Source: Ustilago trichophora (Eukaryota; Basidiomycota; Ustilaginomycetes; Ustilaginales; Ustilaginaceae). From it: DNA of 64,000 bases. Location of the stretch: positions 186,001 to 250,000 of the forward strand of contig OOIN01000013.1 in the NCBI GenBank assembly GCA_900323505.1, written 5' to 3'. Below the pieces are notes generated by a model. That model was not told where the DNA came from. It did not search any database and worked only from the letters and a program-made list of their open reading frames with translations. How positions within the stretch are numbered: the stretch's first letter is position 1; each line of letters begins with the position of its first letter. A program made the position numbers and the translations under genes. Positions 1-64,000 of this stretch are shown here, one piece after another.

Positions 1-705
1 CGGCATCGAACGGGCAAGACCTCTTTTGATGGTTCCTACATGTAGAACTGTATGTGCACACGCACGTACGACGGCGCTCGACGTTCGGCAAATGCGACTC
101 AACGCCCGTGCCTCGTCTTTTTTTTTTTCCGCATCTTACTTTGAGCGATCAAGCCAACTTTCTTCATGTAGCAAGAAGGCCCCGTGACACGATGCACTCG
201 AACCTCGACCCTGCTTCACTTGACCGTCTGAGATTCCGGGGTGCGAGAGAGACTGTGAGTAACGCTCGGCCCTGCGCGATCGTAAAGAAAACTCAGCATG
301 ATACTGAAAGAGGCTTCTGTGACGCCACACCGTGATACACCACTGATGATGAAGAGACTGTGCCGCTCTCGAAGGATCGAAGCGGTCGAGTCTCATCCGC
401 CATCTCATTCCCCGCTCGAAAATGCGCAAGTGGTGACCATCAGCACCCTATCGAAGCATTGATGCGGGCTCGTCTTTTCGAAACGCCACACTGATCCAGT
501 GGCGCTCATGTCTGCGCTCCAAGAGACGGACCAGCTTGGCCGAGCGGCAGTTTCGACATCCGTGTCCCTGCATATATCAACCATGCTTCTCCGCTGCCTT
601 GGCGTTCCTGGTCGACCCCACCTTCTCCAGTCCCCTCCCCTCAGCTCCTCCCCTTTCTGCTCCATTCTGCCGACTACGAGCGCCTCGTTGATACACCTCG
701 TCAGC
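1..705. other. Upstream region of the first gene, no gene seen
   Basis: No ORF here looks coding. The 200 bases before position 706 are pyrimidine-rich, as is usual for fungal promoters and 5' leaders. A short T-run lies at about 117-128. The reading frame of the next gene stays open upstream to a GTG at 499 and an ATG at 508, so part of this stretch could be coding if the gene starts earlier than I chose. Confidence 0.5.
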
Positions 706-3120
706 ATGTCTTCCACCAACCCTTCCGCACTGGACAATCACCGCTTCGACAAGCGCTACAACGTTGGACCGACCCCTTTTCCCGTCATCATGTCAAAATC
801 TGTCCATCGCAAAACCTCCATCTCTAAACGGGACAAGCTCAAACAACTCGACGCACTCGCGTTCAGCGGCGCCAGCTACAACAGCTCCCGCGCCATCTCC
901 TTCTCTCCGTCTTCTCAAAGCGCGTCCCAAGTCGATCCCGATCTCTTCCGCAAAACAAAAAGCGACGACCTTGACGACGCCTCTCTGTACTCTGAGGCCT
1001 CAGCAGAGGGTGCCGGCGGCCACTGCCCTACCATGGACCTCGGTGCTCCCTTCAGCCCACTGTCGATGCTCTTTGAGGGCATTTTGGCCGATTCGCAGTT
1101 GAGGCAGGGCGTCAACGATGTTTGTCAAGATGACAGTCCGTATCCCTACAGCCCAGCTTCGGCGGATCATTCCCGGGTGGCCTCACAACAACAATGTCCG
1201 GGAGCTGCTGTGGATAGGAAGGCAAATGTTCAGAGCAAGTCTGACTTCCCTTCTCCATCTACATTATCGTCAACAAGTCTTGCTACACCCGACTTGTCCC
1301 CCGACGATTTTTCTGGGGATAGCCTCGATCAGGCTCTGGCAGAGCTGAAGGCGCAAAAAGCGCTGTCAGAATCCAGGCCCAGACACGGCTTCGAAATTGC
1401 GGCCCTAGGCCCAGAAGATAGCTTGCTGCTTGGCTCGTGTTTCGCCTCTCCTACTGCAAGCAGGCCCCCTCGTAAACGGCCCATCTTGACAGAGGTGTCG
1501 GAAAAACAGACGGGTGATGGAATCGAGGAGGGTAATTGTTCGTACAACTTGACAATGCCAGGAGGTGGACCACTTCTAGAACCTCCGGGTGGATCTGATA
1601 GTAGCTTAAGTCCGTTCTGGTACTCTCCCCCGGTATCGACCCAGCTCATAGCACCTCCCACCTTGAAGAAAGAGATTCAACTCAACGTCATCCCTCCTCC
1701 ACGTCCGCCTCGGCCCGAGCATTGCAGCATCACCCTCGCAGATTTTGGCGATGCCAGCAGTGCCGTCTGCAGCCCGTACGCTTCGGCTTCTCCCTCCTTG
1801 AAAGCCTTGCGCAAGACTCCAGCCGCATATCTTCACCCTCACAGTAGATCGAGCGGAGGTAGCAGCATCTGCATTGTCGACAAGGTCAAAACGAGGCAGC
1901 TGGGTGACTTCAAGCTAGCCCCTGCGCCGTCGAAAGGGAATCGTCTTGTACCTGATGATAGGAAACATGTGGATAGGAGCAGCACGGCTTCTGTGCTGAG
2001 TTTCGTTTCTGCTAAGTCGAATTTGTCTACTACCAAGATTCCTGAATATCCTGCTACTGATAAGCTCAGTGGAGGTGATGCAGAGGAGAGACTGCCAGCA
2101 TTGGTCGCGCCAAAAGGCGACCCAAAGCTGCAAAGCAAGGCTAGACCGCTAGCGAGGGATCGGCTTTGCCCTCCATCTGCAAGCCGAGCACCCCTTCCGG
2201 AATCAATCGACCTCCCCGCACCCGAAGAAATCCCACTCGAAATCGTTCGAAAGCCATCCTTGGTTTCCAAGCTCTCGCTAAGCTTGAGGCGTGGCAAGGA
2301 GACTAAAGCAACGCTGATGGGTGCAACAGATTACAGCAAGCAATCCTCTTCGGGTCTGAGCCCGTACGACACTACAGTGACACCTTTCCCACTCTCTTCT
2401 TCAAACTCTTCTTCCGTATCTCCTCGTCGTGGACCCAGCTTGCCATCCTCATCGCCAAGAAAGCCAAGTATAAATTTGGTCCACACGACGAATCCAAACC
2501 CGAACTTGAATCGGTTCCGATCGACCAGCCTCACCACAAACCACACTGTCATTCAATCTAGACCTTCAACCGCTTCATCGCCCTGTCCACCATCGACCAC
2601 GCTCACACGCACAGGTAGCCGTCTACGTTCTTACAGCTCAGCATCCAAGCTCGACCCCAACACTTGGCATCTACGACCATTCACCCCCCTCCTCCACTCC
2701 GCATCATCCTCACCACCTCCTACCAACCACAAACGCACACCCAGCACAACCTCACACTACAACAACACTACCCAACAGCATTCGCTTCTCCCTCGCAAAT
2801 CATCCCTCAAACGCAAACCCAGCATCAGCAGCAGCAGCCTATCCTCCTCCTCCTCCCATACCACTCGGGCTCACATCGTCGATTCTGCTACGAGCCTCGT
2901 CATGTCCAGTCGCAAAGTCACTTTTGGCGAGGTGCAGGAGATCAACAGCCAACAACATGAGATATCCTCAGGACAAAGTCAGTTCAAGTACGAGTATGAG
3001 CAGGAAAGAGAAGAGGAAGAAGCGCGACAGGTGGAAGAATTGCAAAGTACAGCATCGTTTAAAGGCTTTGGATTCGGGACTTTTTATCACTTGGGCCTGT
3101 CTTGGGGTCGTCGTGCTTAA
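706..3120 (+). CDS. Ser/Pro-rich protein of unknown function
   Basis: An open frame of 804 codons from the ATG at 706, which follows a pyrimidine-rich leader. An in-frame ATG at 508 would add 66 residues of low-complexity sequence, so I prefer 706. I recognise no domain. The protein is mostly disordered, with Ser, Pro and Thr tracts and long Ser runs near the C-terminus. It has scattered basic patches (KSVHRKTSISKRDKLK near the N-terminus, SLSLRRGKETK in the middle) and an acidic, Glu-rich segment close to the end. There is no signal peptide or membrane segment. Such composition is common in fungal regulatory or scaffold proteins, but no function can be assigned. The frame is intact, unlike several genes further right. 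It converges with the PAAF1-like gene. Confidence 0.75.
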   Translation: MSSTNPSALDNHRFDKRYNVGPTPFPVIMSKSVHRKTSISKRDKLKQLDALAFSGASYNSSRAISFSPSSQSASQVDPDLFRKTKSDDLDDASLYSEASAEGAGGHCPTMDLGAPFSPLSMLFEGILADSQLRQGVNDVCQDDSPYPYSPASADHSRVASQQQCPGAAVDRKANVQSKSDFPSPSTLSSTSLATPDLSPDDFSGDSLDQALAELKAQKALSESRPRHGFEIAALGPEDSLLLGSCFASPTASRPPRKRPILTEVSEKQTGDGIEEGNCSYNLTMPGGGPLLEPPGGSDSSLSPFWYSPPVSTQLIAPPTLKKEIQLNVIPPPRPPRPEHCSITLADFGDASSAVCSPYASASPSLKALRKTPAAYLHPHSRSSGGSSICIVDKVKTRQLGDFKLAPAPSKGNRLVPDDRKHVDRSSTASVLSFVSAKSNLSTTKIPEYPATDKLSGGDAEERLPALVAPKGDPKLQSKARPLARDRLCPPSASRAPLPESIDLPAPEEIPLEIVRKPSLVSKLSLSLRRGKETKATLMGATDYSKQSSSGLSPYDTTVTPFPLSSSNSSSVSPRRGPSLPSSSPRKPSINLVHTTNPNPNLNRFRSTSLTTNHTVIQSRPSTASSPCPPSTTLTRTGSRLRSYSSASKLDPNTWHLRPFTPLLHSASSSPPPTNHKRTPSTTSHYNNTTQQHSLLPRKSSLKRKPSISSSSLSSSSSHTTRAHIVDSATSLVMSSRKVTFGEVQEINSQQHEISSGQSQFKYEYEQEREEEEARQVEELQSTASFKGFGFGTFYHLGLSWGRRA

Positions 3121-3171
3121 GGCTCTGTAAACATACATTTCTGTTTTTTGGGGGTTTGATATGCTCAAGAG

Positions 3172-3173
<2 letters not shown>

Positions 3174-3203
<30 letters not shown>
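3174..3203 (+). repeat. Poly-T tract (30 T) downstream of gene
   Basis: A run of 30 T begins 54 bases after the stop codon of the Ser-rich gene, in the convergent space before the PAAF1-like gene. It may lie in the 3' UTR or near the transcript end. Its length is likely variable between isolates or reads. Confidence 0.9.
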
Positions 3204-3500
3204 CATTGTTGGCGTGTCGGAATGAGTGACTTGGCTACAGATCGGTGTAGGTGTGTCCTGGCGACACATGTCTTTGGCAATCTAAATTAAAACACACCGC
3301 TGTCTCTACTCTTCATTGCTACCACCCTATCAAGGCGCGATTCGTGTGATCTGAACCTTGACCTGGACCCGGTCTGAAATCAGCACCTTCCTCGCACCTC
3401 ATCACATCAAGCCTTGACCAGCATTCCAGTGAGAAAGCACTTTGACCGGTTCAACCACACACGCGCATCTTGATCAAAACCACTGCGATTCCGCTATAGC

Positions 3501-5132
3501 TCAGTATCGCCTGACCGCGCCCTCAGCACCAGCAATAACAGTCCGACCCAGCCTATCCGTACCAATCCAACTCGTCTGGTCGCAGTCCCATCCAGCATAT
3601 TCGTGGACCACCTTTGGCGCGTTTCCATTCCACGATTCCTCCGTTTCCATACTGGCCTCGAGCGATGCACGGTACGGCAATCCGTCCTGAGTTGCCACCA
3701 GCACCTGCAGCCCTCCTGTCTTGCTGTCGTCAGATCCGACGAGCTTAAGACTGTTGATCTCGGCATTGTTCCTACGCCACGCTGTGACCAACCCCGCCGG
3801 CGCACCGTTGTTGCTATTCGTGGACGACGAGAGATTACGTCTATCCCAAACGGAAACAATACCGTTGGCAGTACCCGTTACGACGGTGTGATTCTTCACG
3901 TCGATCGCCGTGATTCCCGCAGTCAGTGCTTGAGTCCACAAATCGGAAGCACTTGGCGGCTCACCCGGTGGGAAGGTGTATTTGGCCGAGGTGCTTGTCG
4001 CTGTCGCCGTGCGAAGGTCGAAGCTCTGCCATGAGCCAGAGGCCAATCCGACGACAAAGGTGCTGGCTTCTTCCTCACCATCCCCCTCCTTGGGCAGAGC
4101 TAGACAGTTGACTGCAGAGTACCGATCGCTACCCATGAGTCGGACCTGTTTGGGAGCTGCCACATCCCACAATCGCACCGAGCCGTCCGCTCCGGCAGTG
4201 AGAACATTCTTCCCCCTCCCGATGATCCCTGCGGTCAAAACCGCTCTTTTGTGGCCTTCTAGTGTACGTGGGTTGTCGCCGGTGAAAGGATCCCATATTC
4301 TGCAAGTTAGATCGCTCGAAGTCGACAGAACAACCCTGTTGCTCGGGAAGAATTTGACAAATCTCACATCCCCCACGTGGCCTTTGAGCGCAGTCTTCTT
4401 GCCCAATCTCGATTTGGCAGCATTGACGGAAAGTCGAATTCGTGCTTCGATATCCCACTTTTTCTCTTCGGGATCAGGGGACTCGCCGGAGAGAATGTGT
4501 CGCTCCTCCTCGGTGAGAGACTCGATGGCGGAGGTGCGTGCTTCCGTAGCGTCAAAGTCGGATGCTAGGCGACCGGTGTATAGCGCTCCTTCTGAGCCTC
4601 CAGCGACAAACAGGTCCAGCTCGTCGTCGCCAGTCCCGAGCGAAAGATCGAACGCATCGATGGTAGGATAGTTGGTATAATTGTCGTTGACTTTGGACGT
4701 TCCCACGGTCGGGAGGAACTTTGTGAGCGTTTTCTTGGGGAATCGTACCTGAACACCGGAATCTAACTCGATATAGGGCTGCAGAGACCTCGCAGACCTG
4801 ATGTCTGTCTTTTCTCCTTCTCGTTGCGATGGAGACGAAGTCTGCGTGAGTCGCAGATCCAACCAGCTCCCTGACACCCGGCTGACGCGCAAACCGTTGG
4901 TTGGACCACCACTCGTCTCGATATCTGCGATCTTCACCCCACCCTGCGTGTCCACATCTTTCCCAGCATCCTTCGTCTGCTGCAGTGCAAGCTTGACGTG
5001 TACACTGGAGGAAGGAGCGTTGGACGAGTAGTAGGAGAGCCAGACTTTCTCACCGGCAATCGTGGACGAGGAGACGTCGGAAAAGACTTCCGCGTAGTTG
5101 GGCTGAACTGAGATGTAGGGTACTGCCGCCAT
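3501..5132 (-). CDS. WD40 protein, PAAF1/Rpn14-like proteasome assembly factor
   Basis: A 543-residue open frame with a clear ATG. The N-terminal half is not a clear repeat region. The WD40 region begins around residue 250 with a GHVGDVRFVKFFPS segment, followed by SSDLTCRIWD, LEGHKRAVLTAGI and ADGSVRLWDVA, and a later TANGIVSVWDRR blade. The extended N-terminal region followed by a GHxGDV..FFPS blade resembles PAAF1 (yeast Rpn14), which binds Rpt ATPases and acts as a chaperone in assembly of the 19S proteasome base. The segment EERHILSGESPDPEEKKWD just before the propeller also fits that family. WD40 proteins are hard to tell apart, so the specific assignment is likely but not certain. It is last of three consecutive minus-strand genes. 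Confidence 0.72.
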   Translation of the reverse strand: MAAVPYISVQPNYAEVFSDVSSSTIAGEKVWLSYYSSNAPSSSVHVKLALQQTKDAGKDVDTQGGVKIADIETSGGPTNGLRVSRVSGSWLDLRLTQTSSPSQREGEKTDIRSARSLQPYIELDSGVQVRFPKKTLTKFLPTVGTSKVNDNYTNYPTIDAFDLSLGTGDDELDLFVAGGSEGALYTGRLASDFDATEARTSAIESLTEEERHILSGESPDPEEKKWDIEARIRLSVNAAKSRLGKKTALKGHVGDVRFVKFFPSNRVVLSTSSDLTCRIWDPFTGDNPRTLEGHKRAVLTAGIIGRGKNVLTAGADGSVRLWDVAAPKQVRLMGSDRYSAVNCLALPKEGDGEEEASTFVVGLASGSWQSFDLRTATATSTSAKYTFPPGEPPSASDLWTQALTAGITAIDVKNHTVVTGTANGIVSVWDRRNLSSSTNSNNGAPAGLVTAWRRNNAEINSLKLVGSDDSKTGGLQVLVATQDGLPYRASLEASMETEESWNGNAPKVVHEYAGWDCDQTSWIGTDRLGRTVIAGAEGAVRRY

Positions 5133-5512
5133 AGTGACGGCTGAGAGCTCGTGATGCGAGAGCTGAGGTTGAGAATATGGTGAAAGGTAAGAGGGGAGGA
5201 TGGAAGTTTTGGAAGGAGGCTCAGTTTAGGTTGGAACCGCCGCGTCACTGTTGGAACGCAGGAAATGCAGTCGCAATTTTACGGATCTCGGATGTTGGAC
5301 CACAGAAAGTGGAGCTGCACCGTGCACCTTCACTTCTTCGATTTGCTCTCTGTCCAACAGACCTTTCATTAGACCCATCACTGTGGAAGGGCACATCAGC
5401 ACATCGAAAGGACAAGGTATCCACAGGAGATCAGTCGTGACCTTTTTGCAGTCAATTTTCTGGCAATTGTCCAAGAAGCACGTTGTTGCAGGTTGTATTG
5501 ACTAAGGCCGAG

Positions 5513-7795
5513 TTAGCGATGCGACTTTGGCCCCTTGTAGGCAAGCACCACAACATCCCCTTCCCGCCTCTTGTCCTCATGCATCGCCGAGTTCCAATAC
5601 CTTGCCACCTCTCTGTAGCCTTTGAGACTCAACAGATTCTTCAGCGTCCTGGTATGCCCCGCCTTTCTTGACCCTTCCTTGAGCAGACTCTCAAATACCA
5701 CAAGATGACTTGGCCAAGAATGCCTCCAACCTTTATCCCACGGATTGTCGCCATATTCCAGAGCGGCAGGGGGAGCGGGAGGATACTCGGTATCTACATT
5801 GTAAGCAAATCGATCGACGAGATACTTGATTGGGTCGTGGTAGAAGAAATCGCTCTGGTCCCAGTATTCCACTTTGCGCTGTGCCAAAGTCATCTCTGAA
5901 CGAGCTGGGGGTGGAGGGCATTGGATGAACCAGCTTTTCTCGACAAGCGTGCGGTCGTGCAAATGTGTAGCCCAAGGGGTGGAATGACACGGCATGAGGA
6001 AGCCAAAGTTGTGGATGCGTCCAAAGCCTGGTCCGAATTCCTCAGCTTCGATGAGGGATGGATTGAGCTGCTGCTTACGGTAGATTCGGCACAATTCGGC
6101 GGGGACCTGTTCTTGCGCGACCGAGTGAATGGTGTTGAGGTAGATCGCTGCGATGGGCTGCAAGGTGAGCAAGATCGTGCGGAGCCATAGTGGAAGAAGG
6201 TTGATTGAACGCCAGAGTTGCTTCAGTGGGCTCGCTGGTTGCTCGAATACCGCCTTTATGCGTGGAGTGTCGGCGTATGAGGCTGCCAATCCTGAAGCAG
6301 CATGGATCGTAAGGGCAGGCAGTAACGGTTGCAGGAACCTAAACTCCTTATGACCCAACAGCGAGTACACGGCCACTGTGACGCAGACGAGCTTGGCCAG
6401 TGATCGTCTCGCATCTACCCCCAGCGCTAAGACTCCATTCCCTACACCTCGATGCTGAAGCGCATCTACTAGTCCAAACAGCGTAGCAGGGAGCCAAACC
6501 GTACACAGCACTGGCACACCTTGAGTGAGATACCAATGCCAAGGGTTGGCTCCATAAAAGATGCTCAGGTTCGCCACGACATTCTTGTGCAAAAACGAGA
6601 CCAGGCTGAGTGCCGGCAGAATCGCGCCTCGTCGGCCGTGCGGTGCTTGATTGGCGAGATGGTCGTAAACGGTATCCACCGCCAGTCCGAGTCCAAGCGC
6701 TGAGAAGCCGACCGTTGCTACGGTGCGGACAAGGCTTCCTGATTCACCAATCACCTCGAGCATAGGCAAGAGGGAGCCTTCCTGTGTTTCAGCTTGTTCA
6801 TCGATCTTGCTCTGCTTGTTCTGAGCAGTTGCCGTGGACTCTCGATTCGAGTTGGGCTTCAAGCAGCGCAGCTGGCGAACAAGCAATTCGCCAACTAGAT
6901 ACATCCACAGTACGCCGTTCGTAGGTCGCAGCAGGCACGCCAACGCAGCGAGCAAAAGACTCTTCTTGAGCACTCGATCGTAGATCATCCTCGAAACCTG
7001 TTTCTGGTCGAATTCTCTGTCTTCTTGCGACTGCTCATCCCACTGCTCCTTTCTGTCCTTCGGCGCCATCTGCTGCCATACACAACTTGGACCTTGAAGC
7101 GCCAACAGCTTTGCTCGCTCTTCCCGAGTCGAAAACGCAAAGACATCGAAGCGTTGCGAGTAGAACGGCACATAGGGCCAGTAGAAGAGCGCTGCTGCTG
7201 TGATGGCTGCCTCGGTCGAGTTGCTGAATGTCCTTGTCGCCGTATACAGGCTGTAGAGATTCGAAAGACCGACGAGAGTTGCGAGCCATGCAACCGTCGA
7301 TCCGCCGATACGATGCGCCAGTCGGAAAGTGTAAAAATCGCCGACGGCTGCAAAGACTGCTTGCTGGAGTCGAGGAAAGAGGATGCGCAGATAGGTTTGG
7401 TCCAGACTTGTAATCTTGAGCAGCATATATCCGGGTACAAAGAGTAAAGGGTGGAGGATGGATCGAACGGGACCGTTGACGAGGTTCCGCGCCGCCGCGG
7501 TGAGGTAGGAAGCATTGGCAGGTGCAGGGGCGACATCGCTGCTGCTGGACCACTCCCAGCTCTTGAAGCCGTATCCAAAGACAAGACGGTGTGCGATTTC
7601 GGTGGTCTGGTAGTGCTCATCGGGCTGAAAGAATGTACGTGTGATGAGAGCGTTGAGGAGGCGAAAAGTCAGGAGGAAGACGAAGAGAGATCCGAGGTTG
7701 ACAGGCGAGCGATGAGCTTTCGCTGCGGGAGCAGCAGGTGCTGCATCTGCACCATCCTGAGGTGGCAGTGGCCGCGAGCGGTTGCGTAGCTCCAT
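5513..7795 (-). CDS. GPI10: GPI mannosyltransferase 3 (PIG-B/GPI10, GT22)
   Basis: A 760-residue multi-pass membrane protein of glycosyltransferase family 22. PIG-B/Gpi10 adds the third mannose to the GPI anchor precursor in the ER lumen, using dolichol-phosphate-mannose. The diagnostic luminal motif with an acidic pair is present near residues 55-82 (TFFQPDEHYQTTEIAHR, then GYGFKSWEW). Further right are the family motif GHKEFRFLQPLLP and the C-terminal segment FLMPCHSTPWATHLH, which separates PIG-B from ALG9, ALG12 and SMP3. Several hydrophobic helices lie between. The start follows a cytosolic Pro/Ala-rich tail and leads straight into the first helix. The frame is intact. It lies between TFB2 and the PAAF1-like gene on the same strand; spacing suggests separate transcripts. 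Confidence 0.93.
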   Translation of the reverse strand: MELRNRSRPLPPQDGADAAPAAPAAKAHRSPVNLGSLFVFLLTFRLLNALITRTFFQPDEHYQTTEIAHRLVFGYGFKSWEWSSSSDVAPAPANASYLTAAARNLVNGPVRSILHPLLFVPGYMLLKITSLDQTYLRILFPRLQQAVFAAVGDFYTFRLAHRIGGSTVAWLATLVGLSNLYSLYTATRTFSNSTEAAITAAALFYWPYVPFYSQRFDVFAFSTREERAKLLALQGPSCVWQQMAPKDRKEQWDEQSQEDREFDQKQVSRMIYDRVLKKSLLLAALACLLRPTNGVLWMYLVGELLVRQLRCLKPNSNRESTATAQNKQSKIDEQAETQEGSLLPMLEVIGESGSLVRTVATVGFSALGLGLAVDTVYDHLANQAPHGRRGAILPALSLVSFLHKNVVANLSIFYGANPWHWYLTQGVPVLCTVWLPATLFGLVDALQHRGVGNGVLALGVDARRSLAKLVCVTVAVYSLLGHKEFRFLQPLLPALTIHAASGLAASYADTPRIKAVFEQPASPLKQLWRSINLLPLWLRTILLTLQPIAAIYLNTIHSVAQEQVPAELCRIYRKQQLNPSLIEAEEFGPGFGRIHNFGFLMPCHSTPWATHLHDRTLVEKSWFIQCPPPPARSEMTLAQRKVEYWDQSDFFYHDPIKYLVDRFAYNVDTEYPPAPPAALEYGDNPWDKGWRHSWPSHLVVFESLLKEGSRKAGHTRTLKNLLSLKGYREVARYWNSAMHEDKRREGDVVVLAYKGPKSHR

Positions 7796-8000
7796 GGCGG
7801 GTTGTGAATGCCAGCTTTACTGCTTGGAGTCCGGGCGAGTGGAAGATGGTGAGGGTGACGGATGTTAAGAAGAATGCGTTCAAGGGTCCGTTTCGGATTT
7901 GTGGACATCCTCCACACGGTGTTGGTCTCGTGTCTGCATCTGCATGCCACATGATTCGAGACGCGACCGCCGCAAGATGAAGCTCTTGAAATCATCCAGC

Positions 8001-8024
8001 CTTCACGTTCATCTTCACGTTCAT
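8001..8024. repeat. Tandem 12-bp repeat in GPI10 promoter
   Basis: The 12-mer CTTCACGTTCAT occurs twice head to tail, about 210 bases upstream of the GPI10 start. Each copy carries a CACGTT core. It may be a duplicated regulatory site or simple slippage. Confidence 0.5.
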
Positions 8025-8144
8025 CTTCCTTTTGCCGACTCAGTACGTTTGGCACCACAGCAGCACATTCGAACGCACGTTGGGACCGAGTGCTAGCATC
8101 TCACTGATTGTACACTGAATGGTATTGCAACGCTGCTGAGCCGT

Positions 8145-9620
8145 CTACGCCCTTCTACGTCGAATATAGTCACGCACAGGCTCGTTACCCGCCTCGTCGA
8201 CAAAGAACCTTCTCTTGGCTTCATCCTCCCACACCAAGACACCCAGCTGCTTGGCATAGTTTCTCACCTCTTCGAAATCAAACTGACTCGTGAAATCGGT
8301 GAAGAGCGATCCAAGATTCTGCTGAACGCGATTCTTCTCTCGCTCCCACAACCTGATCTGATCCGACACCGTGACGGGCAGCAGCGGATCGTTGCGATGC
8401 ATCTGGACGTGGGCGTGATGCGTGAGATACGTAATGATCTGTTCTGCCGTGATCCCATTCGCCAGTGCCGACTTGACCGAGTCGCGCGTAATGGATCCAA
8501 CGACCAAGTTCGGGAATCGAGCTTTGATCGTCACAAACAGAGACAGTACTGCAACTCGAAGCGGATTCGAAGTGTAGGCATAGAGTCGGTAGTTGGTCTC
8601 GAGGATGATGTAGCCTCGTTCTTCTTGCTCTGTACCGTTGCTCGAGAGAAGCGGGATGGCTGCAGAGGAGGTGAGCGTGGTCGCAAGACGGGTTGGGTAG
8701 AATCGCCGGCTCGAAGCTTTACGTTGATAGACAAGGCCGTAGTCACGGAAATCTTCGAGCATGTGCAGCTGGGTCTCTGGCAGCTCTTCGGTCGAGTAGT
8801 CTCTTCCGAGCTCCAAGCTGCCCAGCATGAATAGAAATGCCAGCACTTCGACCAAGTCCATGTTCCTCTCTTCCGCCATATCCAGATACTGCAGTAGCAA
8901 GTCCCAGAGCTGCGTGTTGACGTCTTCTAACAAGAATTGAAATCCTCTGCTGGTAATGTTGAGTCCGCCGCTCGAGCTGGAACTGGACCTTGGCTGCATC
9001 AGGTTGCTCCTCCGCAGCAGATACAGCACAGGTTCGCGTGGAGTGCTCGAGTTGTCGCTGCCGACCATATAGTGCAGGATCGTTTCCCATTTTGTTCGTG
9101 CGTACTCATCCAAGAAAGCCACATCCACCGCATTTTTATCCTCTGTATCGCAAGGTACGCCAAACGACCTATGCTTTCCTCCACCTGTGAGTGCCCTACG
9201 CATGCCATCCGTAAATACCGCATTGAGCAGCAAGATCTGTTTCCCCGCTGTCGTTTTGAGCTGAACAATCGACAAACGAAAGAGCTTGTCCACTGCCGCA
9301 TCAAAGTCTTTGCGAGCTTCCTTCTTGATCCATGCTAAGAAGTCATCAGCTGCCAGTGGGACGTCAAGAAACAGCATATGCATGATCAGCTGACGTGCCA
9401 ACATGGGTAGCAGTCGGAAAATGGCGAGACACGATGCGGGCTTCTCGTAGAGCCGGATTAGCACGGATCGCGGTTGGCGGTCGAGAAAGTCGTCGATGGT
9501 TTCCGCTCCGATGCCGGCTGCTCTGGAGTGTTCTGATATGGATAAAGCATTGTTGGAGCCACTCTTGGCAGTGGATGTGACACCTTGGCCTGGTCCTGGT
9601 GTATGACGCTGGTTCGACAT
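8145..9620 (-). CDS. TFB2: TFIIH subunit TFB2 (p52/GTF2H4)
   Basis: A 491-residue protein from the ATG at 9620; the open frame runs a little further upstream but without another ATG. It matches Tfb2/p52, the TFIIH core subunit that binds and stimulates the XPB/Ssl2 ATPase in transcription initiation and nucleotide excision repair. Visible signatures are the N-terminal FLDRQPRSVLIRLYEKPAS segment, the following LPMLARQLIMHMLFL helix, and the C-terminal region with LWEREKNRVQ and a final winged-helix-like segment ending in RDYIRRRRA. Length fits the family. The first 35 residues are low complexity. It is divergently arranged with DPH2 across about 510 bases and its frame is intact. Confidence 0.93.
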   Translation of the reverse strand: MSNQRHTPGPGQGVTSTAKSGSNNALSISEHSRAAGIGAETIDDFLDRQPRSVLIRLYEKPASCLAIFRLLPMLARQLIMHMLFLDVPLAADDFLAWIKKEARKDFDAAVDKLFRLSIVQLKTTAGKQILLLNAVFTDGMRRALTGGGKHRSFGVPCDTEDKNAVDVAFLDEYARTKWETILHYMVGSDNSSTPREPVLYLLRRSNLMQPRSSSSSSGGLNITSRGFQFLLEDVNTQLWDLLLQYLDMAEERNMDLVEVLAFLFMLGSLELGRDYSTEELPETQLHMLEDFRDYGLVYQRKASSRRFYPTRLATTLTSSAAIPLLSSNGTEQEERGYIILETNYRLYAYTSNPLRVAVLSLFVTIKARFPNLVVGSITRDSVKSALANGITAEQIITYLTHHAHVQMHRNDPLLPVTVSDQIRLWEREKNRVQQNLGSLFTDFTSQFDFEEVRNYAKQLGVLVWEDEAKRRFFVDEAGNEPVRDYIRRRRA

Positions 9621-10131
9621 GGCGGCAAGGATGTCTCTTGACGAGATGCTTTGGTTGCTGCTAGGGCTCAGCGGCCCGGGTACGAGTGAAAGTGCCTTAG
9701 ATGTGCATCCGGTCTGGTTCAATGAGTGTCGAACTGCCAAGCGAGCACAGCGTACCCGTCAGATTGGGTCAGGGAACTTGATAGCGCCGGTTTGATGTCT
9801 CGATGTCGATGAAGAACAGAATGAAGAAGGATGGAGGGTAAGGATGTGTCATGTCTTCTTGAGCTGAGCCGTGCCGAGCGACTCGCCTCCACACCGCTAA
9901 CCTCCTCATTTCCGATTTCCGAGTCAAAAGGGTTTGAGGCCAAGATTGATAGAGACGAAGAGAAGCACGTTTTCCCACAACAATCAGACTCAATCAATAT
10001 TTTGGCCGACAGTGACATTGTCGAGAAGAAAAAATTACAGAGAAAGGGTCTTCTTCTCGTCCTTCTTTCCTCAACTCAGTACCATTCCTTGACCCTGCAC
10101 CAATCATCGAAGCATTCTCTACAGGCTTGTC
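9621..10131. promoter_or_regulatory. Divergent promoter region of TFB2 and DPH2
   Basis: About 510 bases separate two divergent start codons, so both promoters must lie here. I see no gene and no clearly recognisable regulatory element. The stretch next to DPH2 is pyrimidine-rich. Confidence 0.6.
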
Positions 10132-12108
10132 ATGATGGCAGCCTTCAGCACCACAGACGAAGCGGTCCTCACCGCGCCACTCGAGCTCAACCCCCTCGCA
10201 CAATCCGCCACCGCCTCTTCCTCAGGTCGCTCCATTTACTATGTCTATGACATTCTCTCCACAGCCGCCAAGATCCACAACGGCCGTTTCAAGCGCATAG
10301 CCCTGCAATTCCCCGATGAAGCACTCGTAGACTCTGTACCCGTATACTGGGCTCTCAAGAAGGAAGTCCGTACCTCAACTCTACCTCGCAAGCAGCTTCT
10401 GCATCTTCCACCTCGACCGCTGCTCAGCCCGAATTCTACATTCTCGCCGATACCAGCTACGGAGGATGCTGTGTGGATGAGGTAGCGGCCAAGCATGTGG
10501 ATGCAGATCTGGTGGTACACTATGGCCACGCCTGTCTATCTGCCACTGCGAGGCTGCCGGTGATCTACGTCTTCACCAAGCAACCGCTGGCGGATGTGCA
10601 GGCAGCAGCGGTGGGGCTAGCTGAGAAGGCGAAGGAACATATCTGCAATAGCGAGACGGACGATATCAAGGCGCTGGTACTGACCTACGATGTTTCGTGG
10701 GATCATGTGGTGGATGAGATCTTCCAGGCGACAAAACAGGCGTTGACAGAGCACGGTGTGAATCTCCCGCTGGTCAGAACTTATGTCGACTCCAGGAGGA
10801 ACTTTGAAGAGAAGCTGGTCAATGGCAAGACAGCTGCATCTGAGGAGCCTGCACAGACAGGATGCTGTGGTGAATCTGGCAATGGATGCGGCAGCCAAGA
10901 ACAGCGGCAACATCTTCTTGCTGCGGTGGAGGAGGATCCTCTTCTTGCGCCAAAGCCACATCGACAACCGCAACAACCCTCCCACCAACCACAACAATAG
11001 CCACCATCACCAACGACATCGCCTCCGAACGAGCTTCACAACCACTCGGTTCATCACGCACCGTCACCTTACCCTCCAACATCACCTTCTCCCAATGCGC
11101 CTATCTCTACCTTGGCCCGGAATCGCTCGCCCTGACCAACCTCCTACTTACACTTGGCGCCTCCACCCCGCTCATCTCGTACAACCCTCTCACCTCACTC
11201 TCCCGCATCGAAACGGGCTCCACCAATCGACTCCTCATGAAGCGCTACGCCTCGGTCCTCAAAGCCCGCGATGCTTCCGGTAGTCGGACTCCTCGTGGCA
11301 CCCTAGGCGTACACTCCTACCTACCCCTTCTCAAGTACCTCCGCAATCTCTTAACCGGTAGAAAGAGTGGGCGAAAAGTCTACACCATCTCTGTAGGCAA
11401 ATTGAATCCGGCCAAGTTGGCCAATTTCCAAGAGATCGACGTATTCGTCTTGTAGCCTGTCCCGAGAATACGCTCGTGGATAGCAAGGAGTTTTACAAGC
11501 CCATTGTGACGCCTTTTGAGATGGAGCTTGCAGTCAAGGCAGCAGAGAGGCAGGAGAGGGGAGGAAGGGGTGAATTGGAGTGGTAAATACGTATTGGACT
11601 TGGAGCGACTCGTTCCGGCAGAATTCCAGGATGCAGCTGGTCACGAGGACCTGTTAGAAAGGATGGACGGGCTCAAGGTCGACATTGATGATCCGAGTGG
11701 AAATGCTGATAGACTGCCCGAGGGAAGAAGAGGAAGGGAAAGTGACGACGATGACAGCCTCATTTCTCCCTCATCAGCGGAACCTACGTCCACAGGCGCA
11801 AGTTCAACTCCAACCCTCAGTCGCACCTTCCCATGCACTTGCCCCAACCTCGACCTCAACCTCACTCCAACTCTCTTCCACCAACACCACCACACAGGCC
11901 ACCAACGAGGACCAAGTCGTTGTGCGAAACGCCACAACAGGCGAATTGACAACCGTGTTGGAAACCGCATCGATCGCACACCTCAACAAACGCGGTTGGA
12001 AAGGTCTAGAACAACGATTGGCTTGGACGAACCGAGCATCTCGAAGAAGGCAGAGAAGGCATTGCAAAAGGCTACAAGGATGCCGGTGGTCAAGGTGACA
12101 TTATGTAA
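10132..12108 (+). CDS. DPH2: Diphthamide biosynthesis protein 2 (frameshifted)
   Basis: Conserved DPH2 sequence runs through this span but switches frame several times. Dph2 partners Dph1 in the radical 3-amino-3-carboxypropyl transfer that starts diphthamide synthesis on eEF2. Visible blocks are [20 protein letters not shown], then [20 protein letters not shown] and [10 protein letters not shown], then [13 protein letters not shown], and [10 protein letters not shown] joined to [18 protein letters not shown] and [14 protein letters not shown]. The end reads [19 protein letters not shown] before TAA at 12106. Breaks lie near 10364 (an A missing), about 10900, 11452 (a G missing, giving a false TAG), about 11560 and about 11770. 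Two ATGs (10132 and 10135) are possible. Homology on both sides of each break argues for sequence errors rather than introns. Confidence 0.87.
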
Positions 12109-12429
12109 ACTTATCCAGAATACCGACTCTGGAGAGGAAGAAAACGCATCTTATTTGAACCACATCGAGATTCTGGATACGCTGTACGATTCAGAGACAG
12201 TACGATGCAAGACTCTTTCCTAGCTTGAACGAATGTGAACCATCGACTCATCGTTGAAACGACCCTTCCAGACGACTTGCCTTGACTGTCTCAGAGCGTA
12301 CTCACTTGGAAGACCAACGCACGACAAGCTAGAGGTTCAGGTGACAAAAGAGAATGGCATTACAGAAACAAAAGATCGTGAAAGAAGTTCTACCAAACGA
12401 CCAAACAAGTGCAAGTGAACCTAGTGCAT

Positions 12430-13615
12430 CTAGAGCTTTCCTGCGTCACCACCTTCGAGCAGGCCACGAGCAACCATGAAGCACCAGCAGCGACACCACC
12501 GACTGCGAGGGTTGAGACGGCACCGTAGGCGTAACCTTGAATCCACCCTCTCCACCGGTGACCGCTGCTTGACGACACCAAAAATGAGCAAGATGACACC
12601 AGTGATGATGACCGAGAGCATCAACGCCCTACTAGCGTCGCTGACAAACATGTAGGGAGGAGGGGGATGATGCCGCCGATAAAGTAGCTGAGGCCGATGG
12701 TGAGTGCAGAAATGTAGAGACGCGAAGTGCTGACTGGCTCGAGACCTTCTCCGAGCTTGAGGATGAAAGGAGTGAGACCGGCCTGGTCAAGATCTTGTCT
12801 GCGAGCAGTTGCTGAGATTCTTCGTCGCCAACAGTACGTTGTGTGCGGGACGGAAGAAGAGGGAAGAGGGGACGGGGATAAAGCCAAAGATCTTGCGTCG
12901 GAGGAGTGGGAAGCACGCTGCTGCTGAATTGCTGCGACTGCTCGGCCTGTCGACGAGCCTGCTCCTTTGCAGTGAGCTCTGCGGCGATCTGTGCTGAAGT
13001 GTCGGGAGCGATGCCGTAACCTTAGAATGTCGTGCACTTGACGCTGAACCTCGGTGCCGCAAGATCGCTCTACACGTGTTGGGTGGATTTTGGTTGAACG
13101 CAAAGTGGCTACTCGGCTTGAGCGGAGAGGAATCCACCGATACCCATCGAGATGGCACCGGAAACGAGCTCTGCGAGACCAGCAACCACGACGAGCTTGG
13201 TCGAACCAGTGAAGAGAGACCGGCAGTCAAAGCAAAACGGAACAGTGAGACCATCGCTAAGACCGACGATGCAGTCACGTGCAAAGTCGGGGTCGATCAA
13301 GGTACGCTCGTCGGGGCAACGACGTCTCGGCAGCAGACAAAGGAGGATCTGCTGCTGTGCTTCGGAGAAGGGCACTCGTGGGTTGCGCTGAGGGTTGAGG
13401 TGGAGGAGGAAGCGGCGCCGTTGGATTCTTGCGAAGCAGCTTGGTAGTTGCGTTGGCAGGGGTGGTAGACCAGAGGAGAGGGTAGACTCGGACTTCGGGT
13501 TCTTGGAAGCAAGCTTGACGGAAGGCTTTGGAGGAGGAGCCAGCGGCGCAGGAGCAGTTGGCACAGCCGCCGCTACCAGCAGCAGCGCCAGATTTCTTGG
13601 ATGAGAGCAAGCCAT
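12430..13615 (-). CDS. CCC1: Vacuolar iron/manganese transporter CCC1/VIT family (frameshifted)
   Basis: Fragments in different frames together give a CCC1/VIT1 transporter, which loads Fe2+ (and Mn2+) into the vacuole. Signatures are ARDCIVGLSDGLTVPF, FALTAGLSSL and VVVAGLAELVSGAISMGIGG for the first helices, then SRLYISALTIGLSYFIGGII and MLSVIITGVILLIFGVVKQR, and GAVSTLAVGGVAAGAS near the end. A loop rich in Glu and Gln between helices 2 and 3 matches the cytosolic metal-binding domain. The last residues read VARGLLEGGDAGKL. At least four frame changes occur. The start at the ATG at 13615 is provisional because the N-terminus is disordered and may itself contain a frame change. It converges with DPH2. 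Confidence 0.85.
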
Positions 13616-14146
13616 CGTGTATATGAGAGGACAAGATGAGGGAATAGATGACGATGGGGGTTGGAGAGGAAAGGAGGTGGAGATGCGTTTATATATCTAG
13701 TGCAGAGTGGGTTGAGCGCATTTGACGGCAAAAAAATAAAAGAAGCAAACCCTTTGCGTGGAGCGGAAGTGAAATGGCATCCAACACGCAACTTCTAGAT
13801 CCTTAACTACAGGACGGTTGCAATTGGCACCTGCTTCTAGCGAAAGGAACCAATGATATGCATCGCATTACCACCATCCATGCACCCGCCCACTGCTATC
13901 ACTTGAGAAAGGAAACACAAACACACACATCTCGAGACAATTCTGAAATAGCATTCGCTTGATTGGTCTCGGGCGAGCATCCTCGGCCAACCGATCGACG
14001 CCCTGACATTTGTGTTCAGTGCTATGTGATCATGCTAGTGTGTAATGACTCTTGATGAAGCCGAATCTTCAACAGCGCTCGCTTGCATGGATGTCACATC
14101 ACCGGCGGCTGTGCGAGAAAGAGTCTGCCGAACTTCCAGAGCACGC

Positions 14147-14166
14147 TTTTTTTTTTTTTTTTTTTT
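14147..14166 (+). repeat. Poly-T tract (20 T)
   Basis: A run of 20 T in the CCC1/MRC1 intergenic region, just left of the GATA pair. It could act as a nucleosome-excluding promoter element. Confidence 0.85.
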
Positions 14167-14178
14167 AGCCGAATGAGC

Positions 14179-14193
14179 TTTATCTCTGATAAA
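14179..14193. promoter_or_regulatory. Inverted pair of WGATAA sites
   Basis: TTTATC and GATAAA face each other across three bases. They contain AGATAA on the minus strand (14180-14185) and TGATAA on the plus strand (14187-14192). WGATAA is the known recognition sequence of the iron-responsive GATA repressors of fungi (Urbs1 in Ustilago maydis). The location about 570 bases upstream of the CCC1 iron transporter makes a regulatory role plausible; that is inference. Confidence 0.45.
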
Positions 14194-14817
14194 AGAATGC
14201 GAGACGAGCAACAGACAGCCAATCAGAATTGCGCTATTTCCAATCACAGTCTATGTCTATCTTCACAATTGGCTTCGGCCTAACACTACCGTCTATATTG
14301 GTCTAACACTTGAATCGGAAAATTCAGGAAGCGTGTTGAATACGCGCCGACGCGTTAAGGATAAAATGGACCGCACAAGGGTCCGCCGCCGCCGCCTTTG
14401 ATTTCGCACTCCACTTTTTCGTGTCTGGGTGTGTGTGTGTGTGTCTCTCTGGAGCTGACTTAGCGTAACTTAGCCAGAAGTACAGTACGCCAGACAAGCC
14501 GCGTTCCAGACGCTACTCTTCTGCTCTCTCTCTCCTCTCTCTCTCTGATCTGCTTCCAACACGAACGATCAGCTTCTTGCGCTCGCAAATACATCACCGC
14601 TTGCATCTCGCTACCATCGGAACGGCCGACCATCTCTTTCTCTCTCTCTCTCTTTCTTCTTCGGATCTGCCCGAACGAACTCGCTCACACTCACACGGTA
14701 GCATTCCTCTCATCGGAACCAGTCCGACAGCAACAGACACATATGATCTGAGCGTCAATAACCATCAACAAACTCTTTCTTCGTGACTTCTGCCCTCACG
14801 ACACAGCCACAGCCATA

Positions 14818-17800
14818 ATGCAAGTTGAGCCAGCCAACTTTGCTCATCTTCTCCGCTCTCGTCGCTCGTTTCTTCGTCCAATCCTCATCCAACAGCCGCC
14901 AGCATCGGCTGCTCCTAAAAACCAAACTTACATACTCGCGCAAGCCGATCGCAACTACAGAGACAGAACCTCCTCTTCCAGCCTGCCTCACCGACCGACG
15001 ACGTCTTTGATCTCCCATGCGTTCCTACGCTCGCAACGCCGCTTCCCCAGTCCCTCATTCGGCCCACCAGATGCCAACAATGCCATCATCACTGCCGACG
15101 TGTCTCCTGCCACCACGGCTCACGCCGCCAACTCGGCCATCAAGCCTGGCCCTCGTCCTCTTTCGTCGCGTCGACTCTCAACCATCCAACACTCCGACAA
15201 CGACGATGACGACCATCAACACACCTCGGCCGACTCGCCCGCGCCAATCGTACAAAAAGTTCCAGTTTGGCATGGCCAAAGCCATTTTGACTCGGATTCG
15301 GATAACGAGACCATGCTACCTTCAAACCAATAAGAGGCTACTAAGAGGACGACGACGCCGTCATCGCGCGCATTCGTGCTCAAGCTGCACGCGACGCCGA
15401 CTCGGATCCTTTCACCGGCTCTTGTCTTCTGTCCGCCATCCAGCTCTCAGGCACAGGCCTCTTTGCAGCAAACTCGCTGGACTCCAGTGACGAAGCTATG
15501 GCAGATGACGATCAAGACATTACCATCACCCGTCGACGCGGAGCAAAGATCTCGGCATGCGTGGCAAAGGTGGTCCATCAAAGCGTTCCAAATTCTCTTC
15601 TTCCTCTTCGGACAGCGAGGAAACGCCCCATCCGACCTGGACGACGATCAAATCCAATCCCGCAAGTCGCGTGCTTTCAAGCTCATCAGTTCTTCCTCTT
15701 CTACACCTACGACGGCAATCAAGTCGAGGCTGCTCCGTCCACCTCCAATGCAGCGCTATCGCGACGCGAAAAGATGGAAGCGCTTGCTGCAAGGGCAAGA
15801 AAGGCTCACGGCGAAACACAAGCACAACAACGCCGAGACGGATCCTCTCATGGATGCCTTCTTTGGTGGAGGCAGCCCCGGCAGGATTCCATCTCGCTCT
15901 CCTCCCTCGACATCCAAGACAGCGACCAAGACGAACACAACGATGCCATGCCTCCTTTATGGCTCCTCAATCAAGCCTGCCAAACCAAGTCCTTAATCGA
16001 AAAAAGCCAAATCCGTTGCAGCTGAAGAGACGTCCTCAGCGACCTCGAGGACGACTTTGATCGCGCCAATCCAAAGGTCCTCCAAGCGCGCTGCTGCTGC
16101 GGTCAAGGAAAGCACCGCCCAAGGTCAAGCCCCTGACCAAAAAGGAGCTCGAGACCATGCACCGCCAAACCGCCGTCTGGCACGCGAAATCGTACGCGAC
16201 TTGCCCCACCCACCACAAGAAGACCATGGCCTAGGCGATCTCTTCAACAAGATCACCGCCAAGGAGAATCTTCGTAACCATGCCAATCAGGCTCTAGTGC
16301 AAACAGCGACGACCTCGCTCCCATCGTCCGATCAGCCCTCGTCCCAATTCCCTCCGGCCAGTCCAAGAGCCAGCATGCATCGATCCCATCGAGTCCGATC
16401 CCATCCCGGAGCGTTCCAGCCCACAATCCAACTATGTAGCAGCCCTGTCGTCCCTGTTCTAGGCAGCAGGAGCGCCAGCTTCGTCTCAATACGAAGCTCC
16501 AGCGAAGCCAAATCTGCAAACCAGTGCCAGTCGCGTCGCCGGTCTAGCCACCAAGCCAGATCAGCATACCAGCTTGGACGATGACGACGATGCCGACCTA
16601 CCGGATCTCGCCGCCATGGTCCAGAAAAGTCGCGACCAGCAACAAGCCGAGAAGGAAGCCGTTCGCAGGCAACAGCAACTTAAAGAAATGAAGCTCGTCT
16701 TCTCGAAAAGTCGCGACAGAAGCAGCCGCCCTCTGAACCAACTATCTCTGCAGACAACGCTCACACAAGAGTGTCGATCTGGCAGCCGAAGACGACGACT
16801 TGCTCATTTACAAGCCAGGCGACATTCTGAGCTCAAAGCACAATCTACCCGCCACCCCTGGCAGAAAGCGACCCACCGACTTGCTCTACCGTGAAATCGG
16901 CATTCCACTGGCAAGACTCCCCCGGTCGCAAGTCCTACTCGGCACCGACGCCAAGGCTCTCCCAACGCCGCACCGCACAACACGAAACCAGAGAATGCAG
17001 AGACCAAGACGAACTTGTCGTGACCGACAGCCACTGCGAAGCGCAGGCAAAGGCTCTTTATTGCTTCTGACCAGCAGCAGGTCACCTCCCGTCACGCAAC
17101 CACATCCAGCTTCACACAGGCTCGAAGCGAGAACTCCACGCATCCTTCAAGCACACAGGTGGCGCAGCACGGGTAGGTCCACTCAAGATGACCCAAGCAC
17201 AACTCAACGCCACCTTGATGCGCAAGATGCAGACTCAGAGTCTCAAAGCTCGATCCCAGAAGGATGGCAAGGATGCAAGTGCCAAAGCTCGACTGGCTCG
17301 ATGTCGACAAGCATGGCCGTCTGCTGCCCCGATGTCAAAGATATGCTCGAGCGCCTCAAGGCAACGTCAGAAGTGGCGGACAAGATCGGGGCCGCGATCA
17401 GGACGCAATGAGGACGAGGACGACCCGGACTTTATCATGCCCGTGCACGCGATGCCGAGTCCGTCATTGGTAGCGATGTCGATATGGGTGCGAGCGAGTC
17501 CGAAGCTGCCGACGACGGGATGACTTGATCGACATGGGCAGTGCAGATGAGGATGAGGAAACCAAGACGTCCTGGAAGCCACTGGCATTAGGGACACGAT
17601 TGAAGAAGGATACGGGAGCATGACAGCGAAAAAGAGAATGCTCCGCCGGCGAGCCAGCAGAGCCTCCGTTCGAACGCCTCTCCAGCCTCAGCCGAAGCCT
17701 GCTCCCAGTCGCGCAGTCCTGGATGATGATGAGGATGAGTTGCCTGTCCTCGTGCCAACGTCGCAGAGGTAGGCGCAGTGCCCTCGCGACGACGAAGGTG

Positions 17801-20560
17801 ACGATGAAGCTGAAGAGATCCGCTTCAACCAGGTCCTTTCGAGCGCAGTCGCGGCAACACTCACTCGGACGAAGTTGGCAGAGCCAAGCCCGAACTCGTG
17901 TTCCACTTGGAGACATTTCAAGCCATCGATCGATCAGAGCATGCCCTTTCCCGTTCCAACACTTCGTCGCCAGCCATTCAGCACGCCCAACCTCCAGTGC
18001 CGCTGCAACCGCCGCAGGACCCTCTTGTCATCCCGCAGTCTGCAGGACACGATGAAGATGAGTCCTTCCGCACCGACGACATTCCGTCACAAGCTGCCGA
18101 CCTGGGACGCTTCTTCGAACCAACCATGCCACCTCCGCCTGCAGCCAAGTCGGCAATGGCCCCATCGCAAGCTCCCAAGTCCTTCTGGGACCAGACTCAG
18201 ACGCAAACGCAAAGCCAGACTCAGGACCCAAGTCAAATGCAGTCTTCTTCTCGACCGCCTCAAGCAAGCAACGCCCCACGTGAATTTGTCCGCGATCCAT
18301 CTGCCAACTCGGCGCTCGGAGCCTTCTTCCAGGACACGCAGCAGGATGAATTGCGAGGTGAGAGCCTCGACATCTTTGAGAACCCCAAGATTGCAGGAGG
18401 CAAGGCACACGGCTTTACTCAATTCTTCTTTGATGGCACACCACCGCCTTCTGCCGACGGTCAAGGAACGCGGGCGGCTCAGCTGGTGGATCAGTGTTTG
18501 GGACGCCTCGACTATGCCACCGCCCAAATCTATCGAGGTCGATGCGTTTGCGGCCTGCGTAGGGCCCAGATGGGTGAAGCCATGGACCTGCTCGATCCTA
18601 CGCCATCTGTCTTGCCCAGCTTTGACGAGAGCCAGGCTGAGCGCGAGGCCTATGCACAAGCGCAGGCAGAAGGCAGAAGGCCACATGTCGCCAGAGAAGA
18701 TGTACATGAACCGAGACGGCTTCTTCACACAGACCAAGCCAAGCCAGCAGATGGGTCTCTGGTCGCAATACGATAGCCAGAGCCAGTCGCAGAGTCAGAA
18801 TGCTGCTGCGGTGAGCCAAGGCGTGTGGCCCAGCCCGGCTGCTCCTCGTGCTTCCATGCGTCGGGCAGTGATGTAAGCAACGTCAGCCACGGTCAGAATG
18901 CTTCAGCTTCGGAGGATGAAGACGACCAGGTGTGCCTGTCCAGCTGAAGCGCCTGCGTCGTGGCGGTGCCACACTTACATGCAGAAGCCCCGAACAAACA
19001 AACGAAGGCGAACACAGCGATGCTGAAAGCGAGATCGACGAAAATGGCCTCCCTCCAGCCAGCCCGAGCCAGACCTCGCAACGCCTTTGATGTTCTGCGT
19101 CAAGGCCTGTCCAGATCGGCGACGACGAGTCTGTCAGCAAGGACAAAAACGCAAGTCTGCTTTCATCGAAGGAGAGGCCGAAGAGTCGGAAGACGAGGAG
19201 CTCGGCGGCCAGAAGCGTGGCGACGGTGGTGGACTCAAAGGGTCTTTGGTGACGACAACGCCAGCAACTCTGGCGAAGACGATGAAGACGATGAGGACGA
19301 CGCCGACGCAGCAGATCTGCAAGAGCTTGTTGACAACGAACGCGAGCTCGACGAAGCTGAGAAGGACGAAATCGCGCGAGCACGCTTTCGCGAGACATGG
19401 AAGCCAAGGATCGGGAAGACTCGAGATTCACCAGAAAGCAGTTCAGGGTGGCTACCGCAACCGTCGCGGTCGAGCTGGGCTGAATGGGATCGATGCTTTC
19501 CTCGATGAGGATGCAGACTTGGAGGACGATCATAGAAAGATTGCCATGATGTCGGCGGCAGCTCCAAGAAGCGTAAGCTGTTGGATGGAACCGAGGATGG
19601 TTTGGATGCTCTGCTGGTCACGAGGAAGCTCAGGCGTTTGTGAAAGCTACGCTGCGACGCATCGAATCGATCACGAGTCGGAAAGTACGACTTTTTAGCG
19701 ATTGCCGAAGCTGAAATGACGATGATGACAGCAGCGAGGATGACAGGACGAAGATGAAGAGAGGAGGAGGCGATGGAGGAGATCGCAATGCAGACGAGTA
19801 GACATGGAAGAGGATGCATTTGGACCGGTCGTGACCAAGCAGCCAAAGAAGATTAGATATGATGATGTGCGGCCGCCATTCGAGAACGTAGGAAGGCAAG
19901 AACCGTGGTGCATTCGATGATGATGAGGAGGAGGAGGATGCAGAGGTTCGCGCAAAGGACAACGGCTGGGACTCTGACGAAGACAACAACGAAGCCCGAC
20001 TCGCCGCTGCCCTGCACGACCGCATCAAGGGGTTTCCACTCGAAACATGGCTTCAAAGCCCACACCGCCGCTGCTCAACAAGCAAGAGGAAAGCACACTT
20101 TGGCGCGCAATACGGCCGCAAAGCACCTCGCACGTCGTCTCCGCCAACATGCCGAATCCATGGACGTAGACACACAAGATACCGCTCCCGATATGGAAGC
20201 CGACGACGACGACGCAAATGGATCCTCATGGCCCGTCTACTGAGCCGTCCATCCCTCGCTATCCACGTCTTACCGCTCTGGATCCTCCATGGCAGTCGAC
20301 ACCTGGAAGATGCAGAACCGGAATGGGGTAACGACGCCAATATTGTCCGCGCTCCCAAACCTACCGCCGCTGGCACCTCGCAGCAGTCCTCCTCTTCGGG
20401 CTCTGGGTCAAGGTTGCTGAAAGCAACCTCTTCGCCATTCGGTGGCGGCGTTGCAAAGTCATCGAAACCAAAGGCTGGAAGTGGAGGCTCGATGTTGCTC
20501 AAACAGGGCATCATGGGTCGGGAGAGCGGATTCTCTTCTTCTTCCTCCTCTTCCAGGTGA
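14818..20560 (+). CDS. MRC1: MRC1/Claspin replication checkpoint mediator (heavily frameshifted)
   Basis: A span of about 5.7 kb on the plus strand is coding in changing frames, with long acidic and Gln/Ser-rich stretches. Claspin/Mrc1 travels with the replisome and carries the S-phase checkpoint signal to the effector kinase. Family-like blocks are KKELETMHRQTA followed by LAREIVRDLPHPP and GDLFNKI; DDDDADLPDLAAMVQKSRDQ; LIYKPGDILSS; KAHGFTQFFFDGT; LDEAEKDEIARARF; and KAVQGGYRNRRGRAGLNGID followed by an acidic segment. The C-terminus reads KQGIMGRESGF with a Ser run. I count at least ten frame changes, the highest density in the window. The ATG at 14818 is the first after a CT-rich leader, but the N-terminal frame is uncertain. 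The identification rests on the conserved blocks, not on one open frame. Confidence 0.72.
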
Positions 20561-20772
20561 AGGCTCGGAGCTGAACCTTCTTGTCAATAGTTACAGTATG
20601 CATCACACCTTGACACTTTTAACCAAGGTACTTTTGTCTAGATTGCGAATGGCATGTTTTGTTCTCTTCCGATGTTTGTGCACGGTATAAGAATGTGTGT
20701 GTGTGTGGATGTGATTAGGGTGGGATGAAAGCTTTACGACGAGATCATTTTTATGGCCTCTATTTTTTTGCC

Positions 20773-20798
20773 TTTTTTTTTTTTTTTTTTTTTTTTTT
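20773..20798 (+). repeat. Poly-T tract (26 T)
   Basis: A run of 26 T about 210 bases after the MRC1 stop, in the convergent space before the methyltransferase-hydrolase fusion gene. Confidence 0.9.
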
Positions 20799-20927
20799 GT
20801 TTCGGGGTGCTGCCACGAGAACCGTGCCACTCCAACAAAGAGAGATTCTTCGACACGCTTCACAACCGCATCATCATTTGTGTATGGCTTAATCTAATCA
20901 CAACACCATCTACTGTACAATTTGAAG

Positions 20928-23282
20928 CTATTCCAGCCATACAGAGCGAAAGACGCCAAACTGATCTTTTTCAGATCTGATCTTGACACGATTCCGCTGT
21001 TCCACTTGACCAAGGGTGAGGAAGTGACATCTCTCTCTGATCCATTCTAGCGTTAAATTTTTGACCAGAGTTGATACTTGTCCATCTTGAGCTTGACAAC
21101 TTTGTAGCTCGGTCTGTGTGAGGGGGGAAAGGACCCAACGATCTACGGTTATCGGTTTGGATTTTCTGGGTTCGAGGTTGGAAGGTAGCCAACTGGATTT
21201 GTTGCTTTCGTTGTTGGAAGAATGTTCAGGACGTCCGATTCCAATTTTGATGCGGGAAAGTTTCGGTCCACTTTCCACCTCGGTATTTGCTCCTCTTTTC
21301 CGGTTGACCGAAGTGGAAGTGGAAGAAGCGGAAGTGGGAATGTCAAGACGAGATATAATGTCCCTTATTCCATTATGACCTCTTGCACTACCTGTATGTT
21401 TAAGTTTGACCGAATTAAAAGGTAGATCGAGTTCATCTTGGAGGATTAGTAGGTCGTTTTCGATTCGCCATTCTTGCGATTCACCTTGCTGACGAGGTAA
21501 AGTAGCAGTATTAGGGGAAGGGGTGGGATTGGTGAATGCGGGATGATGCGATTGGAGGAAAGATCTGACTCCAACACCGGAGAGATTCATCGCTTGCCAA
21601 GGCTTGTATAGTGCCACTTGAATCTGATACACTTCGTGTTGATCTGGTAAAGAGGAGGAAGAGAAGAATTGGGGTGAACAAGGGATCAGAAGCGTCATGG
21701 TTGCCGCCCAACCGCCGCTCTTTCCGATGTTGACTTTGGATAATCCCATCGGCATCTCTTCTGACCCGATAAGATGGTTGAGGATCACAGGCTGGTTCCA
21801 ATCGTCTCTGTGGTTCACATCGATACGTCCTGATGCGAGAGCTTCGATCCGATTCTCTTCCAACCCATCTCTGATCTGTCGTAACCGCATTCGCACCTCT
21901 CGATCCTGCTGTATGAGAGCCTGCAGTAAAGGTTCTAGTACAACCTGCCCTATCGAATGCCTGGTATTCGGATGCGTCGTTGCGTTTCCTACACCAACAA
22001 CCACCAGCGTATGTCCCTTCACCGGTACAATGGTCGGCATTCGATCCTTGGGTGCTTTGAACTCGAAATGTAGCTTCTCCACCGCTCGCTGTTGTCCTTT
22101 GCCATACTCTGCCACTAGACGAGGAAGTGATGAGGTGGAGGGGAAGGCGGAAAATGAGGGTCGATGTAAAAGTTCCGCCAGTCGGTGGTGAAATGCCAGT
22201 CCGTGTCTGTCTAGATAGCTCTGTCGATCTTGACTTGGCGCAGAAGAGGGGGGATTATCCGGAGAGAAAGAGGAGGAGGTGGTGGTGGTGGCGGGTGCAA
22301 TGGAACGCTCTCCAATGAGCGCCGCCGGATCTTCATGTTTTCTAACTTCGGCATTCAGGTTGATCCATTCTCGACGTGGGATATAAGGCGGGTTGCTGAG
22401 GATCAGATCAAACGGTCCTCCTGCCAGTTGAGCCAACTGATCCATATCGGAGTCGCTAAAGATGTCGGCTTGGACAATGTCTAGATTTGAAAAGCAATCG
22501 TCAGTCTTGAGCAAGCCGAGTTTTGTCGCATTCTCCCGTGCCAAATCTACCGCTAGCGACGACCTATCACAAGCCACAACTTTCCAATCTCCATCAGGCC
22601 CCAACTTGGCGCGAAGAGCGTTAGCAACGAGCAAGGCTATGCATCCAGACCCCGTGCAGAGGTCTACGATTCGGATCGATTGTCCTCGTTCCCTCGTGGG
22701 ATCCAATGATTTTACCAACCTGTCAACCACTTCGGTTGCCCAGTGCTCCGTCTCTGGTCTAGGCAGCAGGATAGGTGGGCGTACGGTAAGCTCCTGTGGA
22801 AGATTGCCAAAAGGGACACTCCCCAGTAGGTACGAAATCGGCACGTTGCACTTGGTCATCTGTGCGACCATCGAGATGAGTTTTCGGCGCGAAGCTCTGT
22901 TGAGCGCGGATGTCGCTGCTGAGGACTCGGATGTAGATGCCGATGCTTGGAGTGCACGTACGTGCTGTACAGTCCAGCGGATTTCGGATTTGGCCAGTTG
23001 GACAGCTTCCAGTCGCTCAGCTTTCTTTCGTGCGTTGTTGGAGATACCGACAAGGCGGTAGGTCTCTTGACGCCGACGAAGGGCGCGGATGAGGGGCTCG
23101 TCTGTGGTCCAGAATCTGCGTGCTCGAGAAGATGATGGAGATGATGTGGGGGAAGATACGTTCGATGATGACGATAGGGTGGATGCTGTTGCTGCAGAGT
23201 GTAAGGGCCTTGCAAAGCGGCGAAGAAGGATGAAGGGGCGGATGAAATTGCCTGCCGGCGCTCTTACATTGCTCGCCAACAT
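20928..23282 (-). CDS. Fused mitochondrial release-factor methyltransferase and peptidyl-tRNA hydrolase
   Basis: A single intact frame of 784 residues from the ATG at 23282. Residues 1-60 are Arg/Ser-rich and acid-poor, typical of a mitochondrial presequence. Residues about 60-415 are a HemK/PrmC (Mtq1) methyltransferase: SAM motif DLCTGSGCIALL at 207-218 and catalytic NPPY at 297-300, which methylates the GGQ glutamine of release factors. Residues about 424-784 are a bacterial-type peptidyl-tRNA hydrolase (Pth1): GVGN at 430-433, TRHSIG with His442, MNLSG with Asn566, DELDLP with Asp616 and SARGHNG with His636. All catalytic positions known from E. coli Pth (Asn10, His20, Asn68, Asp93, His113) have counterparts. 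Ser-rich inserts separate the conserved blocks. The two domains join with only about ten residues between them and no stop, so this looks like a true fusion. Confidence 0.92.
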   Translation of the reverse strand: MLASNVRAPAGNFIRPFILLRRFARPLHSAATASTLSSSSNVSSPTSSPSSSRARRFWTTDEPLIRALRRRQETYRLVGISNNARKKAERLEAVQLAKSEIRWTVQHVRALQASASTSESSAATSALNRASRRKLISMVAQMTKCNVPISYLLGSVPFGNLPQELTVRPPILLPRPETEHWATEVVDRLVKSLDPTRERGQSIRIVDLCTGSGCIALLVANALRAKLGPDGDWKVVACDRSSLAVDLARENATKLGLLKTDDCFSNLDIVQADIFSDSDMDQLAQLAGGPFDLILSNPPYIPRREWINLNAEVRKHEDPAALIGERSIAPATTTTSSSFSPDNPPSSAPSQDRQSYLDRHGLAFHHRLAELLHRPSFSAFPSTSSLPRLVAEYGKGQQRAVEKLHFEFKAPKDRMPTIVPVKGHTLVVVGVGNATTHPNTRHSIGQVVLEPLLQALIQQDREVRMRLRQIRDGLEENRIEALASGRIDVNHRDDWNQPVILNHLIGSEEMPMGLSKVNIGKSGGWAATMTLLIPCSPQFFSSSSLPDQHEVYQIQVALYKPWQAMNLSGVGVRSFLQSHHPAFTNPTPSPNTATLPRQQGESQEWRIENDLLILQDELDLPFNSVKLKHTGSARGHNGIRDIISRLDIPTSASSTSTSVNRKRGANTEVESGPKLSRIKIGIGRPEHSSNNESNKSSWLPSNLEPRKSKPITVDRWVLSPLTQTELQSCQAQDGQVSTLVKNLTLEWIRERCHFLTLGQVEQRNRVKIRSEKDQFGVFRSVWLE

Positions 23283-23823
23283 CTTTGCACTGATCACCCC
23301 TAGCACATGGCGTCAGATGTATGAGACGTATCGATGCGGCGTATAACACCAGACGTCAATGGACCATTGATAGAGAGGAAAAGAATCAGAAGCCTGACTG
23401 TGAAACAAGCCGAAAAAAAAAGGTGCAAAGTGGAGAAAAAGAAGCTGTGCTGCTCCGATTTCCGAGGTTTGTTTTGGGAGGCCACGCGGCGAGTGTGAGA
23501 TGATGGGGGAACGGGTATTTCGCCGCGTGGGGGTGGATTTAGTGAGGGTGAGCTGCCGGTGCATGGCCTTCCGATCTTCGGTTGCGAAAAGACTCTACTG
23601 GCCCGTGCAGGCTCACCACGACGGCTATACAGATCAGGTCAGACGGGCTCCACTCGCTCCGAGGGATGATTCACTCTTCGACTGAGCAGCAACAGAGGGG
23701 GAGCAGCTGCTTTGGCACCGCAGCGAGTATATAGACCCGCCATTCCTGTGTCGGTGCATCCTTTTCTTCCTCCTTCCATCAACGATCTCCCCTCTTCCCC
23801 TCATCCACAGGACCTCGCAAAAA
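23283..23823. promoter_or_regulatory. Divergent promoter region of the fusion gene and the aldo-keto reductase
   Basis: About 540 bases between divergent starts. No gene is seen. A GTATATA stretch near 23727 lies roughly 95 bases before the reductase ATG and could be a TATA-type element. The last 60 bases are pyrimidine-rich. Confidence 0.5.
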
Positions 23824-24985
23824 ATGGCTCCTACCGCTGCCAACCCCAAGGACTGCCCCGAGTATGATCCCAAGAACATGATCTTCCGCCGACTCGGCCC
23901 CTCGGGTCTTCGAGTTCCGCTCTTCTCGCTCGGCGGTTGGCTGACCTACGGTGGCACTGTCAACGGCGACGAGACCAGGGAAATCATCAAGCTCGCCTTT
24001 GAGAACGGTATAAATTTTTTTGACACGGCCGAGGTGTACTCTGCTGGACAGTGTGAGGTTGAGATGGGAAAGGCGATTCGTGACCTCAACCTTCGTCGAT
24101 CCGACCTTGTGCTCGTCTCCAAGATCTTCTTTGGCGTAGGATCCAAGGATCCGAATGGGCGCGGACTCAGCAGGAAGCATATCATCGAAGCGGCCAATGC
24201 TAGTCTGGAGCGCTCCGGATTGTCGTACTGGGATGTGCTGATGGCTCACCGACCCGACCCTACGGTGCCGATGGAGGAGATTGTTCGCGGATTCAACCGG
24301 CTGATCGAGAGCGACAAGTGTTTCTACTGGGGTACATCCGAGTGGTCGGCTCAGCAGATCGAGGAGGCGCATGCGATCGCCAACCGACTCAACCTGATCG
24401 CACCCATCGCTGATCAATGCCAGTACAACATGTTCCACCGTGAACGTCCCGAAAAGGAGTACGAGCCTCTGTACAAGTCGCACAACTACGGCACCACCAT
24501 CTGGTCACCTCTCGCCTCGGGCTTGCTCACGGGCAAATACAACGACGGTGTTCCGTCGGGCTCTCGGTTTGACACCAACAAGAGCTTCTTTGACAACACG
24601 GTCAAGGAGCTACAGACGCCCGAGGGTAAAGCCAAGATCGAAAAGGTCAAGAAGCTCACCGAGATTGCTGATGGTCTGGGTGCCAAGGTGACCAACCTTG
24701 CACTTGCTTGGTGTGCAAAGAACCCCGTGAGTGCCACTTTTTCGGCTTTTTGCTTGGTGCTGCGAAAGTGTAATATGTCTTGCTGATGACCAGTTATGTT
24801 TTGGGTTTTTTTTTTGCGATTGACAGAACGTCTCCACCGTCATCCTTGGCGCTTCCAAGCCGGAACAGATCATCGAGAACCTCAAGTCGCTCGACCTGAT
24901 TGAGAAGCTCACTCCCGAGATCATGTCGCAGATCGACGAGGTGCTGGGTAACAAACCTGCGCTACCTCCTCTTTACGGAAGGTAA
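23824..24985 (+). CDS. Aldo-keto reductase, voltage-gated K+ channel beta-subunit type
   Basis: Two exons, 23824-24726 and 24827-24985, joined across a 100-nt intron with GTGAGT and TTGACAG ends. The intron interrupts between KNP and NVSTVILGASKPEQIIENL, a conserved block of the family. The product is 353 residues. It is an NADPH-dependent aldo-keto reductase of the AKR6/Kv-beta group: FRRLGPSGLRVPLFSLGGW at the start, catalytic tetrad Asp and Tyr in FFDTAEVY, Lys in LVSKIFFG and His in LMAHRPDP, and the cofactor segment WSPLASGLLTGKY. Fungal members are cytosolic enzymes of unknown natural substrate, and no channel partner is encoded nearby. The strong codon bias and well-formed leader suggest high expression. 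Confidence 0.93.
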
Positions 24986-26001
24986 ATATGTCCGCAGCGT
25001 CTAGCGATTTAGTCGCCGTTGGAATCGAAGGAGAGAAAAAGAAAAACTCAAGAGTGGTAGTGCTGTGTAATGAAAAGCTGTTTGGACGAGTTTTGTTTAC
25101 CAAGACCCGCTTGCCTTTTGCCCAAATCCAACGAGCAGGGGTCGTACGTCGTTTGCGCCCAATCGCGCTTCTGTTAGGAGCAAGTTGTGAGGTGATGTGA
25201 GCTGCTTCTCGACTGAAACTGGGAGATTGCTGCTTTCGTTGCTGTAAAAGCTGTGTTGGGAGAAAAAAAAGGCTCACTCTCTGAAACAGTGGACTGTGAG
25301 GATGTTTTATCTTGCCCAACTGGTTGCCCGTGACCTTTTCATTCTCCACTTGTTTGTGCCTGCTTATACCTCTGACCTTGCTTCTTTCTGAATGATGATT
25401 CCAGCATAAGATCTGTGTCGATAGGAGAACCAAACATGTTGAATGACAACTGAGTTCCGATGTGAGAGCAAGTGACGACGATCTTGGTTGAATCTGTGAA
25501 GCTAGTGTACCGCTAAAGAAAAGGCACGGAACTTTAAATTTAATTTGATTTTGCAGGATGACCGGAGAGTGACAGGGTTGGACATGCACACACGCACGCA
25601 CGCACAGATGCCAAAATTTCATCTCCGAGTGTACTGTACTGTACAGTATGTGTAAATGCATGAAATATAGCGAGGATGCAGGCGCTTATCTCTCTCTTCT
25701 TGTTCCCGCCCACGAACCCCGCGCCGCACCGAAATTCGATTTTGGACAGAGAAAAAAGACACCCCCCTGTCACAACTCACACTCGGCTGTTGTGTGTTGG
25801 AGAGGCTGCTTAATTCGTTCCGTCGTCGATCCGCTTTTGAAGTTTGCTCTTTCTCCTCACTCACATCAGTTTCTGTTCTGAGATCGACACCATCAAGTGA
25901 TCTCTTCGGGTCGTTCAGCATGCTCCAATCCTTCTACTAGATTCCTTCACATCACATCATCCACCTACCATCGGATTCCAGAAAGAATTCGTCCTCCTAC
26001 C
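24986..26001. other. Intergenic region with TGTAC repeats, no gene seen
   Basis: About 1 kb between two plus-strand genes. The ORFs here look like chance. It contains a TGTACTGTACTGTACAG stretch near 25630-25648, one of several such clusters in the window, and short A-runs. The right part should hold the promoter and leader of the His-tract gene. The frame of that gene is open back to about 25897 but without a better ATG. Confidence 0.5.
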
Positions 26002-26099
26002 ATGTTTCAAAACGACGCAACCAGCCATGCGCTTCAATCTCCTTCGCTCGTCTTGGTGGCTCCCATGCCACGTAGACCAATCCCACTCGTAGCTCGTCG

Positions 26100-26138
<39 letters not shown>

Positions 26139-27378
26139 CCATCACCATCACTCTTCTTCCTCCTCCTCTTCCTCTGCGAGCTCCCATTCTCGCTCACGCT
26201 CTTCCCGCACCGTCTCGAGCTCTGGCTCGGCCTCTGCTGGAACCAACGCATCTACACAGTCTCCTGATGCACCCAAAGAGTCGTCGGCTCACAGGGTTGC
26301 TTCTCCTCCAGCAAATGTTATAAGGCTCGTCGGACATCCCTATTCTCGCCCAAAGACTCCGAGCAATGCTAGTGCGCTGTCGACTTCCGCGTCGCCTGGC
26401 TGGACGCTTGGGTTGGGTATCTCGCCCTTGTCTTCTGGCAATGCATCTCGTGAGGGTGTCGCTTCCCCTCGCCCTCCTTCTCGACTCTCATCGTCGAGAG
26501 AGGGTGCTTTACTTTCTGCCGTCGAGATGTCTGCGCGAGATGGGCACATTGCCACCTCCGCCCACGAGCCAATGCTAGCATCGCCGATCGCTTCTCCTCC
26601 AGCCAAGGTTGCCGCCCCCCTGGGTGACGTCGAGCGCACTCCAACCAAAGCAAATGGTCGCGTTCAGTCTCACGTCAAGCCTGCTCTTTCTTCGGAAACC
26701 GACCATCAAGATCTCACCCTCTCACCTACCTCGCCCATTCAACAGCGCATCACTGCCGCCGCTTCAGCCTCGGCTCAACTCCCTCTCTCCTTCTCTTCTC
26801 CTACCATTCCTCCACCCAACCATGTCAGCAGCAGCCCCAAGCAACACCGTAACGATACCACAGCCACTTCGTCCATGACCCCGTCGCCCTGTCTCTCTCA
26901 GAGCCAATCGCGCAGCCCCACTGCTAGCCCCTCTCCCTGCCCCTCGCCTTCCTTCACCGCCACCCTGGTCGAAACATCCGAATCAATTCCCAAACAGCAT
27001 CTCGATCATCCTCGCAAGATCGAAACCCCGCTTCCACCACTCCCCTCCTCCCCCATTCCACGCAAAATGACCCGTAACCCGTTTCAACGCTATCTCGGCA
27101 TCGACGCCGTTGCTCCTCGTCCCGGCGCTGGTGCTGGTGGCACGCTTCACGCCAGACTCGCAATGGCCGCTGCCATGACAATGCACAACGGCGACAGAAA
27201 GGCTTCTTTGACTGTCGTCGATCTCTTGGAGGGCAGCATCGTGGACGAAAAAGACAAGGTCGAGGAGGAGGTGGCTGACCTCGAGATGGGGTCTCCGTCT
27301 TTGCTGCACAAGCCTGCCTCCGCACTGGTCAGCGTCGACCCCATGGGTGATGGTAGTGGGATGGATCTCGATGAGTGA
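26002..27378 (+). CDS. His-tract, Ser/Pro-rich protein of unknown function
   Basis: A 458-residue open frame from the ATG at 26002, which sits in a good context (CTACCATGT). After about 33 residues comes a run of 17 His, followed by a Ser run and an Arg/Ser stretch (SHSRSRSSRTVSSS). The middle is Ser/Pro/Ala-rich and disordered. The C-terminal 110 residues are better ordered in appearance: TRNPFQRYLGIDAV, LHARLAMAAAMTMHNGDRK, SLTVVDLLEGSI and an acidic tail ending GMDLDE. I recognise no domain. Poly-His runs occur in nuclear-speckle and metal-binding proteins, but nothing here decides between those. Confidence 0.75.
26101..26151 (+). repeat. CAT/CAC trinucleotide tract coding for 17 His
   Basis: Mostly uninterrupted CAT codons with CAC interruptions toward the 3' end. 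Coding microsatellite inside the His-tract gene and likely length-polymorphic. Confidence 0.95.
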
Positions 27379-27831
27379 TTTTTTTTTTTTGAGTTCTTCT
27401 TCTCGCAACTTTATCTTCTGGTTTTACATATTGTCCATTCTCGATCTCTCGTCGTGTTGTCCTGTTCATGGTTTCCACTCACATTTTCCGCACTTTCGCA
27501 TCGTTAAGGGGGGTTTTCTTTTTCTTTTGTCCTCTTGTCCATTTCATGCACTGTCTTTGTAGCCTTTTGCACTCGGTTCTCTGCTCTTTCTTGTCACCTT
27601 GTTGTTGTTTTCTTGCTTTTTGTGGATGGGTTTTCTTTCAGATCTGATTCATCTTGGCTTTGATTGTTTGTTCTTGCATCCTGCTCTTGTTTCTACCTCA
27701 ATGTCGTTATGGCCATCAGCAATGTCACTGTTTCGAATCGTTCTCACATCGATCCCAATGTACCACGGAGTGTATTTACGGTGACCTGGAAAAGCCTTTA
27801 ATATACGAATCTAGATCTAACCCGACTGTCT
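27379..27831. other. Convergent intergenic region, no gene seen
   Basis: About 450 bases between the stop codons of two convergent genes. It starts with a T10 run immediately after the stop of the His-tract gene and remains T-rich on the plus strand, as expected for a 3' UTR. Confidence 0.5.
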
Positions 27832-28773
27832 TTAGAGATTCCTGAGATTCTTTGCGGCCCATTCAAAAGCGACGAAAGTGGCCGCGTTTGCAAAAGGACT
27901 TCTTACCAACGTAGGCAACAATCCTCTAAAGAATCCTCTAACACCATCTGCCTTGAACGTCTGACGGATGCAATCCAAAACACCCTTGTATCTCCTCTCC
28001 TTGGCATTGAGCGCGTCGGTTTGAAGCTTGCTCTTGATGATATCGGCAGGATAGGCGGTCAACCAGAGACCATAACCTGCCATGGCTCCTGCGAACATTG
28101 CATAAGTTCCTGGTAGTTCGTCCCGGGTGATCTTGTCTCTAGACAACTTGTACTGTACCAGGGCTTCGTAGGTTAGAAAGTACATTCCCATACCGTGAAA
28201 TTCTCGCGCAAAAGTTGCACTCTGTCCTCGATACAACCCGTTCAACAGTCCACTTTGAGATGTAATCTGTCGAATACAGTCGATGGGTCCTTTGTACAGT
28301 GGAGGCGTGGGTTGGGTTTGAAGACGAATACGAATATGTTCCACTGGTCCTGCAACAAAGCTGTTGGCCAATCCTGCGATACCTCCTGCCAGATAGAATT
28401 GCGGGTAGCTAAGATCTCCCGTTGGAGCACCGGATTTGAGGTTGTACTGCGAGAATTGTCGTTTGAGCGCCTCGACTACGCCGAATTGGATACTGACACA
28501 TGCACCGACTCCCAACAGCGGGGTGAGGGTGCCCTTGTAGAATGCCAGGGGGCCTTCGTTACGTACGATACGTGTGGCACAGTCGAGCATGCCTGTGTAG
28601 GTTCCGGGAGGCGAAGTTTGCAGTCGAACTTTGAGGATGTCGAGAGGTTGACCTACAAGCACTTGAGCAATGCCTCCAAAGGTTCCGGCGAGGATGTCTT
28701 TGTGTCCTTGAGATAGAAGTGGATCGCGCTTGGTAAGCAGCGGATCCTTGGGAAGGCTGTTGAGTTCCGCCAT
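27832..28773 (-). CDS. Mitochondrial carrier, YMC1/YMC2 type
   Basis: A 313-residue protein with three repeats of the mitochondrial carrier (SLC25) fold. Each repeat carries a Px[DE]xx[KR]-type signature: GQPLDILKVRLQ, AGPVEHIRIRLQ and AYPADIIKSKLQ. The opening block DILAGTFGGIAQVLVGQP and the segment FYKGTLTPLLGVGACVSIQF closely resemble yeast Ymc1/Ymc2, inner-membrane carriers linked to amino-acid and oleate metabolism. The second signature has Glu-His in place of the commoner Asp/Glu-x-x-Lys, as some subfamilies do. Single exon, intact, and the ATG at 28773 gives the usual family length. Transported substrate cannot be told from sequence. Confidence 0.9.
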   Translation of the reverse strand: MAELNSLPKDPLLTKRDPLLSQGHKDILAGTFGGIAQVLVGQPLDILKVRLQTSPPGTYTGMLDCATRIVRNEGPLAFYKGTLTPLLGVGACVSIQFGVVEALKRQFSQYNLKSGAPTGDLSYPQFYLAGGIAGLANSFVAGPVEHIRIRLQTQPTPPLYKGPIDCIRQITSQSGLLNGLYRGQSATFAREFHGMGMYFLTYEALVQYKLSRDKITRDELPGTYAMFAGAMAGYGLWLTAYPADIIKSKLQTDALNAKERRYKGVLDCIRQTFKADGVRGFFRGLLPTLVRSPFANAATFVAFEWAAKNLRNL

Positions 28774-29370
28774 CCTGACTATTCTCTACACCGAGGATGT
28801 GGCTGAGGGTGGTGTTGGTGAAGAGGAGAACAGGGTCCACAGGAGGAGGGAGAGATAAGACAAACAGAGAGAGATCTTCTGAAAATCACAACTGACTCGT
28901 GCTTTTTTGTTCTTTTTGTTTTTTCGCCGTTCTGTTGCCCGACTCACGTTTCCTTCCGGACGATAGGAATTTTTTAAAGACTCTGAGAGAAATTTGGCCG
29001 CTTTACTCCACATCCCCTTCTTCTTCGTGTCTCCTCTTGACCAAAAATTGCTTTCCGTTCAACCACACCCTCCTCACTCATCCTCCTTGACACCTTTCAT
29101 CATCGACATCGATAGGAACAACATCAACAGCAATCGAATCCTCGAAGCTCGGGAAACGATACAAACAGCTTGACTCGACCATCGTCTCTGACGCAAGCAC
29201 GCTCACGCTCGAGTGTTCCCAACAAGCCCGTCATTCCAACCATCGTCGAAACCTTTCTTGTCAGCCTCGACCCCTCTCATCAAAAGCAACTCAAGAAACC
29301 AGAACCTCTCGCCTTTCCTCAGAGCACCATAAGCTGGATTCCCAACTCAGCGTAGTTCCTTCCTGCCAAA
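28774..29370. promoter_or_regulatory. Divergent promoter region of the carrier and RRP40
   Basis: About 600 bases between divergent starts, with no gene. The right half is C/A-rich, typical of a fungal leader. No specific element was recognised. Confidence 0.5.
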
Positions 29371-30472
29371 ATGACGGTCGTTCTTCCAGGAGACGTCCTC
29401 CCACTCCCTTCTTCCAGTTCAAATATCAAACTTGGGCCCGGTCTATTGCCTTCCCCCCACACGACGACATCATTGACGGCGATCAGGACAGGTGCACTCG
29501 GTCAGATCGATCCCTCTTCTTCTAGCACCCCGATAGCCAAGAAGAAACATGCAGAGGCGGTGGCCTGGATTGAGACCAATGCGAATCGTGTACGTACACC
29601 CTTCACTCCCTCCTTACCGTTCTATCCACCATGGCCATACCTCTCTTCCTTGTCACCATTGGACATGTTCCCACGTTGCTCGTCACTCTCTTGCTAACCC
29701 ACATTCCGTCCCTACCCTCCTCCAACCACTTTGCATACAACAGTACATCCCATCTCCATCCGACCCAGTAATCGCCCAAATCACCAATCGAGGAGCCGAA
29801 TCCTACACCGTGACCCTCTTCTCTTCGCACAGCGCCACCCTCCCTGCCCTTAGCTTTGAAGGAGCCACAAAACGACACAAGCCCAACTTGCGAATTGGAT
29901 CTTTGGTCTATGCCAAGATCGTCACTGCCGACCGATTCACCGAACCCGAATTGACCTGTGTCAACCCCGTTACAGGGAAATGCGATGGTTTTGGCGACTT
30001 GAAAACCACCGATGAGAGAGGAGAGAAGAATGGTACCGCTATGGTGGTTAGGGTATCCATTGGGTTGGCGAGAAGGTACGTTTTCTCTCACATAAAATCT
30101 CATAACGGAGAGAAAGAATGTATGCTGACAGGAATCCTTTCTTTACATTACGATATGTGGTATGCGTATATCAGTCTGCTCCGCCCAACGCACCAACTCC
30201 TCAAACTAGTAGCGAATCACTTCCCATTCGAAGCAGCAGTAGGAGCAAACGGTCTCGTCTGGATCAGAGCCAACCAAGTCAAACACGTCATTGCCGTATC
30301 CAAGGTGCTACAAGCAGCCGATCTCCACCCCACCGCCCACGACTCTACGATCCAGCACGAAGAAGAAGTAGATGAGCAAGAAGCGGACGTGGATGCAGAG
30401 TTTATCCTCAAGAATAGAGCCTCTGGATTGGACGCCAAACGGGTCCGGGCTATTGTTGAGGAGTTTGTGTAA
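29371..30472 (+). CDS. RRP40: Exosome cap subunit RRP40 (EXOSC3), three exons
   Basis: Exons 29371-29589, 29744-30075 and 30175-30472 give 282 residues with no frame break. Rrp40 is one of the three S1/KH cap proteins of the RNA exosome, which processes and degrades RNA in nucleus and cytoplasm. Seen: an N-terminal VLPGDVLPLP and GPGLLPSP block; the S1 start YIPSPSDPVIAQITNRG spanning junction 1; the family signature SFEGATKRHKPNLRIGSLVY; PELTCVNPVTGK; and the KH-type FEAAVGANGLVWIRA. Intron 1 (154 nt) has GTACGT and CAACAG. Intron 2 (99 nt) has GTACGT and ATATCAG. I chose its acceptor at 30174 because it yields LARSLLRPTHQLLK, as in the family. An AG at 30130-30131 is an alternative acceptor but breaks the homology. 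Confidence 0.9.
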
Positions 30473-30718
30473 GAAGATGCTCGTAATGGATCCTCTTTTT
30501 TTGTGACTCTCTTGTGGTCTGTTTGTGTTGCGAATAGTAGTTAAGGGCGGGCTGTGTGCTGTCGTGTGTGGTGGAAAGGTGCCTCTCGAGGTGGTGTTGG
30601 ACGAAGTGGCAGATTGAGACAGCGATTCACATGAGTCGAGCCATTATGAGGCATACATGACAAGCAACAAACAAAAAGAACGTATGATTCGAACAACCAC
30701 TATGACCCCACCTTGGTT

Positions 30719-31235
30719 TTACAAAAAGAGTCTCATCAGTTCGAAGAACACTGCCACCAGATCAAAATCAACTCGAAAGCAAAGTCAGTAAAACCCTCGT
30801 TGCCATTCTTTCCCTTTTCAAGTATAGTTTGCAACTTACCTCCACCGATAACGACAAAACAGATCAATCCGAGGGCCACTTTACTTGCGCCACTAGTGTT
30901 GCTGGCTGCAGAAGACAGCCGATCCCTCTTTGCGGGTTTGACGATGTTTCTCCCCTTCCGATTTTCTTTCCCTGCAGCGGTATCTTGAGTAGTGGTGGAA
31001 GAAGCGTCTTTAGAGTTGCGAATCCGTGGCTTTCCAGCATTCTCCCGTGCAGCAGACGCAAACGCCGCATTCTTCGCCTTGATATCCTTATACGTCGGCT
31101 AGAGTTCCATGCCCAACGTGACACAAAACGTCGCACAAAGCCAGAATAGCGAAACGATGCGACGAATACCAAAGTTGTACCAAACATGTCAGCAAAACAG
31201 CACCATGATTTCAAAGGACACAAAAATCTTACCAT
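30719..31235 (-). CDS. YSY6: RAMP4/SERP1 (YSY6) ER stress-associated protein, three exons
   Basis: A short spliced gene. Exon 1 contributes only the ATG (31233-31235). Exon 2 is 30840-31098 and exon 3 is 30719-30750. The joined frame is exactly 98 codons, giving 97 residues: it starts MPTYKDIKAKNAAF, has a long polar middle with GKENRKGRNIVKP, and ends in a single membrane helix, ALGLICFVVIGG, followed by VFFELMRLFL. That layout (N-terminal cytosolic KN-rich segment and C-terminal tail anchor) matches RAMP4/SERP1, which binds the Sec61 translocon and protects nascent membrane proteins during ER stress. Splice ends are GTAAGA..CTCTAG and GTAAGT..GGCAG. The middle is longer than in yeast Ysy6. 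It converges with RRP40. Confidence 0.8.
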
Positions 31236-31521
31236 GTTGAAAAGCTCTAGACGAAACGATATTGATGACGATGGAAGAACAAAAGCAAGGCAAAGTGAGA
31301 TGGACCAACGAGTTATGTGTTTTGGACCCCACACTTTAGACATCTGTGCGCGAGAAGATCCTCATTTCGTAGCTCTAATTTTCGCCGGCAAATTTTCCGC
31401 CACGTCACACGCCCACACTCCCCACACCAACACACACACACGCATACACACCATTGTGCTCTCCAAAGTTCACAAGACGATATCAAATAGAGTAGCATTC
31501 CAAAAGGCTGTGTGAATTGAA
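31236..31521. other. Intergenic region with CA repeat, no gene seen
   Basis: About 285 bases between the RAMP4 start and the ATG13 stop on the same strand. It must hold the RAMP4 promoter. A CA-rich stretch lies near 31425-31450. Confidence 0.5.
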
Positions 31522-34500
31522 TCAATCATCCGCATCCTCCTCCTCTTCATCGTCGTGGTTCGAGTACATCTCATCCCTCGAGACAGGATTCGACTGTGCT
31601 GCTGGCGAAGGTCGCCCACTTGGCTGATAGTAAAACTGGGTAGATGGCGCACTCACGCCGTAGCCTCTCCTTCCATCTGCAGAGGCGAGGCTCAGACCCG
31701 TTGAGCCGACGCCGACTCCAACCAGCCTGTTTGTGCTTTTCAGAGGACGAATGGAGCTCGATCTGAATCCGACTACGCCTGTACTTGCACCTGTGCCTGC
31801 TCCTGCTGTAAATTGTGGTGTGGTAACAGCCACCGCTGCTGCTTGCGGCGAGTGGGTAGAGGTGCGCCAGGGACTGTGCGATCCTCGCCCGCGTGTACTT
31901 GCTCCGACCTCCTGGCCAAAGTTGCGCGACATTTCGGCATCAGCTCTTCGACGTTCGGCTTCTTGAGCACGTTCACGCTCCCATCGCTCTGCGACGTGCC
32001 AGTCGTGTGCCCTTGCTTCACGATGAGCACCCACGGGTAGGGTAGCTCCCATCCCACCATCCACGCCTCCACCGAAAACAGCAGCGCCACTGCTCTCTAC
32101 TGAGCGCACAGCAGTATCGGCATCTTCTTCCTCCGGCATCATTTCCATCTCCCCTGGCAACTCGTCTTCCGGATCATACTCCGGCTGACTGTCCACCTTG
32201 AACATGAGGTCGCCCTCCGCTTCGTACTCTGGCATGCGCCCAGCTTCCAGCGATCCAGTCAATTGAGACTTAGGAACACCGGATTTGGAGGAGGGAACAA
32301 CAACATTGTCCCGCAAGGATCTGCTTGTATTTTCGCCTGCACCCCTGTTGCTGGCCGTGCGAACAGCAGACGTACCGTAAGCACGAACCTGCTGTCCGAT
32401 AGCGCCGCGAGATCGCAGTCCCACCTCACCAGGCAGGGCATGAGCCAAGGTGCCAGGGCTCGAGAGCCGACTTGAAGGAATCTCTCCAGCGCCTTCGGTT
32501 CCCTTTCCAGTGCTGCCTCTACCCTTTTCGACGGATTCGGCAGCAACGTGTGAATGTGTGCGTGATTGGCTTACCGGCGCCAATGGAGTAGCTGATGGTC
32601 GAGCGATGGCTGCTGGGGAAGCAAAATCGGACCTCGAGTCATTCGAAGCAGCAACATCGGAGTTTGTCCCGCCACTTGCTGTCGACCCTTGCTCCTTCGG
32701 TCCCAAGATGCCGACCGACTCGGCCATACGGCTAAGCAGATCGTCCAGCTGACTACGAGACATTGGATTGGCCGTGCGAATGCCACCACCTGAGCGTAGT
32801 CCGCTGCCAGATAAGGAGGAAGGTCTCTCTTGGCCCAAGTTGGACTGCACCGAATCTGCCAAAGCGTCCGAAACGGACCCGGGCGAGCAGTGGCTCTTTC
32901 TTCAGGTGTGCTGCTAAGCCCGGAACATTTCGACGCTCATTTCTTAGGCTCGTCAACTTGCCCATCGATGAGGTGCCAAAGGCTGGTCGCGACTCCAATA
33001 GACGAACCAGGTCGTCCATATCCTCGTCGTGGCTTCTAGGGCTCGGTGTAAGGCCGCCCATTTGCGTAGCGCCTACTGCAGAGATAGGGCGATACCTCGA
33101 TGCGGAAGACGCCGTTGCTGCAGCTGTAGCATCATCCAGACTGGAAGTCCTAGCAAATGCCCCACCCGTCCCAAGTCCTTGACGCTGCTCCATCCTCGAG
33201 ATCCAGCTGCGACCGTACGCTGAGCTCAGACTGCCACCAGCTCCACCGAAGCGAGGATAGCTCGACGGCTCACCACCCGCTCCCAGCGAGCTTGAGGCTT
33301 CAGATCCAAGGCTGCTGCCGTATATGCCGGCCCGTTCGCGATTCTGGCGGTACGAAAAGTTGGTGCTGTAGCGCTTGATCATCTGGGGTTTGGCAGCAGC
33401 AGCTGCTGCTGCTGCTGCGGAGGACGAGCTCACGCTAGCACCAAAGGCAGAGCCAGATCCGGCATCGCTGGTGCTCGAGTTACGGCGAATGCTCGAGCTT
33501 CTGAGGCCAGTGCCCAAGTTGGAAGGCGAGTAGCTACCATGTATGAAGGCACTGGTGGACGTCGGCGGTGTCCGCGACATGGAGGCAGTCGAGGTGTTTT
33601 GCGATCGGGGCACATAATTGTGAAAGACGCTGCGCAGACTGGGTGTAGTGAGAACGCCGGTGCCTGACATGGACGAACGCAGACCTGACCCAGATACACT
33701 TCGGAAAGACGACGTTGACTGCGAGACATTTGGTGCCAAGCCTGGTCCGCCGCCAGATCTCGAACCTTGCAGGGACATCTGATACGCAAGAGGCGAAGGA
33801 GATGAAGGGCTGAAAGAGACACTGGGTCGAGGCTGCGAGGATGGAGGACCCATGCTTCCGGTTGCCGTAGCAGCGAATCCGCTCGTTGTTCTCGTCGAGA
33901 TGGTGCGCCCCGTCGCACTAGTGGAAAATGCTGCTGAAGTGCTTCTAGGCAAGCTAGTTCCAGCTTCAGGAAGCTCAAAAGTAGCAGAGGCTGGAGAGAC
34001 GGGTGGGCTGGGACGTCCACTTCCAAGACCGCTCAGCGTTCGAAGGCGCCGCTCGCTCGTACTTGGCCGGCGCACTGAGCTCGGAGCTACGAAAGCCGGT
34101 TCGGCGCTCAGAGCAGCAGCCAAAGCTGGACTGGAAGGTGCTGGAGAAGGGTTGGCAGGGCCCATCAGGGACAGATTGCTCTTGTTGGATCCCGTCCTCC
34201 TCAAACTGGAGAGACCAGCAGAGTGACGTCCTGGTGCACTTGAGCTGAAGACGCTTGCGTTTGCAGGTGACTGGGACATGAGAGCTTCAGCGCCAGTTGC
34301 GCTGTCAGGTGAGCTCCTCTGGGCTGCAAGAGTCGTAGGTCTCATGGCCGAGATTCCGCCGATGCGTTGTTGGGTGAGAGCCGGAAACTGCGAAGTGCTC
34401 GAAGGTCGATCGCGGGCCTGCTCGATGTCAGAAATCGGACGCCCGAAGCTCCAGCCTGCGATGGCGAGGATATGATTTGGGTGCGATTGGCGAGCTGCTG

Positions 34501-35837
34501 TGGAACTGCGTCGCTACTTTGAGGAGCGCGGAAGTAATCTTCGTCCAAGTCGATCTTGATGCCGTTGGCGTTGCGCAGGCTTTCTGCATCTTCGACCGAG
34601 AAGCTGGCGAGCTTGCGGTATGTGACCGAAAGTTCGAGTTGACCGATAGGTGTAGCAATAGGAGCTAGTGTACGAATTGCGTAGTGACCATGGGAGCTGC
34701 TCTGACCGGCGTCGAGTGATCCGAATTCTTCATCACTAGACGAGCCGAGGCCTCGCTCTGGCGGTAGGGCATCTGAAACGCGAATCTCTTGAGACGACGC
34801 TGAAGTTTCTGTGTCTGCTGCATCGGACGCCATGCTAAGGCGGCAGCCAATCGTCATTTCTGCATCGTGAGATCCCATGTCTTGACGAGCGGCCAAGGAA
34901 GGAAATTGGGCTGAGTCGTACTGTTGCGCTTGTCTGGGATCGCTTTGAGAGCCTCGATCTTGGCAGCAAGACGATTCGCTGGTAGAGAGCAGAGTAGTGT
35001 AAAAAGGGCGCGGAAGTGCACAACGGATCGCTTGTAGAAAGTGGACAGATCCGTCGAATCGACAGGCGGAGTAGGATCGAAACGGAGTCGCCATTGCTCG
35101 AGCACGATTCTTTGTGGTCTAGAAGGACGCTGTGCGGAGGGCGCTTCGCCTGGCTGACGTCCGTCGATACAAACGCGACCGGAAGATGCGAGTTGAGTGG
35201 AATTTGCGGAGGCAATCGTTGAGGTCTGGTCACGAGGAGAATCTCGTGGCGATCCGGAACATTGGAAAGGTCGAGCAGCACATCAACGACGAGTCAGGAA
35301 CGCTTGGAGGAGATACGTCCGGATCCAATCGCAATAGATCCACATTGCTTGCATCGAGGCGAGCATCGAAGTGACGGAGCGCCAGAGTCGAAGTTCGTCT
35401 TTGAAGAGGTCGGTGTCCGGGATATGGAGACCAAACCATCTCGAGAGCTTGGTTTGCGATGATGTGCCGGCAGCCGAGGCAGGCCTTTGATCAATGGAAG
35501 CGACATCAATGGAGCGGTGAGCAAGAAGGAGCGGAGATGTGCCAAGCGAGCCTGGATGATGAGATTGGCAGTGGCTGTGTAGAAATGATAGATGACACCG
35601 TCGAGCTTGGTCAACTGCGATGCTGCTGCGGTAGTTGGAGAGCCCTGAGATGGCTCTTGCCGATGTGACGAGATCGCCTTGCAGAGGAGCGTGCGCCTCA
35701 TATCGCTGCTGCGGATGCTGTTGCTGCGGTTCGATGTTTGAGATGAGTCGGGGTTCCGATCGAGGATGACGAGTCGGATAACGAGAATGGGCGGATGATA
35801 TGCGACGCTGCTCAGAGTGCTCCTGTTGCGACTGCAT
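31522..35837 (-). CDS. ATG13: Autophagy protein ATG13 (frameshifted)
   Basis: Reading right to left, an ATG13 HORMA domain is visible in shifting frames, then a long Ser-rich tail. Atg13 is the regulatory partner of the Atg1 kinase and a TORC1 target in autophagy induction. HORMA blocks: TKLDGVIYHFYTATANLIIQ; LSRWFGLHIPDTDLFKDELR; LLDLSNVPDRHEILLV; VLEQWRLRFDPTPPVD; STFYKRSVVHFRALFTLL; and LAPIATPIGQLELSVTYRKL near 34640. The disordered tail (34345 to 31522) carries poly-Ala and Ser runs, a MDDLVRLLESRPAF segment and an acidic end DDEEEEDADD. Breaks lie in the HORMA part (several between 35700 and 34850), near 34345 and near 32885, where one base is missing next to a C/G run. The ATG at 35837 is the likeliest start. 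The tail is long compared with yeast Atg13. Confidence 0.82.
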
Positions 35838-37011
35838 TCAAGCTGTCGCGGTTGGGCCGACGCTGGCAGAGACACAGCGACGACGCCAGCAGCAGCAGAA
35901 TTGCTGAAGGGAAGCTACGTGGTAGGCAAGAAGAGCAAGAGAGAATGATCCGATGTGATGCTGGTAGAGCAGCGCCGGTGTGCTCTCAGCTGGATCGTGA
36001 TGATGCAAGGGCTTGGATGCTTTTTCAAGAATGTCGGAAGCGCGCGATATGACATGTGCTGCGCAGCCTGATGCAATCCAGTCGCGGAAAGGGAGAGTGG
36101 TGGTCGTCATGATACGATTTGATGTTGGGAGGCTCACGCCACGATCGACGGTGACTGTGTTCCAATCCGTCGGTCGCAAGCGGTGTCGGCAGCTCCGAAT
36201 CAACGGGTTCAACCCTGTGTCTTCTGTGTCGATAGCCGCGTTCTTTCTTTTTTTGGTGGCCGATAAGCCAAGCTGCCACGCCGGTTAAACATTTGGTGAT
36301 TTTGTGGGAGCAGAGCACAGCCACCCAGCACCAGCACGCACGGCTCAAGTTGTTGGTCTTTCTTGGTCTGTGAGTTGCGACATCTCGCAGATCCCAATTT
36401 TCTGAAGGGCGCGGGATCGTTACTCTCTCTTTTCCACGCAACTTCATCCGGAACTAGCTTTCGTAGTTCCTCTCTTGACAGACAGACATCGATCAAGTCA
36501 GGCTCTCTGTCAGGCTCATTCGTCATGATGTAGTCATGGATCTGAGATGCAAAGAAGCAGTGTGCTGAAATCTCGATCTGAACAATCACGTGACACGATC
36601 CGACTGTGACGCGGGAAAGGGCGTGTGGTGGGGAAAGCAGATTCGAGGAGAGAGCGTATGCACACTTGAGTCAATTTCCAAGGCGCTCTCCACATTTTGA
36701 CTCGACTTCGCTACTGTACCCTTGATCCTTCCTTCCGCATTCATTTGACATCCTTCCACTTCCTTATCATCCACTTCCCCATTCTGCCTCCAACCACGAC
36801 ACAGAATATGCTATAGCTTCACTACGGATCGATCATTGTATCACAACTCCGCGCATTGATACAGGAAGCCGCTTGCCTTGCACACACACACACACAACAC
36901 ACCTACTGTGGAGCGATACAGTGGTCGGCGCCTCTTCATCTCGTCCAATCAATAGCACAACCACATCAACATACATCGTTAGCCGCGAGTAGTTTATATT
37001 CCTGGACCAAC
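35838..37011. promoter_or_regulatory. Divergent region between ATG13 and the securin-like gene
   Basis: About 1.2 kb. On the minus strand an ORF of 124 codons (35838-36212) ends in TGA directly before the ATG13 start and in the same frame. A second minus-strand ORF (36209-36526 from its ATG) begins MTNEPDREPDLIDVCLSREE and looks protein-like for its first 35 codons, but I cannot link it to a family. A CA run lies at 36881-36896. Either ORF could be leader sequence, an unrecognised exon, or chance. Confidence 0.4.
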
Positions 37012-38584
37012 ATGATGCACTCAAGAGGATTTGTCCTCTCCGAGAACAGGCCTTTGCAGGCCAGACAAGGACACCTGCACCTTCGCGTTTACACGCCTCA
37101 CCGACTCGTAAGAACATGACCACGGCAAAAGAGGTTGGGTGGATCCTCGAATCCTTTGGTCAAGAATGGGCTCGGCTGGTCCAAGCAGCTGTTTCAAGAT
37201 CTCATGTCGTCAAATCGCCCATGAAAGCTTTGGGCGATCGCAACGCTTCCAAAACACCTGGTCCCTCCAAGTCGGGCCAAGCAAGCAAGATGCATCTCTG
37301 CGCAAAGGCCAAGCATCTACATCGTCTCCAACGAAAAAGGGCTCGTCGGAGCTCAGTCCGCGCAAAGCGAGCACATCGAATGCGCTTCGATCCATCAACG
37401 GCAAGCAGCGACAGCCACTGAGCTGCCCTTCACCAAATCTGGTCAGGGCTCCACCAACGACGCGCTGGCAACATGATGAAGACGCCTGCACCCCCCAGCT
37501 CGGCAAAGCAAGGACACTCAGTCGTCACAACAGCTTCATCACCCGGCTGCCAATATCGGGCGTGCAGGTCAGATCAAAGCACGAATGGGCGAAATCTTGG
37601 ATGCTGAGATGGGCTCTCGTTACAGAAGGCAGACAACGCGACCGAACAGGCCACGGAACAGCCAGCAGTGCAAATGAGGAGGAGATGTACCCAGAGATGA
37701 ATATATGCCGCCCAGCGTACACGCCAAGCATCCAGTGTTTGAGTTCCCGGACGAGCTCGACGATCTGCCTAGAGCCAAGCAACTCGGCGCACAACTTTCT
37801 ACCTTTTCGACCATCGGGCTTCGAGCGCAGGTCCCGGAGACCTCAGTGATGTCGAAATCTTGCCACTGGAGAGGACGATGAAGACGACATGTGGCACCCG
37901 CATTCGCCGTCGAGAGCGACGATGACGATCCTTGGCCAGATGTACCTGTGACGAACGGGGTAGCTGGCTGCAGCAGCTTGCTACTGCTCGACCCGTCCCG
38001 ACGACCAGGGAATGCAAGCACACTTTCGCGACCATCGACGGCGACTCGAACAGCGGCATCTGCAAACGTCCGCGCCCCCTTACTGGTGTGCGCCCTCCGT
38101 GGCTACTGCTATCAAGCGACCGGCTGCCAGTTCAAGCGCCAGACCGGTGTAACGAGCTCGTCCCCAATGCACGCATAGGAACAGGCAAGTTGCTGAGCCA
38201 GCCATCGGCACGTTCCAGCGGCTTGCAGCGCTCGATCGCATCAGGCCTGTGACCGTGCCAAGCCGTGTCTGCTAGTGCCGCTACCCGACCCCTCTGCTGC
38301 AAGGCGGGCCACCACTGTTGCACCACCGCGTCCGAGCAACAGCTTCCACCACCAAAGCAGTCGTATCACGAGCTGCTGTCCAAGCGCCAAGGAGCACATC
38401 GCAGCTAGCCAAGCCAGCTCAGCAGCCACGACTCGTTCTGCCACCACTCTGGACCCGAAGCTGATCGACTTTGTGACGACGACCTGGGCAAGCAGACCGC
38501 GGCTGCACTCGAGCGCTTCGATGCGAGGAGGGTATCGAATCGCTTCAGCTGGAGCTAAGTGAACCGTTTGATGATGAAGCCTAA
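37012..38584 (+). CDS. Securin-like protein (tentative, frameshifted)
   Basis: A plus-strand region that reads as protein in changing frames. The start MMHSRGFVLSENRPLQARQ has a SEN motif similar to KEN/TEN degrons and an RxxL that could be a destruction box. Next come KSPMKALGDRNASKTPGPSK and a Lys/Ser/Pro-rich stretch (TSSPTKKGSSELSPRKAS). Further on are YMPPSVHAKHPVFEFPDELD and an acidic DLSDVEILPLE segment, and the end reads QLELSEPFDDEA before TAA at 38582. A degron-bearing, basic N-terminus with a (E)YMPP motif and an acidic C-terminus is how securins (Pds1/Cut2) look, and these are very divergent. I see no hit stronger than that. At least four frame changes occur. It could also be another cell-cycle substrate or simply an unknown disordered protein. 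Confidence 0.4.
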
Positions 38585-40004
38585 TGCTGACTGGCGGTCC
38601 TGTACTCTTGACTCGCATCGCTTTCCGGAGCCTGGCGCTGCGCTATGGCTTGTCCAAAGCTCTTCTTCAACTATATTCCGATTTCATCCATACGCATTCA
38701 TCATCGATATACCACGCCATTACCAGCTCGCCTATGTACCTTTAAGTGTCATTCGTATCCATTCAAGACATGCTCTGTGCTTTGTGTGTCTTTCTCATGT
38801 GGCGCTTATGTTGTAGCGCAGCTGCAGATTGGCTCCAAGATTTGAAGGTGTTAGATCATGTCCAGCGCCGGCGTTTGGGCTGTGCAACTTGGGTGATTGA
38901 TGTCACAGCACGGCGCGGTACGCCTTTTGGCTGACACGCGGTTGCAGGATGGCAGAGGCGGAATCTGGAATTGCAATCAGGAAAAAGGGGGGGGGGAAGA
39001 GAGACTTGCACCGTGCGTGTGCCTGTGTGGTTTGGTTGGATTTTGAGCGTGTCGCCGCTGCCGTGTTGCGACGGGTCAAAAAAGAGAGCTCTCGAGCTTT
39101 AGATTTGGCCGAATTTCTCTCCTATCGAACATACACAGACACACACCACCGACCGACGACGGCTGCAGCACAGCACGGCCCAAGCACACACACTGGAATC
39201 ACATCGCATTTCCATCGCACACTTCTTTTCCATCTCTTTCATCACCATCTATTCTTCCCTTGCTTCAACATCGATCGGCTTTCTTTTCTTGACACGAAAT
39301 TCTGGATTGCATAGCATTGGCGAGGCATTCTCCCGTCTTGCATCCATTCTCGTCGGGAGAGGCCTTGTCTCTCCTATTGCATTTTGCATTCGACTTTGGT
39401 CTTGTCCTGGCTCAGCTTTCCTCTCGACGGCTTGGTAGCCACCACATCGAACCCCACATCCTTACACGCGTGTCTCTGCACCACTCACAGACTGCGCGCT
39501 GGCATCCCACCCTCGTCACTCGCCTCATCTGCAACATTGCGAGCGACCACAGCAGCTAATCAGGCGGTCTTCTTCGGCCTCGATTGTCGGCTTTTCGCAG
39601 CATCACATCGCACTCTTGACCAGCTTCCAGAATTGGCCACCCCTTCGTCACCTCGTTGGCCTGCTCTCAGTTCCTGGACAAGTCACCAATATCTCGCTCT
39701 GCCATTTCTCAGTCTGGCAGCTTTTGGTGTCCTGATCTCATTTCTATCCGCTACAAGTACAACTCGTCGACCTTTCACAGCTCACGAATGTCGTCTTGCT
39801 TCAAAGCAATCTCTGGGGTTTGATTCGCCCATAGGTCACAGCTTCCACTCACCTCCATCGGACCAGCCATCCGCCCGAGCGCATCAACACATTTCGCTCC
39901 CCAGGCAACTCTGACACATCGCTTGACAGGCATCCTCGTCACGACTGGGCAACAGACTCAAGCATCCGATATCTTCCTTCTGAGACATTGTTGCCATCGC
40001 CGCC
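38585..40004. promoter_or_regulatory. Long YAK1 upstream region, no gene seen
   Basis: About 1.4 kb before YAK1. The right 700 bases are strongly C/T-rich with chance ORFs (for example 39384-39914), consistent with a long leader of a regulatory kinase gene. A G9 run lies at about 38989-38997 and one ACGCGT at about 39470. No clear element is decisive. Confidence 0.5.
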
Positions 40005-43000
40005 ATGTCAAGACACTCAGGCGCCTTCTTTGGCGACGACGTCAACTCCCTGCCTCTCCACAATGACCCCCATGTCGGTATCAACATGTCCGGTCTCGAT
40101 GCGCTAGGTGGTCAGCATCCCGCCTTGGCATCCAACAACCCGTACCCACCAAGTCCTCTTCCATGCGATCTCCACATTCATCCCACGGACACGCATCCAC
40201 CTCGGCAAAGTACATCCAGAGCCCAACTCTAGTGCAAACCCCAATACAGCCAATTACACTTCACCGCGTCTTCACAGCTCACAAGCAGGTGCGTTTGGTC
40301 TTGGAGAGCCCACAGGTACTTCCGACCGATACTCTTTCGACAACCAACACCAGCAGCAACAGCACATATCTTCGCAACAGCATCAGTCGCACACTTCCGC
40401 AGCGTATCGCAACGATGGTCTCGGGCGATCGCTCTCCATGGGCCACAGCTCGCATCCGAGTCAATCCAGATCGGCCTCCAATACAGCCAGCTCTGGATCC
40501 GGCATGTACCTTTCGCCTCAGACTGGTACCGGTCAGACTCTTGGATCCCATTCCTCGTCTGGACATGGCAGCAATGGTAGCGCTTCAAACCCGGGGCTTA
40601 CCTTTCCTCCTTGTCACCTTCCGGCATGCGGCACAGCAGCTTCATCAGTCATGGTGGCAGTGGCACAGCTTCGTCGGCCACATCGCCGCGAGGCTCTTAT
40701 AGCGGTCTACCCACTCTTTCTTCAACCTCTTCCCATCCCGCCAGTCTCCTTCCTGCCCCTCAGATGCTTGCCAGTCCATACAGCAACACAAGTAGTCGCC
40801 GCTCCTCTAATGCAATGGATACCTCGGGCTCCTCCTCAATACGCGATCCAGCCTCTACAAATCCCTACAGCCCCAACACATCTCATTCGGCCCGTTTTGG
40901 CAGCAGTAACACATCAACTGGAACCTCGGGCGGCAGATCCGGCAGTCATGACCCTTCCAACCTCATGGATGTAAGCTCGCCTCGCGAAACACCCAGATCT
41001 CCTCATCAGCTAGAACAGCAGCAGTACACGACCTCGGGCGCTGTTTAGGCGATCTTTCTGATGGCCTTCCCTACGCTTATCAGTCGAGTCATGGCCAGCA
41101 GAATCATGCCAACCAGTATCTCTCTTCGAGGGTCGTCCATCCGGCCGTTCAGGCAACGAAGATGGCGATTCGGCGCAGGGAGCTGGTGGTCTATGGCCTT
41201 CTGCGGCCGGCTCAGGGCGGAGCAGCATGATCTTGGACTCGTCCAGGGATAGGTCGGGAAATAGCACCGCTCGCAACTCGACCATCTACAGTGACAGCGC
41301 GTCGTTCGCACAGCATGGTCTTGGCATCGGCTCTTCCGGATCCATGACCACTGCATCCGACAACTCGAGGACCAGCTCTTCTAGGCGCGATCTTGTCGCT
41401 TCAGGCCGCTCATCTCGGCGCAACGAGGGTTTCCGTCGCGTGCGCGATTTCGACGACCTCAGGCCGGTCATTGACAAGAGCACTGCGGCGGCATCCGGTG
41501 CAGCTGCCATTTCGGACGGCAAAGCAGCCACAGCAGCAGCTCGTGCCACCTCACGACGAGCTGATCCGGCAGGTGGGTTTGTGAGCCCGCTCAAGGCTTT
41601 GACGGCCTATCTGCACCACACCTATCACCTCGTCAACCCCGCCTTCTTCTACGAACTCAGCTTCAACCCGCGACGTGTGCTTACCAAACCCAGCAAACCT
41701 GTTCAGAACGACGGCAGGGACAATGAAGAGAGCGATTACATTCTCTATGTCAACGACTGGCTTGGCACCGAGGAGGGCCACAAGTATCTCATCCTCGACA
41801 TTCTAGGTCAGGGAACATTTGGCCAAGTCGTCAAATGCCAGGACATGACTACACACGAGATTGTCGCTGTCAAGGTCATCAAAAACAAGCCGGCTTACTT
41901 CCACCAGAGTATGATGGAGGTGACTGTCCTCGAAATGCTCAATGGCAACTGGGACCCCAACGACGAGCATCATATTCTTCGTCTCAAGGACACTTTTATA
42001 CATGCAAAGCATCTCTGCTTGGTCTTAGAGCTGCTCTCTTCCAATCTGTACGAGCTGATCAAGCAGAACTCGTTCCAAGGTCTCAGTACCAGCTTGGTTA
42101 GGGTCTTTACCGCCCAGCTCTTGGATGCATTGACGATACTCAACGAAGCACGGCTGATTCATTGCGATCTCAAGCCTGAAAATATCCTGCTTAAGACACT
42201 GCAGACGCCCTCGATCAAGTTGGTGGATTTTGGTTCGGCTTGTCACGAGAAGCAAACGGTTTACACGTACATTCAGTCCCGGTTCTATCGTTCGCCCGAA
42301 GTGCTGCTTGGTTTGCCGTACAACTCCGCCATCGACATGTGGTCGCTCGGCTGTATCGCAGTCGAGCTCTTCCTCGGTCTGCCGCTCTTTCCAGGCACCA
42401 GCGAGTACAATCAGATCTGCCGCATCGTCGAGATGCTTGGCTACCCCCGCAATGGATGCTGGACAATGGCAAGCAGACACAAGAATTCTTTGGGTCTACA
42501 CCGACGAATTTGGACGCAAGAGCTACCGTCTCAAGTCGCTCGAGCAGTATTCGAAGGAGCACAACGTGCAGGAGCAACCCTCCAAAAGTACTTTAAGGCC
42601 ACCACGCTGCCCGACATTGTCAAGACGTATCCCATGTCTCGCAAGAGTGGCAAGTCGGCTGATGTACAAAAGGAGATGGCGAATCGAAGCAGCTTTATTG
42701 ACTTTGTGACGGGCCTGCTGAATATGAACCCGCACGAGCGATGGACGCCGCAGCAGCCAAGCTGCATCCTTTCATCACGGGGAGAAGTTACAAAGCCGTC
42801 CGTCCGCCTCTGATTCCAACTGCCGCTTCAACTACAATGCTTCGTCGTCGTCTTCGTCTTCGTCGCGAGCCAAGACGTCGGACGCATCCAAACATCCGTA
42901 CGGTGGATTGGTACCCCAGCAAAACTCGTCTCGGCCCTCGAACAAGACGTTCCAAGATGCTGCGGCATATAATCAGCACTTGGCCCAGCAGCAGGCGTAC

Positions 43001-44098
43001 CACTCGGCAGCGGCCCGACAGCAAGCACAACCGGTACTCAACAACCCTTATGCACGAGAAGAGGCGGCCAACGCCCAGGCTGCAGCCGAGGCGAAGGCCG
43101 CTGCCAAGGCGCAGGCTACTCAACTTGCACAAATGCCACAGCCAACCAGCAACCAGCAGCAGCAGTACAACGCGCGACACTCGATGGCAGTTTACCCTCT
43201 GCGTACTACGGTGGCAGCAGCAGTGGAGGCGGTGACGACGGCAGCAGTGGACAGAGGCAACGGGCGGACAACCGGCTCAGCATGATTCCGCCGCAGCTAG
43301 CCAAACTTGGGCTGGATCAGAGCATGGCTGGCGGGCAAAACATGTCTGGGCTGGTGAATCGGGATGATCCACTGCGCGAGTGGGAGCGTCGTCAGAACGG
43401 GCTCGCCCCATCGTCTGCCAATATGAGCAGCAGCGGCAAGAAGAGGCAGAGCACCAACTATCAGCAGCTGGATCTGTTGCAGCAGCAGGCAGAGCTCGGT
43501 GCAGGCTGGGGTGCAAGTGGCAGCGGTGGCGTTGGCGGTGGTGGCGGATGGGAGCAAGCTATGCAAATGGGCAAGGCTGGCACCAGTGGAGGTGCGAGTG
43601 GCGCGGGAGGCAGTTTCTCTGTCGTTGTTGACGGATCGCACAGGAAGGATGGAGGAAGTGGGAACAGTCTGGCTAGCATCGCTGCTCCCCCCGTAGCTTA
43701 TTCATCCGCATCCGGGTCTAGTGGTGGTGGTGGTGGAGGTGTTGGTGGAGGCGGGGTTTGGGCGATACCAAACGTCTCCTGGTCTGGGTATGGGATGAAT
43801 GGGGCTCCGATGTCGACTTCGCACAGCAACAGTGGCAGCAGTGCCAACTGAACAGCTCGACGCTTCCGTTTGACATCTACGACGCGGGAATGGCCAACCT
43901 CTTACCACCCTCTCTCACGCCTGTACGTATCCAGGATCATCAGCATCACCAACAGCAGCAGCATCAACAACAGCAGCAACAACAGCAACAGCAAGCTTTC
44001 TGCAACAACAGTACGTCGCCCAACTGCAGTCCCGCGATAAACAGCGCAGAGATGGATCTCTAGGTGGTGGAGGAAATGGTGGTTTTGGCGGGCTGTAA
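40005..44098 (+). CDS. YAK1: DYRK-family protein kinase YAK1 (frameshifted)
   Basis: Yak1 is a growth-restraining dual-specificity kinase acting downstream of PKA/TOR. A Ser/Gln-rich N-terminal arm (40005-41570, several frames) leads to a long intact kinase stretch. Kinase marks: ILGQGTFGQVVKC (P-loop), VAVKVIKNK (catalytic Lys), LIHCDLKPENILL, LVDFGSACHE, the DYRK activation loop QTVYTYIQSRFYRSPEV with its YxY, and MWSLGCIAVELFLGLPLFPG. Conserved sequence then continues across frame breaks: C6 read as C5 at 42444-42448, a break near 42485, A5 read as A4 at 42584-42587, and a G missing at 42756. Blocks beyond are DEFGRKSYRLKSLEQYS, FKATTLPDIVKTYP and LLNMNPHERWTPQQ. The tail has Ala, Gly and Gln runs and ends GGGGNGGFGGL at 44098. 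Confidence 0.9.
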
Positions 44099-44940
44099 AG
44101 CCGGCGTCCTCTCCTCTTTCTTTTTTTTTTTTTTTTTTTTGGTTTGTTTAATGATGATAACATTGTAAACATTTCTATTTGACCAAATGTGGTGATGTAG
44201 AGATTACAAAGTGAGGGCGGAGGCACAGGCGTCTCTGAGGGCTTTTCGAGGGCGAGTAGTGCGCGTGAATCTTCTGGGCTTTGAATTCGACCTGGAACGG
44301 GGAGTAGGCCAGGGGGAGATCTAGGGAGAGATAGAGTTGGGGATTGTAATTTGAGGGCGATGCGTTTCGACATGGTGGTGGCGAGGCTTGATGTGCGGAG
44401 AGGTTGTGTTGTGCTGATGGGGGTGCTTAATGGTTCTCTTTTGTAAGATGGGGAGTGGGGGAGGTGGTGGTGTTGTGGGGTGTACATGGCCAGGGCGAAA
44501 TCGGATGCTAGGGAGCCCATCGGAGTGGAGTGGGGTGGAGTGGTTTGAGCGGCCAGCAGCGATGAGGGCGGCTTGAAGTTCGGCTCTATTGCTTCGTCTT
44601 GATCGGAAAAGTGGCGTATTGGGATGGTTGGGAGCAACGAGCGAGCCGTAGTGGAAAGATAGATGTACAGTGAACAAATAGCTATTTCGCCCAGATCGGA
44701 CTGGAGGTGAACGCTTGTGTGAGGAAATGTGGAATTGCGGATGGGAAGTGTCAAGATGTGGTTGGTATCTTGGTCCGCCGACGCTGACGATGAGGTGAGG
44801 TCTGCCAGGAGGGCGAAGTCGAGGTTGAAGGTTCGGTTGACATTGTGTTGCTCTTCTTGAGATCGATCGGAAACTGGGCTGGTTTCAGACTTTGAAGCAG
44901 GTGGAAAAGGATGTGATGGTGTTGGAAAACAAAGTGTCAT
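43915..44940 (-). CDS. Uncertain ORF, Ser/Pro-rich, overlapping the YAK1 3' end
   Basis: An open frame on the minus strand from the ATG at 44940. The first 280 residues look protein-like: NVNRTFNLDFALLADLTSSS, LGEIAICSLYIYLSTTARSL, then a Pro/Ser-rich part with MSKRIALKLQSPTLSL. After that, the frame passes through the complement of the T20 tract, giving a Lys run, and into the antisense of the YAK1 coding end, so the real stop, if this is a gene, may be earlier or the T-tract miscounted. No family was recognised. It may be an independent small gene between YAK1 and uS9m or chance coding potential. Confidence 0.35.
   Translation of the reverse strand: MTLCFPTPSHPFPPASKSETSPVSDRSQEEQHNVNRTFNLDFALLADLTSSSASADQDTNHILTLPIRNSTFPHTSVHLQSDLGEIAICSLYIYLSTTARSLLPTIPIRHFSDQDEAIEPNFKPPSSLLAAQTTPPHSTPMGSLASDFALAMYTPQHHHLPHSPSYKREPLSTPISTTQPLRTSSLATTMSKRIALKLQSPTLSLPRSPPGLLPVPGRIQSPEDSRALLALEKPSETPVPPPSLCNLYITTFGQIEMFTMLSSLNKPKKKKKKRKRRGRRLYSPPKPPFPPPPRDPSLRCLSRDCSWATYCCCRKLAVAVVAAVVDAAAVGDADDPGYVQA
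43934..43993 (+). repeat. YAK1: CAG/CAA/CAT-rich coding repeat in YAK1 tail
   Basis: Imperfect CAG/CAA repeat in the C-terminal part of YAK1. In the frame that continues to the stop it gives a Gln/His-rich tract with about 15 Gln. A frame change lies just before it, close to a place where a slipped trinucleotide repeat could also have altered length. Confidence 0.7.
44121..44140 (+). repeat. Poly-T tract (20 T) downstream of YAK1
   Basis: Twenty T starting 22 bases after the YAK1 stop, preceded by CTTTC. Similar in placement to the T-tract after the first gene. Confidence 0.9.
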
Positions 44941-45258
44941 GTTGCTGTTGGACCATGCACACGATGCTGGAAGAAAGCTGCACGCCGCCTCTTTGAAGCA
45001 AAGCTCCACACAATATGTTTTTCAGGATGAGATGTTAGACTGGAACCACTCTGTTTTTGAAAGAAATCCTGGTCAATGTTTGATCGGGAAACAAGGCACG
45101 TGACAGGAAAGGAATAGGAAGAAAGTCTCTCTTTTCCCAGCCTCTTTTTCCCACCATCCTTCCGCCTGGTGTGCAGTTGTACAACGCTCGTATTTGTTCC
45201 CGATCACCACCATCATCTCAATCCCTCTCTGCAATTTCATTGCAGGATCGTCGACAAT

Positions 45259-46369
45259 ATGGTGTCCAGCATCACTTCGAGGACCCTCCCTCGGGGTTGC
45301 GTACGCTCACTCTCACCCCACTAACACCCCCGCCCGGCCTCTACAATCCGATTCGCCTCGACCTCCTCCTCGGCGCACAACTCTTCCTCCTCTTCATCGT
45401 CCTCGGAGGCCTACTCGCAATCGCGCATTCCACGTTGCCTCCCGTCGCCCCCTGCCCTCCCGAGTCAAGCCCGTCTCGGCAGCATACTACACCGGCCGTC
45501 CCGCATACATCGACACTCTTCTCTCCTTGGAAGAATTGACCCGTCAAACCAAACGTTTGCTGGAACAGGCCCATCTCCTTCCACCCAACAGTCTCCACCT
45601 TCCCTTGCCACACATCGGCTTCTGGCGCTCGTCAAAACCTCTGGTTGAGCAGTGCGAACTTCAACAGGTTCTCGGAACCACCTTGAAAGCTGCCCAGTAT
45701 CGACAGATTGTCTCTCGCCTCGGTCTACTGGCACGCTACGCTGGATGGTCAACACGTTTGAGCAGAACCCGAACTGCACTCTTTGCTCAGACGAGAGGAG
45801 ATCCGTCGTTGGTGGAAAACTTCCATTCGACTTTGGAAAGTTCATGAACGACAATGCCAAAAACAACAATTTGTTGGCCGAGAAGAATGCCGATTTGGCG
45901 CTATGGCAAGCTAGTCTTAAAAAGGTGGATGGGAAAGGTCGAGCTTACAGTATGGGTCGTAGAAAGGAGAGTTCTGCTCAGGTTTGGATCATTCGTACCA
46001 AAGAAGGAGCGATAAAGTGGGTGAAGTATTGATCAACAATATTCCTTTAGTCGAGTATTTTACCAGGACGGCAGAGAGGGAAGCTGTCACTTGGCCTTGA
46101 AGCTTACTAGCACTTTGGGAGTTACAATGTTTTGCGTTGACTAGGGGTGGTGGGAAAAGTGGACAGGCAGGAGCAATTGCTCATGCCCTAGCGAACGCCA
46201 TTGTGGCAGAAACGGGTCACGATCAGGAGATGGAGAAGGGTCTGGAGTTGAAAAAGTACGTCAAAACGTGCTGGCAAAGGATGGTGTGTTAAGAGAGACC
46301 AAGGATGGTCGAGAGGAAAAAACGGGTTTGGCAAAGGCAAGAAAGGCTTTCACCTGGGTCAAGCGTTGA
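45259..46369 (+). CDS. MRPS9: Mitochondrial ribosomal protein uS9m (frameshifted)
   Basis: The small-subunit protein uS9 of the mitochondrial ribosome, whose C-terminal tail reaches the P-site tRNA. The ATG at 45259 opens a typical import presequence (MVSSITSRTLPRGCVRSLS), followed after one frame change by an Arg/Pro-rich part and the mature start AYYTGRPAYID. Conserved uS9 blocks are GKGRAYSMGRRKESSAQVWI, VLINNIPLVEYF, TSTLGVYNVFALTRGGGKSG with QAGAIAHALANAI, ERKKTGLAKARKAF and the terminal TWVKR before TGA at 46367. Breaks: near 45310, near 45765, near 46010, and two T losses at 46122-46123 (T3 to T2) and 46130-46133 (T5 to T4). There is another break around 46270. All restore the family sequence, so the gene is probably functional in the organism. 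Confidence 0.88.
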
Positions 46370-47622
46370 AGAACGTCTTTATCGATGCATCATGTACTCT
46401 ACTTTTCCTCTTGGTCTTGTGGAGGCAACCAAGACAGTGTCATTTTAGGCAAAACAATGTGATTAGTGGAGGGATGCTTGATGAATGCGTGAGAGTCTGA
46501 CCAAGGTTGCTGAGTCGATGTATCGGCTCAACTTTTTTTGATGCTTCGAGAGGCGTGCACAGATTGCTCAAGACGCTCGCCAAGAGGAGAAAAGGGCAAC
46601 GATTGCTTCTTATTGCTTCGCTTGAACGGATAACGCGGCTCTCCCATTGGACAACGTGAGCAACAACCAGTCCTGCCTTTCGTAACCAATACTGCCAACC
46701 CAGACGATCTTTGGGAGTCACCAAAGCTAGATCGGTGTTGTGTCTGATACATGGACGCTAGATCTGAAACATCCTTCTTCCTTGGCCTTGTCGACCTGCT
46801 CATCCTGTGGCTGGTCCTCGATCACCCACTTCATCCGAACTGAATACCCGATCTTCCCACCCTAAGGTTTCAACCGAAATCTCCCCAACTGAACTTGGAT
46901 CCCCAACCACACACCACAACACACCACGCACCACAACACCATACTCGCAATCCCATCTCTCTGACAGACGACTCGATGCAAGTATGGCTTGAAATCAGGA
47001 ACACCGGGAATAGGAAGTTGAGAAAAAGTGAAACGATAAAGGGAAAAGGAAATGGAAAATGGGATCGTGTATGGTTTATTGTTGATCAACGTCAAGTTGG
47101 TCAACAGAGTGGAGAGATGGTGCAACCTTGGAAGTTACAGAAAACTGTGTTTAGTGAATGTGGAGCTCTTCAAGAGCCGAATGAGAGTAGAGTGTGTCCC
47201 GTGAACAGAGAAAAAGAGAGGGAGAGAAGAAAAACCTTGACAACAGAGAGAAACCGTAGGACAGAGAGGTGATAGAATGAGGAGGAGGAAGCCGGTGGCT
47301 AAAGAATGTGTTTGGAGAAGGTGACAGATTTTCAGGAGGAAAAGGATGGGTGAAGGAATTGGGAGGGTGAAGAGAGGGCGAACGGTCTAATCTTGCATCT
47401 CTGCCTGGGCCCAGACCAATCCGCCGAGACGTACGGCCATCATTCACGCCGCTATTGCTCGAGTCGAAGCTGGCACCACCCTGTGTCATCTGCGGAGATC
47501 CTTGCAAGGCGCGACCAAAGTCGACGGAGGCATGGCCAGAGCCAAGCTTCCAAACGTATGGCTGATCCCTCCACCACCACTCGCATCGGAAGCCATTCTC
47601 GATCGGGGGTTTACCTTTCTCG
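46370..47622. other. Intergenic region, no convincing gene
   Basis: About 1.25 kb between the uS9m stop and the end I assign to the RFX gene. Minus-strand ORFs at 46440-46803 and 47151-47714 are present. The second has a protein-like right part (GMPNNSTLPSEKGK, EWWWRDQPYVWKLG) and may be the true C-terminal end of the RFX gene in another frame. A-rich and GA-rich stretches fill 47010-47370. Confidence 0.4.
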
Positions 47623-50416
47623 CTAGGGAGCGTAGAATTGTTGGGCATCCCTTCGACGTGGATGAGACTTCGCTTTCGGATGCCGAGGAAGAGGCCGAGG
47701 GTGAAGATCACCACTACCCCAGGTGGATGGGAGTCCGAGAGGGTGCTGCTGACAGAGTTGTCGCGTCGACGGAGTTGAAAATTGGCAGAGGACCGGAAGG
47801 GAGCTCAGGGAGGTTTGAGTGCCAGAGCGTGGTCGACTGCCAGATCGGAGGGTGCTAGAGTGGGATTGCGAAGGCCGAGAGAGAGTGACGATGGAGTGCC
47901 GCCGACAGCTGAAGTTGTGACCAGGCAGCAGGTTGTGATGCAACCACGGGACGTCGTCTGCCGCCTCCGAGCCATGCCGACCACCTACAGATTCCGGCAA
48001 CATCCAGCATCGATTCTTCGCGGAAAGTCTTGATAGCCTCAAAGATCTGATCACCCGCTCCAGACTCTCGGCCATCTTTTGCGACGCTTGCACCTTGGTC
48101 ACCTTGCATGCTTCGGAAGAGCATCCCTACCAAGTCATGCATTTGTTCCGCCAACATTCTCGCCAAACTCTTGAACCCTGGCATCCTCTCTTCCGCCACA
48201 TCATCGCCAATCATCCCGTCCAGCTTGGTCAACAACTGTCGAAAAATGATGCCGTCTGCTCGCAGATCATATTATGCAGCAATGCATCGCTGCGCAGCGA
48301 TTCCGCGCGGCGGGGGTCAGGCTATTCCAAAACGAAATGGTTCGCTGTTCGAAAGAAACAGGGTCAGGTCCCAGGTAAATCGAGTAGAGCAACGCTTGAC
48401 ACAGGGACTCGTACTCACGCCAAGCTTTTCGCGATGTCTCTTGCGACGTAGGATTACCGGTTGAAGAAGCGGTGGCGTAGGATGTCGGATTGGAAGAAGA
48501 TGACGTATGGTCGGGTAAGGCGGGCCAGTCGGGGAGGTCCTGACAGGAGCGTCGGAAGGGCATGGAGCTGGGGACGTGGCGAGGGTCTTGAATGTATTGG
48601 TAGCCGTGGAGTGACGAGGCCGGGCTGTTGACGAGGGATGCGGATTGAGCTGGTTCGCTGATGCCTGAAGCATTGCCATGACCAAAGGCGGAGACGCCAT
48701 CGCTGGAGTGCATCACGCCAGCATCGCCCGTCTCACTGGACGGATGGACGCCGGGAAGGAAGGACAGGTCGCTCAAGCCAGAGTAGGAATGCGAGACGGT
48801 ATGTCGTCTCGGCATAGCGCCGCCAGCGCTGTTGGAGACTGAGCCGCACAGGACTGACCTTGCGATGGTACTGGGATACCGTGCTGCATCCTGGCTACTG
48901 TAGTTTGGCCTGAACTTGTCCTGGAGGAGTGAGCACGGCGCTGTTGAGGGTAGCAAAGGCAGATGCGATCAGCCTGTCATCGGTGGCGATGCCTGAATGG
49001 CCAAGAGCGCTGCTCTCCGAAGATGCATGTGGCGAGTTGTCGTACTGGGTACGCGAGAAGAGTGGGCTTCGATGGTGATGCCTCAGACGATCCGTGTGTG
49101 CGGTAAGACGACTCGCCTTCGTGACCCTCAGAGCGAGCTTTTGCTCGGGCTTCCGAGGCGTACTCGGCGCTGAGACCAGCACTGAGCTGCAGCTTACCTG
49201 CTTTTTCGTCTTCAAGCAGCGACTTGACCTTGATGGCTTCGCGCTCGTTGGAGGTGCCAAAGCCACAGTAGTGGAAGCGTGTCTTGCCACGACCTCCAAG
49301 ACGACGTTGAGCGACATCGGGGAACTGACTTCGAAGCACCTTGCCGAACGAGGCAGCTTGAAGCGGCTCCAGGCCGAAAGAGTCGCAGGCTCGGCGGTAC
49401 GACTCATGCAGAATGGTACGCGGTATCGAATCTGGATCGATGGCTTGAGTGTGTAGTTGCAGGTGAGCCTAAGCACAGTGCAGTAAGTGAGCAAGAAAAA
49501 AGGAAACGAGTTAGCGATGAGACTGGCGACACCATTATCCAGCGGGTGCGAAAATTACTTACCACATGCGTGCCCATTTGTCGCGATAGAACTCGGCCAT
49601 CTTTTTGGTGTTGGCCGTCTTGTAGAGAGTGGAAATCTGGTTGAGCATGCTGTCGATCTCCTCTGGCTGGTACTCTGGCTGCGATGCAGACACATAGGCG
49701 CTGGAGCTGCCCATCTTGGAGGTCGAAGCTCCATACATTGGATAGGTGTGCGAGCCATGTGCGAGGTGTAGCCGCCGTGATCAAAGTGGTCGCTCGACAT
49801 GTCGTAATACGTCTGTGATCGGTTTGGGCTGGTGTTTGCGGAGGACGAAGTGTCGTAGATGACGTTTTGCGACATGGACATGCTGCCAGGGTGGACCACG
49901 AGCTGGTGCCGGTCTGGGTGGGATATGCATATCGATGGTAGGCCATAGTGTCGGACTGCTGCTGCATTGTGGTGGGCCAGGTGGAGCTGGTCGCCGCAAA
50001 CGTATGCTGAGAACCGACGCTGACGCCGCTGCTTGCGCCAAAGTGAGCAGCTCGGGGAGTGTCGGTGGGCATGACACTTTGAGTGCCATGGTCAAAGCCG
50101 TCCATGGCGGCTGTTGTGCCAAACTGCGAGCTGCTGTCGACCTGATCCCTTGGGAATGCAGATTGACGAGGAGTGACAACGTTGGGACCGAGGTAGGAAC
50201 CCATCTGAGCACCACCCAGAGCAGACTGTTGAGTGGACTGCAGAGGCTCGGGACGAAGCTGTGACGATGTGGCGCCCGTAGTCATGTGAGCGTACAGATC
50301 TGGACGATTGTCTGCCATGGTGGACGGTCTTGGCTGGTCCCATGAACTATCGGCTGTCCCTGGTCGGTAGGGTGAGCCAGAAGCACTTGTCTGTCCGTGT
50401 AGTATGGGGCCGACAT
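47623..50416 (-). CDS. RFX-family winged-helix transcription factor (frameshifted, one intron)
   Basis: The central region encodes an RFX DNA-binding domain: AHLQLHTQAIDPDSIPRTIL, HESYRRACDSFGLEPLQAAS and FGKVLRSQFPDVAQRRLGGR followed by GKTRFHYCGFG (about 49468 to 49250, unbroken). RFX proteins bind X-box DNA; fungal members (Crt1, Sak1) control DNA-damage response, mating or cell-cycle genes. An intron of 94 nt (49562 to 49469, GTAAGT..GCTTAG) splits the N-terminal part (KMAEFYRDKWARMW) from the domain; in-frame joining needs one extra G at 49562-49563. The N-terminal 280 residues are Gln/Ser/Thr-rich; the C-terminal part has KAWREYESLCQALLYSIYLG and KLDGMIGDDVAEERMPGFKS and may hold the dimerisation region. 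Start at the ATG at 50416 is likely; the left end is uncertain by several hundred bases. Confidence 0.78.
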
Positions 50417-53400
50417 GTTGAAACAAGACCTCTGAAAGCCAGAGGGGACGCCAGCGAGGCTTGCAGAGGTGGCGCTTTATCGGTTTTGAGGTTGCTACCG
50501 TAACACTGTTACCAGACAGTGATTCGAGAAGCGTTGAGCGAAGAACTGCACCAAGCTATCTGCTGGAGAAGCGCGCAAGTGGCAACCGGTAGTAGGATAC
50601 TCCGATATACCGGCCCGGTGTCCGTCAAGTTACTCAACCAAAGGTACTAGACAAGGGATGTCAGGGTTTGGCAGCTTTTGTCGCTGAGCTCACGAGAGCC
50701 GTTGTCAGGAGCGTAAGATCCGATCGGAAGTGACGGTCTGTAGGTATGGGGCAAGAGGTAGCCAGATGGGCGGCAATGAGGAGCATGATGTCAGTACGCA
50801 AGAGCAAGGGGCATGAAACGGTACGATCAAGGGTCTGCAAAGGTTTTTCTTTTGTTCCGAGCTTCATGTTGTGGCAACTGGTGGCAACAGGGGACGAAGA
50901 GGTACGACCGGCCGGATAGACCGAGCTGTCAGAGGAGCAGAGCATCGGCCACGAAGGACGAGCATCACTCATCATGGCAGACAAGGCAGACAAGGGCAGA
51001 CAAGGCAGCAGGGGGTTGGGGGTGCGAAGGTCTGATGCAAACTGATAGGCATCGGGTTGTATCAGGAACTCCGAGCCGGAAGACGTGACAATTTTGCGAG
51101 GGCATCGCTTGTCAGGATATGCAATGCCGCGGTGGCCCCTTTTAGGTTGCGGAGAGCCAAGTTAGATCGCCGACGCGCAAAAGAGAGTGGGGGCTTGAAC
51201 CCAAAGCCAACAAGGAAGATCCAAGGCGCACAGTGCAGCAGTGCTGCCCAGGCTGAACACTGACGATGCATAGTGATAGACTCTCGAAGCCTCGTCTCCT
51301 CTGATGCCATTGATCTGACCGTAAATCCTAGCGTGGGAAGGGACCGACGGCGAGCCAACTGTCACTGGACAAACCAAGTTCTGGGGACCAGGAAAGGATT
51401 TCGCGGCGAAGACTAGGCTTTCGGAGGTGGCCGGCGACCAAGCGTGTGGGGAAGCGCATGCAAGAACATTCCTGCTCCAAGGTTTCTCCCGTCGTCACTT
51501 AAGAGTAGTTGCAGTCGATCGCAAGCTCGGTCGGTAGGAGTCGAGACACGAGACGTGGAGGACACTACTGTCGGTGAGATGGCCGAGAAGCACAAGTAGA
51601 GAGAGCTTGAGCTCGAGATTGGAGCCAAGATCTTTGGACGCAGGCCAGATCGCGCGCATGGAGTCGAACACCGCTTGCGATGCGTCGAGAGGGCGAGATG
51701 GCCAAGATGAAAAACGCTGAGTCGATAGCACGACACAGCCTCTTCCAACGACGACTGACGACTGCCGCGAGTGAGAATGAATATCCGGCCAAAATCAAGA
51801 AAATAAAGAAAATGGAGACAAATTTGGAATTTCGCCCTTTTCTTCGTCTCTTGTTGTGAATTCCGAAATTCGCCTTGTTCGCCGGCAGCAAAGAAGGAGC
51901 GGCAATCGCGAAGAAGCAGCAGCGAGCGACTGCATGATAGGTCGCGTGTCTGATCCTTTTTCTTTTTTTTTTTCCTTTTTTTTTTCTGGCCTTGAAGTTC
52001 CAGGCCATGCCGCGTAAGCGAGACAATCTAACCGCGTCAGGGCCCTGTCACCGTTCGCACTCTCGCTCTTCTTGGCGGCAAGAGAAGGAGCTAGCAAGCG
52101 CCGTCGCCAGCGCCGAATCGACTCGTTCTCCAGCAGTGAAGCGCGCCATCACCTTGGCTGCAGGGCGCAGCGTCCAATGACGATCAAAGAAAGCGTCGAA
52201 GGAGAGCATCAGACCGACGTGTCCCAACGGCTGTTGTAGCCGTCCACGTGCGGAGAGACAGTGATTGGTCGAGTGCATCATGCAACACGCAAAGCCGCCA
52301 GCTATTCGGGTACACTACAGTCCGGCCTTGAGGCAAGGGACACGGGCGAGCGATGACCTGTACTTGGATGATACTTGCACAAGCGCATGCGCAGCCGGCA
52401 AGAAGGCACGATGCGCAAGGTTGCGAGTTGACCGTGACGGTGATAGTCGAGCGTAGATTTGGGCCAACTTAATCGTCCGAGCACCGAAACCGTATCTGAG
52501 CCGGACGGGGAAGACAGTCGTCATCGAGCACCAGCATCGGTCATGACGCCGAAGGGCAGAGGTGCGCCATGCACAGTATACCGAGTGCAGTGCCAAACGA
52601 ACAAGCTCGGGAGCAGATGCAATCCTTGTCGTTACGAACCTTACTTACCTATCTCGAATGAAATGAGTCCTGTTTGCCCAGTGAGGAGACCTGAACCTTG
52701 ACGCTACGATGTAGTGGCGGGCGTAGGCGCGGTGAGATTCTTGATGAGGTAGATGCCTATATCCAAACCAAGAGCGATTTGAGTTCGAAACTTGTAAGCC
52801 AGCCTGCCACAGCAAGAGAGAGGAAGAGAGACAGAGACAGGGACGGGATGGGCTGAGGTAGAGGAGGGTGTGTGCGCGTTTGTGGAGAGAGGCGGAACGG
52901 TTGCATGCCACAAGACCCATAGCTCCCCCATTCGCCTAATCATCGATAACACCACCTCCTTTCGTGTTCATAACGGAGCTGTCGGCGATCAAGACGCCGT
53001 GTGCGGGTAATACAGCTGCAGCCGACTTGTACAGCCACTTCGGTCTTCTTCGGGGTCGCTGACCGGCTCCAGTTCCGTTGGAGAGAGGAAATGATGAGGG
53101 GAGAGCAAGAAGAAACATGGTCCCCCTTTTCTGCCTTTTCTGCTGTAGACGCAACAAGAAGTTGATGCAAAGAGGAGCAGCAGCAACAGCAGCAGAGAAC
53201 GGAAGGCGCAAACAAGCCCTCCTTCATATCTCCGCAAGCCGAAACCTCTCCGTATGCTACGCAGCTATGTGCATGGGTGCCTCTTCGTTGACCCTCCGGA
53301 ATTACGTACGCTAGTCGAGGGCGTTACTCACCTTTTTGTTGAGTCGGACGGAAGCCGAGTTGAGAATTGTATTGGAAGGCACGAGAAGAGCGCGTTCGGT

Positions 53401-53585
53401 ATGCTACCAACTCGCACGGTGGGCTGCTTGCTGCACCCAAGTGGGCGTGGGCCACAATGTTCAACGCGCCACGACACAGAGTCGCCGCGAATCCAAAGGA
53501 GGGCGAGATGAAACGTCAAAGCAGCCGCTGCAATGCTGGTGCTGCGTCGGCGTCGTGGAATAGAGGCAGCGTCCAAAAGTACTTT

Positions 53586-53595
53586 TTAGGGTTAG
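53586..53595 (-). ncRNA. Possible telomerase RNA template (CTAACCCTAA)
   Basis: On the minus strand the decamer CTAACCCTAA is a full 1.67-repeat template for TTAGGG telomeres. It lies in the gene-poor region, directly before the palindrome AAAAGTACTTTT, and CGTC before it can pair with GACG after it. No other telomere-like stretch in the window exceeds eight bases. By chance such a decamer is expected about once in eight windows of this size counting both strands, so this is only a candidate. The ends of any RNA cannot be placed. Confidence 0.2.
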
Positions 53596-54950
53596 ACGGA
53601 TCGGGCCCCAAAGAGTGGGATGCAGCAGTCCGAGCAGGATCGAAGGTGGGATGCTTGCGGCTGGGGGCTGAAGCTCTGTAGCGCTGCCGTGCGTGTCGAG
53701 CTGCGCGTCAATGTCGTGTGATGCTGGCGCCAGTGGTGGCGATGGTGGTGCTACCTTCTGCGGCGACGTGCAGGTGGCGCGCAGACGGTGCTGGAACAGG
53801 CTGTGCTGGCGCTAGCCGATGGGTGGAGAAAGCGGGAGCTCGGATGCGGTGAGTTCCAGTCAAATGATGAGCCGCACGGAAGGCGCGCAGATGCTGACAG
53901 ATTCAGCCGATGACAATGGTGTTGTTGCAGAGGAGGAACAAAGTCTAGGTGGAACCGGAAGGCGGCGATTTCATATGTGGTGGTCGTCACGGCGAATAGA
54001 CAGATGAGATGTAGTTGTGGTGGAGGTGTGCTGGAGGTGTGGTTGAGGAGGTGGTGGTGGTGGAGAGTCGCGGGTATTCACAGTGTGGTTGTGGTGGTGT
54101 CAGGTGACGGTAGCTATTGGTGGTGGTCGTAGCGGTGACGGATGCAAGGGTAGCGACGGGATCGTCAAGATCGAGGTCGAGGGAAAGGGTGGAAGATATA
54201 AGCAAAGAACCGTCAAAGGCCGGACCAGGATGCACAAAGGGGGGCCAGAAACATCAAAAGGCCAAGAAGGCCAAAAGCCAAGCCTGGTTACAAATGGGGA
54301 TCAGGAGGAAGAACTTCCGAGGAGTTGGGCACAGTGGAGGGGGAGTAGAGCACAGCACGAGGGCCGTTCCGTCGAGTGCAGGAAAAATGCTGGCAGCCCA
54401 GCGACATGAGCAGCAGCAATAATGGCGGCGGCGGCAGAGGCGATTGCATGAGCTCTGAGAAGGAAAGCAGCATGAGAAGTGACCACCAAGATGAAATGCT
54501 CTCTAGACGTGGCATTTACAGTTTTGCGGATGGTCAGGGCTCCGATGCACAGCGGCGCGCAGCGGTTAAGAGGCATGAACAACAGCCAGAACCACAAAAG
54601 CAGATTTTCGATACACAAGGATGAGAACCAGGAAAAGAGGGGGGAAAAAACTCTACACACAGAGAAAGAAGAAGACAAAAGGCAGACCTCGGTCGGAAGA
54701 GGGGAGGGAAGAGAGCTTCGGCATGAATACCACGCACTAAAGTTGTACAGACAGACCACAGAAGGAGAGCGCGGCGTCAAGGGCTTTTGGAGCTAAAAAC
54801 GGGTCGGGGCTAAGCGTCCACATGAGCCAGCCTAGACGGTAGCATGGCGGCGGCGAAATGTGAATACTACAACACTTCACCGTATCCTAACGCTTGTCCT
54901 CTATCCTCTCCTTTTCCTCGTCAAGAGCGGAAAGGAGGGGAGAACGGAAA

Positions 54951-54992
54951 GGCGAAAAGCGAAAAGCGAAAGGCGAAAGGCGAAAGGCGAAA
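54951..54992 (+). repeat. Heptanucleotide repeat RGCGAAA x6
   Basis: Six tandem copies of GGCGAAA or AGCGAAA. Purine-rich minisatellite in the gene-poor region. Confidence 0.9.
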
Positions 54993-55398
54993 GGGATAAA
55001 ATAGAGTGGACCCAGAATGTGGCTCGACCGACCACACACAGGCGACTGCTTTTCCCAGCAAGGCGCGACAACAAGCAAGAGGGGGGCCTAAAGGCAAACA
55101 ACACCCAGGTAACGACTCGAGAAAAGCCGAAAGGAGGAAAAGAGAGAGAGAGACAGCAATTTCTGGTCGGGTGAAACCTGTGCTCTCTTTTGCCTTGTCG
55201 CTCTCTCGCTCTCTTTTGCTAACTCTTCACTTCCGTCTTCCGTCCGGGCTCAGGCGGACAATATAAAAATAAAACATGGAGAAGAAAGGCGAAGCTAGGC
55301 TGTACTGTACACACGAGCAACGTCAACAGCAGCAGCAAAGAAAGCGAGAAGCAGGGGGCTAAAGAGGGGATCGAGCGCATCGTGACACAAAACAAAAC

Positions 55399-55427
55399 AA
55401 AAAAAAAAAAAAAAAAAAAAAAAAAAA
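55399..55427 (+). repeat. Poly-A tract (29 A)
   Basis: A run of 29 A preceded by AAAACAAAAC units. On the minus strand it is a T-tract like those downstream of genes elsewhere in the window. Confidence 0.9.
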
Positions 55428-55898
55428 CGAGTGGCGGGGTGCGCGCATCCAGTGTAGAGAAGGCACGGAAAGCTTGCTCGCTCGGTTGTCAACTCATGGC
55501 AGTGAGTGCCCGTCACTCTGTGACACAAATAAAAATAAAGAAAGGTATGATAAAATTAAGAAATAAAATAAAGATAAAAATTTCTAGGGTGGCAATCCGA
55601 GAGAGTTTTGCCTCGAAATGAAAGCAAGGCCGACACCGCACGACGCCGAACGCGCCGCGGCACAGCCATCTCTCCCTCCGTCTCCGTCGCCCTCTTCAAG
55701 ATGACGCTCAGATATCATCTCTCTTGCTGGCATACGACTCGACTTTCTGAGATGGAGGCAACCCCATCAAGTTTTCCTTTTTGTCCTGGAGGTCGCCGGT
55801 GAATTCGAGGTTGAACAGCTCTGTCTTGACTCTGTGCCAGGTCGGTATGAAACAAACGTGCTCTGCAAACTGTCCGATCATCACAAGCTGCCGTGCAG

Positions 55899-55927
55899 TG
55901 TGTGTGTGTGTTTTTTTTTTTTTTTTT
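55899..55927 (+). repeat. GT run followed by poly-T
   Basis: A GT dinucleotide run (about 55897-55910) passes directly into 17 T. Confidence 0.85.
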
Positions 55928-57049
55928 GGTCTTTTCAACGGACCGACAGCTGAAGCAGAGCAAGAGCAAGAGCAAGCAGCAGCACCAGGTGCCCAAGATG
56001 AACACAAGCGGATTCGGCCCCTCCGCTCGACACAATCAGGGTTTCACTTGCTTTTTTGCCAAGGTCGCGGTTCCGGCTTCGGGCCCTTGCTTGGCCTCGG
56101 TCTGCATCTCTCTATTGCTCGACCCAAGAAAACAACACACGAAATGTGAGCCGTGTACAGTATTATTTTTTTCTTAGTGAGAAAATTAAAATTCACCTTC
56201 AGAGAGAGAATCCTCAGTCAACAATTGGGCGTAAAAAGAAGGAAAGAAAAAGAGGCCGGCCCACCAATGCACACGGAGCAGCAGCAGCAGCTTCATGCTC
56301 AAAGGGACAGCATTCGACACTCAGCAGCGGTGGCGATGGCAACCAACACCTACATAACCTTACAGCCACTGCTTTATGCGTGGAGGCTGAAATTGGGCGT
56401 TACCAAACACTCTCATAGCACAACGATAGCGGGTGCAGATGCAGTTGCAGGGATCATGAGCACTCATCTCGCGCTTGCATCGATCTTCAACGATCGTCCC
56501 TCGAAACTGGATCGAGCAACAGGAAAGACGATTAAGACATGCGTACAGCGAGACAGAGAGAGGAAGAGTACGACAACGATCTGTATCGGTCATCACCCTC
56601 TGTCTTGAGTCATTTGAGCGACTTGTTGACCTCTTATGCCGGTTGGGATGGCCGATCTTTGAGCCCTGCGGCATCTTGAACGGCCGTTTGAAGCAAAACT
56701 CAATCAACCTTAGATCAAAATGGCGCCTGAATCCGGGTAACAAGGCGGCCTACGCTGAGTTTTTTTTTTCTTTTTTTTTTTCTCTTTTTTGGTGAAGCCT
56801 TGATGGCTTGATTGACGGATTTGAGTGGCTGCGCTACGCGCCACTGTGAGAGCAGCACAAAAGCAATCCACAGTACAGCTCTGGATGCTCCACGAGGGAC
56901 CTTTTTCCTACTTGTGCAGCGATTGCATGTATGCGGCCCCTCGGTGTTGCGCCACTACCCTAGCCCCCACTCTGCTGTTCTCGCTGACATCCGAATCAAA
57001 GAAAAATTCGCTTCGTATCGCTTGTACCTGAAGTGAGAAATCGAGTTCG

Positions 57050-57052
<3 letters not shown>

Positions 57053-57113
<61 letters not shown>
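57053..57113 (+). repeat. AG dinucleotide microsatellite, about 30 units
   Basis: An uninterrupted purine run of about 60 bases, AG repeated. It produces an artificial Ser/Leu repeat in a minus-strand frame. Confidence 0.95.
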
Positions 57114-57114
<1 letters not shown>

Positions 57115-57401
57115 GATGCTCTCGATCAACAGCCGAATGAGTTTACCCAGCAAGTAGAAGCAGCCGGAATCGACTGAACACCGATGAAATGCGTCGAGTC
57201 TCTCTGGCGGTGAGACAGCCGGGTGGAAGTACTGCACACTCGATGCGTTGCTGAAACGAGTTGGAAAACGCAGAGACGAGAGCATCACACGCTGCAGCGA
57301 CAGCGACACCAAAAGGGTCCTTCCCACGACATCAACAGCAGCAGTCAGCAGCGATGCAGCAAATCCGCAACACCGGCTACTTTTTTTCTCAGCAGTACGG
57401 T

Positions 57402-57442
57402 GTACAGTACAGTACAGTACAGTACAGTACAGTACAGTACAG
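57402..57442 (+). repeat. Pentanucleotide repeat AGTAC x8
   Basis: Eight tandem copies of ACAGT/AGTAC. The unit equals the TGTAC core on the other strand that also occurs in short clusters in other intergenic regions. Confidence 0.95.
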
Positions 57443-59389
57443 CGAAATGAAGGGCAGCCGACTGAGAATGCGAGACTGCGAGGCTGCACCGGACCACAAA
57501 GTTGACACAAAGGGCGAGAACCTTTTTCTTGGTACTGTGTGTAAAAAGAAACTTTACCCACGGTCGAATCAGGCTGATTTGAGTCACGCACTGAGAGTCA
57601 CAGGAACAAGAAAAAAGTGGAGGAAGCAAGCGTCTTCTGATGCTTCTGATGCTGCTGATGCTGCTGTTGTTGTTGTTGCTGCTGTCACTCTTATGAAGGG
57701 CACTGGGGCGCAATGACGGTACCAAAAGTCGGAAAGGGCCCAAAATGGCGGTGCTTGAAATTTTATTGCTCAGAAAGGGTTCGTCAAGTCGGCAGCACCA
57801 CAAGACGCAAGCTTTTCCCTTTTTTTCCCCCACGCTGTGAAGAGACCAAGACATGACAATTTTTAGACTTCGAGTTGCAGCCACAAAGAGCTCATGCACC
57901 TTCAAACATTTTTTCTTTCAAAAAAATCAATAAAAGCAAAATAAAATTTGGCCGTGGAAGAACTCAGCTGGGTACGGGCGATCCGAACTCAGCTACAGTA
58001 CCAGGCCTGAGAGACGGACTCGCACGCTCAAGGTCAATTTGAAAATGGATTGTCTCTGAAACCACGGATCGCGTTCCACTTGGCAGAGTGTCATTTTCGG
58101 GCACGGACGGGACACGTCTGGTGGACCTTTTTTTGAACGGACCGTCACACCACGGGCTAGAGACGGCCCACGGAATCGTCGCACTTCTCGTTTGCACGGG
58201 ACACATTGAAGTGCAAGGCACAGGCAGACACAGGCACAGATGAGCAAGAGAGAGTGTAGTGGGCGAAAGGGGCTCGGTGCGTCGACGGACTCCATCTTCC
58301 GACCTCATTCCGAACAAGGTGCCAAAATCGAGCTTGGTCACTGGATCGATTCCTCTGTCTGGATTTTCGCAGAAGGGTCAGCGGCGTTGACAGAAGCGAA
58401 TCAAAAATGTACATCGAAAAGAGAGGTGCGCTGTGCTCGCCGGCACAGAGTCGCTGCTTTGTTGCATCGAGATGAACACGCGCCGCGCGTCGTAAAAGCG
58501 CATCCTCCCGTCAAGCTTCTCTCTGGCCACCATCTTGCCTGTCGCCCTCTTCTTGACATTCACCGATACGGTTGGATCACTCTTGGAAGCTGAAGTTGGG
58601 GGTAAGCACCAGCATCACCCCCCTTTCTCGTGGCTCGCAAGGATAAACGATATGCACCCAACGACCAAAATAGCTTTTGAGGGCGATGCGGAGGCGGAGC
58701 AAGGGCCCCCTCATCTTTCTCTCCTTCTCTTGGATAGCAGATAGAGAGCGGTATAGCGTGGGAGTGGAGCCATTTCGGTAAGCCTCGGCTGTCTTCGCCA
58801 TGTGCCAGAGCGTGAGCACAGCAAAAGGTCGATTCTCATGCGGCAGTGCTTCGGTTAGAGCGATCAATTTCTGGGGTTCCAGCACCAGCGGCAGAGCGTT
58901 TCCCTCCGGCGACCTAATTTCGAATTTATTTCCAACCATGGTTGGAGTGGTTTTTACACCATTGTGTCTCACAGAGAATTGGCTCGCGACATGTGAAGCG
59001 AGCTGTAGGAACAAGGTTCGAGCGGCGGTAGAGGGTGAAACTTTGATTCTCCACTGATTCTCAACGCGAAACGACGTTGTCGCTTCTCCTCATTTTGAAG
59101 CGATGCGCCGTAGATCCCGAGAAAAGAAAAGGAAAGGAAGAAAAGGGGGGAGGATTTGAAGACCTTGGACAAATTCGCCGTTTTTTTTTTCTTTTTTTTT
59201 CTTTTATTTTTGGACGCAGGAATGCTGCTGTGTCTCATTCAGGGACCTTAAAGCTCGTGTCTCGGCGTCTTTATTGGCATTATTGTCGGACCTGCGAGAT
59301 CCTTTTGTTTCGATATGCGCTCTGTTGCTAGAGAAAGAGAGCGTGAGAGAGATCTTGAGCTCAGATCGAAGCGCTTCTCGTGATTGGCA

Positions 59390-59420
59390 CGAACGGGTCC
59401 TTTTGATTTGAACCCGTTCG
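59390..59420. repeat. Perfect 9-bp inverted repeat
   Basis: CGAACGGGT (59390-59398) and its complement ACCCGTTCG (59412-59420) flank a 13-base spacer. It could form a hairpin in RNA or DNA. A second short stem-forming stretch (CCTTACAAGG) follows immediately. Confidence 0.6.
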
Positions 59421-62400
59421 CCTTACAAGGCGGCGCCAAGTCATGGTGCTTGCTCTCCCCGACCTGAGGCTAAACTGCCGTATCTGCACACACAGGCTTG
59501 CGGTCACAGTTCGCGCTGCGGGTTCTGCAAGATACCCTCGATTCCGTGAGAAAGGGAACGCCCAGTCTTGTCGATGGCTGCACGGCCGATCGTCGTCCGC
59601 ACCTTGAGCTTCCGAACACAGAAACGGAAAGCGGAACGGAAAACGCAAAAACGAAAAACGAGGTGGAACAACAGACAGGGGATCGTCAACGTAGCGCAAA
59701 ATGTTCTGCAGAGAAGCTCAAAAAGCTCAAAAAGCGGCTTGCCGATGCAGGTCAACGACGCCCACAACGCCCAACTGCATACATACATAACAAAGCAATG
59801 CCTGGTCAGCCTTGTGGCCAAGCGAGTGCGAGCAGAAAGTGCCTTCGCGTGGGAGTCAAAGTACAGCTCGGTTAAGAGAGAGAAGAGGACCGTGAAGGGG
59901 AAGGTTGTAGATTTCTGCAGGACAAAACGGAAAAAGGAACAAGAAGAAAATAAATAAATACTTGAAAGAAAAGAAAAGAAAACAGGGGCAGCCAAATGCA
60001 AGCAGCCGAACCTATGGTCTTCACAAGCCTCCTCTACCATGAGTGCATCATTGTTGGTTGTATGATCCAGAGACTGGAAACGGGGGCCGTGGAAGCCATC
60101 CTCAAGGATGGAAATACGATGGACATGCAAGCGGGTTGGCGTACAGTGAGTGTGCTTCGCATCAATCAAGGCGTGAGTCGATCCTCCGCTTTTTCAAGCG
60201 GCAGCAAGTCATCTTTCTGGGTCCTTGTCATCGTGAAACTGTGAAAGAGACTGTGCAGATGAGAGATCCGTCATGCAGCCAGGAAAATACGATCGCCATG
60301 CAATCTCCGCATCTTTCAGCTTGCCGTACACTTGTGTGAAGGTGGGATCGAACTGCTGCCCTTCGTGGCAAATGCAAATATGGTCCATTGCTCGGTGTTG
60401 TTGCTGCCGCTGGGCGTCAGTAAAAATCAGCTTTCTGCAAGTCCAGTCAGCTTCGACGACCAAAAGCACGGCAGTGGCTGTAACGCACTGCTGTTGTGAC
60501 CCCCTGAAAAACAAGAAGAAAAAGAAAATCGAGGGTGCACTTCTTGTCGCGTGCGCCGCTTCCCCGGTCGGATTTTGAAACAGATCGACAAGGCAGATGG
60601 ATCGTTGCGTGATGTGCATTTAGAGTCCTTGTCTCGGCCTCTTTACATTGTTCTCCTCTTCCAATCTTCCAATCCCATCCAACCGTTTGCTTTGCTCAAT
60701 AAAGGCTTTTTTTGCACCCCACTTTTTTGTCAAAACATCATCTGGAGCACTTCTCATCTGCTCACCACAGCCGCCTCCATCAGCAAGCGATTGCGAACGG
60801 GAGCACACCGAAATATCAAGCGGTTCTGCGGGACTCTGTGCTCAATTGCCGCTTCACTCAATCTGGCGTCAAACAGTATCCAAGAGGTTGTCTCATTTGA
60901 TGATCCGAGTGTTGGGATGAACCCCCCGTTCTGCGGTCTCTGCACGGTCTCTGCTCAATTCGGTCAACTGATGAGCAATCAAACTGCAATCAATGCAGCG
61001 AATCTGTGGCGTCAATCCGCGGAACTCGTCCTTTGGACCACACGTTGTCGAGGGTGATCAGCATGAAAAGTGTCGGGGTCAGACGTGCGTAGGGTTGTCA
61101 CTGTTGAAGACGACGAGCGGAGCGGAGTGAGAAATCAAAAGAGAAAATCGCACCAATCTTGTCGGAATCCATTCAGCCCTATCTGCCGTTGATCGGGCTT
61201 CTACTGCGTGAGTCCGATTCGACCCGGCAGCATAGCGCAGAAGGCGTGGACGATGCACGCCGATCATCTGCTGCATCCTTCTACAGTACCACCTCGGTGG
61301 CAATCGACTGACGAGTCTGACCATTCTGAGTGCATTGTACTGTACTGTACATCAGGCTGAGGGATACCTTTTTTTCTCTGGGAAATTTTCCAACTCCGAA
61401 TCCGAGCTGCTGCAGAGCGCCACAAGAGCCAAGAGAGAGAGAGGGGGGTTGAAAAAGAGGGTCTCTCTTTGTACTGTATCTGCTGCTTGTCATTGGTCCT
61501 TCCAAGGACAATATCAACAACGGCGGTCTGCACCGTCTGCACTCTGCAACTCTTTCTGCCTGTCGGCGAGCAACAGTGAACAAATTAGTGTTCAGTCGCA
61601 GAAGATTTTTCGGTCGATGGTCCCGGGTCGCTCTACCCGCTGCTGTTTTCCTGCGTCTCCAAGACAGCCTCGTGGCCAATCTTGCATCGCAGAACGTCGG
61701 AACCGCTCTTCCTATTATTCGTTTTGCTGTGCGTCAACTCCAATGTATGTACGTATGGTGCCATCGATCCTTTCCGCTGATGGTGGTGGGACACATCCTG
61801 CAGATTGTTCTCACCGCCGAAACCCGAAGCAAAAAAGACCCACTATACTTGGCAGATTTCAGTCGAGTCGGCCGTAAGATGTGAATCTTTCTCGGTCGGA
61901 AACGATGTACCGACGGCGACTTGCAACTTACCACATGGCAATTAAAGGCTCTGCGGGGTCTTTGGCATCCCACGCTCACCCTGGAAAGCAAAAGGAGTTG
62001 ACCGAACAATCACAGTCACTGATCATAATTCAAAGTCCTGCTCCTTGTTTCAATATAGCACAGCCTCAACGCACCGACAATGATCAGATTCACACTGTGT
62101 GGGCATTTAACATCCAAAGCGGTGAGTGGACGAGGAAATGGAGAGCCTGCGTAAGTACGATGTTTGGAAATTTTTCCGAGGCCGAATTGGCTTCCGATTC
62201 CCGAACGAAGCTTTCTGGCCCTCTTTCGATAAGCGAGAAAAAGCTTTTTTTATTGCAATCTTTTCTGTTCGGCCCGCCACCACTTACTCCAGAGCTCCTC
62301 TCATAGCTGTGGGAAAAAGCTGCAGTTGAAACACATAAAACCAAGCACGCGCCTTCGCTTGTAAGACTTCTCTATTGACTCGCTACTACCATGTGGCGAT

Positions 62401-62619
62401 GACGTCGACTGCTCCAAGCGAGTCGTGAACGCGCTCTGCCAGCATTAGTCGCCAAAGAATTTCCCACGAGTTCAGCCAAGTCGTATCCCCTCCCTCTCAC
62501 GACGCGACCCCTTTCTTCGTGGTGGACCCTGATCGAGGTTACGGTGTCTTGATCTTCTTCCCCACGGCCGTCACGAGAGCTTTGACAAGGCGTCTAACCG
62601 AGCACCGCCTCTTGTGCTC

Positions 62620-62653
62620 AAAAAAAAAAAAATAATAATAATAAAAAAAAAAA
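62620..62653 (+). repeat. A-run with ATA repeats
   Basis: Thirteen A, then TAATAATAATA, then eleven A. Low-complexity AT stretch in otherwise GC-balanced DNA. Confidence 0.9.
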
Positions 62654-64000
62654 CACTCGTTCAGCAACACTTTTCAATGGCCTTCCCCGTCATCCTTCGC
62701 GCGACACATTTGCCACTGGCCTCTTCTCGAGCTGTTTAGGTTGACGGCTACAGACAGACCTTGTATGGGCAGACAGATTGGTCTTTGGCCCTCACCATCG
62801 ACCTGGGTTGCTCACTCTGGAAATAGGAACGCGAGCTCGAATACAAATCGGCTACTCCTCGCGAGACAGATGACCGAAGCGTGTCGTTCCGACTTCCGCA
62901 ACACTGTGCCATCGCTGCATTTGATCGCCGGCGTCTCGACACGATCTGCCCCCGCGGTCGAACACCAGATATCGGCGGAAAGCCAATAGATCCCCTACCT
63001 CTCCACAACACACCCTTGTATGATGTAAGGCGACCGATTTCACTTTTGGAGCTTCTGTCTCGTCAAACAGCCGAGATGAATGGATATGCAGGTTTTCTCT
63101 CTCATGGCGCACGGCATCGTGCGAAAAGTATCGACCGAAAAGCTAATCTTCATCTTGTTCGCACGGCCGACTTCTCGCAGAAAAGATAGCACCAAGCTGG
63201 ATTGTACAGGATGGAAAAGGTGAGTTAGGCCACGGTTGTTCATCGGGTGGACCGGTTGATTGACACCTTTCGGCCAAATCGCAAGTGCATCTTGTGGATC
63301 AAAGACGCAGACCTATTATGGACAAAATATGCCGATCAGATGCCACAACGATCCAGTTCGGATCTTCCAAATCTCAGACGTTGTCGAGGACGAAGATGTC
63401 TTTGCGGACAGCAAATTCGCAATCATCCGGCTTGGACACCGAGAAGCACTACGAACTGGAACGTGAGACATACCGCTAGAGGTCTGGGCCATGTATCCAG
63501 GACGATAGGGACCGGCAAAGTCCGAACTACAAAGTAGTGTCTGAGATGTAGTTGGTAGACAGGTGTCAGTGGCAGCGAGCAGCGCCACAACTTTAGGTTT
63601 AGCTTTGCATCTACCTGGAACACGATAGAGATCAGCGTGGGCTGACGGGACATGGTGGAGCACAGCCTCTTGAAACGACGGTAGATTCTTTAAACTTGGG
63701 TCAAGGATAAACAACAAAACGAGTCATTGTTGGCGTCGAGGCAGATTGGACATATGGGGGTTAGGGCGCGGCGTCGAAGATTAGTCGGCGTCTTCGCCGA
63801 GGAAGAGGGTCCGAGAAGTGTCACAGGGCCATGTGGAACCACGGCACGAGATGCTGTCGATCCCAAAGACATGCTGGGGCTGACCTGCCTTGTGGCATTG
63901 CGCATCGCAAAGACAGTACGGAAGAACAAAAGGTGCGAAACAGCAAGAGTTCGAATATCGGCTTGGCTGCTGTACTGTATGTACCGGACAAACAAAAAGG

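What the first reader, a model, noticed from the sequence alone, without database searches (positions are those of the whole stretch)
20928..23282. One protein joins a release-factor methyltransferase (Mtq1/HemK) to a peptidyl-tRNA hydrolase (Pth1)
Seen: one intact frame with an import-type presequence, the SAM motif and NPPY of a glutamine methyltransferase at residues 207-300, and all five catalytic Pth positions (Asn433, His442, Asn566, Asp616, His636). Known: the first enzyme activates release factors for termination, the second recycles peptidyl-tRNA that drops off ribosomes; both are usually separate proteins. Inference: a mitochondrial termination-and-rescue fusion, which would link the two activities physically. 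I do not know of this pairing as an established fusion.
Basis: partly seen in the sequence, partly recalled or inferred. Interest (0 to 1): 0.78.

Follow-up and report, generated by a model that had tools for sequence, protein, structure and literature searches.

The report
Peptidyl-tRNA hydrolase nested inside a methyltransferase
In smut fungi the enzyme that frees stalled protein chains from tRNA sits as an insert inside the enzyme that tunes mitochondrial translation stop factors, so one protein probably does two quality-control jobs; it is a conserved and apparently undescribed arrangement of two well-known enzymes.

Summary
One intact 784-codon frame (minus strand, 23282 to 20931) encodes a HemK/Mtq1-type release-factor glutamine methyltransferase and a Pth1-type peptidyl-tRNA hydrolase, catalytic residues intact. 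It is not a sequence error: of 22 relatives from smut fungi and unnamed metagenomes, 21 carry both domains (the other looks like a broken gene model), with conserved in-frame junctions. The main correction is topological: Pth is inserted into Mtq1, not appended. The C-terminal residues (about 766-784) are the beta6-beta7 hairpin of HemK. In 21 of 21 fused proteins with intact ends, the last 20 residues are the best match in the whole protein to that hairpin. Two AlphaFold models, one built without stand-alone HemKs, align with nearly all of E. coli PrmC (268 and 265 of 276 residues) across residues 59-784, while Pth structures align at about 420-755. Malassezia, same subphylum, has both enzymes as separate proteins. 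No other Pth1, and no other HemK over cut-off, was found in this genome. A nested fold cannot be cut once into two working enzymes. Most likely this is a mitochondrial bifunctional enzyme; activity and localisation are inferred. Eight full-text searches listed no paper describing it.

The parts
20928..23282 (-). Complete single-exon frame of the Mtq1-Pth1 nested protein (784 aa plus stop)
   Evidence: the only match to itself, to PF01195 and (over cut-off) to TIGR00536 in the genome
23112..23282 (-). Presequence-like N terminus, residues 1-57 (7 basic, no acidic residue in the first 55; pLDDT under 50 up to residue 47-50 in the models)
   Evidence: import itself not tested
22062..23111 (-). 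HemK/Mtq1 segment 1, residues 58-407: N-terminal helical domain and Rossmann methyltransferase up to beta5 and helix E
   Evidence: TIGR00536 82-324; HemK/PrmC structures align from residue 55-60
22641..22664 (-). SAM-binding motif DLCTGSGC, residues 207-214
22383..22394 (-). NPPY catalytic motif, residues 297-300
   Evidence: 23 of 23
22023..22061 (-). First linker, residues 408-420; same length to within one residue in P0001-P0020, longer or shorter in P0021-P0023
21012..22022 (-). Inserted Pth1 domain, residues 421-757, with N433, H442, N566, D616, H636, N637
   Evidence: Pth structures align to about 420-755
20988..21011 (-). Second linker, residues 758-765
20931..20987 (-). HemK/Mtq1 segment 2, residues 766-784: C-terminal beta6-beta7 hairpin (strands 768-772 and 778-783)

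Best explanation
The gene encodes a bifunctional, probably mitochondrial enzyme with a nested fold. An Arg-rich presequence brings the protein into mitochondria (inferred). The methyltransferase (Mtq1/HemK) folds from two separate stretches, residues 58-407 and 766-784 (shown by sequence and by models). A whole Pth1 domain, residues 421-757, sits in the loop between helix E and strand beta6 (shown by sequence and by models). The methyltransferase part should methylate the GGQ glutamine of the mitochondrial release factor, and perhaps of the other GGQ proteins (inferred from family). The Pth part should cleave peptidyl-tRNA that has dropped off the mitochondrial ribosome (inferred from family and conserved catalytic residues). 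The two active sites probably act independently; nothing here points to a channel. The nested topology fixes them 1:1 and lets one presequence deliver both (inferred). The fusion most simply arose once, by insertion of the fungus's own Pth1 into its own Mtq1, in an ancestor of the fused smut lineage (inferred from the trees).
Against: No activity, transcript or localisation data exist here. The bacterial equivalog cut-offs are not reached (TIGR03534 126.7 against 199.1; TIGR00447 69 against 100). The fused tails score -4 to 17 bits, well below the stand-alone HemK tails (median 36.2, though their minimum is -23.7), and the 21 are related, not independent. In the free Pth tree one fused sequence (P0023) grouped with Malassezia-type Pths at 93, although holding the fused ones together gave a slightly better likelihood. 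One weak in-frame GT...AG pair could in principle remove Pth and leave an intact Mtq1. S. pombe pth1 and pth2 deletions gave no detectable respiratory phenotype (PMC3919214, passage), and HEMK1 loss in HeLa cells had little effect (PMC8904536), so a strong need for either activity is not assured.
Confidence: 0.8

Rival explanations
1. Plain end-to-end fusion: Mtq1 lost its last hairpin and Pth1 was added behind it; the final residues are just the Pth1 C terminus.
For: Pfam and NCBIfam matches alone show HemK first and Pth second.
Against: The last 20 residues match the HemK hairpin best in 21 of 21; stand-alone Malassezia-type Pth1 ends before them (by eye); both models put two strands there, and PrmC aligns through to residue 784.
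Confidence: 0.04
2. Two products from one locus: alternative splicing removes the Pth segment, giving an Mtq1-only protein beside the long form.
For: One in-frame pair (donor GTAGGA at codon 431, acceptor CAG at codon 762) would give a 452-aa Mtq1 with its hairpin.
Against: The scan found a single weak donor candidate and four acceptors; I judge this chance-like but computed no expectation. The 996-base intron would be long for such fungi (recalled). Pth catalytic residues are conserved in 22 or 23 of 23, so the long form is used.
Confidence: 0.07
3. The linkage has no function: a chance insertion became irreversible once the free Pth1 gene was lost, because an inserted domain cannot easily be released again. 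(This is about why it persists and is compatible with the nested bifunctional enzyme of the best explanation.)
For: No tool result shows coupling; the two substrates (release factor, peptidyl-tRNA) are not successive intermediates; nested insertion is hard to reverse (inference). None of the 21 fused proteins with intact ends has split again, by construction of that set.
Against: Retention in the fused smut sequences found would also fit selection for co-delivery; in 18 of 19 stand-alone Pth1s measured, only 7-30 residues precede the first motif, so the fusion would give Pth1 a presequence.
Confidence: 0.45
4. The Pth domain is no longer a hydrolase but an RNA-binding adaptor for Mtq1, as in CRS2, the plant splicing factor with a Pth fold.
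For: CRS2 (1ryb) is the top Pth-fold row by Z in both comparisons, tied with the hydrolases.
Against: All catalytic positions are kept, and no other Pth1 was found in the genome. That CRS2 lacks Pth activity is recalled, not from a call.
Confidence: 0.05

Closest known systems
Mtq1/HEMK1/PrmC (HemK family, TIGR00536; E. coli PrmC 2b3t)
   Same: SAM motif, NPPY, fold aligned over 265-268 of 276 residues including the N-terminal helical part
   Different: The stand-alone members aligned here are continuous; here about 340 residues of Pth interrupt the chain before beta6-beta7
Pth1 peptidyl-tRNA hydrolase (PF01195; E. coli 2pth, M. tuberculosis 2z2i)
   Different: Normally a free protein; here an insert in another enzyme, with a long helix 449-484. 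The Malassezia stand-alone Pth1s read here also carry extra residues between the His motif and the GW motif (by eye)
Bifunctional PrmC-TrmB (NCBIfam NF002421)
   Same: A release-factor methyltransferase sharing one polypeptide with a tRNA-related enzyme
   Different: Different partner; score 35.5 against a cut-off of 567. That it is end to end is recalled
CRS2, chloroplast splicing factor with a Pth fold (1ryb)
   Different: Stand-alone RNA splicing factor; our insert keeps the catalytic residues

Membership tests
HemK/Mtq1 glutamine methyltransferase (TIGR00536) | Family profile over curated cut-off | tested here: met
   118.6 against 115.5 bits
HemK/Mtq1 glutamine methyltransferase (TIGR00536) | SAM motif and NPPY | tested here: met
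   D207 and N297-Y300 in 23 of 23 aligned proteins
HemK/Mtq1 glutamine methyltransferase (TIGR00536) | Complete fold including the C-terminal hairpin | tested here: met
   (sequence profile and predicted models, no solved structure)
HemK/Mtq1 glutamine methyltransferase (TIGR00536) | Methylates the GGQ glutamine of mitochondrial release factor | not testable with these tools
   Candidate substrates exist: six RF-1-domain loci in three pairs, each with a GGQ
PrmC equivalog (TIGR03534, bacterial release factor methyltransferase) | Score over the curated equivalog cut-off | tested here: not met
   126.7 against 199.1 bits; so not filed as bacterial PrmC, only as HemK family, Mtq1-like
Pth1 peptidyl-tRNA hydrolase (PF01195) | Family profile over curated cut-off | tested here: met
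   PF01195 64.7 against 27 bits, best stretch 606-646 only
Pth1 bacterial equivalog (TIGR00447) | Score over the curated equivalog cut-off | tested here: not met
   69 against 100 bits
Pth1 peptidyl-tRNA hydrolase (PF01195) | Catalytic residues (E. coli N10, H20, N68, D93, H113/N114; numbering recalled) | tested here: met
   N433, H442 in 23 of 23; N566, D616, H636, N637 in 22 of 23
Pth1 peptidyl-tRNA hydrolase (PF01195) | Hydrolyses peptidyl-tRNA | not testable with these tools
   needs an assay
Bifunctional PrmC-TrmB (NF002421) | Score over curated cut-off | tested here: not met
   35.5 against 567 bits, only the PrmC part matched

The most novel reading that the evidence does not exclude
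An obligate nested bifunctional enzyme couples release-factor activation to peptidyl-tRNA rescue at the mitochondrial ribosome of smut fungi. Insertion into Mtq1 moved Pth1 wholly into mitochondria, leaving the cytosol to Pth2, and the release-factor-bound methyltransferase carries Pth to failing ribosomes.
Probability: 0.2. Interest if true: 0.78.

Novelty: new variant of a known kind. Interest (0 to 1): 0.6.

Why it matters
It gives a natural, conserved case in which two quality-control enzymes of organellar translation are joined in a topology that evolution and proteolysis cannot easily undo. That makes the question whether termination-factor methylation and peptidyl-tRNA recycling profit from being in one place directly testable. 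It is also a clear example of a whole enzyme inserted into the loop of another enzyme, with non-fused counterparts (Malassezia) in the same subphylum, so the origin of the insertion can be studied. It further predicts that in these fungi Pth1 has left the cytosol, where Pth2 remains.

Tried and rejected
Sequencing error or missing stop at the junction: rejected, because the junction is conserved in frame in the 22 relatives aligned.

Separate second copies in the same genome: none found. PF01195 gave one match; TIGR00536 gave one over cut-off and six weak ones below it, two of which are over cut-off for TIGR00537, the Mtq2 type. These searches work exon by exon, so a gene cut up by introns could be missed.

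Plain end-to-end fusion: rejected by the tail test and models.

Bacterial origin of the inserted Pth: not supported, since the nearest stand-alone relatives by E-value and tree are Malassezia or group with Malassezia.

Pth-tree monophyly: the free tree split the fused group; the held tree was 2.1 log units better, p-AU 0.558; so not resolved by that tree. Neither tree had a clean root: one of five intended bacterial outgroup rows (P0040) fell among Malassezia-type HemKs, and one intended stand-alone fungal row (P0164) fell with the bacterial Pths.

Exhaustive distribution: not reached, because each protein search scored only about 8000 candidates and two of the three listed only the best 120. 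Ustilago maydis did not appear by name; I cannot say why. Exobasidiomycetes are represented only by Meira and a Meira-like record.

Rows dropped before counts: P0015 and P0019 (different, apparently broken C-terminal ends) left out of the tail test, both models and the Pth tree, but kept in the HemK tree; P0016 and P0020 (no HemK N-terminal part) left out of the HemK tree. P0026 (243 aa, 67% identical, ends just after the first junction) looks like a fragment of another fused gene and is in no count. P0048 inside the fused clade, also one of the 115 profile rows, looks like a chimeric metagenome fragment. HemK tree: 24 stand-alone rows chosen from the 115 listed.

Literature searches of little use: one of my terms could not match as written; some searches listed only 15 of 145, 20 of 48 and 10 of 31 papers.

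Full report
What is there. The frame lies on the minus strand, ATG at 23282, stop at 20930-20928, 784 aa. It matches the HemK family (TIGR00536, residues 82-324, 118.6 bits, cut-off 115.5) and peptidyl-tRNA hydrolase (PF01195, best stretch 606-646, 64.7 bits, cut-off 27). PDB sequence matches are E. coli HemK/PrmC (E 4.6e-11) and Pth1 of several bacteria. The first 55 residues hold seven basic and no acidic residues.

Conservation. A search with the whole protein scored 7987 candidates and returned 25 rows: itself, 22 relatives and two other HemK proteins without Pth. Named relatives come from Ustilago hordei, Melanopsichium, Pseudozyma hubeiensis, Moesziomyces, Sporisorium, Testicularia, Kalmanozyma, Thecaphora and Pseudozyma flocculosa; sources call some of them MTQ1 or related to MTQ1, others hypothetical. 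PF01195 is precomputed for 21 of the 22; the exception, P0019, starts the Pth domain and then diverges, as a broken gene model would. In the alignment of all 23 the stretch across the first junction (GKGQQ..VEKLH..L.APKDRLP...V..LVVVGVGNATTHP) differs by at most one residue in length among P0001-P0020; the three most distant differ more. Catalytic positions are conserved in 23 of 23 or 22 of 23. Five models start late in HemK (P0014, P0016, P0017, P0020, P0022), which I take as gene-model or contig-end effects.

Pth is inside, not behind. Stand-alone Mtq1 of Malassezia, Meira, Rhodotorula, Trametes, Kwoniella and Coemansia ends in a hairpin mostly of the form D-x-x-G-x-x-R-x-V. In the joint alignment of 23 rows the end of the fused proteins (KDQFGVFRSVW in ours) falls on it, D773 and R779 being nearly invariant over all rows. 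Since ends of alignments can be forced together, I tested this without alignment: a 20-position profile of that block from the 115 rows P0027-P0141 was slid along each of 21 fused proteins with intact ends. The best position in the whole protein was exactly the last 20 residues in 21 of 21; shuffled tails reached the score in 0 to 11 of 2000, and the best of 112 Pth C-termini scored -7.9 bits, below every fused tail. Absolute scores are modest (-4.1 to 17.1 bits, against a median of 36.2 for the stand-alone HemKs themselves, of which the lowest is -23.7), so the strength lies in position and consistency; the 21 are related and not independent.

Origin. Malassezia psittaci and Malassezia sp. 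CBS 17886 have stand-alone Pth1, and M. yamatoensis, M. vespertilionis and Meira have stand-alone Mtq1. Malassezia-type stand-alone Pth1 (P0151) ends at '..TWCLSRT', which corresponds to about residue 755 here, just before the second linker (comparison by eye). In the HemK tree the 21 fused rows lie together at SH-aLRT 99, with one chimeric fragment, P0048, among them. In the Pth tree fused and Malassezia-type Pths lie together (93), not resolved further, and P0023 groups with the Malassezia type (93); the data do not reject one fused clade (p-AU 0.558). Both are quick trees with long branches and imperfect roots. The simplest reading is one insertion of the fungus's own Pth1 into its own Mtq1; a later split in Malassezia cannot be excluded.

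Genome background. G000 (38.8 Mb) behaves like two diverged subgenomes: five pairs of loci compared (three for release-factor domains, one Pth2, one Mtq2) have blastn blocks 74-89% identical. The fused gene has one copy, and so do its neighbours, an aldo/keto reductase and the stretch with a mitochondrial carrier and RRP40; a control stretch found both its copies. So the single copy reflects the region, not this gene alone. Two Pth2 loci plus a weaker third are present, as are three pairs of GGQ proteins that could be substrates.

How it probably works. HEMK1, the mammalian Mtq1, methylates the GGQ glutamine of mitochondrial release factors, though its loss in HeLa cells had little effect (PMC8904536, abstract and passages read). 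Pth1 cleaves dropped-off peptidyl-tRNA (established knowledge). In S. pombe, deletion of pth1 and pth2 gave no detectable respiratory phenotype, and high dosage of Pth4 (a GGQ protein) compensates for loss of Mrf1 (PMC3919214, abstract and passages). A nested fold forces both activities to be made, imported and degraded together, and a single cleavage cannot separate them without splitting Mtq1 (inference). In 18 of 19 stand-alone fungal or fungal-like Pth1s measured, only 7-30 residues precede the first motif (the other has 57; a 20th could not be measured), so a plausible gain is a presequence for Pth1. Whether the linkage is selected or merely irreversible is open.

Rivals. A spliced Mtq1-only form is possible in principle: the scan found one weak in-frame donor-acceptor pair. 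CRS2, a Pth-fold splicing factor, is a structural neighbour, but our insert keeps the catalytic set.

Literature. Eight full-text searches of a PubMed Central subset listed no paper describing this fusion; I saw listings (three of them cut short), plus passages of three papers. The domain combination is visible in public protein records, so it is undescribed as far as I could find rather than unseen. The library lacks most subscription journals.

Noticed in passing
G000 as a whole; C15/C16, C3/C5, C36/C30, C21/C27 (loci L010-L022): The 38.8 Mb genome looks like two subgenomes (hybrid, diploid or dikaryon assembly): five pairs of loci compared have blastn blocks 74-89% identical.
   Followed up: partly
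window 23000-25600 and 27835-30500 (C12): This region has only one copy although the other loci compared are paired; loss of one homeolog, loss of heterozygosity with collapse, or assembly gap (control 72).
   Followed up: partly
P0047, record named Adiantum nelumboides: A fern record carries an Mtq1 that groups with Meira at SH-aLRT 100 in the HemK tree: probably fungal contamination of a plant genome.
   Followed up: no
P0171, Rhodotorula toruloides, 533 aa: Record with PF10187 plus Pth1 in one protein; may be a gene-model merger or another Pth1 fusion in a different fungal lineage.
   Followed up: no
P0023, 517 aa, unnamed metagenome: The most compact nested Mtq1-Pth1 (38% identical over half the query), without obvious presequence; its lineage is unknown and it is the deepest fused branch in the HemK tree.
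   Followed up: partly
window about 20773-20798: Long run of T (+ strand) about 130 bases beyond the gene's stop codon.
   Followed up: no
residues 449-484 of the protein, window 21831-21938: A long helix within the Pth domain. Malassezia stand-alone Pth1s also have extra residues at this place, judged by eye, so the insertion may predate the fusion.
   Followed up: partly
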